This document shows positions 1 to 64,000 of a DNA stretch of 64,000 nt, in pieces. How positions within the stretch are numbered: the first letter of the stretch is position 1; each line of letters starts with the position of its first letter. A program made the position numbers and the translations under genes. Under the pieces are notes generated by a model. That model had not been told where the DNA came from, did not search any database, and was given only the letters and a program-made list of their open reading frames with translations. The stretch is from Porphyra umbilicalis (lineage: Eukaryota > Rhodophyta > Bangiophyceae > Bangiales > Bangiaceae): assembly GCA_002049455.2 (NCBI GenBank), contig KV918784.1, forward strand, positions 1 through 64,000, given 5' to 3'.

Positions 1-530
1 CCGCTCGCCACCGCCACCACCGTCGCGGCGGCCACGTGCACGCACCGCAATACGCCGTAGCACGCGAGGGGGCCCTCGAGGGCGGGCAGCAGGCTGTCGC
101 GGTACGACGCCCCGCCGACGGCCGAGGCGGCGACGGTGGCGGCGGCGGCGGGGCCGCCCGCACGCACCGCCGTGGCGGCGGCGGCATAGGCGAGGCGGAG
201 GACGCCCGCGGGGGCGGCGATGCACAGGGCGGGCACGAGCAGGTGCCCGGCGGCGGCGGCCGCGGTCGCTGCGAGGAGCGCGGGGGGGGGGGGGGCGCCG
301 CCAGGCGCGCCGCCGCCGCGCGGGCGGCGGTGGTGGCGCCGGCGACGGCGGCGGTGAGGGGGGGGGGGACGCCCCCAATGGCAAGGGGGGGGGGCGCCTC
401 GGCCGTCGGGGGTAGGGGGGGGGGGGGGGGGGGGCGCCACACGGCGCCGCCCGCCGCGCGTGCCGCCAGCCACCGGGCCAACCGCCGCGGCGGCGGCGCC
501 TCGTTGGCGTTACTCCCGAGGCTGCCACAA
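1..530 (-). CDS. Possible membrane-protein exon, partial at window edge
   Basis: The minus strand stays open from roughly 350 to the left window edge. It encodes an Ala/Leu/Val-rich stretch with hydrophobic segments (for example HLLVPALCIAAPAGVLRLAY, followed by a polar link and then LRCVHVAAATVVAVAS). This is more structured than the pure Pro/Arg noise in the other frames. Two G homopolymers on the plus strand (about 281-294 and 360-440) encode poly-Pro in this frame and make the upstream part and the start uncertain. An ATG at about 543 (minus) lies in another frame. I do not recognise the family. It is divergent from the small heat-shock gene at 1338. It could be a multi-pass membrane protein continuing outside the window, or chance coding in GC-rich DNA. 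Confidence 0.28.
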
Positions 531-681
531 AGGCGGTCTCCATGAAGGCGGCGGGCAGGCGCAAAGGCAGAGGGAGGGGGGAGGTCGGCGCCGCGTGGGC
601 GCCGCCGACGCGGACGGGCGCCGCCGGTCCGAGCGCGCGGGGTCGGGGTCGTTGCGCCAGCGGCGCGACGGTCTCTGCGTG

Positions 682-768
682 GAGACGAGGGTGCGCTTTG
701 TTGCAGAGGACCCGCCCAGCACCACTCGGTGTGCTGGGGGGGTCCTCGATGAAGCAGAACCTCGTCTC
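682..768. repeat. Imperfect hairpin (nested inverted repeats)
   Basis: The outer arms are gagacgagg (682-690) and cctcgtctc (760-768). The inner arms are 706-722 and 731-747, 17 bp with one mismatch. The sequence between 545 and 1130 otherwise shows no gene. This may be a small MITE remnant in the divergent promoter region. Confidence 0.6.
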
Positions 769-916
769 TGATTGGCCAATTCGTGAACAGGTCACGCTTT
801 GGTCGAGCTCATGGAATTCAACCGTTGTACAGAGTCACAGGAGAGCCATTAACAGGAAGCTCAGCCAGATCAGGAAGAATCTCGCTGAGAGATTGTTCCA
901 GGCCCTTGGTCGAGCT

Positions 917-944
917 TTCCAGACGCCTCCGGACGCTTCTTGAC
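917..944 (+). promoter_or_regulatory. Weak candidate heat-shock element pair
   Basis: Two TTCnnGA half-type motifs (TTCCAGA at 917 and TTCTTGA at 937), about 200 bp upstream of the TATA box, resemble partial heat-shock elements. The match is short and could be chance; the link to the downstream heat-shock gene is inference. Confidence 0.2.
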
Positions 945-1131
945 ACGACCAAGACCGACCAGCGCCGCTGCCTCGTCCGCCTGCCCCCTTCCCACACGCA
1001 CTGCAGTACCCGCTGTGGGCGTCTGCTTGCCGCCCGGCCGTGCTGTCCTGGCCTGCGCCACCGCCCTTGCTGTCGCGCCCTGTTCGCCTGACCGTGTGGC
1101 TCCCGACTGGACAAGATGGCCGGTGGGCGCC

Positions 1132-1139
1132 TATATAAT
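1132..1139 (+). promoter_or_regulatory. TATA box of the small heat-shock gene
   Basis: TATATAAT sits about 200 bp before the ATG at 1338. A pyrimidine/CA-rich leader follows, with short imperfect CACACCYG-type repeats at 1221-1265 that are probably 5'UTR. Transcription would start around 1160-1170. Confidence 0.6.
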
Positions 1140-1337
1140 CCCTGACCGGAGTCGCTCCCGGCCCGCCAGCCCGACTTGCCATCGACACCAACACACCCCA
1201 CTCACCTGCTCACCGACTCACCCGCACACCCGCACACCTGCACACCTGTACATCTGCACACCTACGACCAAGGGCATCAACCGACCAAGACCATCCACAC
1301 GCCCACCCGCACCTCCCCCCTCCCCCTCCTCCCCGCG

Positions 1338-1865
1338 ATGGAGCTGCTGGCGATGGACCTCTTCCACCCGCAGGCGGTCGCCCCCCGCCGCGGTGGCGGC
1401 GGCGACGGTTGGGGCCTGTGGCGCCCCATGACGGACCCCGCGTGGGCGGCGTCGCTGTCGCGCTGGCAGCCGCACGCGACGGTCGAGCACGACGAGGCGG
1501 CCAAGGAGATGGCAGTCCGCATCGAGACGCCGGGCTTCCCGCGTGACCGCCTGTCGGTGGAGCTGTCGGACGACCGGCGGATGCTGACCGTGTCGGGGAG
1601 CATGCACAAGTCAGAGGCGACACCGGCCGACGGCGCGGCCGACGGCGCGGCGGAGGCCAATGGGTGTGGCAGCGGCGGAGCGGCCGAGACGGCCTTGTCC
1701 TCGTTTGAGGAGCGCCAGTTCACCCAGTCGTTCCGCCTCCCCCGCGACGCGGACGTGGAGGCCATCAAGGCCGACTATGAGCACGGCGTGTTGTGCGTGC
1801 GGGTGCCTACCAAGGGGCCGGAGGCGCTCCCGCAGAAGCGGAACATTGCGATTGCGGACAAGTAG
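1338..1865 (+). CDS. Small heat-shock protein (HSP20/alpha-crystallin family)
   Basis: A 175-residue ATP-independent chaperone that binds unfolding proteins, probably in the cytosol since no targeting peptide is evident. The N-terminal arm covers about residues 1-45 and the alpha-crystallin domain about 47-160. The closing strand GVLCVRVP is at about 150-157, and a C-terminal I-x-I motif (IAI, about 170-172) is as expected for oligomer-forming HSP20s. A Gly/Ala/Asp low-complexity insert at about 95-117 lies where the dimerisation loop of plant-type sHSPs sits. The start is the ATG at 1338, downstream of a TATA box. The frame is open further upstream, but that part is 5'UTR-like repeats without an ATG. 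No intron is needed. The following 1866-2698 lacks a convincing gene. Confidence 0.93.
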   Translation: MELLAMDLFHPQAVAPRRGGGGDGWGLWRPMTDPAWAASLSRWQPHATVEHDEAAKEMAVRIETPGFPRDRLSVELSDDRRMLTVSGSMHKSEATPADGAADGAAEANGCGSGGAAETALSSFEERQFTQSFRLPRDADVEAIKADYEHGVLCVRVPTKGPEALPQKRNIAIADK

Positions 1866-2698
1866 GCCGGCGGGGGTGGCGGGGAGGATGGGGCACAACG
1901 GTTGGGGGCGTTGTGAGACTCGGCAAGAAGTGGAGCGACCGCTCTGACGATGTCGTGTGCTCTGTTGTACAGTTCTTGCACGTAAAAAATACCTTGATCT
2001 TTGCTATCGATATCATGTCATTGCCGTTTCTCTGTACGATATTCTCGTGTCCAAATGTCTGTGTTCCTTTACCACTGGATAATGTGTGTATCGTTTGTAC
2101 AGCGGTTCTCTCAAGAACCTCGCATGCCAACTGTTGGCCACATCAGGCAGATTGACGCTTCCCCTGTAATAACGTTTTTCTCACCATAGCACTGACCACG
2201 TGTGTCTTCGTTTTCTGCAGACCACATCACTCTGGGGGCGGCCCGAACTGCTGTGCTATATTTTAGGCACAGTACCTTTGCAGCCGGCTTCAGGGGCAGT
2301 GTTCCCGAACGAGGGCCAGTCGGCATGGGGGGGAACCAACATAAAAAAACATGCGGCGAGGACAGCAGAATATGTCCCATGCCATTGGTCTCGACGCCCA
2401 CATGTGAGTGTGTGCCAGTCAAGCGGAGAAGTCAGTGGGTGCCCCTGTGCGCGGAACCCTCAAGAACTGCAGTGTTCGAGGAATGCCGCGTGCATGTGAG
2501 CCTCTTGGCCACACAACGGCCAGCGTATCCCCGTGTAGTGGCATTGGGAGTGCAACGGAAGCAAAGGGACTGCCAACGCAGCGCAAGCATGGTACGACCC
2601 CTTGCATACCTGCCGGTCCGCTGCCCCCCTTACCCCAACACGCAGCTGCTCGCACGCATGCCCCCGCCCATTGAGCCCCCGTCCGCACATATGACTGC
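1866..2698. other. Intergenic, no gene seen
   Basis: This stretch lies between the 3' ends of the convergent heat-shock and dehydrogenase genes. It is less GC-rich than its surroundings. An open frame at about 2202-2702 (plus) has no recognisable motif and is not called. Confidence 0.5.
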
Positions 2699-4036
2699 CT
2701 AGCCCCGCAACGCCGGGTCGAGCGCCACCTTGCAGCTAGCCTCGGTCCCCCCTCCACCATTGACCAGGTCAATGCCGCGAACGACCTCGTCCAGCGGTAG
2801 CTCGTGGCTGACAATCACCTCGGCCGGGACGCCACCCCCCGCCAACATCTCCACCGCCCGCGCATACCCGCCGTCGCCCGAGCAGTGGGCGCCGCGGAGG
2901 TCGAGCTCAAGCGTATCCCCAATCACGCTCCAGTCCACCGTCACTGGCTTTGCAAAGACGGAAAACTCGACAAAAGTGGCCGCCTTGCGCACCATCCGCA
3001 ATCCCTGCTGCACCGACGCACCCGCCCCAGACGCCTCAATGTACACGTCCGTGCCGTAGCCGCCGTCGGTCAAGGCGCGCACCGCCGCGACGGCCGCGTC
3101 GGCGCCGAGCGTCGCGACGTTTAAGACCGTATCGGCGCCACAAGTGCGCGCCAATGCCAGCCGTTCCTCGCTGCAATCCAGGGCAATGAGGCGGCCGGGA
3201 GACGCGGCGCGCGCGACCGACAGGATGCCGAGACCGATGGGGCCGCACCCGCTTACGACGACGGTGTCGCCGGGTTGGGGGTTTCCTCGCTCCACCGCGT
3301 GCACGCCACAGCTGAAAAGGGAGCCATGAGCACTCATGGCCGACATGAGGTGGTAGAGAGGGATACCAACAAGCCCACCGACCGGTGCACGCCAACTCAG
3401 ACAGCAAGACCAGTCAGCTGGAAAGTCCAATTCTCGCCACGCACAAAGTGGTTGGTGCACGCCGCGCGCAAGTCGCGCTACACAAAACCAGCCCAACCCA
3501 CAAGCGATACGTCGTACAACGCACCTGAGCGGCTCGATGTAGACCGCTTCCTTTGGTGTCAGAGACGACGGAACGCGATGCAAAAGAGACTTCGAAGGCA
3601 AAATCATGTACTCAGCCATGGCACCAGGAACGCAGGAGTGAAAACCATAGATATCGTGAGGCGCGCAGAGCCAACGGAGTCCTTTGCGGCAATACAAGCA
3701 GGTACCGCAGGCCACCACCTGCTCCGCCGTGACGCGGTTGCCAACGGCGTCGGCCGTCACGCCCGCGCCGACCGCCGCAATGTGGCCCGCAAACTCGTGA
3801 CCAGGCGTCACGGGCGCCTGCACGTACGCCGGGCGAGTGGAGTCACCCCAAAACATGGGGGCTCCCGCAAAACACTTAGCATCGCCTGCGCAGATGCCCG
3901 CGCGCTCGACTCGCAGCAGCACCTCACCGGGGCCGGGCATCGGCACGAGCGTGTCGTCATGGTGAGGGTAGTCTCGGATGCCCCGACAGGTGACCGAGCG
4001 CATTGTCTCGGGTACGGTGGTGTCTTTCGTAGACAT
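2699..4036 (-). CDS. Zinc-dependent polyol/alcohol dehydrogenase (MDR superfamily), two exons
   Basis: An NAD(P)-dependent medium-chain dehydrogenase. Exon 1 is 4036-3525 and exon 2 is 3311-2699; the 213-nt intron (3312-3524) has donor CAG|GTGCGT and acceptor TTTTCAG|C. Splicing gives 374 residues. Catalytic zinc ligands are Cys49 (GICAGDAKC) and His80/Glu81 (GHE). The structural zinc lobe is Cys110, 113, 116 and 124. The Rossmann motif GCGPIG is at 192-197. The N-terminal GICAGD-KCF-GAP-FWGD pattern resembles erythritol/threitol and sorbitol dehydrogenases, so a sugar alcohol is the likely substrate, but specificity is not proven. The intron is a multiple of three without a stop, so an unspliced frame also reads through. 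The start is the first in-frame ATG, at 4036; the frame is open a few codons further but begins with TTG. Confidence 0.9.
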   Translation of the reverse strand: MSTKDTTVPETMRSVTCRGIRDYPHHDDTLVPMPGPGEVLLRVERAGICAGDAKCFAGAPMFWGDSTRPAYVQAPVTPGHEFAGHIAAVGAGVTADAVGNRVTAEQVVACGTCLYCRKGLRWLCAPHDIYGFHSCVPGAMAEYMILPSKSLLHRVPSSLTPKEAVYIEPLRCVVRRIACGLGWFCVARLARGVHQPLCAWRELDFPADWSCCLSWRAPVGGLVGIPLYHLMSAMSAHGSLFSCGVHAVERGNPQPGDTVVVSGCGPIGLGILSVARAASPGRLIALDCSEERLALARTCGADTVLNVATLGADAAVAAVRALTDGGYGTDVYIEASGAGASVQQGLRMVRKAATFVEFSVFAKPVTVDWSVIGDTLELDLRGAHCSGDGGYARAVEMLAGGGVPAEVIVSHELPLDEVVRGIDLVNGGGGTEASCKVALDPALRG

Positions 4037-4276
4037 AGTGGGTGTCAAGGAGGTGCACGACAGAAGAGCTCAATGTATGAGGAGTATGGGATGCAAGTCG
4101 GCAAGCCAGTGGTCACAGTCGCGTGAAAAAGCTCAGGATGTCCCCTTGCTATACTGTACTTGATGTTCGAAGAAGAACCGGTCAATTGTGAGAATTCTCT
4201 GGACTCTAGTTCAGGGTCTTACTCCCCCGGTGTGGATAAAATCGGGGAACACGAAAGGCACGAGAACTCGAGAGCA

Positions 4277-4292
4277 AAAGCGGTACCGCTTT
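4277..4292. repeat. 16-bp perfect palindrome
   Basis: AAAGCGGTACCGCTTT lies just outside the left end of the Tigger element. It is possibly a regulatory or insertion-related site; no function can be assigned. Confidence 0.5.
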
Positions 4293-4558
4293 GTCACGTG
4301 ACGCAGCACTCCCACAAGCAACACAGGCATTATTCAGTTATATCCACTGCCATTTGTTTATACTGTCAGGAGAGACTTATGCGAGCATCTGCCGACTTGC
4401 GGATCCGCAGCAATCGTACGAATCCAGTACCTCAACATGGAGAAAAGAGTACGACTAGCAGGATTTACAAGGATCTCGGCGAGAAAAATTCCAATATTTG
4501 ATTGACTTCGCACTAAACGTGATCACACTCACATGCCTCCCACCCCGCCTCTACGCTA

Positions 4559-6178
4559 TCACTCCTCATCATCCCCCCCAGTCAAGACCATATGAACCGT
4601 CTGGTCAATGGCCTCAACATCAGTCTCTGCCGTCAGCCAGCGCCGCACCGCCAGGACCTGTTCCTGGCCACTGAGGCCGTCAAACTCATGCTCCAAGGAC
4701 GTATTGGCCAACATGGCCACCAAGTGGGACACATCCATGTGGGCCGGCTCGGCCACAAGTTGGATGTCGCCCAGCTGGAGCCTCAGACGAGCAACTGCTT
4801 CAGTGGGCAGGCAATCCGCCTTCAACCAGCAGCGCACGATCTGGTCCCCAAGAATCTCATCCCACTCCGCGACAATGAACTTGGCCGCATCTCGCAGGTG
4901 AGCTTGGCCCCCCTCGTCGAGGCCCCCACCGCGTGCAACTCGAGGGCGGGCGGCTCCATTGTACAGAAGGGAGTCCAAGTTGCAGACAACGCGGTAAAGG
5001 AGCCGCTTCTTGTACCGGTTCTTCAGAAGCACAATGATGCCGGCATCCAGCGGCTTGTACACAGCGGTCGGGTTCGGGGGCAGCTCCATGATAGTGATCT
5101 GCGGGTGCGAGATGGAGCTATGGCAGCAAAGGTTGTCCATAATCAAGTAGACATGATGCGCGGTGCGCGCTTGAACCGCCGGCACGAACACCTCTTCGAA
5201 CCAGCGCTTGAAGACAGAAGGGTCAGTCCAAGCCGACTTCTGCGAAACGTACGGCAGCGGGCTTGCGCTGCCCTCGCCTTGGAAGCACATCGGCTGAGCT
5301 GCCTTGCCAATCATCGTGACCGGCACCTTGTGGGTACCCGTCGCGTTGCAGCAGAGAGTCAAGGTGACACGGTCCTTGCTCTTCATTGCCTTCGAGCCAC
5401 GTGCAGTGCGGCGGTTCTCGGAGGGCACGTATGAACGCGAAGGTAGCACCCGGTACAGCAAACCGGTCTCGTCGACGTTGTAGATCGGGTCGACATCAAC
5501 ACCCTCAAGCTGCTGGCGGATGGCTGCCATGTGCTCAGCCGACTCCTCCACGTTGGCCGAAGCGCCGCTTCCATGCAGAGCAACGTTCACAAGGCCATGA
5601 CGGGACGCCCAACGTTAAATGAAGCCGTTGGATGCCGCAAAGTCAGTGATGCCAAGGTGCTCCGCAACCTACAAAGCCTTCTGCCGAAGAATGGAAAGAG
5701 ACAAAGGCACACGCTTGCGGCCCCTCGCACGAACAGCCAGAAACCACTTCAAGAGGGCCTTGTCAACCTGGCGATACTGCCCCGCTCGCGACGACGCTCG
5801 GCCGCCAGCCGCGCGCTCCGCGGCCCGAGAAAGGAGACTGTCCTTTTTCTTAATGATCTTGTAGAGCCCGCTGCGGTCGTACTGGTTATCCAGCTGCCGG
5901 CTGATGTAGTCGATGGTCCGGCCCGCTGCATGCCAGCCAATAGCACGCAGTTTCGTGTCCAACGTCAAAGGCGTGCGGCGCCGGCGAGCGCCTCCGATGC
6001 GCCGGGCTGGCACGCGTGCCGCAGAAGGGGATGCCAAGACAACATTGGCCGTCACGGCCGCGGCCCGTGCGGCCGCCCTCACGCTCTCAGCGTGCTCCGC
6101 AGCCAATGCCTGGCTATAGTCCGCCAAGACCGCCTCAGCCGCGGCAGCGGCGGCATCAATAGCATTGGAGAGTGTCAT
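4559..6178 (-). pseudogene. Pogo/Tigger (DDE_1) transposase with two in-frame stops
   Basis: A cut-and-paste transposase. Reading from the ATG at 6178, an Ala-rich N-terminus is followed by a psq-type helix-turn-helix (about TLDTKLRAIG...ISRQL...YKIIKKKD) and a CENP-B-type helix-turn-helix (QVDKALLKWFLAVRARG...ILRQKAL). Next comes the DDE_1 catalytic domain with IYNVDETGL, YLIMDNLCCHS and the third acidic site KPLDAGII. One continuous frame is broken only by TAG at 5669-5671 and TAA at 5615-5617, both inside the second DNA-binding domain. No frameshift occurs. All three catalytic aspartates remain. The two stops make it a recent pseudogene unless they are recoded. It lies within the terminal repeats at 4328-6499. 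Confidence 0.88.
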
Positions 6179-6446
6179 GGTGGTATGAGGATCGCCGTGG
6201 GTACGAGTGGTGCGGTAGGGTGGGTAGGGAGAGGAGCATAGGTGTGGTCGGTGCAGACGAATCACGCCGAAGTCGGCTGGATCGGCTTGGCCGTCAGCGG
6301 AGCTCCGATCGCAAACGGCAGGGGTTGTATACTGATCCGTGGAGTTCAAGTAAATCGTTTTGTGTTAAATCAAGTACAAAAACCGGGTGGCAAGTGCGTT
6401 TTAACTCCACATTCCTCCGTCTCTCGGGCTCTGTGGTGCCTCCGTG

Positions 6447-6481
6447 GTCCCGGTTATATCCACTGTGGATATAACCGGGAC
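6447..6481. repeat. 35-bp perfect palindrome, subterminal in the Tigger element
   Basis: Seventeen-base arms with a single central base. Each arm contains GGTTATATCCAC, which resembles the terminal repeat, so this is probably a paired transposase-binding site. Confidence 0.8.
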
Positions 6482-6742
6482 AGATATAACTGAATAATGA
6501 CTGACACCCCGACCAGGGGTGGTGCTCATATTGCTGTCTTCCCGAATTTGGCGGGTGTGGTCAAAGCCAAGAAGGGGTCCGGGTCAACTGCCCATTTGTC
6601 AATCGACGTTATCCGGCTGAGTGGATGGCTGAGACGCTGTTCCACACTTTTGATCACCCCTCTTGACATCGACGGGATCGGCCGAAATTGGCAAGACAGC
6701 AATATAAACGCTGCGTCGTACCGGAGGCTGCGCCACCGCCCG

Positions 6743-8395
6743 CTAGCCGGTGCCAGCTACTGCTTTTACTGTATTCAATGGAAACCGTCTCGTTGCAGGG
6801 CAGAAACACTTAACCTCGGACGCCAAGGCCGGTCTGCTGCAGTCCTCACCATTCCGTGCTGACAGTGATCTCGCCTGAGTGCACCAGGGGCGAGGCCCCT
6901 CCTGAATTCGTGAATTTGCATCATTACAGCGATACACAAGCTTGGGACTTCGCCGTGTGAGCTTGATTCTCGTTCTCTTAGCCGTTGGACATGCCATCCG
7001 AACCGAATAATTGTTTCGCCAGATCCCCGACCGGCCATTCCGCGTAGTAGGCTGCCGCTTCGATGGGGCACTACACTGTGTCGCCACCAAATCGCATGAA
7101 AGTAACCAAAGAAGCGCGATGGCAGAACCGCCGACGAACGGGGGACCCGTCGGGGCCTCCCGCCGAGGGTAGGGCGCTGCTCCGGCCGTACGGAACCCCG
7201 CGGTACCCGACGGAAGCACCGCGACCATGTCGTGCGTCGCAGTGTCGTCCCCCTCCCACGGGGAGATGAGGTGGTTGACCGAGAGGCCTCGGGGCCCCGT
7301 CGACGTCTGCCCCTTCCGCGAAGATCCACCGGGGAATCCCTGCTTGGCCAGAGCCATGATGTCCTTGGCGGCCCGATACTTCCTCGCCCGGTAGGTCGAC
7401 AGCTGCTGGTAGCTTCGTTGCGCCGTGTTTTACACGAATGCATCCGTCCGTAGGTACTCCGGTAGGCCTTGGATCAGCTGCTGTTTTATTGTTTCCTCGG
7501 AGTGGATATTGCCGCAAAGCTCGGCGAGGCTCCGTAGGCGTGCCGCGAAGGCGTGCACCCCCTCGTTTTTCACGAGTGTCGCCCGGCTAAGCTTGTCCTG
7601 CGCCAGCCCCAGAGCGTGTGGCTCCGCGTAGGTCGACAACAACCAATTGACCGCCGCGGGGAAGGATCCAAGAGACCCCTGTCGGCCCCCGATATCCGAC
7701 CCCGGTAGGTTCCGAGAGAACCGCGCCTCAGCGTCGCCCGCCAGGAAGTCGGGAAATCGGTACAAACCCATCCCCTCCGACAAGTCGTTGTCATCGCAGG
7801 CCTTGACGAACTTTCGAAGCCACGAGAAGACCTTGAGGGGTTCCTTCCCGTTGAACATCGGGGTATCCCCGAAGGAGAACTTCATGTTCTTGGCCGTCCG
7901 TCCCATCTTGCGAACCTGCGACGCCCCATAGGTCAAGTGAAGGTTGCGTAGGCGGTACGATAGGTAGTCCAGGACGCCCCCGAAGCGGTCGTCCGGGCAC
8001 TCGAGGACCGCCAACTTTTCGGACCCCACCTTGCGCCCCACGCGGTCGTCGTCGTAGTCGGTTGTCGCCTGTGACGGCGAGGAATATGTAGACGACGATG
8101 ACGACGAGGGACTACGGTGACGCCGTGACTTCCTTTTGCTGCGGCTCTTCCGCGTGCCCACGGGGGAACCTCGACGTGGGGCATCTTGAGCGGAGCCCGC
8201 GGGGCTCGCCGCAATGACCCAAGAAACGTCGGCCAATAACGACTCACGGAACGTCGACAGCGCCGTGTCCAGATCTTCCATTGCGAGAGGCGTCGCCGGA
8301 CCCTGACCTTGATCCTCTAATCCCGTCCGTTCGTCGTGACGTCGAGGACGTTGTGGCCGTGCGGTACTCGACGACGGACCGACACGGAGATCCAT
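6743..8395 (-). pseudogene. LTR-retrotransposon gag-like frame with an in-frame stop
   Basis: The ATG at 8395 opens a 321-codon frame. A Ser/Arg-rich disordered region (KSRSKRKSRRHRSPSSSSSS, about residues 80-100) is followed by a retrotransposon-gag-like helical domain (MFNGKEPLKVFSWLRKFVKA, WLLSTYAEP, LSRATLVKNEGVHAFAARL, IKQQLIQGLPEYLRTDAFV). A TAA at 7430-7432 interrupts it. The same frame then continues with QRSYQQLSTYRARKYRAAKD and stays open to 6743, but loses sense after about 7100. No zinc knuckle, protease, reverse transcriptase or integrase follows, so this is a truncated, decayed copy. The flank at about 8600-8950 could be part of an LTR, but no second LTR is in the window. Confidence 0.6.
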
Positions 8396-9724
8396 GTCGT
8401 CTTGAACTCAACAAACAAACAGACGATCGGGGAACCGGCTACCCGGTACGGACGTGGCATCGGCCGGAATCCCCTGCTGCTCCACCAGAAATTGTAGCGG
8501 ATTCAGGCACCACCACGTTGGTTTGTCGTCCGGCCGAAGTGACCTCTTGATCAGCTCGGTCCGTCGAAGGAACTGCCCCGGAAATTGACCCACAGCCCAG
8601 CCTTCCCCCAACGGGAGGAGAGGATCACGGCAAAGCCCAGGGGAGAATCTTAGTCCAAAGCACAGTTGGGTTTTTCAAACGGCGAAGGGGACGGCGTCCC
8701 CGCTGTCAGTAAACCCCTCCCCAACCCGAACAAAGGCGGCCAAAGTAGCCGCCCTAAATGCGCCAAGCAGATAAATCCCTCCAAAGCGAAAAGTTCAAAC
8801 AAGTAGTAGGGGGGTTCGGAAAACCACGGGGGAAAAGCCCCGCCCCCCGACCAAATCCGATCTCCCCGAGATCCGGACAGGTCACTCCCGTGCTGGCCCA
8901 GATCGGGATCTTTTGGGGCGAACCCCGGGGGTGTGCTGTCCACAGCTGAGGGGCCACGCCTCTTCCAACTGCGGAACCCCCGACCGCCACAGACATGCGA
9001 GTGTACGCGGCGGTGGCGGCAGTGGCACCGCAGCCATCGCTGCCACTGTCCTCGGCGCACCGGCCCTCCACGACGCTTCCTGCACCCCTCCTGTCTTTAT
9101 GCAGGTCGCGGCGGCGTGAGGGGGTAAGAGCAGTGGCGGCGGCGGCTGCTTCGTTACCGTCAACGCTGCTTTGCGGTTGGCCGTGGCCGCGGCGGCAGCT
9201 GTTGGCGGAACAGTTGAGCCGGACATTCAGTCCCACCGGGAGGTCACAGTGGATACTCTCATGCTGAAGCGGCGCGGTCGGTGTCCTGCAAGGCATAGGG
9301 GAATGAATATTCGACAGGGGACCCTCCCTCAATGGCGCGTGCGCAGCGCCACTCAGGTCTCCCCCCCACATCCGCGCTGCCCTCTCTTTGCCGCTGATGT
9401 GATGGCTTTGTATTGGGTCCCACATGCTTCTACCGCATTTGCTCTCCCCCGGCCTCATTCGCATGTGTGCGTTTTTTCTGGAGACTCCGACGGCGGCTCG
9501 GTCATTCTTTGTTCGCTTGCCGGGCGGGCGGGGCGTCTTCGCAGCCGCCCATCAGCGGCATGGGGAGTCTTTGTTTTTTGTGGAGGTGAAAGGTGGGGGC
9601 TGATGGGACTCTGTCGCGGCGATCGTAGCGCAATGACGAAAAGCTTGGAAAAAAAGAAAGCGAGAACCATACCAAGATACAACCGAGCACACAAAAGAAA
9701 AGAAGGACAAGCACACTCATAGCA
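8396..9724. other. No gene supported; possible LTR/leader of the gag fragment
   Basis: 8600-8950 is a purine/pyrimidine-biased stretch with a TATA-like AGATAAAT on the retroelement side. 9000-9460 is GC-rich repeats of GGCGG type. No terminal repeat partner or primer-binding site could be recognised. Confidence 0.35.
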
Positions 9725-11388
9725 TCACACATTCGACCATTCTTGTGGCTTGAAAAAAGGATGGCGCATCTCCAACCCGTTGCACAGTGCCTTGGACTTG
9801 ACAAACGCAGACGCGCTGTCCCAACCGCCCTTGTCCATCACCCACGCATCAGTCATCCCGGGGACGGCGTACAGCTGCACGCCCGTCTGCTTGCCTGAGT
9901 GAGTGGCTACGTTTTTGACGTCCAGCATGCCGCAGTCGGCCAGCGCCTCCCGAGCGAGAGTCGTGAGCACCTCGAACCCGATTTCCTGGTTCGTGTCCCA
10001 GACCGATGTGTCCTTACCCTTCGCCATCCGCAGCAGTGGTCTGCAGAAGATGGGCCCGGGTCTCCCCCCGCGCACCTTCAACCACAGTAGGAGAACGCGT
10101 CCAGTATCCAGCCTGCAAAGGTGAGCGAAGAGAGCACAACAGTAAGTGATTTTTTACTCCCTTCCCCCCATGTTTCACCCGCACCCCGCCACCGCGGCTC
10201 GCTCCGCAAGACCTGGTCGGCATACACCCTGCGAGTTCATTGTGTGGCATGCCACCGCAGACCGACCGTTCTCTGTCGGCTGTCTCGAAGCCAATGCAAA
10301 TGACTCAAGTGTCCGCTGGTGACCGAGCTAAATCGTAGCACAAACACAGGAGACAAGAAAAAAAATAAAACCTAAAACCATCAACGAACCTCGGGTCGGA
10401 CCCAAGGGGGCCTGGCCACGGCTGGCAGACGTACAACCGGCGCTTAAGTGAGTTCTTAGTCGCGTTGTTGATACTCAGCTTGATGCCATTCGTGCTCATA
10501 CCCATTTGCTCCATACTGTGAGAGAAGGGAACCAAGTAAAGCAACAACAAAGTTACAAGATAATCAAGTCAATGGCGCTGCTCACCGAGACTAAGGCGTC
10601 CCGACAGTGGACTACCTGGTGGAGACACTTTCCAAACGCGATTGCGCAACAGCAATGAACGACAGTAAACAAACGTACCGTAGGATCACGAGCTCATCAT
10701 AGCGGAGCAAGAGATTGGCACACAGCAGAGTTGAGGAGTAAGCCATCAGCATCCGATGGTAAATCTCATTAATGGTGCGCCTGGCAAAGTGCTTCGACCG
10801 GCAGCGCAACAGGTGGCACGGCTCAATGGAGTCCACGCGACTCACCTCAAGCTCTCCCCGCCTCGCCCTGGTGATGGCATGCCTCTTGTATATGGCGGTC
10901 GTGTCGTCGGAGAGGGAAGAGTTACCCAAAAAAGTCGGTGGAATCGTCCCGACGTTTGAAGTGATCACAGACCTGCTGAACAGGCCACGCGTTGGCGCAA
11001 AGTGAGCCAGCATCGCCGCGCGGAGCTGCTCCCCCATCGACTTCCCCTTCAATCGAGAGTCGGTTCTCCAATGAAAGAACCGGGCCGCGTCCTTCCCCGT
11101 CTTCGCGCTCATGGCACGCGGGTCCGAGTGGCGCGCCTCGCAATACTCCACCCACCCTCGCTTCCCAGTGATAAACAAATCATACTTCGTGTTGGTCGCG
11201 CTGGAACGGAGCCCACGAGTGATCACGCTGAGGTCGATGTCAGCGTCTGCGGGCAGGTGGCCCTCGGGGGGCGGCGGCGCCATAGTGAGAGGGGGATGGG
11301 GGGGCGGCATCTCAATGAAATCCGACAAAAAGTGGTACAGAGAGGGAAGAGGCGGTTTTTGCAAGATCTCTTCTGAAAGTGGCTGCAT
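9725..11388 (-). CDS. Tyrosine-recombinase-like protein (Crypton/phage-integrase type), three exons
   Basis: The spliced model has exon 1 at 11388-10679, exon 2 at 10515-10390 and exon 3 at 10112-9725. It has donors CTACG|GTACGT and CCGAG|GTTCGT and acceptors TCTCACAG|T and CCTTTGCAG|G. It gives one 407-residue frame. A SAM-like core-binding region covers roughly residues 60-190. The catalytic region starts with LLLRYDELVILR (first catalytic Arg), then a beta-hairpin region with candidate Lys (NATKNSLKRRLY). It ends with a box II-like ATHSGKQTG, in which Lys takes the usual second-Arg position, and GGWDSASAFVKS, where a Phe stands near the expected tyrosine. Such genes occur in Crypton transposons. 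The intact three-exon frame argues it is recent; the altered residues leave activity uncertain. Confidence 0.6.
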
Positions 11389-11499
11389 CAGCCGAGCAGT
11401 GAAGCGCCCTGTGCATGTTGACGGCAGGAGGCAAACTGGTGGGAATGCAGGACAGGTGCGCAGCAGTTGGTCAGACAGGGCATCTGGGGCATGCAATCG

Positions 11500-12389
11500 C
11501 CAGAGCGTGTGGCCCGTCCTCGCAGTCAGCTGACAGGGGACCTCTCGTTGAGCAGCAGTTGTTGGTTACTACGGCTGCCGAGGGGCCGCGGCGCGCGGAT
11601 AATGTGCCATTCCTTATCCATTTGACAACCAAAAGGGGGGCTACGCGCGAAACTCTTGACGTGGTGCCTCTGAATTGACTCGCGCGCCTCTTTTGTCCAC
11701 CTGCCAGCTCATCTGCCCAAGTTTTGCAGAAGCTAGCTCCGCTCGCCCCAGCAGCGGTACTCTTCGTCCGCGCCGGCCTCTTTCACCCCGAGCACCTGCC
11801 CCATCATGTGGCTGTTTGACGACTGCGTCGAGCAGAACGTCGGCATTCACCCTGACACACACGTTGACTGATGTACTATCGCGGTTTCGGAGCCCACACC
11901 TGGACCATGGTATGAGAGAGAGGTGCTCCGCGATCTGTTACTATCGTACCACGAATCGCACCGTGTCTAACCGGTACACATCGTCGTCGTACTCGTGCCT
12001 TGCTGTCGACGTGTTGCATATGTTGCTGTACCAGGGTGACCTGAGTGTTCTTTTTTCGCGATACGCACAGGCCATGTTAAGGAAGATTTACAATGGAACT
12101 GTGAGCCCTGGAACGAATGGAAGCACCGCCGACTCGCCCGAACACAATTGCCTCTCATGGCTGGCCCCCCCTGGACAACTGGAAGGCCCAATAGAGACTG
12201 TACTCGACCTCTCCGAGCAGTTATGACAAAAGCGGTTGAGAAGTATGCGACCAGATTGACTACGCCACAAGTGGCTGGTCGGGCCATAGACGTGCTGTGA
12301 AAGTGGCTCTGAAGACGGGTCTTCGTACTCGCTGCAACAGGCGACGCACCTCTGCTCGGCTGCTCGCGTATCGCACCTTGGGAGTTTAC
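11500..12389. other. No gene supported
   Basis: Mixed-composition DNA. An open plus-strand frame at 11675-12226 lacks an identifiable motif. Confidence 0.4.
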
Positions 12390-12770
12390 ATGGACGATGA
12401 CGTACAGGAGGCATCCATGGAGCGCGTGGCGCTTGCTGCAGACGTTTCGGGTGCCTCTGCCGCCGGCGCGCAAGCTGAGAGTCCAGGCGTCGGTTACCGA
12501 CTGAGACTGAAGGACGGCCACAACGAGTTGGTCCGCGCGCTTGACATGAACAGAGCGGCGGCGGCCATCATTGCCGAGCTTCTGTTTTTGGACGCCAGCG
12601 AAGTGTGGACCTCTGTGCGAGCAGCCGGAGCCGCCTGTCTGAAAAGCTACGTTGACATGGCAGAGTACCCCAAGTTTTTGAGACCAGAGAGCCACGAGGC
12701 TCGCAAGGGCGTTGTGCGGTGCATGCGGGATGAGTTGAAGGACCTCAAGGCTGGAGATATTGATCTCTAA
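12390..12770 (+). CDS. Hypothetical protein, 126 residues
   Basis: The ATG at 12390 opens a frame with a balanced, helix-rich composition (AAAIIAELLFLDASEVWTSV, then CLKSYVDMAEYPKFL and a charged tail ending KDLKAGDIDL). It does not look like low-complexity noise. The open frame extends upstream only with a GTG. No family is recognised. It may be the last exon of a larger gene, since no good upstream domain is visible. It is followed by the AT-richer tandem-repeat region. Confidence 0.4.
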   Translation: MDDDVQEASMERVALAADVSGASAAGAQAESPGVGYRLRLKDGHNELVRALDMNRAAAAIIAELLFLDASEVWTSVRAAGAACLKSYVDMAEYPKFLRPESHEARKGVVRCMRDELKDLKAGDIDL

Positions 12771-13092
12771 GACGAGGAACCTGACTAACTCACTCCTATC
12801 GGTCTGCTTGAAGCGAGTTTCATATGATCCACCACGCTGACACGGACGACTGATCCATGCCGACAAAGGCGAACACGATCTGTGACCTGTTGTGGCTGAC
12901 GTTTTCTTGGCCTCTGTGGTATCCAGAGTCGTCTGTTTCTCCCATTTTCTTGACCTCTATTTCTTTTTGTCCATGCATGTCCCTTTTTTCCTCGTTTCTA
13001 TCGTTTGTCCATCATTTCTTCCGGCATGATCCGCCTTGTTTTTTCTGACATAATCTTCCTTGCTTTTTCTGACGAATGGTCGTAGAGAAGAC

Positions 13093-13602
13093 ATGAGCGT
13101 CATGATCATGGCACATCTGATGGACCAAAAGAACAACTGTCGACAGGATCGTTCTGAGAGCTGTCCTCCCGATATTTCAGGCGGTAGATCTCCAGAAAAA
13201 GCTGGAAGCAGTCTGATGAATAAAAATAATAACTGTCGACAGGACCGTTCCGAAGGCTGTCCTGGTGGCATTCCAGGCGGCAGATCTCTAGAAAAAACAG
13301 CAAGCGATCGAATGAATAATAATACTAACTGTCGACAGGACCGTTCCGAAGGCTGTTCTGCTGACATGCCAGGCGGTAGATTTCCAGATAGAGTATCAAG
13401 CGATCGGATGAATAAAAATACTAACTGTCGACAGGATCGTTCAAAAGGCTGTCCTGCTGCTTTATCTGCGGGACTTATTCTCAGCTATCCCTGTGCCTTG
13501 TCTGTCATGTCGGGCACCGACGTAGTTCTGAACTTATCCCGGGTATGCGCTTATCGCGTGACGACACTGCTATTTCTCGTCGAGGCTGTTGCCTGGCTCT
13601 GA
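13093..13602 (+). CDS. Possible ORF built on a 32-residue tandem repeat
   Basis: Because the 96-bp repeat unit is a multiple of three, the frame from the ATG at 13093 stays open through all copies. It encodes about 3.5 copies of a 32-residue unit with the core NCRQDRSEGC...GGR. Two conserved Cys per unit could suggest a small disulfide-bonded repeat, but there is no signal peptide. The opposite strand is also open over the array, so coding status is uncertain. Confidence 0.25.
   Translation: MSVMIMAHLMDQKNNCRQDRSESCPPDISGGRSPEKAGSSLMNKNNNCRQDRSEGCPGGIPGGRSLEKTASDRMNNNTNCRQDRSEGCSADMPGGRFPDRVSSDRMNKNTNCRQDRSKGCPAALSAGLILSYPCALSVMSGTDVVLNLSRVCAYRVTTLLFLVEAVAWL
13135..13460. repeat. 96-bp tandem repeat, about 3.5 copies
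   Basis: Units begin with AACTGTCGACAGG at 13135, 13231, 13327 and 13423, exactly 96 bp apart. Copies differ mainly in the second half. The composition is AT-richer than the surroundings. Confidence 0.9.
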
Positions 13603-15020
13603 AGACAGTCTGGAACCCGTCCGCGTACTCATTCTACGGGTACGGATGGAGATCGGATCTTGGTCGAACGCTAGACCAGTCGGTCCAACGCGCGCACGGA
13701 TTTGTTTGTCGTTTGGACTAGTGACCATGCCACGAGATACGCCGCGGAACAGGTCTGGAAACAATCCGGAAAACAGTTCCTGGTCTGATCTCAGGACCAT
13801 CCGCCATCCAAGACAAGTCTGAGTGTCGGATCGGACCATGTAAGTTCCAAATATGATCTGCAGGACGACTCGAGCGGATTGGGAAGATAATCTTCGCGAT
13901 TGTTCGACACATTTCCAGGACTTTTCAGGATAGTCGGCAGAGTCGGATGCCGTCGAATCGAAATAACTCCTCCTTATTGAAAATGAAAGAAAAGATCTCA
14001 CTTTTTCTCGGGAATTCCCTGGCCTTGAGGGCGGTTCCAACAGTACCGGTACGAACCAAGATATGCGCCACGTTGCAGAAACGTGTCTCATATGGCCCTA
14101 CGTGTCCGGAAATGACGTTCCACCAACAGTACGAGGCTGTCCGGTCCGGAAACGTCCCTCCAGCTACTTAGATTTCCATGGTAAGTACATCTTGAATGAA
14201 GCGAATGAGAATCCCGATACCAACTCTGCGTCCGAAAAAACGGCCCTTTTTCCGGACGTCTGGCGCCGCTTCGGATTGAGATTAGCCCAGTTGGGCCGTT
14301 TCGGCGTCGAATGTGGGCCTCAGGCACTCTCGAAGCCGTGAAAGGACGATCGCAGGGGGTGCCACGTGTGCCGCTGATCGACAAGCGGCCGCGTCGGATG
14401 GCGCACCGGCGCACCGGCTGGCACCCCGCGATATCGAGGCACTGGCACGTCTGACAGTGAATAGCACGTCGATCATGGGGGGTGGGGGACCGCACGACCC
14501 TGTCCATTGCATGATTATGGCCGGGCGATGCCAAAAATGAAGGTCGCAGTCTCTGACACTGGAGAAAGCAGGGGAATCGGGTGGTCGAATGTGGGCCGTG
14601 CGAGGATCGGCGATGTGGCCTGGATGCATCGGGCGCCGCGATCTTGGAATCCTACACTGGTGAACTCGTCCGTCCGTCCCGGTACGGAGAATAGGAGCGA
14701 GATTTTCTGATCTGGAAGCGCATGCCTGTTCGCTCCAGGGGTGCTTTGCGCGGCGCAGACCGCCGCGGTGTCTTCGGTCAACTGTCCGTCCAGTATCCAA
14801 TGGTCGTCTCTCTGGTTATGCGTGTATCATGCTGATGCGTGGGAGAGATTCGTGGACGGCGAGTCGGTTGTCGAGTGTCGGACGCTGCCTCGTGCGAAAC
14901 GCATGACGTGCACGCGGGGGATTGTCTCCTGAGCTTGAGTTTCGAGTGCAAGCTGACCAATGACGCTGATGCTGACACAACCCCGTTGCGAGCACCGCTG
15001 CGCCCCCACCCCCCCGAACG
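13603..15020. other. No gene supported
   Basis: This stretch holds scattered short repeats (GTCGAATGTGGGCC at about 14307 and 14583) and many short antiparallel open frames. Nothing is recognisable. Confidence 0.4.
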
Positions 15021-15025
15021 GCCTG

Positions 15026-15440
15026 TATGGGCGGGTACCTGTCTGCTGTGTGTGGGCACGAGGACGTTTTGGGGGGGTCGTCCGGGCGGCCGTGCCCCGA
15101 CGAGCGGGCCGTCCGCCCCCCCCCTCCAGAGGCACCGTTTGGGCGGGTACCTGTCGGTGGTGTGTGGGCACGAGGTCGTTTTTGGGGGGGTCGTCCGGGC
15201 GGCCGCGCCGCGACGGGCGGGCCACCCGCCCCCCCCCTCCAGAGGCACTGTTTGGGCGGGTGCCTGTCCGAGGTGTGAGCGCGAGGTCGTTTTGGGGGTC
15301 GTCCGGGCGGCCGCGCCCCGACGAGCGGGTCGTCAGCCGCCCCCCCTCCAGAGGCACCGTTTGCGCGGGTGCCTGTCGGTGGTGTGTGGCCATGAGGTCG
15401 TTTTTGGGGGGTCACCAGCGCGGCCGCGCCCCGACCTGCA
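15026..15440. repeat. About 112-bp GC-rich tandem repeat, nearly four copies
   Basis: Each unit holds GCGGGTRCCTGTC, then a GTGTGGGCACGAGG-type stretch, a poly-G run, GTCCGGGCGGCCG and CCCCCCTCCAGAGGCAC. The GCGGGT starts are at 15031, 15143, 15256 and 15365. Confidence 0.85.
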
Positions 15441-16060
15441 CCGCCACCCATCGTGGCCACCGCCCCCACCCGCCGCCACCACCACCATCGCCCCCACGCA
15501 CCGCAATCGCCACCATCGTCACCGTCGACCGTCACCGCCACCATCGCCCCCGCCCACCGTCACCGCCACCATCGCCCCCGCCCACCGCCACCGCCACCAT
15601 CGCCCCCGCCCACCTCCACCGCCGGCATCGACCCCACCCCGCCGACCACCACCGCCACTATCGCCCCCGCCCACCGCCACTGCCACCGTCGCCCCCGCCG
15701 ACCGCCACTGCCGTCGCTACTGCCACCCCGCCGATTGCCACCGCCACGATCGCCCCCGCCGACCGCCACAGCCGTCATCGCCGTCGTCCCACTCATCGGC
15801 AACGCCGTCATCGCCGCCGCCGCCCCAACTACCGCCACCGCCACTATCGCGTCCGCCCACCGCCACCACCGTCATTGCTGCCACGCCGCCCATCGGCACT
15901 TCCATCATCGCCGCCTCCCCGCCCACCGCCACCGCCACGATCGCCTCCGCCCACCGCCACCGCCGTCATCGCCGCCACTCCGCCCACCGCCACTGCCATC
16001 ATTGCCGCCTCTGCCATCATTTCCGCCTCCCACCACCATCGTCGTCCTCTCCCACTGCTG
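15441..16060. repeat. CCACCG/CCGCCA-type low-complexity tract
   Basis: A C-rich minisatellite-like stretch (variants of CGCCCCCGCCCACCGCCACC) with strong strand asymmetry. All three plus-strand frames stay open and give Pro/Ala/Thr/His-rich noise. It lies directly upstream of the Harbinger transposase. Confidence 0.85.
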
Positions 16061-16101
16061 TCGACCACCGTCGTGGTGACGATCCTCGCTCTGCAACGAC
16101 A

Positions 16102-17610
16102 ATGAACGCGGAAGCGTCCTCCGACGAGGACCACCTCGCCATGGCCGAAATCCTTACGGTAAGCGCGACCCTCACTCTCCGCCGTACGCGCGCGCTGCGT
16201 CGCAGTGTGCTGAGGGCGCGGCGCCGCCGTGGTCGCGGAGGATCGATGCCCGGTCGCGCGCCAAACGCGGCTCGCGATTTCGACCTCGGGGCGATGAGCA
16301 TCATGCGGGACTATTTTGGGTGGGCGGGGCGGCCGCCGGTGTACGGTGAGCGCTACTTTCATACTCGCTTTCGGATGAGCACGGCCCTCTTCCTGCAGAT
16401 TTAGGACGCGCTGCGCAATCGACCGTGGTGACGGCGGCAGATCAATGCGACCGGGCGACCGCAGGCACACCCGCTGCAGAAGTTGTTCGCTGCAATCCGT
16501 GTCCTCGCATATGGGGAGGCGTACGACCGAGGTGACGAGTACGTAAGATTGAGTCGCTCGACGATTGCGGTGGCGGTGGACAAGTTTTTGCGCTTCATCA
16601 TCCAGCGCTTTGGTCCCGAGTACCTGCGCCCGCCCAATGACGCCGAGCTCAACGACATCCTGCAACGTAACGCTGCACGGGGCATGCCGGGCTGTATCGG
16701 ATCGATGGACTGCTCGCATTGGCAGTGGCGCGCCGGTCCGACGGCCCTGGCGGGGCAGTTCAAAAACCGCAAGGGCCGTCGCACCATCGTCATCGAGACG
16801 GTCTGCGACGAGAGCACGTAGATCTCCCACTTCTACATCGGCTGCGCCGCCAGCCAGAACGACATCAACGTCCTCAGGACGTCACCGCTGTACCACAACA
16901 TTGTCTCGGGGGCTTGGCCGCCCCGAGACAAGCCCTTTACCCTCAACGGTCGCACGCGCACATTGCTTTATTACCTTGCTGATGGTATCTATCCCCGCTT
17001 TCCCTTTTTTGCCACCCCTCACCCGCAGGCCACGACGCGCAAGCAGCTGACGTACAACCGGCTACAAGAGGCGCTGCGGAAGGACGTGGAACGTCTTTAT
17101 GCGGTGCTCGCATGCAGATTCAACATCATCATGCGGCCTGCACGCTTTGAGACAGTCGGCGCGCTGCGGCGGGCGGGCACGGCCGTCGCTGTTTTGCACA
17201 ACATGAACGTGCGGGAGGACAAGCATGGATACCTTGCTCAGAGGCGCATGGCGGCTGCGCATCACGTGGACGACGACGTGGCTGGTGGTGAAGGCGGCCC
17301 ATTCGGAGCGGCCGCCCAGAACGAGGCGGCCGCCGGCGACGACCAAGGGCCTATTGGCGGCGCGGCCGCCGATGGTGGGGCGGCCGCCGCCGACGACCAA
17401 GGTCCTATTGACGAGGCGGCCGCGGACGGCGGGGCGGCCGCCAATGCCCCTGCAGGCATGCTTCCTGGCGCCGTACCTGCAATGCACGCGCATGTACAAG
17501 GATTGGCTAACGCTGAGGGCACGCTGCTGCACTCGCTGGCGGCGCGCGTGCAAGCGCTTAACGAGAACGAGCACGAGATGTTACGTGACGACCTCACTGA
17601 GCATATCTGA
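16102..17610 (+). pseudogene. PIF/Harbinger (DDE_Tnp_4) transposase with three in-frame stops
   Basis: One continuous 502-codon frame starts at ATG 16102. Stops are TAG at 16402-16404, TGA at 16429-16431 and TAG at 16819-16821, with no frameshift. Family landmarks in order: a HARBI1-like N-terminal core (MRDYFGWAGRPPVYGERYF), PLQKLFAAIRVLAYG, and the first catalytic Asp in GCIGSMDCSHW (codon 16708). Then come the AGQFKNRKG motif, the second Asp in QNDINVL (16861) and the catalytic Glu in RKDVERLYAVLACRF (17089). The third stop falls where relatives have Trp. An Ala/Gly/Asp-rich tail with an imperfect repeat (DDQGPIGGAAADGGAAA) extends the C-terminus. Terminal inverted repeats were not found, so element limits are unknown. 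Confidence 0.85.
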
Positions 17611-17636
17611 GCTGACCGTCGTGACCTGCTGCAGCC

Positions 17637-17936
17637 TTATGTGGGATGATGGTGCGTGTGGGTGAGTTGCATAAAGGTTTTTTTTCCTCCCGCCCTGCGG
17701 GTTTTTTTTTCCTCACCCATTTCGCCGGCCGCCAGCACAGTGCAGACGACCACGACATGGCGCTCGAGCCCCTTCTTCTCGTCGACTTTGGCCTGTCGAG
17801 CCAAAGCGAATGCAGCAGCAGCGTCCGCACGGGTGCGCGTCGCGACTTCGCAGGTGTCCACAATTGACTTCAGCTGCTCGTCCGAGATAGGGGCAATGCC
17901 CTTGCGGCCCTCGCTTGGTGTAAACGAACGCTCCAT
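17637..17936 (-). CDS. Hypothetical short ORF downstream of the Harbinger transposase
   Basis: The ATG at 17936 opens a 99-codon frame with a helical charged region (ISDEQLKSIVDTCEVATRTR, then an Ala-rich helix and KVDEKKGLERHVVVV). It possibly ends at a splice donor ATGG|GTGAGG near 17718, as the remaining codons read an A-rich tract. It converges on the transposase. Harbinger elements often carry a second, Myb-like ORF, but no Myb motif is visible here. Confidence 0.3.
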   Translation of the reverse strand: MERSFTPSEGRKGIAPISDEQLKSIVDTCEVATRTRADAAAAFALARQAKVDEKKGLERHVVVVCTVLAAGEMGEEKKTRRAGGKKTFMQLTHTHHHPT

Positions 17937-17939
17937 TAT

Positions 17940-19100
17940 AGTCAACAGTGCAGGCCGGGGGGTGCAGCGTGGTGAGGGAGAGCGCGGTCGTGACGGCGCT
18001 GGGTTCGATGTGTGTGTGTGGGGGGAGGGTGAGGGGGTACGGACGTGGGCGGTGCCGGTGTGCAGCGACAGAACAGAGCTGAGCAATCGCGCGCCTCGGG
18101 AGCGCAACGCAGACTACAATGTGCCTCCTGGGGTGCGAGCGGTGCGGTGCCAGCGCGTGCACAGAGCTCGCAGAGAGCCGCTGACTGACTCGTTTCCACA
18201 CAGAGCGACGCCCGACAATCCAGCACACAGACGAAAAACCAGTGCCCGTCCACGAAAAGATGGGCATCCGCAATCCACGCGCTACGTCCGATCACGCGGC
18301 ATTCGACGTTTCCTACTGGCTGTCTGACATGCAAGCGCAGCCGCGCGATCACACAGGCTGTCATCCTCGGCCTCGTGAGTCCGTAACGCCTGCACACCCT
18401 GCCACGTCTCGAGCCCACCTCGGCAGCTCCAGGTGGCGCACACGCACGCCCGGCCTGACAGCGACCGGGGCCGCGCACCGCAATCTGAGCCCAGAAGACG
18501 CCCACATGCAACCGCGCGGAGACATCCGTCGGAGCGTCCCTCGCACGGGCCGCTACGTGGAGGCCCTGTGGTGGCGAGAAATCGTCGCTGGTGCCGAGCT
18601 CGCGTCGCGAACGCGTCGGCCCCAACTTGAAGCCCCAAATGACGCGCCGCACGCAATATTCGGGCTCTGTGGAGCTGTCGTGGCACGCCGATTGGGGCCG
18701 ACAGAGACCACATTTGGGGCCAGACAGCTGTATTGGAGCTGAAATGGGCGTTCGAATAGGCTACGTGTCACTTTTCGAAACATGATCGACGACGATCGTA
18801 GCGACAATCGCACCCCAACCCGTTGCTCGCCCACTTTTGCGTCAGGGTAGCCCACGATGACGTGTACTCCTGCGCTACTCTTGAAGCTGGCGCTTTCACA
18901 CCAGATCAGGTCACGCCGGAGACTGTCCGGATCCTGTCCGCATATATCTTCAACAGTAGCCCACTGTAGCCCCCCCTCGGGCGTAAGTCCACGCTCGTTT
19001 CAGCGGCGCTATCGGGACGCCACCCGGACCCAATCAGCGGCCGCCACGCGCAAGCCAATTGGGAATATTTTAAGGGTTCGTACCGCTGTTGTTGGAACCG
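17940..19100. other. No gene supported
   Basis: Mixed GC content with short overlapping open frames on both strands and no recognisable motif. Confidence 0.4.
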
Positions 19101-19103
19101 CCC

Positions 19104-19160
19104 TGAGGACAGGTTGCTCTCAAAGTTCCCTGGCCTTTAGGACAGGGTGCTCTCAAAGTG
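19104..19160. repeat. Short direct duplication at the array's leading edge
   Basis: GAGGACAGGTTGCTCTCAAAG and TAGGACAGGGTGCTCTCAAAG are repeated about 34 bp apart, the second being the leader of the 681-bp repeat. Confidence 0.6.
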
Positions 19161-21203
19161 TAGTGATGCACACATATACTTAGATCAAGGGACTTGCTCT
19201 CCGTTTCAGAGGTGGCAGTCTGCATTCGTGTCCTCAGGGATCTGAGGGCGTGTCAGTGTGGAAAAGGTCGCGATGACGCTAAAAGCGAATAGAGTTACAT
19301 GGCTGAGAAGGACTGTCCTGCAACCGAGGTCACAGGGCCCGGACGGCCACTGCCCCCCTGCCCCCCTCCATCGCCCCGAGTTGCACCCAGAAACCGCGCG
19401 CAGCGACATCCGGGGTTCGACGCGCCCACGATGACCCGCGGGCGATCGTGCCTCCGCGCCGGCTTCTGTTGCGGCGGCTCGTCGGCGGTTTCTGACGCCA
19501 TCGAGCGGCGTGGTTAGAGTCGCCCCGTCGCGCGCGGTCGGTCCCATCCGCGCGCCTGTGCGCCGTGCCGACCGCCCCGTCCGCCGTGCGCAGATGTGCT
19601 GCGCGGCGGAGTGACGGCCCCTCCCGTGGGTGTCGCGCGACGCCGGCGGGCCGCCGCCGCTGCGATGGCGGCGGCGGCACCCCTCTCCCTGCCTCACGCG
19701 CCCCCCGCCACTGCAACGTGGCTGTACGCGCCCCCGTGCGCGCTCGCGGCTATGGAGCTGGCCGGCGTGTCCGGTGTCGATGCGTCGCCGAGCGCGCCAC
19801 CGCCATGAAGGCCAGGGTCTGGCACGCACGTGCCTGGAATGTAGTGATGCACACATATACTTAGATCAAGGGACTTGCTCTCCGTTTCAGAGGTGGCAGT
19901 CTGCATTCGTGTCCTCAGGGATCTGAGGGCGTGTCAGTGTGGAAAAGGTCGCGATGACGCTAAAAGCGAATAGAGTTACATGGCTGAGAAGGACTGTCCT
20001 GCAACCGAGGTCACAGGGCCCGGACGGCCACTGCCCCCCTGCCCCCCTCCATCGCCCCGAGTTGCACCCAGAAACCGCGCGCAGCGACATCCGGGGTTCG
20101 ACGCGCCCACGATGACCCGCGGGCGATCGTGCCTCCGCGCCGGCTTCTGTTGCGGCGGCTCGTCGGCGGTTTCTGACGCCATCGAGCGGCGTGGTTAGAG
20201 GCGCCCCGTCGCGCGCGGTCGGTCCCATCCGCCCGCCTGTGCGCCGTGCCGACCGCCCCGTCCGCCGTGCGCAGATGTGCTGCGCGGCGGAGTGACGGCC
20301 CCTCCCGTGGGTGTCGCGCGACGCCGGCGGGCCGCCGCCGCTGCGATGGCGGCGGCGGCACCCCTCTCCCTGCCTCACGCGCCCCCCGCCACTGCAACGT
20401 GGCTGTACGCGCCCCCGTGCGCGCTCGCGGCTATGGAGCTGGCCGGCGTGTCCGGTGTCGATGCGTCGCCGAGCGCGCCACCGCCATGAAGGCCAGGGTC
20501 TGGCACGCACGTGCCTGGAATGTAGTGATGCACACATATACTTAGATCAAGGGACTTGCTCTCCGTTTCAGAGGTGGCAGTCTGCATTCGTGTCCTCAGG
20601 GATGTGAGGGCGTGTCAGTGTTGGAAGGGTCGCGATGACAATAAAACGAATGGAATTACGTGGCTGAGAAGGACTGTCCTGCCACAGGGGTCACTGGACC
20701 CGGACGGCGCCTGCCCCCGTGCCCCCTCTACCGCCCCGAGTTGCGCGTGGTGACCGCGCGCAGCGACTTCCGGGGCTTGACGCGCCCACGATGACCCGTG
20801 GGTGATCGTGCCTGCGCGCCGTCTTCTGTTGCGGCGGCGCGTCGGCGGTTGCTGACGCCATCTAGCGGCGCGGTTACAGACGCCTCGTCGCGCGCCGATC
20901 AGTCCCACCCGCCCGCCCGTGCGCCGTGTCGGCCGCCCTGCCCGCCTTGCGTAGGTGCGCTGCGCGACGGAGTGACGGCCTCGCCCGTGGGCGCCGCGCG
21001 ACGCCGGCGTGGGCCGCCGCCGCTGCGGTGGCGGAGGCGGCACCCCTTTCCCCACCCGACGCCCCCCCCACCACTGCAACGTGGCTGTACGTGCCCCCGT
21101 GCGCGCTCGCGGCTATGGAGCCGGCCGGCGTGCCCGGTGTCAATGCGTCGCCGAGCGCGCCACCGCCCTGAAGGCCAGGGTATTGCACGCACGTGCCTGG
21201 AAT
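19124..21203 (+). repeat. 681-bp tandem array, three units
   Basis: Units start at TAGTGATGCACACATATACT: 19161, 19842 and 20523. Units 1 and 2 are almost identical; unit 3 is clearly diverged. A leader TTCCCTGGCCTTTAGGACAG (from about 19124) precedes unit 1. The array ends at TGCCTGGAA (about 21203). Each unit ends with GGCACGCACGTGCC, a small hairpin. GC-rich open frames of over 200 codons cross each unit but carry no motif. A single inverted copy with the same leader is at 43957-44667. Confidence 0.92.
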
Positions 21204-21462
21204 TTCATACCGCCACACAGTGTGATCATCGACACGGGACGTGTGACGCCTTGCACGCGCGCCACTGGCGGAAAAGCCAAATTGGTCGATGAGCCTGGCC
21301 CCCCGACGGGGGGGGCCAGTGAAGGCCCTGGAGAGCTCTCCGGTGTCATGCGTTGCCGTGTGTGATGGAGCACCCAAAATATATTGAGCACAGAAGTGGC
21401 TTTGAGACTTTTTGCTGGGACACGTCACTCAAATTAAGCCGCGCCTGCAAGAAACCAGGAAC

Positions 21463-21591
21463 ATACAGCCGTTCTCCCAAAAATCCCGCACTCCAACTGT
21501 TGCAAAAGAGTTCCAAATCGGCCTCTGCGGAGTCGTAGAGGATATCTTTTGCAACAGTTGGAGTGCGGGATTTTTGGGAGAACGGCTGTAT
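21463..21591. repeat. Perfect 47-bp-arm hairpin with 35-nt loop
   Basis: The arms 21463-21509 and 21545-21591 are exact reverse complements. The loop is 21510-21544. Such a long perfect fold is either a very young foldback MITE or a hairpin-RNA source. Confidence 0.93.
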
Positions 21592-22085
21592 GGGACGCAC
21601 TTTTGATGTCGGCCGAGTGCTAGGGTTTTTGTGGAACGACTGTACTGTACCAGAGAAGCATGAGTATGTGAGAGCTCTCACGACACCAGCGCCTGTCCAC
21701 TCCGAATGGTCGCCATCGACCCGTCGTGTACCACATGCCGCGCACCGCGGCACTGGTACCATCACAACGGCCGGTCTATCCTATGGAGATGACTCCTTGG
21801 CAGGATGTCGGCAGGGCGTCAATGCTGGAGAACCCTGGCTCCGAAGCAGGCCGCACGCTTCGCGGCGGTCGTCTCGGAAAGTGCTGGTCTCTTGCACATT
21901 GGTGTTGTTCAGACTATTTTCGAGCCACTGGCTGGTAGCCACTACACAATGCGGACCGGCCAGACAAAAACATACACGAAGAAGCGACCCACAAACAACG
22001 CCGATTGCACGACACGATCGTGACACGTACAGAGCGCCCTGGTCGACGCTGTCGTGCCCTGCATGCTGCACCGACGCGGTTCCTA

Positions 22086-23635
22086 TCACAGAGGCGCGCG
22101 TAGCTTCTCGCGCAGCGCCGCCTGTTCTGGTCGTGTAAAACCTATGGAGCAGAGCAGAGCAGAGCACCACGCAAGGGCGCGCACAAGCCACCACCGAAGC
22201 ACATGCACAGGAACAAAGAGAAGCGAGACAAGCAACATGGGCACGTCAAAAACAGGAACATAGCCGAGGTTCATCGGCGGTACCAACAGGCCTACAGGGA
22301 GAGAACGCCATAATACATGCACATAACCATCCTTCATCCCCTGCTCTCGCTCTTCAGCATCCCCACCTGCGAGCCACCGCAGCAATGGCCCCACTCCCCG
22401 CTCACATCGACACAGTAACGCCGGCCGCCCACGGACGACCTTGCCCCCGCCCACCTCCATATGCTCGACCAGCTCGCCACCCCTCCCCACGCTCCTCCCG
22501 CCGTTCCACCTGCAGTTCATACCTGACTGCTCCAAATAAGCCTCAATAGTCCCTGACCGCTGCCGCATCATCTCCAGCGTGCGCACCATCACGTCGGGTC
22601 CCGCGCGCTCCCACTCGGCCGCTGCCAACCCAACTTGGGTCAGGCGCCCGTCATACCAAGCGCGGACTCCCCCCCCCTCTTCCCCCTCTCCCCGCACGTA
22701 CACCGCCTCAGAGGCCGCATAATCGGCCACAATCTCCGCGTCGGTCGCCCCACACACCGCCAACACGGCCGCCGAAACGATGCCCGTGCGGTCCTTGCCG
22801 GCAGTGCAAAAGAGCGCCACCGGCAGCGTCGCGCTTGCAATCGCCCGCAGCGCCGTGGCAATGCCCGAACCGCCGTGGTGGACGAGCATCGTGTTGAGGC
22901 CCGTCAAGCCGCCGCGGTTCATCAAGTCGACGACGCCGGCGCGGCCCGCCGGGTGGCCGACCGCCGCCTTGGCCAGGATGGGGAGGCTGGTCGACAGGGG
23001 GAGCGGCGACAGCAGCGCCCACGCCGTGCCGAGGTGCGACAAAATGGGCGCGTGCACCCACGTGCGTGTGCCACAGCCAGAGGTGACCTTGGCGGGGGGG
23101 GGGGGCGGCCGCGATGCGACGGGAGTGGTCGCAGTTGCGCCGACAGTGGCAGCGGTTGTGCCATTGGTGCTTGCCGCTTTTACCGCCCCACCAGCGCCGT
23201 TGCCAGCGGCGATACCGATACCCGCCGTGGCGCCGCCATTGTCGGCGGCAGCGCCCAAGAACACTGCCGGCAAGTAGGCTGTTGGCACGGCAGTGCGCTC
23301 CTCTACGCGCTCCGCAGGTGTCCGCAGGTCGATGAACGTGGCTACGCCTACGAGCACCCCGCTGGTGCTCGCGTTGGTGGCCCCCCACGGCGCGCCACAG
23401 CGAAAGATGCGGGCAGGCGGTAGGCGGTCGACGCCGAGCGTCGAGGAAGTCAACGCCGACGATAGGTCCCGCAGGTTGGGCGCCGCAATGGGCGGCGCTG
23501 GCGGCAGCGACGCGTTGGCAGGGGGGGGGGGGGGGCGGGGTTGAACGTGCCAAGCGGTGCCGGTGGCGCCTCCACCGGCGCGCCGTCTGCGGCGGGGGCG
23601 GCGGTTGGATCGGCTACGGGTGGTTTAGAGACCAT
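22086..23635 (-). CDS. Tyrosine-specific protein phosphatase (Y_phosphatase3 type), homopolymer frameshift
   Basis: A Cys-based phosphatase of the group that acts on phosphotyrosine or related phosphoesters. From the ATG at 23635 a Pro/Ala-rich leader runs into a 15-base poly-C (plus strand G-run, 23521-23535), where a one-base length change is needed to join the next frame. That frame carries the family start APNLRDL, then RLPPARIFRCGAP, VATFIDLRTPAE, a Gly/Ala/Thr-rich insert and the P-loop FCTAGKDRTG. The Cys, Lys, Asp and Arg of the loop are present; the usual preceding His is Phe. A hydrophobic C-terminal region (MLLVSLLFVPVHVLRWWLVR) could anchor it in a membrane. An alternative ATG at 23746 would add an Arg-rich, targeting-like peptide. 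The frameshift is probably an assembly or slippage error. Confidence 0.75.
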
Positions 23636-24225
23636 CGTCGGGCGCCAGCAGTGCCAGGCGGGTGGTCGGCTGCACCGGCGAAGCGGCCGTGGCCGTAACC
23701 GACCGATGGGGGGAAGAGGGAGGAAGGCCGCGATGATGGCACGCATGGGGCAAGAGAGACAGCAATGGGGGGGGGGCGAGGCGACGTGAGAAGTATTTTG
23801 AGATCAGGATGCACGGGTGGCCCCGAGCGGTGAAGGAGACAAGAGGAACATATGGTGCAGAGGGCGCGATGGCTGAGCACGATGGGCTCAGTGAGTTGTA
23901 GAAAGTAATGCAGTACAGGTGGAAGCATGGCCGTCCGTGGGGCCCCTGCACACCTGAGTTCGTAGTGAGCCAACGCAGTCAATGGACTGGGTCGAGCGCT
24001 CGACGCGCATGCAAAACAAGCCATTGACATTTTTCCTGGACTTCAGTCTACTATGCATAGCTAATTTAGGGTGCTTTCCCACACCCACACGTCGAAAAAA
24101 ATCCTTTCTTCTAGCGCACGTTCTGGGAGTACTTAAAAAATGTTTTTGGCGGTCCGTTTGGCTCCCTACGCCGTTGGAGGACGTCCCCCGCACAGTGGTG
24201 ACTATCCGTCTGTCACCAGTTCTTA

Positions 24226-24807
24226 TTGCTGACCTCCAAAAAATGGCGGTTGCAGAGTACAGTGCGCTCTCGTTACAAGAGACAGCTGATTCAGCTCAAT
24301 ATGAATAAAAGTGGCCTACATGGACAGGAATGGAAGACTCGCGACCTTTATTCTCTTGTCAACGATTCTCTTATAACGAGAACGCACTGTAGTTGCAATC
24401 ATTCAACAGCGTACGTGGACCAATGGAAAGGCTAGGAATCATGTGAGTTCCTTACACAGTCTCCTCATGCAGCTCTGCGCGCTAGAAACGCACATCAGGA
24501 CCTCAAGAAATCTGAAGAAGTTTGTTGATCTCATGACAAATCACAGGTCTGGACCAGAACCCTCTCCATGCCCTCTCCAGGCCCGAGCAAGCGGCCAAAA
24601 AATCTCAGGAAATCTCATTGTGGGTTGCAATGGATCTGCGTGACCCCTGCAAGACACGTTGATTGGCTTGCAAGTTTACTGGCGGCAACTCTCAGCCAAT
24701 AGTACGATCGTGGCTTGTCGAACAGCCAATCCTACTTCATTTCTATGCTGTGTCGTCGGCTCTGCCTTCCTTCTCTCTGCAACCGCCATTTTTTGGAGGA
24801 TAGCAAT
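24226..24807. mobile_element. MITE with about 33-bp terminal inverted repeats
   Basis: The left end ATTGCTGACCTCCAAAAAAT... (24226-24257) pairs with 24775-24807. Twenty-five bases (24233-24257 with 24775-24799) are exact and the outer part has two mismatches. A second, inner inverted pair (TACAGTGCGCTCTCGTTACA near 24257, and its near-complement near 24368-24393) suggests nested structure. There is no coding capacity. The AAAATGGCGGTT core is reminiscent of Mutator-like ends, but no target duplication was established. Confidence 0.75.
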
Positions 24808-25289
24808 AGCAAATCGGGCTTGTGTGGGAAATCCACAGTGTTTACATATGAAATCGGGTGCCTTCGGAACCGCTCACGGCGCAGTTCACTGTTTTTTTAA
24901 AAAATAAACAAAGCATATCGGCGCGGTCTGAGTCACACCACTGGACTCGTGAACTTACCAGCTCTCCAACGATGCCTTGTGCGCCTCAAACGGAGCACTC
25001 CTGGACGAGAGCAGCGTGTTTCTCTGGAAAAGAGCAGGAGAAAGTACATGGCCGGATCGGTGCAATTCTGCGTCCACAGAGCCCTTCCAGTGAGTACTGA
25101 TCGGAGCGTCTTGCTCCCGCCCGCGTTCGCCGCAGGGATCCGAATGTCGAGTCACTCCGATGCACCCCGAAGCTCCGCAGTGGCTGTATGGGCCGATTTC
25201 TCGGCAAAGGTCGACGAAGAGGTGTGGTCAGCTCATGAGAGGCTCTGGACCCCGAGTTTCGTCGTCACATTGTAATGTGCGAGTTTTTC

Positions 25290-25560
25290 AGGGCTACCCA
25301 TCGCCCCCCCCACCCCCCGCCCTTCATGTCACCACAGCACAGCCCTGTCCCAGTTCCCTGCGTACCAGCACAGGCTTACTCATCATTTTATCGTCCATCT
25401 GATAGCCCCTGAGCCCCCCTAACCCACCTCCCCCCTTCCCATCCGCCCCCCTTCCTCCCCCACCCGTGCGCCCCCCGTCCCCACGTCTGTCCTTGGCCTG
25501 CAGCCTTCCCCCCACTGCCTCCCCTCCTCCCTCCCCCCTGCTCTATCTTCGACCCCCGCC
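25290..25560 (+). repeat. Polypyrimidine (C/T) tract
   Basis: About 270 bp with almost no purine runs, mostly CCCCCC and CCTCC blocks. It could form triplex or i-motif structures. The stretch 24808-26018 otherwise shows no gene. Confidence 0.7.
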
Positions 25561-26018
25561 CACAGTCTTGTTCTAGCAACCCTCTGAGTCTCATGACCCT
25601 AGAGATTCCTCGACAACTCATGTGCCCCTCGTCTGCGAAACGTCTAGAGCTACACGCGCTCCCTTCGCTGTCCACACAGCTCTTTCGTGTGGTCGAAGGC
25701 GACACAAGAATGTGAACTCGGGGCTCCAGATGATCAAATACTCCGTTCATACTAAGTTTTTCTGACTTTAATGTGCGATTCCGAGCCGTTCTCACATGAG
25801 AAATCATTGTGTCGAGAACTGGTACAGACATTTTCTTGGGTGCATTTTCCAGAAGGAGAACGGGAGCGCTCCATCGGAAACGACAAAGACCCTCGACCCT
25901 GCGAGACTCTCCTGAGGCGAGCCATATTTTTATTTTCCGGTGGGGATGAGATTAAGCTTTCATCAGAGGCCAGTTGCTAAGAATTGGTGTAAGACGGATA
26001 ACCGGGGGTGGGACACAA

Positions 26019-26933
26019 ATGCCATTTTGGGCCACCGACGCTTCCAGGGCGCTTGTTGCCGCCGGTGGATTACGCACGAAGACACTGGTCGTGCCCATTC
26101 TTGAGGGCAATGAGTGGTGCGCGCTCGTCATTCTGGGATTTCCTGCGGCTCTCACCAGCCACATGCTTGAAGCCAGGAGGTGCTGCACGGGTACGCAGCA
26201 GCGCGCAACGCAGCCAGCTCTCCTCAGCATACTCGCTGACCCGGCGTCTCGGGGCGCGGGTCTCCGTAGCCAGTCAGTGCGGTGCCTGCAGGATGTTGTT
26301 ACGGTTGCGTCGTGCCTCGCGAACGGGCTGCCCACGACAACGGCGTCTTTGCAGTCGCCAGGGCATGTTGTTCGGACGCTGCTCACCCCCATTGACCTTG
26401 TTGATGGGGTTTGGGAAATGGATCTCCTTTTGACTGGCCCCTCGATGCTGGCGCATGTCTTCTTTCTACTATCCGCTGCAGAAGAGCACAATGTCTCTCT
26501 CATGCACGAAGGAAGGGAGGAATGGGATGGTGTGTTGACCGCAAGGGGTAGGCGGGGGAACACGCGCGGCCTTCTTCTTGCTCATCGCCACGGGCCTGCA
26601 TCGTTAATCTCAGTGGAAGATAGGGGACGACGAGTGCACAATGCAAACATTGCTGAGTCTGTCGAAGCGTCGGGCAATCACAGCCGTGACGGCCACGGAC
26701 ACGGCTCTGTTGGCTTGCGCGGGAGGAGCTTCTCCCGCGGGAGTGGTGGTTCGTATCATGAGCGGCTACAACGCGCCGCTGACGCCAATATAGACTCTGA
26801 CAACAACAGCGCTGGGCCGCTGGCGGACCACTCCGTGGCGAGTTGCTCTCCTCGTGTGGCCATGACGCGTGGCAAGCCAGACAGTTCCGCACAGGTGGTG
26901 AGACAGTCAATCGGTCAAGCACGCCTCCTATGA
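26019..26933 (+). CDS. Unidentified ORF, possibly transposon-associated (weak Ulp1-like layout)
   Basis: A 304-residue frame from the ATG at 26019. The N-terminal part (TKTLVVPILEGNEWCALVI, later LLSILADPASRG) has the spacing of a Ulp1/C48 protease core (vP-HW-L-vi ... DS). The catalytic His position reads Glu, and no clear Cys box is seen, so the resemblance is weak. The C-terminal third is Ser/Arg/Gly-rich. It lies just upstream of, and on the same strand as, the JmjC gene, so it may belong to the same large element; Ulp1 domains are known cargo of plant DNA transposons. It could equally be unrelated. Confidence 0.3.
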   Translation: MPFWATDASRALVAAGGLRTKTLVVPILEGNEWCALVILGFPAALTSHMLEARRCCTGTQQRATQPALLSILADPASRGAGLRSQSVRCLQDVVTVASCLANGLPTTTASLQSPGHVVRTLLTPIDLVDGVWEMDLLLTGPSMLAHVFFLLSAAEEHNVSLMHEGREEWDGVLTARGRRGNTRGLLLAHRHGPASLISVEDRGRRVHNANIAESVEASGNHSRDGHGHGSVGLRGRSFSRGSGGSYHERLQRAADANIDSDNNSAGPLADHSVASCSPRVAMTRGKPDSSAQVVRQSIGQARLL

Positions 26934-27113
26934 GCAGGGGAGAGTACGTTGGAGCCTTGTTTCGCGCGGCTGACGCGTCCAAGATACTCGCCCCACGGGT
27001 GGGGCGCTTGCAAGCCGCTGTGGACAACGCTGCCGAACGAAACTTGAGCAACCAGGCGGCGCACCTTCAACCCACAGACGACAAAGTCGCTGGCGCGCCC
27101 CGGCCGAGTAGAC

Positions 27114-29419
27114 GTGGCTCATCATCGTATGCAGCACGTTCGCAGACGCCGCCGACACGCCGAGCTCGCCTTGGGGTGGCGGCCATCTGCTAGACGCAGC
27201 CCCCGACGCTGTCAGGCGCGGCCGGACAGCTACAGCAGAACGGATAAAGTTTTGGGCGCTCCGCAGCACGAACAAGATGTCCATCGCGGTCGTGGAGGCA
27301 CCGCAAAAGAAGGCAGGGGAGGTGGCAGGATTGGTTTAAACGCTCCTGCACCAGCTCGCCCACCTGACAGTGTGCCACGCGCAGAGCGGCATTCTGCAGG
27401 TGGCATGTTGTCGCTCCCTGCAGGAAGCAGCGCGCAGCAAAAGCGTGTCGGGAAAGGTGGCAACGTCCGTGATGAGGGTGGGGCTCGAGCGGAAGTGGCA
27501 CCAGTGGTAGGTCTCGAAGGAGGCGGCGGGGGCAATGCAGATGGAGGCTGTCGCCGCACAGTGCACGTGCAGATGCGCGTCGGGCGTCACGAACGGCGCG
27601 CCAGAGCTGCGACAGCCGCGGCGGGTGCTGCGGCCGTGGAGGTGGCCGATGAAGCGAAGACGGCAGCTGATGCGACGGCGCGCATGGACGGGCCAACACA
27701 GCAATGCGTGGCTGGCTCGGCTCCCATCATTCACGTGGACGACTTGCCGCGCGACGGCCTTCCGTACTTATTTCGTAAGCACTCTCGGCAAGTGGAAGAA
27801 TTTGGAGCTGTAATGTTTCTTGTAAGTTCATTAATCCGGCCGCAATTGAGCTCCGTCCCAAAACTCGTTACGGTACAAGTTCAACACCAAACTTTCCCCA
27901 TGATCCCAACTGTGGTGAGCAAAGTTCAACGCCACGCCGATGCATCCGGCTTGCATGAGCAATGCAATGGCGATGCGGATGCCTTTGCGGTCAATTTACC
28001 CGATTGCGCCAAGCGAGAGGTGTCAAGTACTAGCCACGATGCCAGCTGCAAGGCGAGTGCCGCCGGGCTGCTCATGCAGTTCTTGACTTTGGAGAAGAGC
28101 GCGTCCTGCTCAGCGTGAACGACCAGTCGGTGTTTCCAGTGCACCCTGCTGATCAATTTCAGCGCGCAGCGGCAGCCGGGTCAGGCTGTCTGCAGCGCCG
28201 TTCGTCAAGGTCAACATTCCTTATCGGAACAGCACAGTTCCTTCCAGGAGTGATGGGCTCGGTAGAAGCGCCGGGGATCCCGAAGCTGCGCCGAATGGAA
28301 CGTGTCGGTCCCCTAGAGATCGCATGGTCTGTCCTTGAACGATCAATTGCGTCGGAATGTCTCGCTGCTTATCCACCGCTGACGGCATGACGACCAATAT
28401 GCTCTACAAGAGGACACTTTGGTCAATAATTCCTCTTCACATGGAGGACAGCAACCTGCTTTCTATGTCCCCTCTCCACGACGGAGCCACAAGACTCTGG
28501 TGGGTAACTCCTCTGAACCAGGTCTGCAACATGTTCGACGTGCTGCTCCAGTGCCTGCACCCACTCGTGCTCACTGTCGTCGGGCGGAATATCCGCAATT
28601 TCTTGGCAACGAAGCGTGCAAACTGTTCACCGCAAGTCTTTCTAGACAACGGCGTGAAGATGTCGCTGGTGCATCAGGAAGTCGGCGCCTATGTCTTGAC
28701 AGCCGCAGGTACCCCACACATGAGCCTCAACCTCGGCGCCAACGTAGCGTCGGCCGTCAATTACACGTGTTTGGCATGGTTTGGGCGCGCTGTTGAATAC
28801 ATGGAAAGCTTATTTGGAGCTTGGGTACGTCCCCTTTTCATTCGAGAAGCTCCTGGTACTCTCGATCGATCTGCTTGCTGCTGCAATGTGGTGGTTTGGT
28901 AGTGCAAGCTGAATTGCAGCCTGCGACCCTGCGCTTTTTGTCCGCGATTTCAACGTGCTCATCGCGCACCTGGAGAGGTACTTGCTCGAGAACGACCGCT
29001 TTGTCAGCGGACAAGGGGCAGGCTGCTAGACGACGGCAATCGATAGCGTCAGCCCGGAGTGGAAGGCCTTTTTGGCGGCGGACACGGTCCGGGAGGCCGA
29101 TGTCAGTGACGCACTGCGCGTGGACCTCTCTGGAGATGGGTTCACGTGTTCAACGCGCTACGCTGTCTACTGGCTGTCTGTAGAAGTCTGCTTGTCGTGC
29201 ATATCGTTCTTTGGAGGCGCTCCAGACGAGGCGCCTCTGTGCTGTTGGCGCTGCACCGAGAGCACGTATCGCTGCTGGCTCGTCATACAGGAGGAGGGCA
29301 AGCCCGACCAGCCTGTGGACGGTTTGCACAAGCCCATGGTGTTGTGGCGGCACTCCACCTCACAGGTGAGAGATCTGGTCGCCAAGTTGCGCCGCGTGCT
29401 GAAGACTGTCCGCCATTGA
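27114..29419 (+). pseudogene. JmjC plus C5HC2-type zinc-finger protein (histone-demethylase-like), transposon-borne, broken
   Basis: A 2-oxoglutarate/Fe(II) dioxygenase of the JmjC class. An early segment (DGLPYLFRKHSRQVEEFGAV) ends at a textbook donor CTT|GTAAGT (27822). A later frame gives WSVLERSIASECLAAYPP, then, one base out of frame, DGMTTNMLYKRTLWS. The JmjC core follows: PLHMEDSNLLSM (Fe ligands H and E), LHDGATRLWWVTP, HQEVGAYVL and AGTPHMSLNLG (second Fe His). The 2-oxoglutarate Lys position is Arg. A final exon (about 28920-29419) carries a cysteine cluster: CSTR/CxxC, CLSC, CCWRC and C, resembling the C5HC2 finger that follows JmjC in KDM5-type enzymes. TAG at 29028-29030 (GAG in the 49982 copy) and the frame break make it a pseudogene as read. 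It is convergent with the transposase at 29576. Confidence 0.7.
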
Positions 29420-32400
29420 CGTTTGCACGTCGCACGCATATTTCTTTCTCAGTTTCCCTTTTTTCTGTTGCTCTTCGTTAGAGCTTTCTGCTTTCGCGGG
29501 TCTTTCACAGCTCACTATCATTGCTGTTGCTCATTATGATGTATATGCCCCATGCTTTTATTCCCTCATGACCTCTCAGAGGGAAGACCTGCTTGACGAA
29601 CATGCCTCCCCACGCTTGAACGGAAAGCCCGACTTCTTCTGAAACAAAAAAAACTTTGACTGGCTCGGCAGGACCAGTGCGACCTGCTTCACGTGCTGTG
29701 CAACAAGTAAAACAAGCTCATTGGGCTCCTCTAGCACTACTTCATTGGGTTTACCCGTACCGCTGGCTGATTGGCCAGCATGCCGCACCCACCGTTGGCA
29801 GAAGAGCTTAACGACACTTTCCACGGTTGCAATGTTTTGCACCAGAAAGTGATTCATGAAAATGCTCGGCTCGACAACTGCCCCGTTGCGGACAACAACG
29901 CGTGTACGGGAGGAACGTTCGAGCACACCAACCGTGCTTCCCCGTTTGAGCCTGAGACGGCCACCAAAGCGCGTCATCCACCAAAACTGCACGAAATCCC
30001 CGGGCTTCGCGAGTGTCGGTGGGCACTAGAAGCCTACAGACTTTGCATCCACTCTTCTTGCGGACGACCCATCCGCTGTCTGCCGGACGCGGCGGCACCG
30101 AACGGGCCCCTTTCATGTGATGCTGCACCATCTTCAAGTGTGACCCGTCTCTATTGTTGAGCCACTCGGCCGGAACGCCATTGGCCGCTGCATCTCTCAC
30201 AAACTTTGCGAGCACGTCAACCTCTCTCCACCGCAGCATGGAGAACGCGGCTGGATCTTTGTCATTGCTGAGAAGAAGTTCTCGCTTGGAGTGCTGATGG
30301 AACTTCTCAAATAAATGCTCGCACAGTGCAGAACTCAGCTGTACGATCGGCAGCGTGCGATACAGCAGCTCAAGTAATCTGTGGACAAAAGGTCTGTCCC
30401 ACTTGCCTGAGTGAGTCGCTAGTGCGCCAATGTCGCTCATGAGGGTACGTTCGAGACTCTGCAGTTCAGATACATTGGGCCTCGAGCAGACTGCCTCCTC
30501 TCCATCGGCGTCCCGTGTAGGCCTATGTAACAGCGTGTTGACAAAGCCCCTCAAAGATGACAGCGCCACTAACGTGCTAAGATTTTCTGGCGCAGCCGTA
30601 GCTCTGAAAACGATCCCATCCAGAACAGTAGGCGCGATGTTCAGGAGCACGACATAGTCGGCCATTGAAAACGTAGTGCCACCCACCTTTTCGGCTCAAA
30701 AGCGATCGAGACGGTGTTGGAGGGCACGTGCGTCGCAGCTGCTCGCATACGCTCCAGGAACAGATCACTCTGGGCGACTGTGAGGTACGTAAACGTCCAT
30801 TCCAGAAGCCGGGGAGCAAGTTCATACAGGAGGAGATGTGATGGGGCTGATAAAACGTGCTCGTGAACATCGAACGACCCGGGACCTCGAGCGCCAACAA
30901 GCAGTCTCGCAAAATTGTCCACATTTCTTGGTATGCCATTCGCGTGTAGAGCAACCTTCTTGGCCGCATCGGACAATATCAAGGAGCGATCGATGGTTGA
31001 CTTAATCACTTCTGTACGCTCTTGAATGCGAGCGTACCTCACGTCCCGCACATCAAAAACTTGAGCGCTATTCATCGCGCGGTCCTGTCGCACACTGCTT
31101 GTCTTCTGGCTGACAATTTCGCAGCTTGTACAGTGTTCCACCCCGGGCGCTCCGATATTGTTGGAAAACTTTGCAGCCATGGGAAAGTCAAAAATGCCGA
31201 TGCACGGATACACGTGCACGGTTACATCCTGCTTGGAAAAGGCATCATGCAGAACGACTCCTGTTGTCGAAAGCATCAGGAGATCCTCCACAATTCGCAG
31301 CACGAGTGGCCCAGCGTCCGCCCCAGGTGGAAGGTAACACAGAGGGCGAACAGAATACTGTCTGTCCTTCAGACAAAAAGAGGTCTACGACCCGTAGTGC
31401 CCCTCTTTGTCTCCTCCGCGACGCTTTTAATTTCCGTACTCGTCCGCAAGCCATGTAGCGTAGACGACGTGTGGGTCCTTCGTCGGCATAAGTTCAGCGA
31501 CTTCTATCGGAGACAAACTCAGCGTGATTTGCGTAGCCCAGCAGAGTTCTAGCCAGCTGCCTGCCACAGCGTCGGTTTCGGGAATCACGCACTGGATGTA
31601 CACTGCACCATCCCGAATATAGCGTATGGTGCACGAACCATCGCCAGAAATGCAGGCCTTTATTGAAGGCGGTGACCGAGAAGTGGAGCACAGCGACAAG
31701 GAGGCAGTGAAGTCTCCCACCCGAAGGGACGTCGGTATGGCGTACATCGCTTCTGACAGAGAAACGTCGCCGTCGTCAGCAGTACCTGTGCTCAATTGAT
31801 GCGCCCCCATGTGTTCGACTTCCGGCATGCATAGCTTCGTGGTGCACCCGACTTTTTGCTAGTCGCCGTTGAGGCGGAAATCACTACGAAAGCTAAAGTG
31901 CGACGGATCCCGAGCCGCCAGGGTCTGAAAACATTCTTCCGGTCTTTCTGCGGAGCCGAGCGCTGAGTCCCCGGCGTCATGAAACACAGCTGCAGTGACA
32001 GGGTCTGCAAAGGCACTGACGACGTGAGCAGAAAAAGGTATGTAGCCGGTTCGAGCGTCCGGCAGCTTTCGCATTGTCTTTCCCTTCCCGACTGGCAGGG
32101 TCCTGCTTGTTCGCTGCCAGCGCACGGGAGCTGCCCGCTCCAACAGAGCGGCGCGGATCTTACCCAGACGCCATCTCGATGGCCACTGCTCGGTCGCGCA
32201 CAGGGCGTTCTCCTCCTCACGCATGCTGTCGCCCTGCCGCACCGTGAGGCGGCCCTTGCCAAAGAGATAGCCGTAGCAATGTAGCTCTCGACTAGATTTG
32301 AAAATGCCTTCTACGTCTTCTTCGTCGGTCAGGCCGCACCAGTCAATGTTTGAGCTGCTGGAAGAGACCATCTCCATGTTCACCGCGTCACCCTCATCTG

Positions 32401-33692
32401 AGTTTGACAGAGGTTTGGCAGCGGGGCTGTCAGCAGGATACCCCACCGATTCCCGCCGACCGCTCTGTACAGCCTCTGGCGCCTGAATTGTAGCTGTTGG
32501 TGACGTGCGCGAAGATTGGGCGCCGCTTTGGCGGGCAGGCCCAATAGGGTGCGAGGCAGCGTCCTCTGGCCGGAGTGAGCGCGGAACAGGGAGCATGTCA
32601 TCCTCCTCGAATCGGAAGTACGAGACCGCTCGGGGCCCGCGCTTACGACGCTTGCGGCTCGTCATGACTGAAGCTCAGTGCAGAGCTACATTTGTGACGT
32701 GCCGCAGCTCCTCTGCTATCCCGCGAGTAGACGAGGCGTTCGAGGTGACTTCGGTCCCCGCTGCGCCGCGTGCACCTCGCAGCGAGCTGCAGGAAAGAGA
32801 GGTAGTACCCGCTTGAAGTAGATTCCGTGCCCAAAGAACTGTGGCGCCCGTGCTCGAGCACCTATTCCATGCCCCGAATGCAGCAGCGCACTTGACCTGG
32901 GGACCTTCGTCTACATACGCGCAACGAGCATCCCTTGGACCGCCCTGGTGTTCCCCTCTCAGAAACTCTGTTGGATTTCCCAGACAGGAGACAGGGTCTG
33001 TTCTGGGAATTGCCTGGCGGACAAACCAAAAACGTGGTCAACAACGATCCGCAGGACAGTCCATCAAACAATTCTGGAGATGAACGCCATCCAACTCTGT
33101 CAGCAGCCCAGTAATATTGCGTGATTATTTCTTCCATACTATTCCACAAGCAACTTGAGGATCATATGAAGACAGCCTCAAAGACAGCCAGAATGACTCA
33201 ACATTATCAACTCACACCCGTTTCAGGTTAATCTTCGAGGCCTCCCGCTTGGCTGGTCAAACTCGGGCCCGATCAGTGTTTCCGAATCGACGACAAAACC
33301 CAGTGCAGTGGTATGGTCGGCCGATGGAAAAATGCGAGCCTCCTGCGAACCAGCGCCATATTATCCGGTTGGACTGATATGTGGCCAACCAGTAGCTCGG
33401 TTCGCAGATCTGGTTCGCGACGGTGGTGGGATGACCGGTTTTCCCATATCTCCGCGCAGAACTGGCAAATATGCCACGTTTAACGAATAATACGCACAAG
33501 CGGTTCGCATCCGACGTTGTTGGGTGTGCTCGAACTGGAAGTCTCGATCACGTACCGTTTTTTGGTGCGGAGACGCGCTCTCAGCGCTCGGCGCCCAGCC
33601 CCCGGGCCACAGGGCGGTCGCCCGTGCGCCGCGCGTGGCCGCCCCAGTGGCCGCCCGCCACGCCGCTTGGTCTCACGCGAGAGTGGCAGCCG
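28978..33692. mobile_element. CACTA/tnp2-like DNA transposon, copy A (segment shared with copy B)
   Basis: This segment is repeated in the same orientation at 49982-54622. Homology starts at GTACTTGCTCGAGAACGACC and ends at GAGTGGCAGCCG. It covers the cysteine-rich exon of the JmjC gene (plus strand), the short 3' intergenic region and the whole transposase (minus strand). The full element of copy A probably extends left to include the JmjC core and perhaps the frame at 26019. Terminal CACTA repeats were not found at the shared borders, so these may be breakpoints rather than true ends. Confidence 0.85.
29576..32665 (-). pseudogene. tnp2/CACTA-like transposase, copy A (frameshifted)
   Basis: Reading from the ATG at 32665: a basic start (MTSRKRRKRGPR), an acidic Ser-rich region and a charged domain up to TAG 31859. 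It continues in frame with copy B as KVGCTTKLCM...VEHMGAH. Then comes the tnp2-like core: VVLHDAFSKQDVTVHVYPC, IGIFDFPMAAKFSN, HCTSC, then FDVHEHVLSAPSHLLLYEL. After this, FVHRLLELLYRTLP and ALCEHLFEKFHQHSKRELLL resemble the domain that follows tnp2 in CACTA proteins. A one-base loss near 30690 shifts the frame relative to copy B. Between about 31304 and 31430 the coding frame changes again, so an intron or indel is likely there. The C-terminal part runs to 29576. Assignment to the tnp2 class rests on motif order, not on a search. Confidence 0.65.
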
Positions 33693-34435
33693 GAGTACTG
33701 TGCCTTTGGCGCCGATTTTGTAACGCAATCAGTTCAGATGATGGGTTTACCGTCGATCCCGAGTGGTGGGCTCGATTCTCGAGTGTAGAGTTTGGGTGCA
33801 TCTGAGTGTCTGCTCTGGCGCCCCAGACGGCTCGTCGGGGGCCCCTTCCAGTCCGGTGCCAGGAGATATGGAATTGAAATTGGACCTTTCCTTGCCATGT
33901 AATTTAGAAAGTATGCGCGGTGAATTGATCGAGGTCAGCGTTGTGGCGGTGCCGACGTCTCGAGATGTACACCTGTGCTTGGCCAGGCTTAGATCCTGAC
34001 GTCACGTGCCCCCCCGATCTGTTGACATCACGCTTGACTTTGCGGCCTGCTCAACTCTGTGCGACTTGGCCTCACAGACGACTCCTTAACGTACCCCGCA
34101 TATGCCCCCGTCTCTACCGTCGGTATCGACAGTGAAAGGTCCGTGATCGCGCCTTCGTCTGTATCCTTGGCTCTTCTCTGGGTGTCGAAGCTCGGTTGCC
34201 GACGTGCAGGCGCCCCCTGCTTGCCCTTCGTCGGTGCCCGCCCATCCCTGTGGAAATTTACGCTTCGTGGCCCCTGCGTGCCCCCCGTCGGTGCCCCCCC
34301 AGCTAGTTCGCAGTGTACGCTAGGCTGCTGCGATGGATGATCAGCGAGCCCTCCTGATGTAGGGTAGGGGGGAGGACGTTGTAGACGTACTCGCAAATCA
34401 CCCCAACAACTCTGCAACGCCCACTTCTCGCCACC
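33693..34435. other. No gene supported
   Basis: Flank between transposon copy A and the next frame. It ends in a GCCACCATGA Kozak context that starts the following ORF. Confidence 0.4.
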
Positions 34436-36448
34436 ATGAACCCCCTCCCTGGTGGTTTTGTCTCCCCCGACCCAACCTGTACCCCCAATGTTGGTTCTAA
34501 GGCAGGTGGGAACGCCTCCAGTACGCCCTCCGCCCGCACGCCTGGGGTGGCCTCGCCGCGCAAGACTCATCACCGTTTTTGGCCTTCCCCCGTGGGGCCC
34601 GGCCGTCGTCAGCTGGCCCCAGTGGTGACTACCATGGGCCGCTTCGACATGATTATCCTCCTCCGCACGGTTCTTGGGGGCCTCACTCCCCTCCTAACAA
34701 GGACGCATAAGGCCAACCTTACGAAGTCGGCGATCCCGGATTGTGGTGCTCCCATTTGTCGCAGGAGCTTCATTTACAAGCTCACGTGCGTCCTCATCGC
34801 GCCGCCAGATGGCGCGCGCAAGCTTGGCGCCGTGCCGCTGGGAAAGGTCACCCGCACGATTGGCAAGAAATGGGACAGCACCTGCGTCCGCTGTTTTACC
34901 ACCACCTTCTTGACGGACGGGCAGGTTGAGGGCGACCATGTCAGCCTAAGACCTGTCGACCGTATAGCTCCGTTGGGAGCATCATCGGCGGTTCACCTGA
35001 CTTGGGTAAATCCCAAGGAGGACGCGTCGAGCCCTGCTGGTGAGGACACATTGCAAGATGACGACTTCTGGGCCAACATTCTGGCCTCCACGCCGACGGT
35101 AATAGGGGGTCTGTCCGTGGAGCAGTCGGTGGAAGAGATGAATAAGGCTTGTGAATATCACGAGACCGACGCTCAGCTCACCCTCGATTTGGCGCGGCGG
35201 ATTCGTGCGGTCAACCACCTCTCGCCGCGCTCGTTGGGTTTGATGCCCGAAAACTACATTCACTGCAAGACGCATGCGCCTGCGTTCGCTGCCGATCTGG
35301 GGCTTGATAGGAAGGACAGTGTCATGGCCACCTATATGATCCAGGTGATTAAGCCCAGCCAGTGGCTGTTTCACAGCGACAAGGAGCCGCCGCTCGTGAC
35401 CCTGAGCCCGCTCCGCGGCTATGGCCGCTTCTTTTCTGGCGGTCGAGTTTCCAAGGGAAAAGACGTCCGCAGGAGCGGCGCTGGGGCCCAATATACTTGA
35501 CCGCTGCCCTTTCGCCGTATCCAGTACACCGAGACCACCAGTGGCACGGCAGCTGTGTCGACCCTGCACGGTGCTCCAGCCGGCGTCATGCTGGCAACGT
35601 CCTCTGTCGGGCCTGCGGCACCGGCCGCGCAGTCTGCTGGAGCGACTGCTGCAGCGGCGGCACCAACAACAAGTGGTAACCAAGATGTGCCAGCCTACTT
35701 AACCAAACTCAACGACGGGACAACCATCCACTGCGTCGGGCAGGCGAGTGACGAGCCTGCCCTGGAAGGCCGGACCCCACCCCCGCTGGACGACTTAGAG
35801 AAGTCGTTCGTGACCACGGCTGTAGCTCACGAGGCGGCGGCGTACCCGTCTTACCACGCACTCACGCAGTGGGAGGACCGCACCAACCGTGGCAAATGGG
35901 CGGTGTCATGGCGTCAACAGTGCGGTCTCAAGAGCGGTCCAGCTGACGGCAGTCCGACGGGCTGCGCATGCCTTGGTGAAAATGTTGCACCCACGGCGGT
36001 ACGTTGCACGGTTTGGTTCCGTCGTCTGGTCGTCGCCGCTGCGTGGATGCTGGCGACGAAGCGCCTCGGCACGTGGCCCAATGACTTTATGTCCACTGCT
36101 TTGGCGACAGCCTCGCTGCTGCGCGTCCATAACTACCTGTTGCCTACCGTCGAGACGATGCACAATGACCTGCGCTACTTTCGCCACCTCTTTGATGTCG
36201 GGGCGTCCACGGACAAGCAATCCGCCTTCACCGAGATCGCGGGGTTGTTCATGCAATTGGGCGGCGCGAAGGGCTCTCTGGACAGGGTGCTAGCAACTGT
36301 GCTGTTGATGATGCGTACCGAGCGCGTCGCGACCCAGGTCGTATTCAACACCGTGGCGGGGAAGGATGAGTGGCGTGCTCAGGTCCTTGGCTTCTACTGG
36401 AGCAACAAAACAAAGGTCGCAGCGGAAGTTGCGACCAAGTCGGACTAA
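34436..36448 (+). pseudogene. Large single-exon ORF of unknown function, one in-frame TGA
   Basis: The ATG at 34436 has an ideal Kozak context (gccaccATGa). The frame is open for 670 codons except a TGA at 35498-35500; CGA would restore it. The composition is that of an ordinary folded protein, not of GC noise. The N-terminal half has a Pro/Ser-rich leader, then MGRFDMIILLRTVLGGLTP and RSFIYKLTCVLIAPP, and an acidic helix. A Ala/Thr-rich linker follows the stop, then VRCTVWFRRLVVAAAWML and NYLLPTVETMHNDLRYFRHL. No enzyme motif or zinc finger is seen. Length and the lack of introns would also fit an endogenised dsRNA-virus capsid or a transposon structural protein, but this is only a guess. 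The stop codon is followed directly by the foldback element. Confidence 0.5.
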
Positions 36449-36503
36449 AAGGACTCAGGAATCGGCCATCTGAGTTCAAGGGTATGGAACGCAACGCGCG
36501 CGT

Positions 36504-39500
36504 GAGTTCCAGGGTTTCCGGCCCATCTGGGAGGGAGTTTCGGCGCGAGTTTCAGGGCTTCTGGCCTATCTGGGGGGGGTGGCTCCATGAGCGGCTCCTG
36601 GCCGATCGTGGGCGCTGGCGGGCGATCGTCGTTGATCGTGGCCCTGACTGTAGAGTAAAACTCAATTTCTCACACCACTTTTCTACACCTACATTTTCTT
36701 GCTGGCCGGGTCTGCCCCCCATTCCCCAGGCCAGCTGCTGGGCACCAGCGCCCCCGCCGCAGGCCACCCCGCCCGCCGCAGGCCACCCCCCCCACCGCTG
36801 GCCGCCGCCCCCTCTGCCAGCCGCCGCCCCCGCCGCCGGCCGCCGCCCCCGCCGCCGGCCGCCGCCCCCGCCGCCGGCCGCCGCCCCCGCCGCCGGCCGC
36901 CGCCCCCGCCGCCGGCCGCCGCCTCCGCCGCCGGCCGCCGCCCCCACCGCCGGCCACCGCTTTCGGTGCTGCCACCAGCGGTTGCGCCGCCCTCACGGCC
37001 TGCCGCCGCTTCTCCGGCTGGCAGCGGCAGTACCGCCCCGGCCGCCAGCCGCCGCCTTCCCTCCTGACGGCGGCGGCCCCGCTTCCTTTGCCTGCCGCCG
37101 CTTCCGCTGCTGGCGACGGCGGCGCCCCCGCCCCTGCTGCCTGTTGCAGCCCCCCCAGCTGCCAGTGTCGGCGGCGCCGCCCCCGCCGCCTTCCTGCTGG
37201 CGCCGCCTTCCCCGCTTCTCTGCTGGCGCCGCCCCCGCCCCTGCCGCCTGCCGCCACCCCATCTTCTGGCGACGGCGGCGGCGCCGCCCCTGCCGCCTGC
37301 CGGCGCCCCCTCCGACGGCCTCTGTTCCCGCTGCCGGCCACCGCTCTTGCTTCTGGCGGCCTCGCTCGCCGCTTGCCGCCCCGCCCGCCGCTGGTGCCAC
37401 CCTCGCGGGTGGTTGGTGGCGGCGACGACTCCGGCGCGTGTGCGGCCGGCAGGAGTGCGGGCCCTCGGTGGCGGGTGGCGCGGGTGGCGGGTATTATGGT
37501 GCACGGTCGGCGGCCGTCTGGTGTGGGTGTGGCGGCTGGTGGTGGTGGCTGGCGGTGGGAGTAGCCGGTGGCGCTGGAGGCCGTCGTCGGTGGAGTATGC
37601 TGGTAACGCACCCGCCCATATCTTTCTATGAGGCACGGAAATCTGTGTGCAGGGTGTTACGGGACTCTTAGCGAGGGCCTACAGTGCTTTGGCTGCACTC
37701 CGCCTCCGCAAGCAACTCGTACGTATTATATGGAGGTGGGTGAGTTGGTTGAGTGCAGACTACGCGTTGTGAGCATCCTACGATCTTTCTTGTGTTTTTT
37801 AGTTGCCTCTATTGAGTGTATGGGATGTACAAAGGCCAATGGACACACCAAGTTGGCCAGCAGACTGGCAGGGAACCATACGGAGGTAGCGGCATATCTG
37901 GTCGGTATGAACTTAGGAAGAGCAAGAAAAGTATGAAGGAGACTTTGGTACACTTAGCCACCTACTTTTCCGTTGCCAGGACCCTTCAATGCACCAGGAA
38001 CGATTCTTTCTTAAAATGTGATGTTTTGGTCGAGTTCGCCCCAGAAGTGCCGTATACTTCTCTTCTTGTCGGACTAGATGCAAGTGGGAAACACGGCGGT
38101 GACTCGACCACACTGTCTCCCACAAAAGTTGACCAGAACGGGCAAAGGGTACTGTAGGAGGTATGTAGTGCCTTATTTTCTTGCAAGAAAACATGCAAAC
38201 CTGTTCTAGGCAGCGAGAGAAGCGCAAGGTCGCAACCCACTGGATTGTGCAGTGTCATTCGCAATACCTAATCCACTGGACTGCACAGTGTCAGTCTCGA
38301 TCTGCCGAGCACACTGGATCTGAAACCTCGTCAGAGGGGGTTCATTCAAACTGCTTGGTGAAGGCATCTCTAGTATCCTCTGCCTCCGTGCCCCCCTGAG
38401 CTGTTTGCCAGGACGGCTGCAACTGCCGTAGTCAGTACCGACCTTCGCTGCCCTCCCCCACCGCTGTTGCCTCCCCTCACCTCTGCTGCCTTCCCCCAAA
38501 ATTGCGGCCTCCCCTCCCCGGTGCTGTTTCCCCCTCAGCTGCTCCATCCTTCCCCGCTGCTGAATCCCCACCGCTGCTGCCCCCTCCCACCGCTGTTCGT
38601 GTCCCCCCACCAGGGCCGATCCCCCTCAACGCCGCAGGACCCCCCTACTGCCAATTGTATCCACCACAGGCGCCGGCCTCCAGCGCCACCTACTACTCCC
38701 ACAGCAAGCCACCACCATCAGCCGCCCCACCCGCACCAGACGGCCGCCGACCGTCCACCACAATACCCGCCACCCGCGCCACCCGCCACTGACGGCCCGC
38801 CCTCCTGACGGCCGCACACTCGTTGGGGTCGTCGCCACCACCAACCACCGGCGAGGGCGGCACCAGCGGCGGGCGGGGCGGCAAGCGGCGGGCGAGGCCG
38901 CCAGGGGCGGGAGAGGTGCCCGGCAGCGGGGGCAGAGGCCGGCGGAGGGGGCGGCGGCAGGCGGAAGGGCCGAGGGCGGCGCCAAGAGGGAGGCGGCAGG
39001 GGCGGCGCCGCCGCCGCCGGCAGCAGGGGGGGCTGCGGCAGGCAGCAGGGGCGGCGGCGCCGCCGTAGCCAGCAGTGGGGGCGGAGGCACGCAGAGAGGG
39101 CGGCAGCAGGCAGCGGGGGCGGCAGGCAGAGGGGGCGGCGCCGCCGCCGTCAGGAGGGGGGCGGCGGCTGGCGGCGGGGGCGCTGCCGCCGCTGCCAGAC
39201 GGGGGTGTGGCTGCAGGCGGCGGGGGCGGCGCCGCCACTGGTGCCAGCACCGGGGGCGGCGGCCGGCGGTGAGGGCGGCGGCCGGCTGCGGGGGCGGCGG
39301 CCGGCAGAGGGGGCGGCGGCCAGCGGTGGGGGAAGTGGCCTGCGGCGGAAGGGGTGGCCTGTGGCGGGGGCGCTGGTGCCCAGCAGCTGGCCTGGGGGAT
39401 GGGGGGCAGACCCGGCCAGCAAGATAATGGAGGTGTCGAAAAGTGGTGTGAGAAGTCGAGTTTTATTCTGCAGTCAGGGCCACGATCAACGACGATCGCC

Positions 39501-39617
39501 CGCCAGCGCCCACGATCGGCCAGGAGCCGCTCATGCGGCCACCCCCCCCAGATAGGCCAGAAGCCCTGAAACTCGCTCCGGGACTCCCTCCCAGATGGGC
39601 CGGAAACCCTGTCACTC
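36504..39617. mobile_element. Foldback-type element with about 1-kb inverted arms
   Basis: The left arm (36504-37583) and right arm (38673-39617) are reverse complements with indels. The outermost matched bases are GAGTnnCAGGGTTTCCGGCC. Within the arms, subterminal copies of a GGCCYATCTGGG motif repeat 2-3 times. A long CCGCCGGCCGCC-type microsatellite then follows, which makes the arms differ in length. The central 1.1 kb (37584-38672) is unique. No convincing target duplication was seen. Structure fits Foldback or long-TIR Mutator-like non-autonomous elements. Confidence 0.88.
37628..38157 (+). other. Central unique segment of the foldback element; short ORFs of unknown meaning
   Basis: Two overlapping plus frames (37628-37936 and 37816-38157) encode short proteins with CxxC pairs (LCAGCYGTL, LQCFGCTPP in the first). 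They are too short and unlike anything known to call as genes. A pair of near-direct repeats, CCACTGGATTGTGCAGTGTC and CCACTGGACTGCACAGTGTC, lies at about 38239 and 38276. Confidence 0.3.
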
Positions 39618-39619
39618 GT

Positions 39620-41210
39620 GGGGCCCGAGCTCTAGTCCACCACTTCATGGCATCGGACAACGCCACGAGGTGTCCACCACTCACGTGTCGGTTTTGCTCG
39701 CCGCCCTCCAATCGCGAGGGGCCTTTGCTCAGGTATGCACCACTACTTTTTGAGCTTTGCTGGTTGGCAGCCAACGAGAGCTTGGCAGAGAGATTCCTGC
39801 CAGTGAGCGTATTTTCGGATGGGGATGGCTTTGACAAATTACACTCTGAAGGCACATAATAGTACCGCCAGCCAAGTTGGAAACACTGTCGCACTGAGGC
39901 GACGGCGACAAGACGGCCGCCGACCCTCGCCCCCGCCTCCTCGATGCCGTCGACGGCGCGGACGGAGTTGACTGGTGCATCCCCGATTGCCTCGTGGGAG
40001 CCGCCGCTGCCGGACAGCCTATCGCTGCTGGTTTCCTGCCGCCGCCGATTGTCTAGAAGGCCGGCTACGCCGCAATGAATGGGCCCTGATTAGTGCTGCA
40101 GTGAATCAGTCCTTTCGGCCTGAGTGGCTCTGCCGCGCATCGAGGTTCTTCGGTCTTGGCGCCACCGTTTCGTGTGCCGCACTGATGGCTCCGCTGCCAA
40201 TGGTGGCAGCACCAGTGGCGCTGCCAGCCGCTGCTTCTGCGCCGTGTCCCGCGTCATGGACCCCGCTCTTCTCGTTGTCAGTACCTTCCACATCCTCCCC
40301 ACCTGCTATGCGTGCATTGGCCCCAAACACTGCGCCTGCTGTCGCGGTTGCCACTGCCTTGCGTCCCGCGTTGCCTGCGTTGTTCGCGCCCGAGCCAAGC
40401 GTCTCGGTAACCCAGCAGCCTGTTGCTCCGTCGCTGACGCGGCCAGCGTCCAGACGAGGTGGGCTCCGTGATTTCTCCGACCGCAAGACAGAGCGGGTTG
40501 ATTGATGCACTTGCCTCATAAAGATGCCTGGTTCTTCAGCGTTTATGTCAACACACAAAGCCAGTACGGTGCTCAGCGGGTCGCTAATGTCTGTGAGTCG
40601 CGACGCGCGGCGTCTCCAGTTCGTGCTCAGGCGCAGATGACTGAGTTGGATAGAGGGGCGGGATATAGCAGTGGCGCAGCTTACTGAAGTTGTAGTGTGG
40701 TCGCACTTGCTTGGTCGCTCACGTATCATAAACTGGTGCGTCATGTGTTATTGGGGTTATGCTTTTCAGTATCTGCCTATCCTTTCTATCTCTGCCTATC
40801 CGCGGTTGCAGTAGGGCACGACCGGGCGTCCTGGTGTGCCTGCCGCGCATGTCAGCGCCCACCTATGTTGCACGCCCGCCAGGGTAACATGCCAGCACAG
40901 ACGACACCACCGCTCGCCCAGATGGACATGTTCTGGATACTTGTCGCCGCATTTTCTGTTAAATATATGGAATGGGCTTAGGTGGAAGCCGAAATCATTT
41001 GAAGTGCCCCCTTAAAATCAAAACATCGCGAACTGTCCGATGACATAAAGAGCTTGCCGAGTTCTATACCCTTGAACTCATTGGAACTCTTCCTCCATGA
41101 CTAGAAGTGGTTTTCGAGTTTCTTGCCTTTGTGTTCGTCTGTGTAGTGTGGTTTACAGAAAAGAAATGCGTACATTCTCATTGAATGTGTGTGCTGTTGA
41201 TGACATTCTC
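39620..41210. other. No gene firmly supported
   Basis: An open plus frame at 39975-40505 (177 codons, GTG start, Ala/Pro-rich, ending RDFSDRKTERVD) and a 70-codon ATG frame from 39648 have no recognisable motif. The rest is AT-richer sequence. Confidence 0.35.
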
Positions 41211-41343
41211 TATTGTGCTTCTCACAAAAACTGGATCCGCAACATCCGCTTCAGCATCATGAACCGCCCCCAGAGCCAATAAAACAGTGATTTTGCAACG
41301 GAAGCTGATGCACCGAGGTCCAGTTTTTGCGAGAAGCACAATA
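41211..41343. repeat. Hairpin, 25-bp arms with one mismatch
   Basis: 41211-41235 (TATTGTGCTTCTCACAAAAA...) pairs with 41319-41343. The loop is about 83 nt. It lies directly upstream of the ING-like gene and is probably a small MITE. Confidence 0.8.
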
Positions 41344-41428
41344 TCTGCCTTCATCTGGTTGTGCGCGGTGCACCAGCCCGGCGGGCGGTGCGGGTGGCTG
41401 GGGCGGCGATGGCGGGGGCGGCGGCGTT

Positions 41429-41462
<34 letters not shown>

Positions 41463-41577
41463 ACCGCAGCGGTGCGGGCGCCAATGGGGGGGGGGGGGGT
41501 GAGGGGGTGCTTCCATCCCTGAGGGAGCCCCCACCCTACACCTTTGGGGCGGCGGCAGCCACCTCCGCGCGCGCTGA

Positions 41578-42531
41578 TGCGCTGACCACCCTCGCCTCGG
41601 GCCTCCGCGCGCCGAACTCCGTGACGAGGACGCAGCCGCGCGCCGGGCAGCGACGGCGGGCGCGTCCGCGTCTGCCGCCGCCCTCCGCGCGGCGACCGCC
41701 GACGACCTCGCGCGGGGGGTGCGGGAGGTGGCCACCGCCGCCGCGTCGTGGGCGTCCGCGTCGGAGCGCCGCGTCGGCGCCGCGGAGCGGGCGTACAGCC
41801 CCATTGACGGGGCGGTCGTGGCGCTCGACGCCAAACTCCACGCCTTTGAGGCGGTCCTCCGGCGGGAGGGGCGGTGGCCGCTGGGGAGAGCGTCGACGGG
41901 GGGGGGGGTGGGGGGGGGAAGGGGGGGGAGGCGCGCGCCGCCGCCACCGCGGCGGCCGCATCCGGAGGGGGGGGGGGGGGGGGGGGGGGGCGCCGCGGGC
42001 AGTGGTGGGGGGGGTGGCGACGGCGGCGGCGGCGGCGGCGGCGGCGGTGCGGGTGGCGGCGGGGACGGGCGCAAGGGCGGCCGCGCCGCCGCCGCCGCTG
42101 CGGCGGACCGCGACCGCGGGGAGCGGTGGGAGCGGGAGCGCCCCGCCGCCGACGGCGAGGTCGTTAAGGAGCGCGGCCGCGGCGGCGGCGGCGGGCGCAA
42201 GGGCGGCCGCGCGGCTGGCGGCGGCGGGGGTGGGTGTGGCGGCGGCGGCCGCGCGGGTGGGAGTGGCCGCGGCGGCGGCGGCGGTGGTGGCGGCGGCGGC
42301 GCGGCGGCGGTGCCAACGACGGCCACTTACGCGGGCGGGGGCCCCCCCGACGATATGCCCGTGCACCCCGAGGCCGTCTACTTCCTCTGCCAGCAGGTGT
42401 CGTTGGGGGACATGGTGGCGTGTGACAACCCCGGGTGCCCCTACGAGTGGTTCCACTATGGGTGCGTCGAGTTGACCGAGGAGCCGCGGGGGGACTGGCG
42501 GTGTCCCGACTGCCGGATGGAGCAGCGGTAG
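41578..42531 (+). CDS. ING-family-like PHD-finger protein (start uncertain)
   Basis: A chromatin reader that in relatives binds H3K4me3 and recruits acetyltransferase or deacetylase complexes. The frame runs from after TGA 41575-41577 to the stop at 42531. The N-terminal part fits the ING coiled domain ([15 protein letters not shown], then [34 protein letters not shown]). A Gly/Arg-rich, poly-G-encoded linker follows, then an ING-type [38 protein letters not shown] and WRCPDC. The first zinc Cys of the PHD (YCxC in the family) is Phe. The upstream exon probably lies in another frame ([20 protein letters not shown] near 41550), needing a one-base shift at about 41620. Homopolymers of up to 24 G make the exact frame unsafe. 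Confidence 0.72.
41967..41990 (+). repeat. 24-base G homopolymer
   Basis: An uninterrupted run of G inside the ING-like gene linker. It encodes poly-Gly, can form G-quadruplexes and is error-prone in assembly. Confidence 0.8.
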
Positions 42532-43487
42532 CGGGAGGGGGGGGGATCCCCGCGCACGGGACGGCCCACGGGCAGAGGGGGCTGGGGGGGGTCGACGCGT
42601 CGGGCCGTGGCACCTGGATGAGCGGGGGGGGGGGGGGGGACGCGTGGGCTCTGGCGGCGGAGGTGTTCCTCCGCCGCGCCCTGTGCGCGCCCGCCGCCGG
42701 CTGGGTCGCCTTGGCCGCAGCCGTCATGAGGGGGGGTCGAGGGGGGGGGGGGGGGGTTACCCCCGCGCGGCCGGGCGGCGGCGGTATGGGCGGCGCGCCA
42801 CGCGGTGGCGGAGGGGGGGGTGCGGGGCGAGCGGGGGGGGGGGGGGGGTGCCCGCCAACGCGGTCGTGGCTGTGGCTGTGGCGGCGTTGGGGGACGCGGA
42901 GGGGGCGGTGCGGGAGGCGGGGGCGGGGCTGGCGGCGGCAACGGCGGCCGCCGTCGCGCGTGGGGACGGGGGGGGGGGGGGGGGGGGAGGCGCTTCTTGG
43001 TCCCGCCTCGACGCTGACGCGGCGGCTGCGCGCGTGGGACGCCGCCCCGGGGTCGGGGGACGAGCCTGCCGCCGTTGTGGGTGCCGGTGAGCGCCGCAAC
43101 GAGCCCGACGCGTGGCCCCGCGCTGACCCCACCCGGCCGCCGCCGTCGCGCCGCCGCCCGCGTCGCCCGCCGCCAACCGCAGCGGTCTCGGCGCGCGGCG
43201 CGCCAACGGGGGTGACCGCGGCGCCGTCTGTCGCGCCCGCCAGCCGCCGAAAGTGGCGCGTACCCCTCCTTGCGGCCGTGGGGCGGGCGGGACGGGCGCC
43301 GCCCTTGACGCGGCCGTGGCGTCCAGGTAAAAGGCCACCGACGCGGCCGTGGCGTCCGCGGTAGCCGCAGCAGAGGCGGGCGCGGCAGCAGCGGCGGCAG
43401 CGGCGACGGCAGCAGTGGTGGTGATCGGTCGCTCAAAATCCCAGCTCGTCGGCGGCTCGGGGCGCGACGCGGCTCGGAGAGCGATGC
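42532..43487. other. G-rich stretch, coding status unclear
   Basis: Repeated G runs of 9-17 bases. Pieces such as WALAAEVFLRRALCAPAAGW (about 42646-42705) and ANAVVAVAVAALGDAEGAVR look protein-like. They lie in different frames separated by homopolymers, so a gene broken by run-length errors is possible. No family is recognised. Confidence 0.35.
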
Positions 43488-43790
43488 TCCTCGTCGCATT
43501 CAGTATACAGTCTTTCTCCATTCGAAGGCACCCTTTGTGGCAGCCATTCAATCCACAACTGAGTGCAAGTGGCCCCAGATTTTCGTGTCGAAGAGGACGA
43601 TCGCTGCTCAAGATCGGCCTTGATCGCGCCGTAGAGCCCGGTCGACCTACACTCGTTACTAGGCACCGGTGCCCAAGAAAGGATGTCACAGAAATGGAGA
43701 ATGACTGTACAGCGTCCGCCCCTGTTTTCAAGAGGCGTGCTCGTCTCTCCTTTCCAATCAGTTCTTGCAGATGCCGGGATCGTCTGCAAA
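43488..43790. repeat. Repeat shared with 47546-47645 (filled site)
   Basis: Flanks CTCGTCGCATTCAGTA and CAGCGTCCGCCCC...TTTCAAG...GGCGTGCTCGTCTCT match the 47546 copy, which lacks the 200-bp MITE inserted here. Confidence 0.8.
43508..43707. mobile_element. 200-bp Tc1/mariner-type (Stowaway-like) MITE
   Basis: The terminal inverted repeats are CAGTCTTTCTCCATT (43508) and the reverse complement of CAGTCATTCTCCATT (ending 43707), flanked by TA on both sides. The related locus at 47546-47580 reads straight through (TTCAGTACAGC) and serves as the empty site. CAGT ends and a TA target fit the Tc1/mariner group. Confidence 0.88.
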
Positions 43791-43956
43791 GTGGGGCGCA
43801 TCCTGATTTGCTGTACTGACGCCCGTACCCACAAATTTCAAATTGCCTCCGAACGCGTCCAGTACAGGCTGAAATGGCATGTACTGGGCCATATTCGACC
43901 CCCCTCCACATTCGACCCCCCTCCACACTGCAAAACTTCCAATATAGTATATTCCA

Positions 43957-44667
43957 GGCACGTGCGTGCCATACCCTGGCCTTCATGGCGGTGGCGCGCT
44001 CGGCGACGCATCGACACCGGACACGCCGGCCAGCTCCATAGCCGCGAGCGCGCACGGGGGCGCGTACAGCCACGTTACAGTGGCGGGGGGCGCGTGAGGC
44101 AGGGAGAGGGGTGCCGCCGCCGCCATCGCAGCGGCGGCGGCCCGCCGGCGTCGCGCGACACCCACGGGAGGGGCCGTCACTCCGCCGCGCAGCACATCTG
44201 CGCACGGCGGACGGGGCGGTCGGCACGGCGCACAGGCGGGCGGGTGGGACCGACCGCGCGCGACGGGGCGCCTCTAACCACGCCGCTCGATGGCGTCAGA
44301 AACCGCCGACGAGCCGCCGCAACAGAAGCCGGCGCGCAGGCACGATCGCCCGCGGGTCATCGTGGGCGCGTCGAACCCCGGATGTCGCTGCGCGCGGATT
44401 CTGGGTGCAACTCGGGGCGATGGGGGGGGGTAGGGGGGCAGGGGCCGTCCAGGCCCTGTGACCTCGGTTGCAGGACAATCCTTCTCAGCCATGTAACTCT
44501 ATTCGCTTTTAGCGTCATCGCGACCTTTTCCACACTAACACGCCCTCAGATCACTGAGGACACGAATGCAGACTGCCACCTCTGAAACGGAGAACAAGTC
44601 CCTTGATCTAAGTATATGTGTGCATCACTACACTTTGAGAGCACCCTGTCCTGAAGGCCAGGGAATA
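43957..44667 (-). repeat. Inverted single copy of the 681-bp repeat
   Basis: This matches units 1 and 2 of the 19124 array almost base for base on the opposite strand. It includes the same leader (TTCCCTGGCCTTCAGGACAG on the minus strand), showing the mobile or duplicated unit is leader plus one unit. Confidence 0.92.
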
Positions 44668-44669
44668 GA

Positions 44670-46245
44670 AACGATTTTCGCGTTTTAGACCGCGGCGCTC
44701 CTCTGCACGCGCCCAGTATAGGAATACACCGCGCCCACAACGCGCCAGGCTGCCACTCCACGGCACCGACACTGCTCAGACATCGCGTACGCGGGGGTCT
44801 TTCCGGCGCTGGGTGGGGCCACGTAGAACTCGTAGGACATCTCACGAGCAAGAAGCGTAACGCGGCACCTACAATCTATCTCGCTTCCCTTGCAGGCTGT
44901 CGCGAGGCTGTTTGTTGCTCTGCAAGGGGGCCGTTTATGCCTCGTCTCATGGGGTTATTCTTTGGCTGCGCTTCCTCTGCGAACGCAGAAAAACATGTCA
45001 AGCAGAGTCCAGGCCAGAAAAATGGAACAAGAATAAAAACTGAGGCAGAGGTCACACCGCCCCGGCTTGATCGCATGCTGGACCCCCGCGTGCCCTGCTA
45101 AGCGCGTCAATGAAATAGAAACGAGTAAACCAGCGTCGAACGCAAAAAAGCAAGAAAGAGATAAACATGTAGCCAATCACGAGAAGTAAAGAGATCGACG
45201 AGCAGCACGGAAACGCGAGACGTGCGTCAGTACAATGACACAAAAACTCAGTACGTCCACGAGACCCGCAAACACGTAGCCAATCACGAGAAGCAAAGAG
45301 ATCGACGAGCAACACGTGAACGCGAGACATGGGTCAGTACAATGATACAAAACCCCAGTACGTCTGTGAGACCCGCACCGGCACCCACCAAGCACGCAGG
45401 TACAACACGCCACTGAATTGTATCACTCTGAGCAGCTGCACGACAAAGCATCTGCCTCACGGCACGTACCGAAGAGCCTGCGGCAGATCGGAGACGGATC
45501 AAGGGGGTGGCGAGCGACAGCGACGCCGGCGGGGCGTCTCAGAGACGCCGCCCTTGCGGTCACGTTGGCTTTTATGAGGCGAGTGCACTGTTTTCCGACC
45601 CTCTCAGACGCACCGAGAGGGCACATTGTGCGCGGTCCGCCCAGCCTCTTTCGACTCAGTGTGCAGCTGCGCGCTGTCGTTTGCGACTCATACGTGATGC
45701 GTTCCATGGAACACAGCGATAGCCTCCCTGTCAGCTCTCGACAGCAATGCTGCGTCATCAAACTGTGTGCACGTATCTGATTGGGCAACGATAGCTTTTC
45801 GAACGGAACTTTGACCGGTATCCACCTTCGTTGCTCGTTTTGATACGTGCTGAACGCTGGTGGCTTTTGGCAGGCCAGGGACGCCCGACACAGATTGATG
45901 TGTGACAGAGCGTCCTGACTGGCCCTGGCACGCGGCGAAACGACGAAGACACACCCGATTTCCTTGTGTGCGCGTCACTTGTAGCCTGCTTCAGCAGGGG
46001 CTACAAGCCCACGAATCTGGCCTGATTTACCTGGTACACCCCACGGGGCCAGCACGTGGGACTTGTAGCCCACGTTCTGGACCCCCCCCCCCCAGATGAC
46101 GTGCGTTCGGCCCCCCCCCCACGGCCGCCGCTCCGAATTGATGCCAGTAAGGCAATCGGTCCTGTAGTACAGAAATTTTAGCCTAGTACGCGTCTTAGTA
46201 CACGTCTAGTATGCGCCCCACTTTCGCGACGATAAAGACAACAAT
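44670..46245. other. No gene supported
   Basis: This stretch holds the 107-bp duplication listed separately. At about 45978-46010, a CTTGTAGCC...GGCTACAAG hairpin has a third CTTGTAGCC near 46063. Confidence 0.4.
45169..45382. repeat. 107-bp tandem duplication, two copies
   Basis: GTAGCCAATCACGAGAAG starts at 45169 and 45276. The two units differ at scattered positions. Confidence 0.85.
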
Positions 46246-46248
46246 AGC

Positions 46249-46409
46249 GAGTATTTCGTCGTGTCTTTTTATTTACGTCCGTGTTTTCCAGGCCACTTTC
46301 CCCTCACAATCACGCACCCACCACCACACGAACTGTCAAACGCTTCAGAGAGGCACAGACAACAGAGAATGTTCCTTTCCTCTTCAACACAGCCAAGAAT
46401 AAGCTCCGC
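46249..46409 (-). mobile_element. 3'-end fragment of a KDZ element
   Basis: It matches 47662-47826, the 3' end of the KDZ transposon at 47762-49363, with scattered differences. Its reverse strand still encodes the terminal AELILGCVEEER-type peptide. Homology stops at 46410, where the PsuG-PfkB fragment begins. Confidence 0.85.
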
Positions 46410-46417
46410 CCTTCCTG

Positions 46418-47404
46418 CTACCAAGTGCGCGACGAGCGCAGGGGGGGGCGGGAAGGCGGGGCAGCGGCCACCCCGCCGTAGGCGGGGGGGCGCCTGCCGC
46501 CCCACCGTCGGCAAGAAGGGGGGGGGGGGCCCGTAGGCGCCACGAGCAGCACCTCGTCAGCCGGAAGCAGCGCGTTGCGCGCCACCGCGAGCGCAATGTT
46601 GTGCGCGACGCCTCCGACGGTCGGCGGATGCACGACGCCGGGGTTGCTCGTGCCGGGCACGGCGGCGGCCGCTGCGCCGCCGTCGCCGCCAGCCGTTGCG
46701 TACACGTCGTGCGCAATGGAGCTCACGACGACCAGGCGTGGGGCGGGGGTGTCCCCGCCTCCGCCCGCCGGCGGCGGTGGCGTCGCTGCCGGCAGCCGCA
46801 GCGGCCGCGCCATGGCCGCTGCCGGCAGCGGACGAGGGTCACCCCTTCCCCCCCCCTCACCATGCCGCGCGACGGCACACGTCACGGCCAGCCGCTCCGG
46901 CACCCCCTCATTTTGCGCCATGAGCGCAATCGCTGCCGTCGCGCTCACCGTCGTGGCGCCGTCGTCGCCCGCGGCGGCGGCGGCGGCAATGCCCCGCCGC
47001 CCGACTTTGCAGGTGCGCGGGCCGTGCACGGCGAGGTGAACGAGGCCCGGCGCGTCGACTTTGACGGTGGGGGTGCCGCCGAAGAGCACAATCGTGGCGA
47101 GGACGGCGCCTGCCGCGCGGACGGCCGCCTCCAAGGCGGTGGCGGTGGCGAGATTGGTCGGGTGCGGCATGCCGTGGCAGATGAGAAGGGATTCGAGGGC
47201 GACGACCGGTCCGCCGCGGGCGAGGGTGGCCGCCACTTCGGGCGAGATGAGGATGTGGGGGAGGGGGGGAGGGGGACATGGTGCCGTCCCTGGTGAGGGC
47301 GAAGGAGAAGGGGGGGGGGGTTGGTGCAACTGCCGACGAACAATGGTGTGGGCGCGGCTAGGGCGCGACCAACGCCGAGCACAAGGGTGGGCGGGCACAC
47401 ACAT
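46418..47404 (-). pseudogene. Pseudouridine-5'-phosphate glycosidase - PfkB kinase fusion, fragment
   Basis: PsuG splits pseudouridine monophosphate into uracil and ribose-5-phosphate, and fused PfkB kinases make its substrate from pseudouridine. From ATG 47404 an Arg-rich, targeting-like N-terminus precedes the PsuG start: ISPEVAATLARGGPVVALES, CHGMPHPTNLATA, AVLATIVLFGGTPTVKVDAP and KVGRRG...GATTVSATAAIALMAQ. The rest of PsuG (the GGIGGVHR region onward) is missing. After a Pro/Gly linker the beginning of a PfkB kinase follows: RLVVVSSIAHDVY, SNPGVVHPPTVGGVAHNIAL. It ends abruptly near a G run at 46518-46530 and the KDZ end at 46409. It is a truncated, internally deleted copy between two KDZ 3' ends. 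Confidence 0.75.
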
Positions 47405-47545
47405 ACAGGTGCCTTCACCCGGAAAGGCGGCCGAGAATGGCGACGAGCAGGTGAGCAGCTCACCGCCGCAGCGTCATGGCGAGGCGCACGCGGCGGCGCG
47501 GCGGCGGCGGATGAGGCAGCGGGCGGCGGCGGCGCGGCCAACCTC

Positions 47546-47645
47546 GTCGCGTTCAGTACAGCTGCGTCCGCCCCGGCTTTCAAGGGGCGTGCTCGTCTCT
47601 CTTTTCCAATCAGGTTGTGCAGATGCCGGAGTCGTTCCTTCTAAA
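47546..47645. repeat. Repeat shared with 43488-43790 (empty site)
   Basis: CTCGTCGCGTTCAGTACAGC, then CGTCCGCCCCGGCTTTCAAG and GCGTGCTCGTCTCTCTTTTC, continue to GCAGATGCCGGAGTCGT. It lies between the PsuG fragment and the KDZ 3' end. Confidence 0.8.
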
Positions 47646-47761
47646 ACATGGAGATGAAGACGAGTATTTCGTCGCTTCTTATTATTTACATACGTCCGTG
47701 TTTTCCGTGCCACTTTCCCCTCACAGTCACGCACGCACCACCACACGAGCTGTCACACGCT

Positions 47762-49363
47762 TTAGAGAGGTACAGACAACAGAGAGAAGCTCCTCTCCTC
47801 TTCAACACAGCCAAGAATAAACTCCGCTTTCCCACAATGCATGGTGTGGATGAAGTTTTGCCACCCGCGCAGAAATCGAAAGTGCTGTTCGGCCACCGAC
47901 GAGTTGAAGCGACTTTCAACGCCATTATGCCGGACCGGCTCCGGGTGGTATGCCATTTGACACGAGGACCGGCAGTGCAAGCCACACCTTTGGTGTGTTC
48001 GCTAGTGGAAGCGCAGCACGACCAGAGCAACACCTTCCACCGCAGCCGCAGCGCCGGGATCCGCAGCACCGCCCTCAATGTGCTGGAGGATACGACAGGC
48101 CATGTCATAGGCGACGGCCGATAACGGGTGTGGAAGACAGCGGAGCGCCTTGGCAGTAGATGCCAGAACAGTGGCGGGCCCCTCCCCCCTTTCCAAGAAC
48201 TCAGAGAAGATGACAATTCCGCAAGGCCGACTGAACATAAAATACCTCTGCACATGTTGCCGGTCCCACACAACGAGCTTTCCAGGGCCGGGGCCACCGC
48301 CAAAAGCCCCAAACTGATCCCCATCCTCTTGGTCGACGGCGTCAGCCACGTCGTTGGCGACCACGCTCCCGTTCCGTCGAGTAGCAGACGAAACTGCCCT
48401 CCGTTTATGGGCCTCCTGCAGGGGGATGTGCTCCTGGCATACCAGCCATTGCTGCTCACCAAGAGAGTTGTCGCCCGCGGGCGCGTGCAAGGGCCCCTTG
48501 TGGACGATAGGCGTACCACTGCGCAGTTGGACTCTTGTGCGACGTGGGTGCGGCAAAAGCGACGACTTGGTGCTGGCGGTGATAAGCATTTGTGCACTCC
48601 GCACACCAGTCCACCCATGGCCACCCCGTCCCCGACGAGAAAGTCGACGCCATCTGGCAACCGGCACATTCCACACTGGTGGTGCGCGTGGAATTTTTCG
48701 TGCTGTTGCCATACGGATACCATCCGTCGGGTTAGGTTGACCAGGGAGTCCCTCAAGCTGCTGCGTACCTCCCATGTAGGCTCTGTCGCCGTCCACACCA
48801 GCTCCTGCTGCCCCCGACGCTTCTCAAACAAAAAAGCTGCAAAAAAAAACGATGCAGCTCCAGATGAGGTCGTTCAAGCCGACACCAGCTGTAGTCCCCC
48901 TAAATTCGACCATGCCGGTGAGGAGTGCAGCGAAGGAGCCGGAGCCGTGGCGGAAGTCGACTTGGCCGCTCGTGGAAGAGCCTGAGAGGGTAGCCGTAAG
49001 GAACCAAGAGCGGGCAAGAGACGCCTTGACCAAGTGGTGCGTCGAGATGCGCACCAGCCCATCCTGCAAGAAGTAACCCCGGACATGTGTTACATCCGCC
49101 ATTTCCTCGTTGGTGACGAGGATGGCCGACCGTATCCACCGATGCACCTCTGAGTTGTAAAACGCCTTGGTATACGTAGTGACTCCAAACCCGAAAAGCG
49201 TTCTGCACTTCGGGCAATAGCGCGACACGGTGCGGGCGTCCACGACGGCCAACTCTGAGTGCAGTCGGATGCTCGTGAGCGGCCGGTCCCGCAAAATCTG
49301 GTAACCGCATCTTGGGTGTGAGCAGGCGATTGAGTGCGGGGCCAGAACCTGGAGAGCTTCCAT
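47762..49363 (-). pseudogene. KDZ-superfamily transposon protein with CxC5/CxC6-type cysteine clusters, frameshifted
   Basis: From ATG 49363: a CxC5-like cluster (SHPRCGYQIL...SRYCPKCRTLFGFG), then a CxC6-like cluster (HHQCGMC...FLVGDGVAMG, GLVCGVHKCL, RRFCRTHVAQESNCAVV). The catalytic region then moves to another frame at about 48530: CGIVIFSEFLERGEG and LSAVAYDMACRILQHIEG, with the Asp of the YDMAC motif. It moves again to a third frame near 47980 for VESRFNSSVAEQHFRFLRGW, where Glu is the likely third catalytic residue. Cysteine clusters followed by this DDE layout define Kyakuja-Dileera-Zisupton-related elements. At least two frameshifts make it a pseudogene. Its 3' end (47662-47826) recurs at 46249. 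Confidence 0.7.
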
Positions 49364-49981
49364 GGTACGTCGGATTGGGGATGCAGAGGTGCGGTGTCGG
49401 CTCCACAGCAGAGAGTTTGTAAACAGTGATCACCAAGAGTAGAAGAGGGGCAAGGCGCAAGAAACCTGTGTCGGAGGGTCTGCGCTGCAGGTCAAATTGG
49501 CCCTCCCTCTACCATGTCCCCCTAGTGCCTGTCAAATTAGTCCATTGTACGCGTCAGTTGCCTATCCACCGGTACCTCTCGGCACCACTGCATGTCTGGC
49601 ATGGGTCTGCCATGGCCTGCTGCGGCAGGGCGTCGACTCGTGATTTGGCAACCAACGGCTGCTTCACGGCACCGCAACGCGAAATCAAGGGACACGCCTT
49701 CGCCGTAAGCTGTGAACGGACACGCTCGCCACTCTCCTCGCGGGCTGCAGTATTTCCCCACGGACTTGGTCAAGTCGTGCAAAATCGGTGCCTCGATCCA
49801 TCTTTAATTGGAACCTTGTGTCTCTCGGTCCACTGATGTGCAGGTCGGAGGTCCACCTCGATTTAGCCACCTGAGGGTCAACCCACTTGAGTGTTAAGTC
49901 ACGTGACAGAACACACCGAAATAGTAGAGACTGTGGCTGCTGTCCACCGGCCCAGAGGTTTCAGCACATAAGCCACAGAGA
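49364..49981. other. No gene supported
   Basis: Likely the 5' part of the KDZ element and the junction with transposon copy B. A minus frame starting MRLAPLLLLVITVYKL (49460) may be leader or exon sequence. Confidence 0.35.
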
Positions 49982-49986
49982 CGTAC

Positions 49987-50424
49987 TTGCTCGAGAACGA
50001 CCGCTTTGTCAGCGGAAAAGGGGCAGGCTGCGAGACGACGGCCATCGATAGCGTCAGCCCGGAGTTGAAGGTCTTCTTGGCGGCGGACACGGTCCGGGAG
50101 GCGGATGTCAGTGACGGACTGCGCGTGGCCCTCTCTGGAGATGGGTACACGTGTTCAACGTGCTACGCTGTCTACTGGCTGTCTGTAGTAGTCTGCCCGA
50201 CGTGCATATCGTTCTTTGGAGGCGCTCCAGACGAGGAGCCTCTGTGCTGCTGGCGCTGTGCCGAGAGCACGTATCGCTGCTGGCACGTCATACAGGAGGA
50301 GAGAAAGCCCAACCGGCCTGTGGACGGTTTGCACAAGCCCATGGTGTTTTTGCGCCACTCCACCTCACAGGTGAGAGATCTGGTCGCCAAGTTGCGCCGC
50401 CTGCTGAAGACTGTCCGCCATTGA
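49987..50424 (+). pseudogene. C5HC2-type cysteine-rich exon of the JmjC gene, copy B
   Basis: Copy B keeps an open frame (GAG where copy A has TAG). It shows the cysteine pattern better: YTCSTCYAVYWLSVVVCPTC, then LCCWRCAESTYRCW. The spacing resembles the zinc finger that follows JmjC in KDM5-type demethylases. It ends VAKLRRLLKTVRH. With the JmjC core missing upstream, it is a 5'-truncated remnant convergent with the transposase. Confidence 0.6.
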
Positions 50425-50700
50425 CTTTTGCACGTCGCAATCTTATTTCTTTCTCAGCTTCCCATTTTTCTGTTGCTCTTCGTTAGAGCTTTCTGCTTTT
50501 GCGGGTCTTTCACAGCTCACTATCATTGCTGTTGTTCATTATGATGTATATGCCCCATGCTTTTTTTCCCTCGCGATCTCTCATAGGGAAGACCTGCTTG
50601 ACGAACATTCCTACCCACACTTTAACGGAAAGCCCGACTTCTTCTGAAACAAAAAAATCTTTGACTGGCTCGGCAGGACCAGCGCGACCTGCTCGATGTG

Positions 50701-53595
50701 CTATGCAACAAGTATAACAAGCTCATTGGGCTCCTCTAGCACTACTTTATTGGGTTGACCCATACAGCTGGCTGCTTGGTCAGCAGGCCGCACCCACAGT
50801 TGGCAGACGCGCTGAACAACAACTTCCACGGTTGCAATGCCTCGCACAAGAAAGTGATCCATGAAAATGCTCGGCTCGTTAACTGCCCCGTTGCGGACAA
50901 CAACGCGCGTACGGGAGAAACGTTCGAGCACACCAACCGTGCTTCCCCGTTTGAGCCTGAGACGGCAACAAGAGCGCGCCATCCGCCAAATCTGCACGAC
51001 ATCCCCGGACTTCGCGAGGGTCTGTGGGCACTGGAAGCCTACAGACTTTGCATCCACCCTTCTTGCGGACGACCTATCCGCTGTCTACCGGACGCGGCGG
51101 CACCGAACGGGCCCCTGTCATGTGATGCTGCACCATCTTCAAGTGTGACCCGTCTCTATTGTTGAGCCACTCGGCCGGAACGCCACTGGCCGCTGCATCT
51201 CTTAGAAACCTTGCGAGCACGTCAACCTCTCTCCACCGCAGCATGGAGAACGCGGCTGGATCTTTGTCATTGCTGAGAAGAAGTTCTCGCTTGGAGTGCT
51301 GATGGAACTTCTCAAATAAATGCTCGCACAGTGCAGAACTCAGCTGTACGATCGGAAGCGTGCGATACAGCAGCTCAAGTAATCTGTGGACGACAGGTCT
51401 GTCGCACTTGCCTGAGTGAGTCGCTAGTATGTCTCCATCAGCGTCCCGTGTAGGCCTATAGAACAGTGTTTTGACAAAGCCCCTCAAAGATGACAGCGCC
51501 ACTAACGTGCTAAGATTTTCTGGCGCAGCCGTAGCTCTGAAAACGATCCCATCCAGAACAGTAGGCGCGATGTTCAGGAGCACGACATAGTTGGCCATTA
51601 AGAACGATGTGCCACCCATCTTTTCCGGCTCAAAGGCAATCGAGACGGTGTTTGAGGGCACGTGCGTCGCAGCTGCTCGCATACGCTCCAGGAACAGATC
51701 TCTCTGGGCGAATGAGAGGTACGTAAACGTCGAGTCCAGAAGCCGGGCAGCAAGTTCATACAGAAGGAGATGTGATGGGGCTGATAAAACGTGCTCGTGA
51801 ACATCGAACGACCCGGGACCTCGAGCGCCAGCAAGCAGTCTCGCAAAAGTGCCCACATTTCTTGATATGCCATTCGCGTTTAGAGCAACCTTCTTAGCCG
51901 CATCGGACGACATCAAGGTGCGGTCGATGGTTGACTCAATCACTTCTGTACGCTCTTGAATGCGAGCGTACCTCACGTCCCGCACATCAAAAACTTGAGC
52001 GCTATTCATCGCGCGGTCCTGTCGCACACTGCTTGTCTTCTGGCTGACAATGTCGCAGCTTGTACAGTGTTGCACACCGGGCGCTCCAATAGTGTTGGAA
52101 CACTTTGCAGCCATGGGAAAGTCAAAAAGGCCGATGCACAGATACACGTGCACGGTTACATTCTGCTTGGAAAAGGCATCATGAACAACGACTCCTGTTG
52201 TCGAAAGCATCAGGAGATCCTCCACAATTTGCAGCACGAGTGGCCGAGCGTCCGCCCCAGGTGGAAGGTAACACAGAGGGCGAACAGAATACTGTCTATC
52301 CTTCAGAAAAAAGAAGGTGTACGACCCGTAGCGCCCCTCTATGTCTCCTCTGCGACGCTGTAAAACTCCGTACTCGTCCGCAAATCATGTAGCGTAGACG
52401 ACGTGTGGGTCCTTCGTTGACATTTTTTCAGCGACTTCTATCGGAGACGAACTCAGCGTGATCGCCGTAGCCGAGCAGAGATCTAGCCAGCTGCCTGCCA
52501 CAGCGTCGGTTTCGGGAATCACGCACTGGATGTACACTGCACCATCCCGAATATAGCGTATGGTGCACGAACCATCGCTAGAAATGCAGGCCTTTATTGA
52601 AGGCGGTGAGCGAGAAGTGGAGCACAGCGACAAGGAGGCAGTGAAGTCTCCCACCCGAACAGACGTCGGTATGGCTTACATCGCTTCTGACAGAGTAACT
52701 TCGCCGACAGCAGCGATACCTGTGCTCACTAGATGCGCCTCCATGTGTTCGACTGCCGACATACACAGCTTCATGGTGCACCCGACTTTGTACAAGTCGC
52801 CGTTGAGGCGGAAACCACTACGAAAGTTGAAGTGCGACGGATCCCGAGCCGCCAGGGTCTGAAATCTGCCGGTCTTTCTGCGGAGCCGAGCGCTGAGTCC
52901 CCGGCGTCATGAAACAGAGCTGCAGTGACAGGGTCTGCAAAGTCCCTGACAACGTGAGCAGAAAAAGGGATGTAGCCGGTTCGAACGTCCGGCAGCTTTC
53001 GCATTGTCTTTCCCTTCCCGACAGGCAGGGTCCTGCTTGTTCGCTGCCAGCACACGGGAGCTGCCCGCTCCAACAGAGCGGCGCGAATCTTGCCCAGACG
53101 CCATCTCGATGGCCACTGCTCGGTCTCGCACAGGGCGTTCTCCACCTCACGCATCCTGTCGTACTGCCGCACCGTGAGGTGGCCCTTGCCAAAGAGATAG
53201 CCGTAGCAATATAGCTCTTGACTAGATTTGAAAATGCCTTCTACGTCTTCTTCGTCGGTCAGGCCGCACCAGTCAATGTCTGAGCTGCTGGAAGAGACCA
53301 TCTCCATGTTCACCGCGTCACCCTCATCTGAGTTTGACAGAGGTTTGGCAGCGGGGCTGTCAGCAGGATACCCCGCCGATTCCCGCCGACCGCTCTGTAC
53401 AGCCTCTGGCGCCTGAATTCCAGCCGCCGGTGACGTGCGCGAGGATTGGGCGCCACTTTGGCGGGCAGACCCAATAGGGTGCGAGGCAGCGTTCTCTGGG
53501 CGGAGTGAGCGCGGAACAGGGAGCATGTCATCCTCTTCGAATCGGAAGTACGAGGCCGCTCGGGGCCCGTGCTTACGACGTTTGCGGCTCGTCAT
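50701..53595 (-). pseudogene. tnp2/CACTA-like transposase, copy B
   Basis: This has the same gene as copy A. The core from 52237 to 51074 is a single frame (VVVHDAFSKQNVTVHVYLC, FPMAAKCSN, HCTSC, ALCEHLFEKFHQHSKREL). It stops at TAG 51074-51076, where copy A has TGG (W). Relative to copy A it lacks 24 residues after RDADG. The N-terminal part from ATG 53595 is frameshifted at about 52865 and has TAA at the position of TAC in copy A (about 52675). Comparing the two copies reconstructs which breaks are private to each. Confidence 0.65.
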
Positions 53596-54622
53596 GACTG
53601 AAGCTCAGTGCAGAGCTACATATGTGACGTGCCGCAGCTCCTCTGCTATTCCGCGAGGGGACGAGGCGTTCGAGGTGACTTCGGTCCCCGCTGTGCCGCG
53701 TGCACCTCGCAGCGAGCTGCAGGAAAGAGAGGTAGTACCCGCTTGAAGTAGACCCCGTGCCCAAAGAATGGTGGCGCCCGTGCTCGAGCACCTATTCCAT
53801 GCCCCGAATGCAGCAGCGCACTTGACCTGGGGACCTTCGTCAACATACGCGCAACGAGCATCCCTTGGATCGCCCTGGTGTTCCCCTCTCAGAAAATCTG
53901 TTGCATTTCCCCAGACTGGAGACAGGGTCTGTTCTGGGAATTGCCTGGCGGACAAACCAAAAACGTGATCAACAACGATCCGCAGGACAGTCCATCAAAC
54001 AATTCTGGACATGAACGCCATCCAACTCTGTCAGCAGCCCAGTAATATTGCGTGATTATTTCTTCTACACTGTTCCACAAGCAACTTAAGGATCATCTGA
54101 AAACAGCCTCAAAGACAGCCAGGATGACTCAACATTATCAACTCACACCCGTTTCAGGTTAATCTTCGAGGCCTCCCGCTTGGCTGTTCAAATTCGGGCC
54201 CGATCAGTTTTTACGAATCGACGACAAAACCCAGTGCAGTGGTATGGTCGGCCGATGGAAAAATGCGAACCTCCTGCGAAGCAGCGCCATATTATCCGGT
54301 TGGACTGATATGTGGCCAACCAGTAGCTCGGTTCGCAGATCTGGTTCGCGACGGTGGTGGGATGACCGGTTTTCCCATATCTCTGCGCAGAACTGGCAAA
54401 TATGCCACATTTAACGAATAATACGCACAAGCGGTTCGCATCCGACGTTGTTGGGTGTGCTCGAACTGGAAGTCTCGATCACGTACCGTTTTTTGGTGCG
54501 GAGACGCGCTCTCAGCGCTCGGAGCTCAGCCACCGGGCCGCGAGCGGTCGCCCGTGCGCCGCGCGTGGCCGCCCCAGTGGCCGCCCGCCACGCCGCTTGG
54601 CCGCACGCCAGAGTGGCAGCCG

Positions 54623-55576
54623 CGTCAGCCTTTCACAAACTGGCGCTGCGCGGCCGCTCTCGTGGGGCGTGACCTCGTCAGCGCCGCCCGTCGGCGAGCG
54701 GGACGGTTGGGCGTACGAATCCGCCCCCCGCCGCCGGCACGCCAACGCCGGCTGGCTCCATGACCCGGCATGTTGGTAGGGGGGTGGGCATCCGACGTGA
54801 GTCCTCTCCCACGCGACGGCGGTGGGTGGTCTTTTCGCCGTGGGGGAAGCCACACTCCACCAGTCGCTCGTCCGACGCGGCTCTTCTTCCAGATCCGCTA
54901 TCGCCGGGCGACGCGAGCAAGGGGGGGTGTTGGCGGCGAGGCAGGCGTCGCGCTTGACTCCTCCGGCGGTACCTGGAGGCGGGCAACACAAAAGGGCAAG
55001 GGGTAGGCCGCCCGCCCGCTCGACGTCTGCGACTGCCGAGGCATGCTGCCCCCGGTACGCGTGGCATGACCGCCAATCCCGCTGCGGTCGCCGAGCGTGT
55101 GATCCCCGTCGCCGCTCGGCGTCGCCAGTCGGCGGTCACTGCGGCGGTGACCCTAGCGAGGGCCACACGCATACGAGGAGCGGTGGCAGGGGGGTCGAAC
55201 CTTACAATGTCAGTTCGGCGCCTCTCTCCGTCGTACCCCTTGCCTTTTACCCCGCCACGCCGTCTCAAACGGGTTGTTGCTGCTATGTGCCAATTCGCCG
55301 GGCGGTGCGCCGGCGGGTTTGCCGGTGGCCGCCCCCGTGAGGGTGTCCACGGACGTGCGCTCACCGCGGCCGATGCAGGTTAAAGGGGGCTGGCCGGCCT
55401 GCCGGCTCTCCCACACCCAGCCTCACCGAGTCGCACAAGTAGGCAGTGACAGGATCTGCCTCGCCTTCCCGGCGCAACCAACGCGCCTTCTCTACTGCCA
55501 CCCTCCCTGTTGTTTCCGTCGTCTGTCGTTGCGCGATCCCCGTGTGCGCCCCAAACGGCCCGTACCGCCTGCCGCC
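54623..55576. other. No gene supported; 5' region of the secreted-protein gene
   Basis: GC-rich, with long open frames on both strands and no motif. The last 150 bp lead into a strong Kozak start. Confidence 0.4.
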
Positions 55577-56706
55577 ATGGCCTTCCACCGCGCCGCGGTG
55601 TGGCTCATCGCCGCCGCCGCCGCCATTGCCGTCGTTGCCTCTGTGCCCGCGGCGCGGGCGGTGCCCGCCGCCGCCACGGGCGGGAATATCGACGCGAACT
55701 CCATGACCGTCCGCGCGGGTGCCTTCGCGCGAGCGGCGCTGTCCTTCCCCGTCACCGACGGTGATGGCGGCGGCGCGCACTTGACCGCCGCGCAGGTGCC
55801 AGCGGCGGCGCGTGTCGGCGATCTCGCGGGCGACGGGCGCTTCGGCGCCACCTTGCACGGCGTCGTCCACTGGTCGGCCACGCTAACCGCGGCCGTGTCT
55901 GTTGATGGAACGCGGCTGAAAGGCGCGACTGAAGCCATTGCCAAGCTCAACGCCACGTCGCTGCTCCAGTGGAACTTCGACGTCGTCACGGGCCTCGGTG
56001 GGGCAAAGGTGGATGGCCTGCCGCTGGGCGATCGGTACCACAGTGCGTCTGGGAGGCTGCTGCGGGGGGGGGAGACGTGATCGGCGAGTACGAGCGTGCA
56101 TTTCCACAGAGCGCGCCAACCAGACGGGTAGATAGGACGGACGCCTGCCACTCGCCCCTCGGTTGGCGTGGGAGTCATGGCTATCCACAACCCCTTTGCC
56201 GTCGGGCACACTTTGGGGCGCACGCGAGCTGCGTCCTGCGGTTGGCGCAGCACACCGGCCTCCTTCTCCCTTGGGGATTTCGCCCGTGTTGCGATGTGCT
56301 CGCACGCGGCTGTCGGTATCGTGCACTTGGCGCAGCTGCTAACTGATGCCCCTCGAATCCCCTCTGCCCGAACACCCGCTGGTCGGGCTCTGACGCCTAC
56401 CGCTCGTTTGCCTCACACGCACTACCGCCCTTCCCATTTATGCTCCCGCGCCCGTCCTCGCCCCCCCCAGTTGTCGTCATCAAGGAGTCCATTTACAAGG
56501 CGGCCGATAGCAACTTCTTCGGCATTGTCTATGCAACGACGTGGAATGTGAACGGCACGAGCATGGTTCTCTACGTCTTCCGCTCGGGCGTCCTTCGTCA
56601 CCGGGCGAGGCCCGTATTTGAAGACCTCGGCATCTACGGCAATGGGCGCGTCAAGGCAGACCGTAGCAAAGCGCCGCTGGTCGTCCACACGTTTGCGGCC
56701 CCGTGA
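55577..56706 (+). CDS. Secreted protein of unknown function, two exons
   Basis: The ATG at 55577 lies in an ideal context (gccgccATGg). Exon 1 is 55577-56042 and exon 2 is 56471-56706. The intron has donor CACA|GTGCGT and acceptor CCCCCCAG|TT. The spliced frame is 233 residues. Residues 1-28 form a classic signal peptide (AAVWLIAAAAAIAVVASVPA, cleavage probably after ARA). The mature part has possible N-glycosylation sites (NATS, NGTS) and a beta-rich C-terminal half (FFGIVYATTWNVNGTSMVLY, VFRSGVLRHRARPVFEDLGI). No cysteines cluster and no catalytic motif is recognised. It may be a cell-wall or extracellular-matrix protein. Joining the exons keeps a sensible sequence across the junction, which supports the model. 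Confidence 0.75.
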
Positions 56707-56859
56707 GCCCCGCCACGAGGGGGTGCGTGGGGTCTCCGTGTGGGATAGGGGGTCTCAGGGGGCACGAGGGGGAAGGGCGAAGAGGGGGAGGACCGCGGAC
56801 TGTTGGGCGGCCGCACGGGCAGCAAAGGCCCGCGCGCTGTCCCCGAAATACCCCGCATT

Positions 56860-58494
56860 TTACTCCGCGGCGTGCGTTTGTAGTTTGCTTACCGCCAAGA
56901 CAGACACAGCTGCCAGTGGCACCGCCTGTCTTTGTGTACCGCACCCTTCTCGCCGTCGACATCCGCGGTGCTCGGCTAGTCCGTCGGCGCAGGTGCCACC
57001 TCCCTTCCCCCCCCCCCCCACCCTCGCCCGCGTCCCCTTCCGGGGGGAGGCCTCATCTCGACCACAGCAGCCAACCCCGTGAGGTATCCGAACATGGCGG
57101 CTGCCACGGCCGCCGCGCCGCCACCGCGGTCCACCCCCCCCGCGTGGAAATGAATACCGGCCGTGTGGTCGAGGTACGATGCCGCTGCCGTCAGAGGCGG
57201 TGGCAAGCGACTCGTTTACGCCCGTGCGCATCACGTTGGGCGTCGCGGCGGGGCGGCCAGGGCGGCGGGCGATGGGGGCGGGCGGCGGCGGCGGCGGTGG
57301 CGGGGGTGCGCGGGGGGGAGCGCCGCCGCCGGGGCGGCCACCGACGCCGCGGCAGCGGTCACCACGCATCGCCGGCGGCGGGGTGGGCGATGCGCGCGCG
57401 CTACTCACTTGTGGGTGGGCGGGTTGGGTGCCATGGTGGGCGAGTTGGAGGGGAGGCGATGCCGGCTGTGGCGGCTCCAGCCGTCGCGCACGGTCAAAAG
57501 GCGTGCGGGTGGAGGAGGCCGGGGCGCCGATGCACACCAGATGCTTGCGGCCATGCCCCTCGAGGGCGGGCCGGCGCAGCGACCGAAACACGGCAGGGCA
57601 CGTCACCATAGACAGGCGTCGGAGCAGCGCAACCAACGGCCGCACGCGGGCGGCGCTGCGGACGACGGCGCCACCCACCCCGCCGCACGTTTCCGTGGCG
57701 GCCGCCGCCACCGCGTGCCGCCACCGTTGCCGCCGTCCGCCGGGGATCCACCGAAGCCGCCGCGCGCAGCGCGCGGCGCACGGCGGCGGCGGGGCCCCCT
57801 CCCGCTGCGTCGCCGCTGTGGCGTTGACGGCCGCGGGCGGGGAGGTTGCGGCGGGGTGCCCAGCGGGGCGGCGCCCGGCCGCACCGTGCCCCCCCGCGCC
57901 GCCGCCCCCCGCCAGGGTGGCGCGCCGGCGATGCGACGGCGAAACCGCCGCCAAGCGGGGGGCGTGGCGCCCCCGCCGCGCGCTTGTTAAGCCCGGCACG
58001 GGGCACGGCGTGCCGCCGCCGCCGCGCCGGCCATTGGCGCCGACGCGCGGCACACAGACGCGACGGCGGTGGCGGCGGCTGCGGCGGCGGCGGCTGCGGC
58101 CGCGCGTGCCTACCACCGCAACGACGGCCGACGGGCGGCGCGTGGCCGCCGCCTCGCCCCACCGTCGACGCCCCGCGAGGGCGGGTGCGGCCGCCCCACG
58201 GCGAGGACTGGGGTGGCTCGGAGCGGGCACCGCCGCCGGGGAGCAGCCGCTACGGTCCGCGTAGGGGGGGCGGGGGCGGGGGTGGTGGCGCGGGGGGGGA
58301 ACGCACGCACCCACGCCCGCGCGGCACGTGGGCGCGGGGGCGCGCCGCGCCCCGGGCCGCCCTCCGGCGGCGGTCGCGTGGCGGGCAGCCGCGTCGCGGC
58401 TGCGTCGTCCCCCCCCCCCCGGCGCTCCCCGCAGTCGCCGCGCCCCCGCCCCCCGCCGGCGGGACGCGCCACGGGTCGAGGTAGGATTCGACAA
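56860..58494 (-). CDS. Possible multi-exon gene in GC-rich DNA, unidentified
   Basis: The minus strand is open for over 500 codons but starts with TTG and is mostly Arg/Pro/Ala noise. Two pieces look protein-like: ETCGGVGGAVVRSAARVRPL to ALEGHGRKHLVCIGAP (about 57680-57520), in a frame that ends at a good donor CAA|GTGAGT (57408); and ASYLDHTAGIHFHAGGVDRG with AMFGYLTGLAAVVEM (about 57185-57060) in another frame. A spliced gene is plausible but cannot be modelled. The plus strand is also open. Confidence 0.25.
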   Translation of the reverse strand: MSNPTSTRGASRRRGAGARRLRGAPGGGGRRSRDAAARHATAAGGRPGARRAPAPTCRAGVGACVPPPRHHPRPRPPYADRSGCSPAAVPAPSHPSPRRGAAAPALAGRRRWGEAAATRRPSAVVAVVGTRGRSRRRRSRRHRRRVCVPRVGANGRRGGGGTPCPVPGLTSARRGRHAPRLAAVSPSHRRRATLAGGGGAGGHGAAGRRPAGHPAATSPPAAVNATAATQREGAPPPPCAARCARRLRWIPGGRRQRWRHAVAAAATETCGGVGGAVVRSAARVRPLVALLRRLSMVTCPAVFRSLRRPALEGHGRKHLVCIGAPASSTRTPFDRARRLEPPQPASPPLQLAHHGTQPAHPQVSSARASPTPPPAMRGDRCRGVGGRPGGGAPPRAPPPPPPPPPAPIARRPGRPAATPNVMRTGVNESLATASDGSGIVPRPHGRYSFPRGGGGPRWRRGGRGSRHVRIPHGVGCCGRDEASPRKGTRARVGGGGKGGGTCADGLAEHRGCRRREGCGTQRQAVPLAAVSVLAVSKLQTHAAE

Positions 58495-58499
58495 TGTCG

Positions 58500-59480
58500 A
58501 TCACATTGCAAAAATCTGCAGTTGTGGGTGGCCAAAGAGCGCGCCACGTGGAAGGGGGGGAGGCTGAATTCGGTGCTTCTGGGGGGGGGGGTTAGCGGGC
58601 TCGCCGGTTGAGGGGGGCCGCCACGTACTTGGTCTTGTATTTAGGACCTGGTGACAGTCGTGTCCATGTGACTGGACTGCGTCAGCCCTCGCAGTTTGGG
58701 GTGCTTGCCGCTGCCTCGTGAGGTGCTCACCTCCACTTTCCCCAGTATTCTTCGGCCGGCAGCACTCCCGTTCCACACGCCACCAGCAGCGGCGCTGGCG
58801 TCCCAGCCCCCGCCATCCTTGCAGCCTCCGCCGCCGCCGCCGTCCCCCCTCTTTTCTACCTGCGACCCCTGTGCGTTCCTCACACGGTGGGCGACCTGTG
58901 GGGCAGGTCATCTTTAGACGGATAGTTCAGGGTGCGCGGCTAAGGAGGTACGCGGTGGAAGAATGGGGTTGCAGAGGAGTGGACGACATGATAAGGTGCT
59001 GGGCGTGGCGTGGGGATGGGCACTGCAGGGTGGTAGGTGTTGTGGGGGAGTTGGTTCTCAGCGTTGGGACGTGGATGCTACAAAGGCGTACATGCCATGT
59101 GCGGGTCGGTGCTGAGTGGAAAAGAGAACGGCGGCCACAGTCTAAAACTAGGTGACAATGATTGAGAAGGCTCATTGCAAGTGGCATGCGGATTGGGCTG
59201 GCCAAATATGTGTCGCCGTGGGCGGTGAAGGAGGTGGGGTACGGGGCGAGGGGGGAGGATTGGTACTGAGGTGCAGGTAGAGCATGGTACTGGGTGGGGG
59301 GGCAGCGCGGTTTGGGTAGGGTACAAGCTGGAATACTGGGTTGGGGTGGAGTCGGGGTACCGACCGGAAGTGTTGCTGGCGACCGGGGCGTGGTAGCCGA
59401 GCGGGCGCGAGGGGTGAATGTGGCGTGTGCACAAGAAAAACATCTTGGGACAGACCCTCTCTGTCGCCACATCCTGACCA
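58500..59480. other. No gene supported
   Basis: GC-rich, then G-rich/T-rich sequence; open frames lack motifs. Confidence 0.4.
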
Positions 59481-59520
59481 CTGTTCAGCCGAGTCATCGG
59501 CTGTTCAGCCGAGTCATCGG
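59481..59520. repeat. 20-bp exact tandem duplication
   Basis: CTGTTCAGCCGAGTCATCGG occurs twice in a row. Each copy contains the near-palindrome CAGCCGAnnnnTCGGCTG. Confidence 0.9.
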
Positions 59521-59593
59521 CTGTACTGGTCACAATGGCCAAGATCGCCTGTGTGTACCCTCACCTGTATGATGACTTGCAAAGACTGTTACG

Positions 59594-59682
59594 TATTGGG
59601 CGATCCTAGCGCCTGCGGGGACCCCGCAGGCGCTAGGATCGCCCAATATATTGGGTACCCAGTGCTGGCGCCAGCACTGGGT
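59594..59682. repeat. Two adjacent perfect palindromes
   Basis: 59594-59648 has 27-bp arms around a single base. 59657-59682 is a 26-bp palindrome without a spacer (ACCCAGTGCTGGC and its complement). Together they would extrude as two cruciforms. Confidence 0.93.
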
Positions 59683-59972
59683 CCACAGGCGAGTGCAGAT
59701 TAGAATCCAGCTGTGCGATCAATCGGGATGAGATGAACCACACGTGGTGGCCGTCGCGGTCGTCCGAAGTCACAGGCATGCACGGACAGCGCTACGATTC
59801 GCTGTTAATTGGTTTAGAACGCTTCGAAATCAACGCTCTGCGTCCGCATAGAGGGCCTCTATGCGGATCAGGGCCTCAGATTCCCGACAGCCTCCAAACC
59901 CCAGAAATAGGTATGGGACTGGAATTAGTACCTTTCTTCAAGTCAATACCTACTCTATGTGGAGGTTCCGCA

Positions 59973-60354
59973 TAGGGTTGCTCAGAACGCCCGGGGCGTC
60001 GTTAAGGGCGTCGTTAAGGGCGTCACCAGGGCGTCATTTGGGCGTCGTGCGCCCCGAACGCCCGAACTCAAAAGGGAGTCAGCAAGGCGTCGCGAAGAGG
60101 TAGATTCCAGGGGGGTCTACATGATTCAGCAGGTGGCAGCTGTGCACCTTGGTTGAGGACATGCACCCGGTCTTGACACAAACATGACGTAAGAAAGAAA
60201 AATATGGGTGCCACTTTACTGATATCGTCAATACTGAGGGTGCTACTTGGGGCGTCGTGAGGGCGTTTTGGCTGCCTAATGGGGCGTTAGTAAGGCGTCT
60301 TTTCCGTCGCGCGCCCCTGACGCCCCCGAAATAGGGGCGTCGTGTGCAACCCTA
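59973..60354. mobile_element. Small element with TAGGGTTGC ends and GGGCGTC repeats
   Basis: The left end TAGGGTTGC (59973-59981) and right end GCAACCCTA (60346-60354) are exact complements, each followed inward by ACGCCC five bases on. Inside are at least ten copies of GGCGTC (several as GGGCGTCGTTAAG) concentrated near both ends. Ends of this type occur in hAT elements with subterminal transposase sites, but no 8-bp target duplication was found. Confidence 0.55.
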
Positions 60355-62171
60355 AGAGGACAGCCAACAACGCTGCATCGACTCCGCATCCGAACCAATT
60401 TAGGCCCGCCACGTATGAAACGCGTGGGCGTATGATTGGGTGTCGAGGACGTTCCGACCCTGCAACCTCAAGGTCCTGAGAGCTGCATTGTACTTGATAG
60501 AAAACAGGGGCTACATTCTTAAAACAACGTAAACATTTGTGGAAGTCAGAACGCTCATTGATGGCTGTGCCTTTCTACATGCAACCGGCTCTACGTCCTT
60601 CTTGAGGCTTTTGACGCTGCCAGGTGTACCAGCGCGAGAGTCCTGGCCTGAGAGTGCGATCGTTGTCAAAAGCGCATGCAATCGTAGTTGAATTTAGCCG
60701 ACATTCTGCGATCAGACGGCTACTGTTGTTGATATCATCAGACAATGCGGCGGTCGTCGAGCCGTTTAGAGCCACGATTGGGGTCACCACGTGTCTCAGT
60801 CATGTCGGAAGTGGTCCCAAGCAACCAGATTGCCTCTCGCCTGCACGCAGTCGCTTTGAATGGCCCCCTGGCCCGGATACGTTGCAAGAGGGACGAGGGG
60901 GCAAACGCAAGGCATGCCGTCTTCTTCCACACGTCCGCTCTCGCCGTATGCGCCACAGTATCATAGGCCCAGGGCTTCGGCACCCAGCGCACGAGGCACG
61001 GCAAAATCCAGGTCGCCCAGTGACGCAAGGGCGTGTATGGGCCGCGGCTAGCCCGGCAACGTTGCGAGAGGGCATAGACAAGGATATAGGAGGGATATGG
61101 GAGGCATGGAATCTCCTTATAATGGCCCTTGGTCGCCCATTCTGGGGCCCGGGCGGCCCGCCTACGTCGCTCGATCGCTGAGTCAGCACCACACGAGCCG
61201 CGGCAAAGCCTCGTCGGACTATATTCTGTTGTCTTGTGTGTGCGTGTGTGGGCGGTGGCCAGCCAGGCTACGGTTTTGTAGGGCGCCACCTGTGATTCAT
61301 GAGGTGCAGCCTCCTCTCCCACTCATAATCTGGTCCGCTCTCGTTGCGGGGCGCCCGCATGCGCTGCATCAGTGATTCGACAGCCGCACGAGGCGCGGCC
61401 TGGTGGACTGCTTTCTTTTGGCGACGCGGGAACGCGGTGAAAGAGCTTGGCCGTCAACGTTGTGTGTGCGTCAAACGTCTGAGGGGCATAGGCGCCCCGC
61501 CGTGGGATCTACTATTTTACCCGTCCTCGCGTGACTGGCGTGCCACGCCCCGCGCGCACGGCTCTCTCACGACGAGGAGCCTGCCAGCATCAAAATACCG
61601 TTGCCGCGGGACCTCTCAGCACATTGCACGTGCCGCTCAGTTGACGCCTGGGCCAAGGAATGGTTATCGGACCAATAGGTGCCTGTTGTTGATCATTGTT
61701 GTACGCAGGTGGTGACTCGATTGACGCTGGGGGGCCATAGATTGGGCCATCGATTTCGACCCGCCGCGCGGGGGGCGCTGAGTCTGGGTGGGGACCTAGC
61801 CAGGGTGGCGGGGGGATTGCAGTGCACGTGTGGAGCGGATGGGCGGGTGGCTCGGAAGGGTTCTTCTGTGCCCAGATCACAGCATAGGGTGCTCACCGTC
61901 GCGGAAATGTCGTGCTTACCACCACTGCTCTTTCACGCACACCCGCCACGCACCACCCACTGCTCCCTTGCCTACACCTCACCCGCCGCCCGCAGGTTGC
62001 TCGTGCACCTACTCCGGCCTTGACGTCGTCGCCGTCTACGAGGCCGGAACCTCCCATTCCTCAGCTCTCTGCCGCCGTCGGTCCGCCTGCCCGTGAGCCG
62101 CCTGCCTGCATCTGTTCGGCCTCGACAGGCCGCGTGGCCCTTGGGCTCGCACTTCCTTGCGGCAGCCGGAG
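60355..62171. other. No gene supported
   Basis: Mixed composition. The last 250 bp are pyrimidine-rich with a possible acceptor CCGCCCGCAG at about 61995, perhaps 5'UTR or an upstream exon of the next gene. Confidence 0.4.
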
Positions 62172-63413
62172 ATGTACGAGCGGGAAATGGCAGAGGCGAC
62201 CAAGATTGGCCAGGACGCGGCCAAGGCGACGATTACCTTCATCGAGAACAACACGACCCGCGGCAGCTCTCCGGCCATGCGCAAGGCCGACGAGGCCGAG
62301 AAGGAGTACAAGCATGTGGCCGTGAAGACGGCCACGGCGGGGGGCGCGGCCTCGGTCGAGGCCGGCGGCAGAGGTGACAAGCGCAAGGCCAGAGAAGCTC
62401 CACTCATTGCTGGTGTGGCCCCCAAGGTGGCCAAGTTCGCAAGGGCGGCCGAGGACGGCCGGGCCGATGTGGCCGTCAAGACCTCCAAGCAGAGCACTCG
62501 CGGCGATAGCAGCCAGGAGGCGGGGGGTGTCGTGGCCGTCAAGTCGGCCAAGGATGGGACCGATGCCGACGTTGTGGAGATGGAGGCGATATACCACTTT
62601 CCAGCCGGCGACTTTTCCCGCGCGCTCGAGGCCGTAGATGTGCTCGGCCTGCAGTGGACAACGCGCAAGCAGCGGGCGGCCCTGCGCGGTGCCACTCCGG
62701 AGCAGCGCGCTATTGCGTTCTTGCTGGCCGAGCGCTTGTTCGCGGCCAAGATGCGACAGTGGGCCGCCGCCAAGCTCTATTGGGATGAGTGCCGCAACTA
62801 CCGCCTTGTCCAGAAGGGCATGGCGGCCTCCGGGCCGCACGGTATGGCCTATGTAAACTGCAAGGCCATCAAACAAGCGTACAAGGGTCCGGGACAGGCC
62901 GTAGTGATGGCGGCCTTGGCGGCCGAAGCCGGGCCTGGCGGCGCGTCTGGCGCTCGGGCGGTGGCGGCTAATGGCAATGTCAAGGCCGTGTCGCCCTCGG
63001 CGGGGGCACAAGATGTGGACGTTGGCCAGGTCGTGACCGGGCCCGAGGGGGCGCCGTCGAGCAAGGGGAAGGGAAAGGCCGTCGCGGCCTCGGTTGGGGC
63101 ACGAGGGAAAGGCGCTGGGGAGGTCCTGGCCTCGACTGGCCGGGGTCCGTCGACCGGCAAGGGCAAGGCCGTGGCGGCCTCCGCGGCGACTGACGACGAC
63201 GATGAAGTTGTCATCGTTAAGGTCATCCTCGCGAGCGAGCAGGACCAGACTCCCACGGCAACGGCTGGGGGGGCGGCAAGGACGACGGCTGGGGTACTGG
63301 CGGGAGTCTCAGCGGCTGCTTCTGCTGCAGGGGTCCTCGGGTATAAAGACGATGAGGGAGAGGGTGATGTCGACGACGGGGAGGAGTGGGACGAGTGGGA
63401 CGGGGATGAGTGA
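62172..63413 (+). CDS. Hypothetical charged protein, 413 residues
   Basis: ATG 62172 starts a well-behaved frame. Residues 1-60 are helical (MYEREMAEATKIGQDAAKAT). A Lys/Ala-rich region with repeated VAVKTA-type pieces follows. The best-conserved-looking block is the middle (EMEAIYHFPAGDFSRALEAV, ERLFAAKMRQWAAAKLYWDE, CRNYRLVQKGMAASGPHGMA). After that come three copies of a KGKGKAVAAS-type repeat and a strongly acidic end (DDGEEWDEWDGDE). The pattern suggests a nucleic-acid- or chromatin-associated, partly disordered protein, or a transposon-encoded structural protein. No family is recognised. GC-rich third positions are like those of the host genes. Confidence 0.55.
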   Translation: MYEREMAEATKIGQDAAKATITFIENNTTRGSSPAMRKADEAEKEYKHVAVKTATAGGAASVEAGGRGDKRKAREAPLIAGVAPKVAKFARAAEDGRADVAVKTSKQSTRGDSSQEAGGVVAVKSAKDGTDADVVEMEAIYHFPAGDFSRALEAVDVLGLQWTTRKQRAALRGATPEQRAIAFLLAERLFAAKMRQWAAAKLYWDECRNYRLVQKGMAASGPHGMAYVNCKAIKQAYKGPGQAVVMAALAAEAGPGGASGARAVAANGNVKAVSPSAGAQDVDVGQVVTGPEGAPSSKGKGKAVAASVGARGKGAGEVLASTGRGPSTGKGKAVAASAATDDDDEVVIVKVILASEQDQTPTATAGGAARTTAGVLAGVSAAASAAGVLGYKDDEGEGDVDDGEEWDEWDGDE

Positions 63414-64000
63414 CGCCCTGGGCCCCACAGTATCGGGTAGGTGCCCGAGGTGTTTGGCTGTACGACCATGGCATGCACGTGCTTGTAGCACTGGCTGCTC
63501 TTTGGGGCGGCGTCTGTCTTTCTCGCTTTGTCTCTTTACTGGACGGCCTTTGCCGGGCCGGGCCGTTCGCACTTCCATACTTTCTTTCTAGCATTGCGTA
63601 CGTCGGGCGTACGTCGGGCGTGCTTGGTTTCCGCATTTTCTGTTTCTTGCTCTATACATACTGGATTGCGTACATGGGGCGCGGCCTCTGTACCATCATC
63701 TGTCTTGATGCCTCTCCATAAACCTCTTGCTGCTTTTCCGTCACGCTTCGTGTTACTGTTCTCTGCGCGTTGGGTTTGGTGCGACTATCTTCATGACAGT
63801 GTCACAGCGCGCCTGTCCCTGTGCAGAGTATACGAAAAGGACGTGAGCGTTCTTCCCTTTTTGTACGGAGATGGCCTTTTCAGCGCGTCCAAGCGTCGAA
63901 GCGTACGACTGGAAGCTACGGGCGCACCCCCCCCTCCCACCCTCCCCCCCCTCCTCCCCCGTACGCGTTTGGCCTCCCCCGTACGCGTGACGGCCGCGTG
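63414..64000. other. 3' flank, no gene seen
   Basis: Contains a direct repeat CGTACGTCGGG at about 63599-63620 and a C-rich stretch with duplicated CCCCCGTACGCGT near 63957 and 63976. Confidence 0.5.

What the first reader, a model, noticed from the sequence alone, without database searches (positions are those of the whole stretch)
27114..33692. DNA transposon carrying a JmjC-C5HC2 histone-demethylase-like gene
A JmjC core (PLHMEDSNLLSM, AGTPHMSLNLG) and a C5HC2-like cysteine exon lie tail to tail with a tnp2-like transposase. The cysteine exon, the roughly 155-bp gap and the transposase recur as one block at 49982-54622, so gene and transposase travel together. Fungal KDZ transposons are known to be linked to TET/JBP oxygenase genes; a JmjC cargo on a CACTA-like element would be a parallel anti-silencing strategy in a different lineage. 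This is the strongest candidate for an undescribed system here.
Basis: partly seen in the sequence, partly recalled or inferred. Interest (0 to 1): 0.88.

Follow-up and report, generated by a model that had tools for sequence, protein, structure and literature searches.

The report
Jumping gene carrying a histone demethylase
The genome of what is probably an alga holds about a hundred places where a CACTA-type jumping gene carries, besides its transposase, a large conserved gene resembling histone-demethylating enzymes, which may help the element escape the chromatin silencing that normally keeps it quiet.

The parts
26037..33305 (.). Copy A: 5'-truncated, pseudogenised CACTA-like element (JmjC gene on +, transposase on -)
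   Evidence: 91-92% DNA identity to the intact relative C284 over 26037-26604 and 26613-33305
26037..29416 (+). Remains of the JmjC gene (residues 602-1813 of the C284 protein, 7 pieces)
   Evidence: tblastn of the C284 JmjC protein
28339..28899 (+). JmjC core frame (Fe-binding H, E and H present; K269-equivalent reads R, all by eye)
   Evidence: Pfam JmjC E=8.1e-12; alignment of other copies
29030..29416 (+). C5HC2-like zinc-binding C-terminal segment
   Evidence: homologous to residues 457-583 of the C284 C-terminal segment; Cys/His pattern of other copies
29609..32665 (-). tnp2 (Transposase_21) transposase, 3 pieces covering residues 1-1019 of the C284 transposase
   Evidence: tblastn; Pfam PF02992 E=1.1e-4, below the curated cut-off, on 30641-31384
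33293..33305 (.). Right terminus ...ACAAAACCCAGTG (inward CACTGGGTTTTGTCG)
   Evidence: break of homology with C284 exactly at ...GTG
49978..54236 (.). Copy B: the same element truncated inside the JmjC gene; Cys segment 49978-50421(+), transposase pieces on - (51074-53604)
33306..33692 (.). Not part of the element: flank shared with 54237-54622
   Evidence: not found beside C284 or the third copy at C24:~100 kb, which itself breaks off at the equivalent of 33255

Best explanation
The window holds two dead copies of a large family of CACTA-like (CMC-type) DNA transposons. Autonomous members encode two convergent proteins: a tnp2-type transposase, and a long protein whose C-terminal ~600 residues are a JmjN-JmjC-zinc-finger histone-demethylase-type dioxygenase module. 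Shown: the JmjC gene is a resident part of the element, was inherited with the transposase through its diversification, and was kept under purifying selection with its Fe(II)/2-oxoglutarate residues. Inferred: the protein enters the nucleus, removes a repressive lysine-methyl mark (most likely on histone H3) at element copies, and so lets the transposase be expressed or gain access to DNA. In a host with no detected DNA cytosine methyltransferase this would be the histone-based counterpart of the TET/JBP enzymes carried by fungal transposons.
Against: Substrate unknown. The best fold matches (JMJ14, JMJ703 with H3K4 peptides; KDM5 recalled) are H3K4 demethylases, whose action usually represses genes; JMJ13, the best sequence hit for C16, was crystallised with H3K27me3. 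All have the same module, so fold does not choose. 17 of 106 JmjC loci had no listed tnp2 within 13 kb and 4 had it further off or otherwise placed; three of these 21 are host genes. 76 of 136 tnp2 loci found by Pfam lack a convergent JmjC, so the cargo is not needed by all tnp2 elements here. The right-terminus pattern (16 bases, up to 1 mismatch) had 12 matches against 23 for its reversed control, though its 8 exact matches are the 8 paired copies. The DNMT gap could be a gene split by introns. No expression or methylation data. Recent copies show dN/dS of 0.22-1.28, and the rows were picked for open frames.
Confidence: 0.6

Rival explanations
1. The JmjC protein is a transposition or targeting cofactor rather than an eraser: its zinc finger and long repeat region bind chromatin or the subterminal repeats, and the enzyme acts on a non-histone partner such as the transposase.
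For: Very long N-terminal part, with tandem repeats in C16 and only one substantial stretch alignable between C16 and C284 (22% identity); convergent pairing with the transposase, as expected of a two-component CACTA system (recalled: TnpA/TnpD of maize Spm).
Against: Metal- and 2OG-binding residues are kept in 24-26 of 26 rows, which argues for catalysis; the fold match covers the whole histone-demethylase module.
Confidence: 0.2
2. The enzyme removes an activating mark (H3K4me, as KDM5/JMJ14 do) and serves the element by damping its own or competing expression, that is copy-number control or hiding from the host.
For: Top fold matches are KDM5/JMJ14-type H3K4 demethylases; JmjN-JmjC-C5HC2-like architecture.
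Against: The sequence is not specifically KDM5-like: best sequence hits are JMJ13, KDM4D and a chain named 2-oxoglutarate oxygenase (2w2i), and the tree puts the transposon proteins outside the KDM4 and KDM5 clades.
Confidence: 0.12
3. Local accident: a host JmjC gene happened to sit beside a transposase, or was captured as a passenger without function.
For: The window copies themselves are broken, and some close copies approach neutral dN/dS.
Against: 85 of 106 loci in the same arrangement, co-divergence r=0.95, dN/dS 0.12-0.30 in diverged pairs, JmjC inside the termini.
Confidence: 0.02

Closest known systems
TET/JBP-bearing fungal DNA transposons (Kyakuja, Dileera, Zisupton, EnSpm, Plavaka and others; Kojima 2025, PMC12730594: outline with abstract, sections 4 and 26 and passages read)
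   Same: Mostly cut-and-paste DNA transposons, including EnSpm with CAC..GTG ends, that carry a DNA-modifying dioxygenase besides the transposase; proposed anti-silencing use
   Different: There the enzyme is TET/JBP acting on 5-methylcytosine and the hosts are fungi; here it is a JmjC histone-demethylase-type enzyme in a photosynthetic host with no detected DNMT. 'JmjC' occurs 0 times in that paper's main text
KDM4-like JmjC genes in endogenised giant viruses of Amoebidium (PMC11244446: section 8 and passages read)
   Same: Histone-demethylase-like JmjC genes expanded on foreign DNA, proposed to counter host chromatin silencing
   Different: Giant-virus insertions, KDM4-derived, multi-exon, JmjC domain only; here a transposase-linked, single-frame gene with a C-terminal zinc segment, outside the KDM4 clade
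SET-domain histone methyltransferases in HarbingerS and MuDR of Phytophthora (as cited in the introduction of PMC12730594; originals not read)
   Same: DNA transposons carrying a histone lysine-methylation enzyme
   Different: A writer, not an eraser; different transposase superfamilies
VANDAL/VANC anti-silencing of Arabidopsis (PMC5735166, PMC10398659: search listing and abstract start only)
   Same: Transposon-encoded protein that counters epigenetic silencing
   Different: VANC is described there as a sequence-specific anti-silencing protein; no dioxygenase domain is mentioned in what I saw

Membership tests
CACTA/EnSpm (CMC) DNA transposons | tnp2-type transposase (Pfam Transposase_21) | tested here: met
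   Several JmjC-linked copies score over the curated cut-off (for example C206 37.6, C60 37.2, C53 37.0 bits; cut-off 28.6); the C16 protein scores 26.6 and the window copy 21.9, below it
CACTA/EnSpm (CMC) DNA transposons | CAC...GTG termini with short TIRs | tested here: met
   C16 family: CACTGCGTGG...CTCGC[C/T]GTG, a short imperfect TIR; window family: right end ...CCCAGTG, left end not reached
CACTA/EnSpm (CMC) DNA transposons | 3-bp TSD (EnSpm), 2-5 bp in the wider CMCT group | tested here: inconclusive
   2-bp TSD in 6 of 8 paired copies, 3-bp in 0 of 8 (the C16 right end was misplaced by the script there and re-read): outside strict EnSpm, inside the 2-5 bp range given in PMC12730594
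CACTA/EnSpm (CMC) DNA transposons | C(2)C and H(3-4)H motifs between second D and last E | tested here: inconclusive
   CTSC present in both intact transposases; H(3-4)H between the assumed D and E in C16 but not in C284. D and E assigned by eye
JmjC histone lysine demethylases | JmjC domain with HxE...H metal triad and 2OG lysine | tested here: met
   Pfam JmjC E=7.7e-16 and 5.4e-15 in C16 and C284; residue counts
KDM5/JMJ14-type (JmjN-JmjC-C5HC2) | Overall fold of the catalytic module | tested here: met
KDM5/JMJ14-type (JmjN-JmjC-C5HC2) | Pfam zf-C5HC2 and JmjN matches | tested here: not met
   At E<=0.5 only JmjC in C284, and JmjC plus a weak unrelated DUF7575 (0.25) in C16; the zinc segment of C16 reads C-x2-C-x10-C-x2-C-x15-C-x2-C-x8-H
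KDM5 or KDM4 orthologue | Clusters with KDM5 or KDM4 in a tree | tested here: not met
   19 transposon rows are split from all 9 host and PDB rows at 100% support; host C30 groups with KDM4 (94), host C263 with KDM5/JMJ14 (95) (unrooted, 206 columns)
Active histone demethylase | Removal of methyl groups from histone lysines | not testable with these tools
   Needs a biochemical assay

The most novel reading that the evidence does not exclude
A previously undescribed, highly successful CACTA lineage in an alga owes its spread to its own histone demethylase: it acquired a JmjC-zinc module once, before its subfamilies diverged, and uses it to strip repressive histone methylation from its copies in a host that lacks DNA methylation. 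The host gene C344, the only one of the three host JmjC genes compared whose alignment to the transposon protein runs through the zinc segment, is then either the donor or a domesticated copy.
Probability: 0.45. Interest if true: 0.9.

Novelty: new variant of a known kind. Interest (0 to 1): 0.8.

Why it matters
The transposon-borne erasers in the papers I read act on DNA methylation (TET/JBP). A DNA transposon lineage that has kept a histone-demethylase-type gene across deep subfamily divergence would suggest that parasites choose their eraser to match the host's silencing mark. It would also give a natural set of about 100 related loci in one genome (14 with long open JmjC frames) for testing whether selfish elements rewrite chromatin in their own favour. 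It further offers a possible source for a host JmjC gene (C344).

Tried and rejected
Tried without result. A TIR search of the window copy against 14.5 kb of sequence to its left found nothing convincing; the copy is truncated and its true right end is 33305, not 33692. The left end of the C284 element was not reached. A possible Ulp1-like (C48 protease) look of the N-terminal conserved stretch (C16 residues ~390-656) was tested by Pfam (no family, best unrelated E=0.31) and by AlphaFold2 on three sequences (pLDDT 42). The model is too poor for a fold search, so the idea is left open. TET/JBP search of the genome: 0 matches, but its control rang nowhere, so uninformative; the same for Pre-SET. 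Chromodomain: 148 matches, about twenty of them in frames of ~1,505-1,541 aa, a size that suggests chromoviral retrotransposons, so not diagnostic. NCBIfam gave nothing. The 'local accident' and 'recent host KDM4/KDM5 capture' ideas were rejected. VIA-align listing: KDM4 and other JmjC families are not among the 50 rows shown, which does not exclude them.

Literature: 10 searches in the open-licence PMC library. No paper describing a JmjC gene in a DNA transposon appeared in the listings (titles and abstract starts); subscription papers and Repbase Reports are not held, and the PNAS paper that I take (from memory) to be the KDZ paper was not held. So 'not in print' is limited to these searches.

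Evidence limits: one search scored 96 of 250 candidates and listed part of its 175 matches; of the listed rows I entered 103 and left out the later, short C-terminal matches (about 48, query ~320-435) at loci already entered. One search listed 100 of 105; searches scored 150 of 176 and 150 of 417. The right-terminus pattern had fewer matches than its reversed control at up to 1 mismatch (12 against 23). The dN/dS pairs (23) and alignment rows (26) are my selection of loci with open frames and are not independent; neither are all of the 22 loci, which dropped eight fragmentary or duplicate ones of 30 Cys-segment loci. Two of the eight TSD copies (C16, C391) share a right flank, and one (C12) spans 23 kb. 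The tree used 19 of the fetched transposon loci.

Full report
What is in the window. The JmjC frame (28339-28899, +) matches Pfam JmjC at E=8e-12, and the opposite strand carries a weak tnp2 (Transposase_21) match, 21.9 bits against a cut-off of 28.6. The second block exists: 28973-33692 aligns to 49978-54622 in two pieces at 93-94% identity. The window lies on contig C24 of an unnamed 83.8-Mb genome in 665 contigs. The host has matches to chlorophyll a/b-binding proteins (10, control positive in one of 14 genomes, the cyanobacterium), so it is most likely an alga; that is an inference.

The association is genome-wide. The JmjC frame as query gave 108 matches, the Cys segment of copy B 101 and the transposase of copy B 175 (96 of 250 candidates scored, so a lower bound). 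After merging there are 106 JmjC loci. 96 have the Cys segment on the same strand downstream (median 340 bp), and 85 have a tnp2 match convergent within 6 kb (median 1.8 kb). Four have it further off or otherwise placed and 17 have none listed within 13 kb. Random placement of equal numbers gives a mean of 0.68 and a maximum of 4 in 300 trials. Conversely, 80 of 94 merged relatives of this transposase (103 of the listed rows entered) face a JmjC; three of the 14 misses (two on C24, one on C582) keep only the Cys segment. Only 60 of all 136 Pfam tnp2 loci do, so other tnp2 loci here lack the cargo.

Anatomy of an intact element. On C16 the JmjC protein is one frame of 2,570 codons (270012-277721, +) and the transposase one frame of 986 codons (277923-280880, -), tail to tail with a gap of about 200 bp. 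C391 and C27 have frames of 2,570 and 2,504 codons with 986-codon transposases. Comparing the copies on C16, C391, C27 and C20 gave the ends. The left end is CACTGCGTGG and the right end CTCGC(C/T)GTG. The copies on C20 and C27 measure 14,985 and 15,583 bp, and the termini on C16 span about 16 kb. Of eight copies with both ends, six have a 2-bp target duplication (C391 TG, C149 TC, C26 CA, C12 GC, C27 CA, C20 CT). C101 (CG/TC) does not, nor does C16 (AG/TG, right end re-read because the script picked an internal site). None has 3 bp. About 0.5 of 8 would be expected by chance. C12 spans 23 kb between its ends, so it may hold an insertion. A 164-bp tandem repeat lies near the left end. The left terminus, with up to 3 mismatches, occurs 105 times against 42 for the reversed control. 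It lies upstream in the right orientation at 40 of 106 JmjC loci, against 2 and 3 in two controls. The right-terminus pattern, with up to 1 mismatch, occurs 12 times against 23 for its control; its 8 exact matches are the eight paired copies.

The window's own family. C284 carries the intact relative: a JmjC frame of 1,819 codons, a convergent transposase frame of 1,022 codons, a gap of about 190 bp, and a right end ...CCCAGTG. Window copy A matches it at 91-92% from 26037 and ends at the same terminus, 33305; copy B ends at 54236. A keeps residues 602-1813 of the JmjC protein in 7 pieces and the whole transposase in 3. The left end of C284 was not reached.

Inheritance and selection. JmjC and transposase distances over 22 loci correlate at r=0.95, 0 of 2,000 permutations as high. 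dN/dS of the JmjC module is 0.12-0.30 in the 11 of 23 pairs with dS above 0.26 (some saturated) and 0.22-1.28 in 11 pairs of closer copies, undefined in one. That is the picture of a gene kept by selection in the active lineage and decaying in single copies. Fourteen transposon loci have JmjC frames of 1,800 codons or more (counted from the table, leaving out host C344).

Relation to host genes. Three JmjC genes have no listed tnp2 within 13 kb and score highest against Pfam JmjC: C30 (KDM4A 249 bits), C263 (JARID1C 216 bits) and C344 (JMJ13 117 bits). In a tree of 19 transposon, 3 host and 6 solved sequences the transposon rows are split from all the others at 100% support. C30 joins KDM4 (94) and C263 joins KDM5/JMJ14 (95). 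C344 lies between the canonical clades and the transposons (unrooted). Of the three, only C344's alignment to the transposon protein runs through the zinc segment (E=4e-34). It is the best candidate for donor or domesticated copy; the direction is undecided.

Spread. Relatives in 5.8 billion proteins are few and carry no usable source name (sources jgi, ena, metaclust): 35 for the JmjC module (8,000 candidates scored) and 14 for the transposase (7,994 scored). One JmjC hit (P0011) and one transposase hit (P0051) list the same longest-contig length, 12,285, which suggests but does not prove linkage there.

How it may work. DNA cytosine methyltransferase (PF00145) gives no match in this genome while the control rings in 10 of 14 genomes, all prokaryotes; intron-split genes could be missed. 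If the host silences transposons by histone methylation, a JmjC eraser would be the fitting counter-weapon, as TET/JBP is thought to be in fungi (PMC12730594, sections 4 and 26) and as suggested for KDM4-like genes of endogenised giant viruses (PMC11244446, section 8). Shown here: residency, co-inheritance, selection, conserved active site and predicted fold. Inferred: activity, substrate, nuclear role and benefit to transposition. The substrate is open because the same module serves H3K4 (JMJ14, JMJ703, KDM5) and H3K27 (JMJ13) demethylases.

Verdict. Real and recurrent: a new variant of a known kind (a DNA transposon with an epigenetic-eraser cargo), with a new cargo class as far as my ten literature searches reach.

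Noticed in passing
window 47686-49426 (-): Cysteine clusters of the KDZ-transposase type (CxC6 E=3.8e-9, over its cut-off; CxC5 E=2.8e-4, below its cut-off) just left of the truncation point of copy B: a likely remnant of a KDZ-type element.
   Followed up: partly
window 19126-21222 and 43948-44665: About 683-bp tandem repeats with an inverted copy; the outermost unit abuts a left-terminus match (3 mismatches, CACTGTGTGGCGGTATGAAA at 21222 on -), probably of another JmjC-element subfamily, and similar repeats lie beyond the right end of the C284 element.
   Followed up: partly
L069:2822-3625 and L091:481-1341 (C16 and C284 JmjC proteins): A conserved ~270-residue N-terminal stretch in both proteins with a by-eye resemblance to Ulp1-type proteases; no Pfam match and an unusable AlphaFold model.
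   Followed up: partly
G000:C344:3200-6700 (L094): A host-like JmjC gene with no listed tnp2 on its contig whose alignment to the transposon proteins, unlike those of C30 and C263, runs through the zinc segment: donor gene or domesticated transposon copy.
   Followed up: partly
G000:C16 and C391: The two nearly identical elements share their right flank (99.9%) but differ in left flank: duplication, recombination or assembly effect.
   Followed up: no
C27 element, ~1.1-1.9 kb from the left end, strand opposite to JmjC: A 272-codon open frame with no Pfam match that may be a third gene of the element.
   Followed up: no
whole genome: No PF00145 DNA methyltransferase match, while chromodomains are numerous, about twenty in ~1,500-aa frames that look like chromoviral retrotransposons.
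   Followed up: partly
window 46418-47470 (-): A likely host gene: indigoidine-synthase-A-like domain, E=3.9e-27.
   Followed up: no
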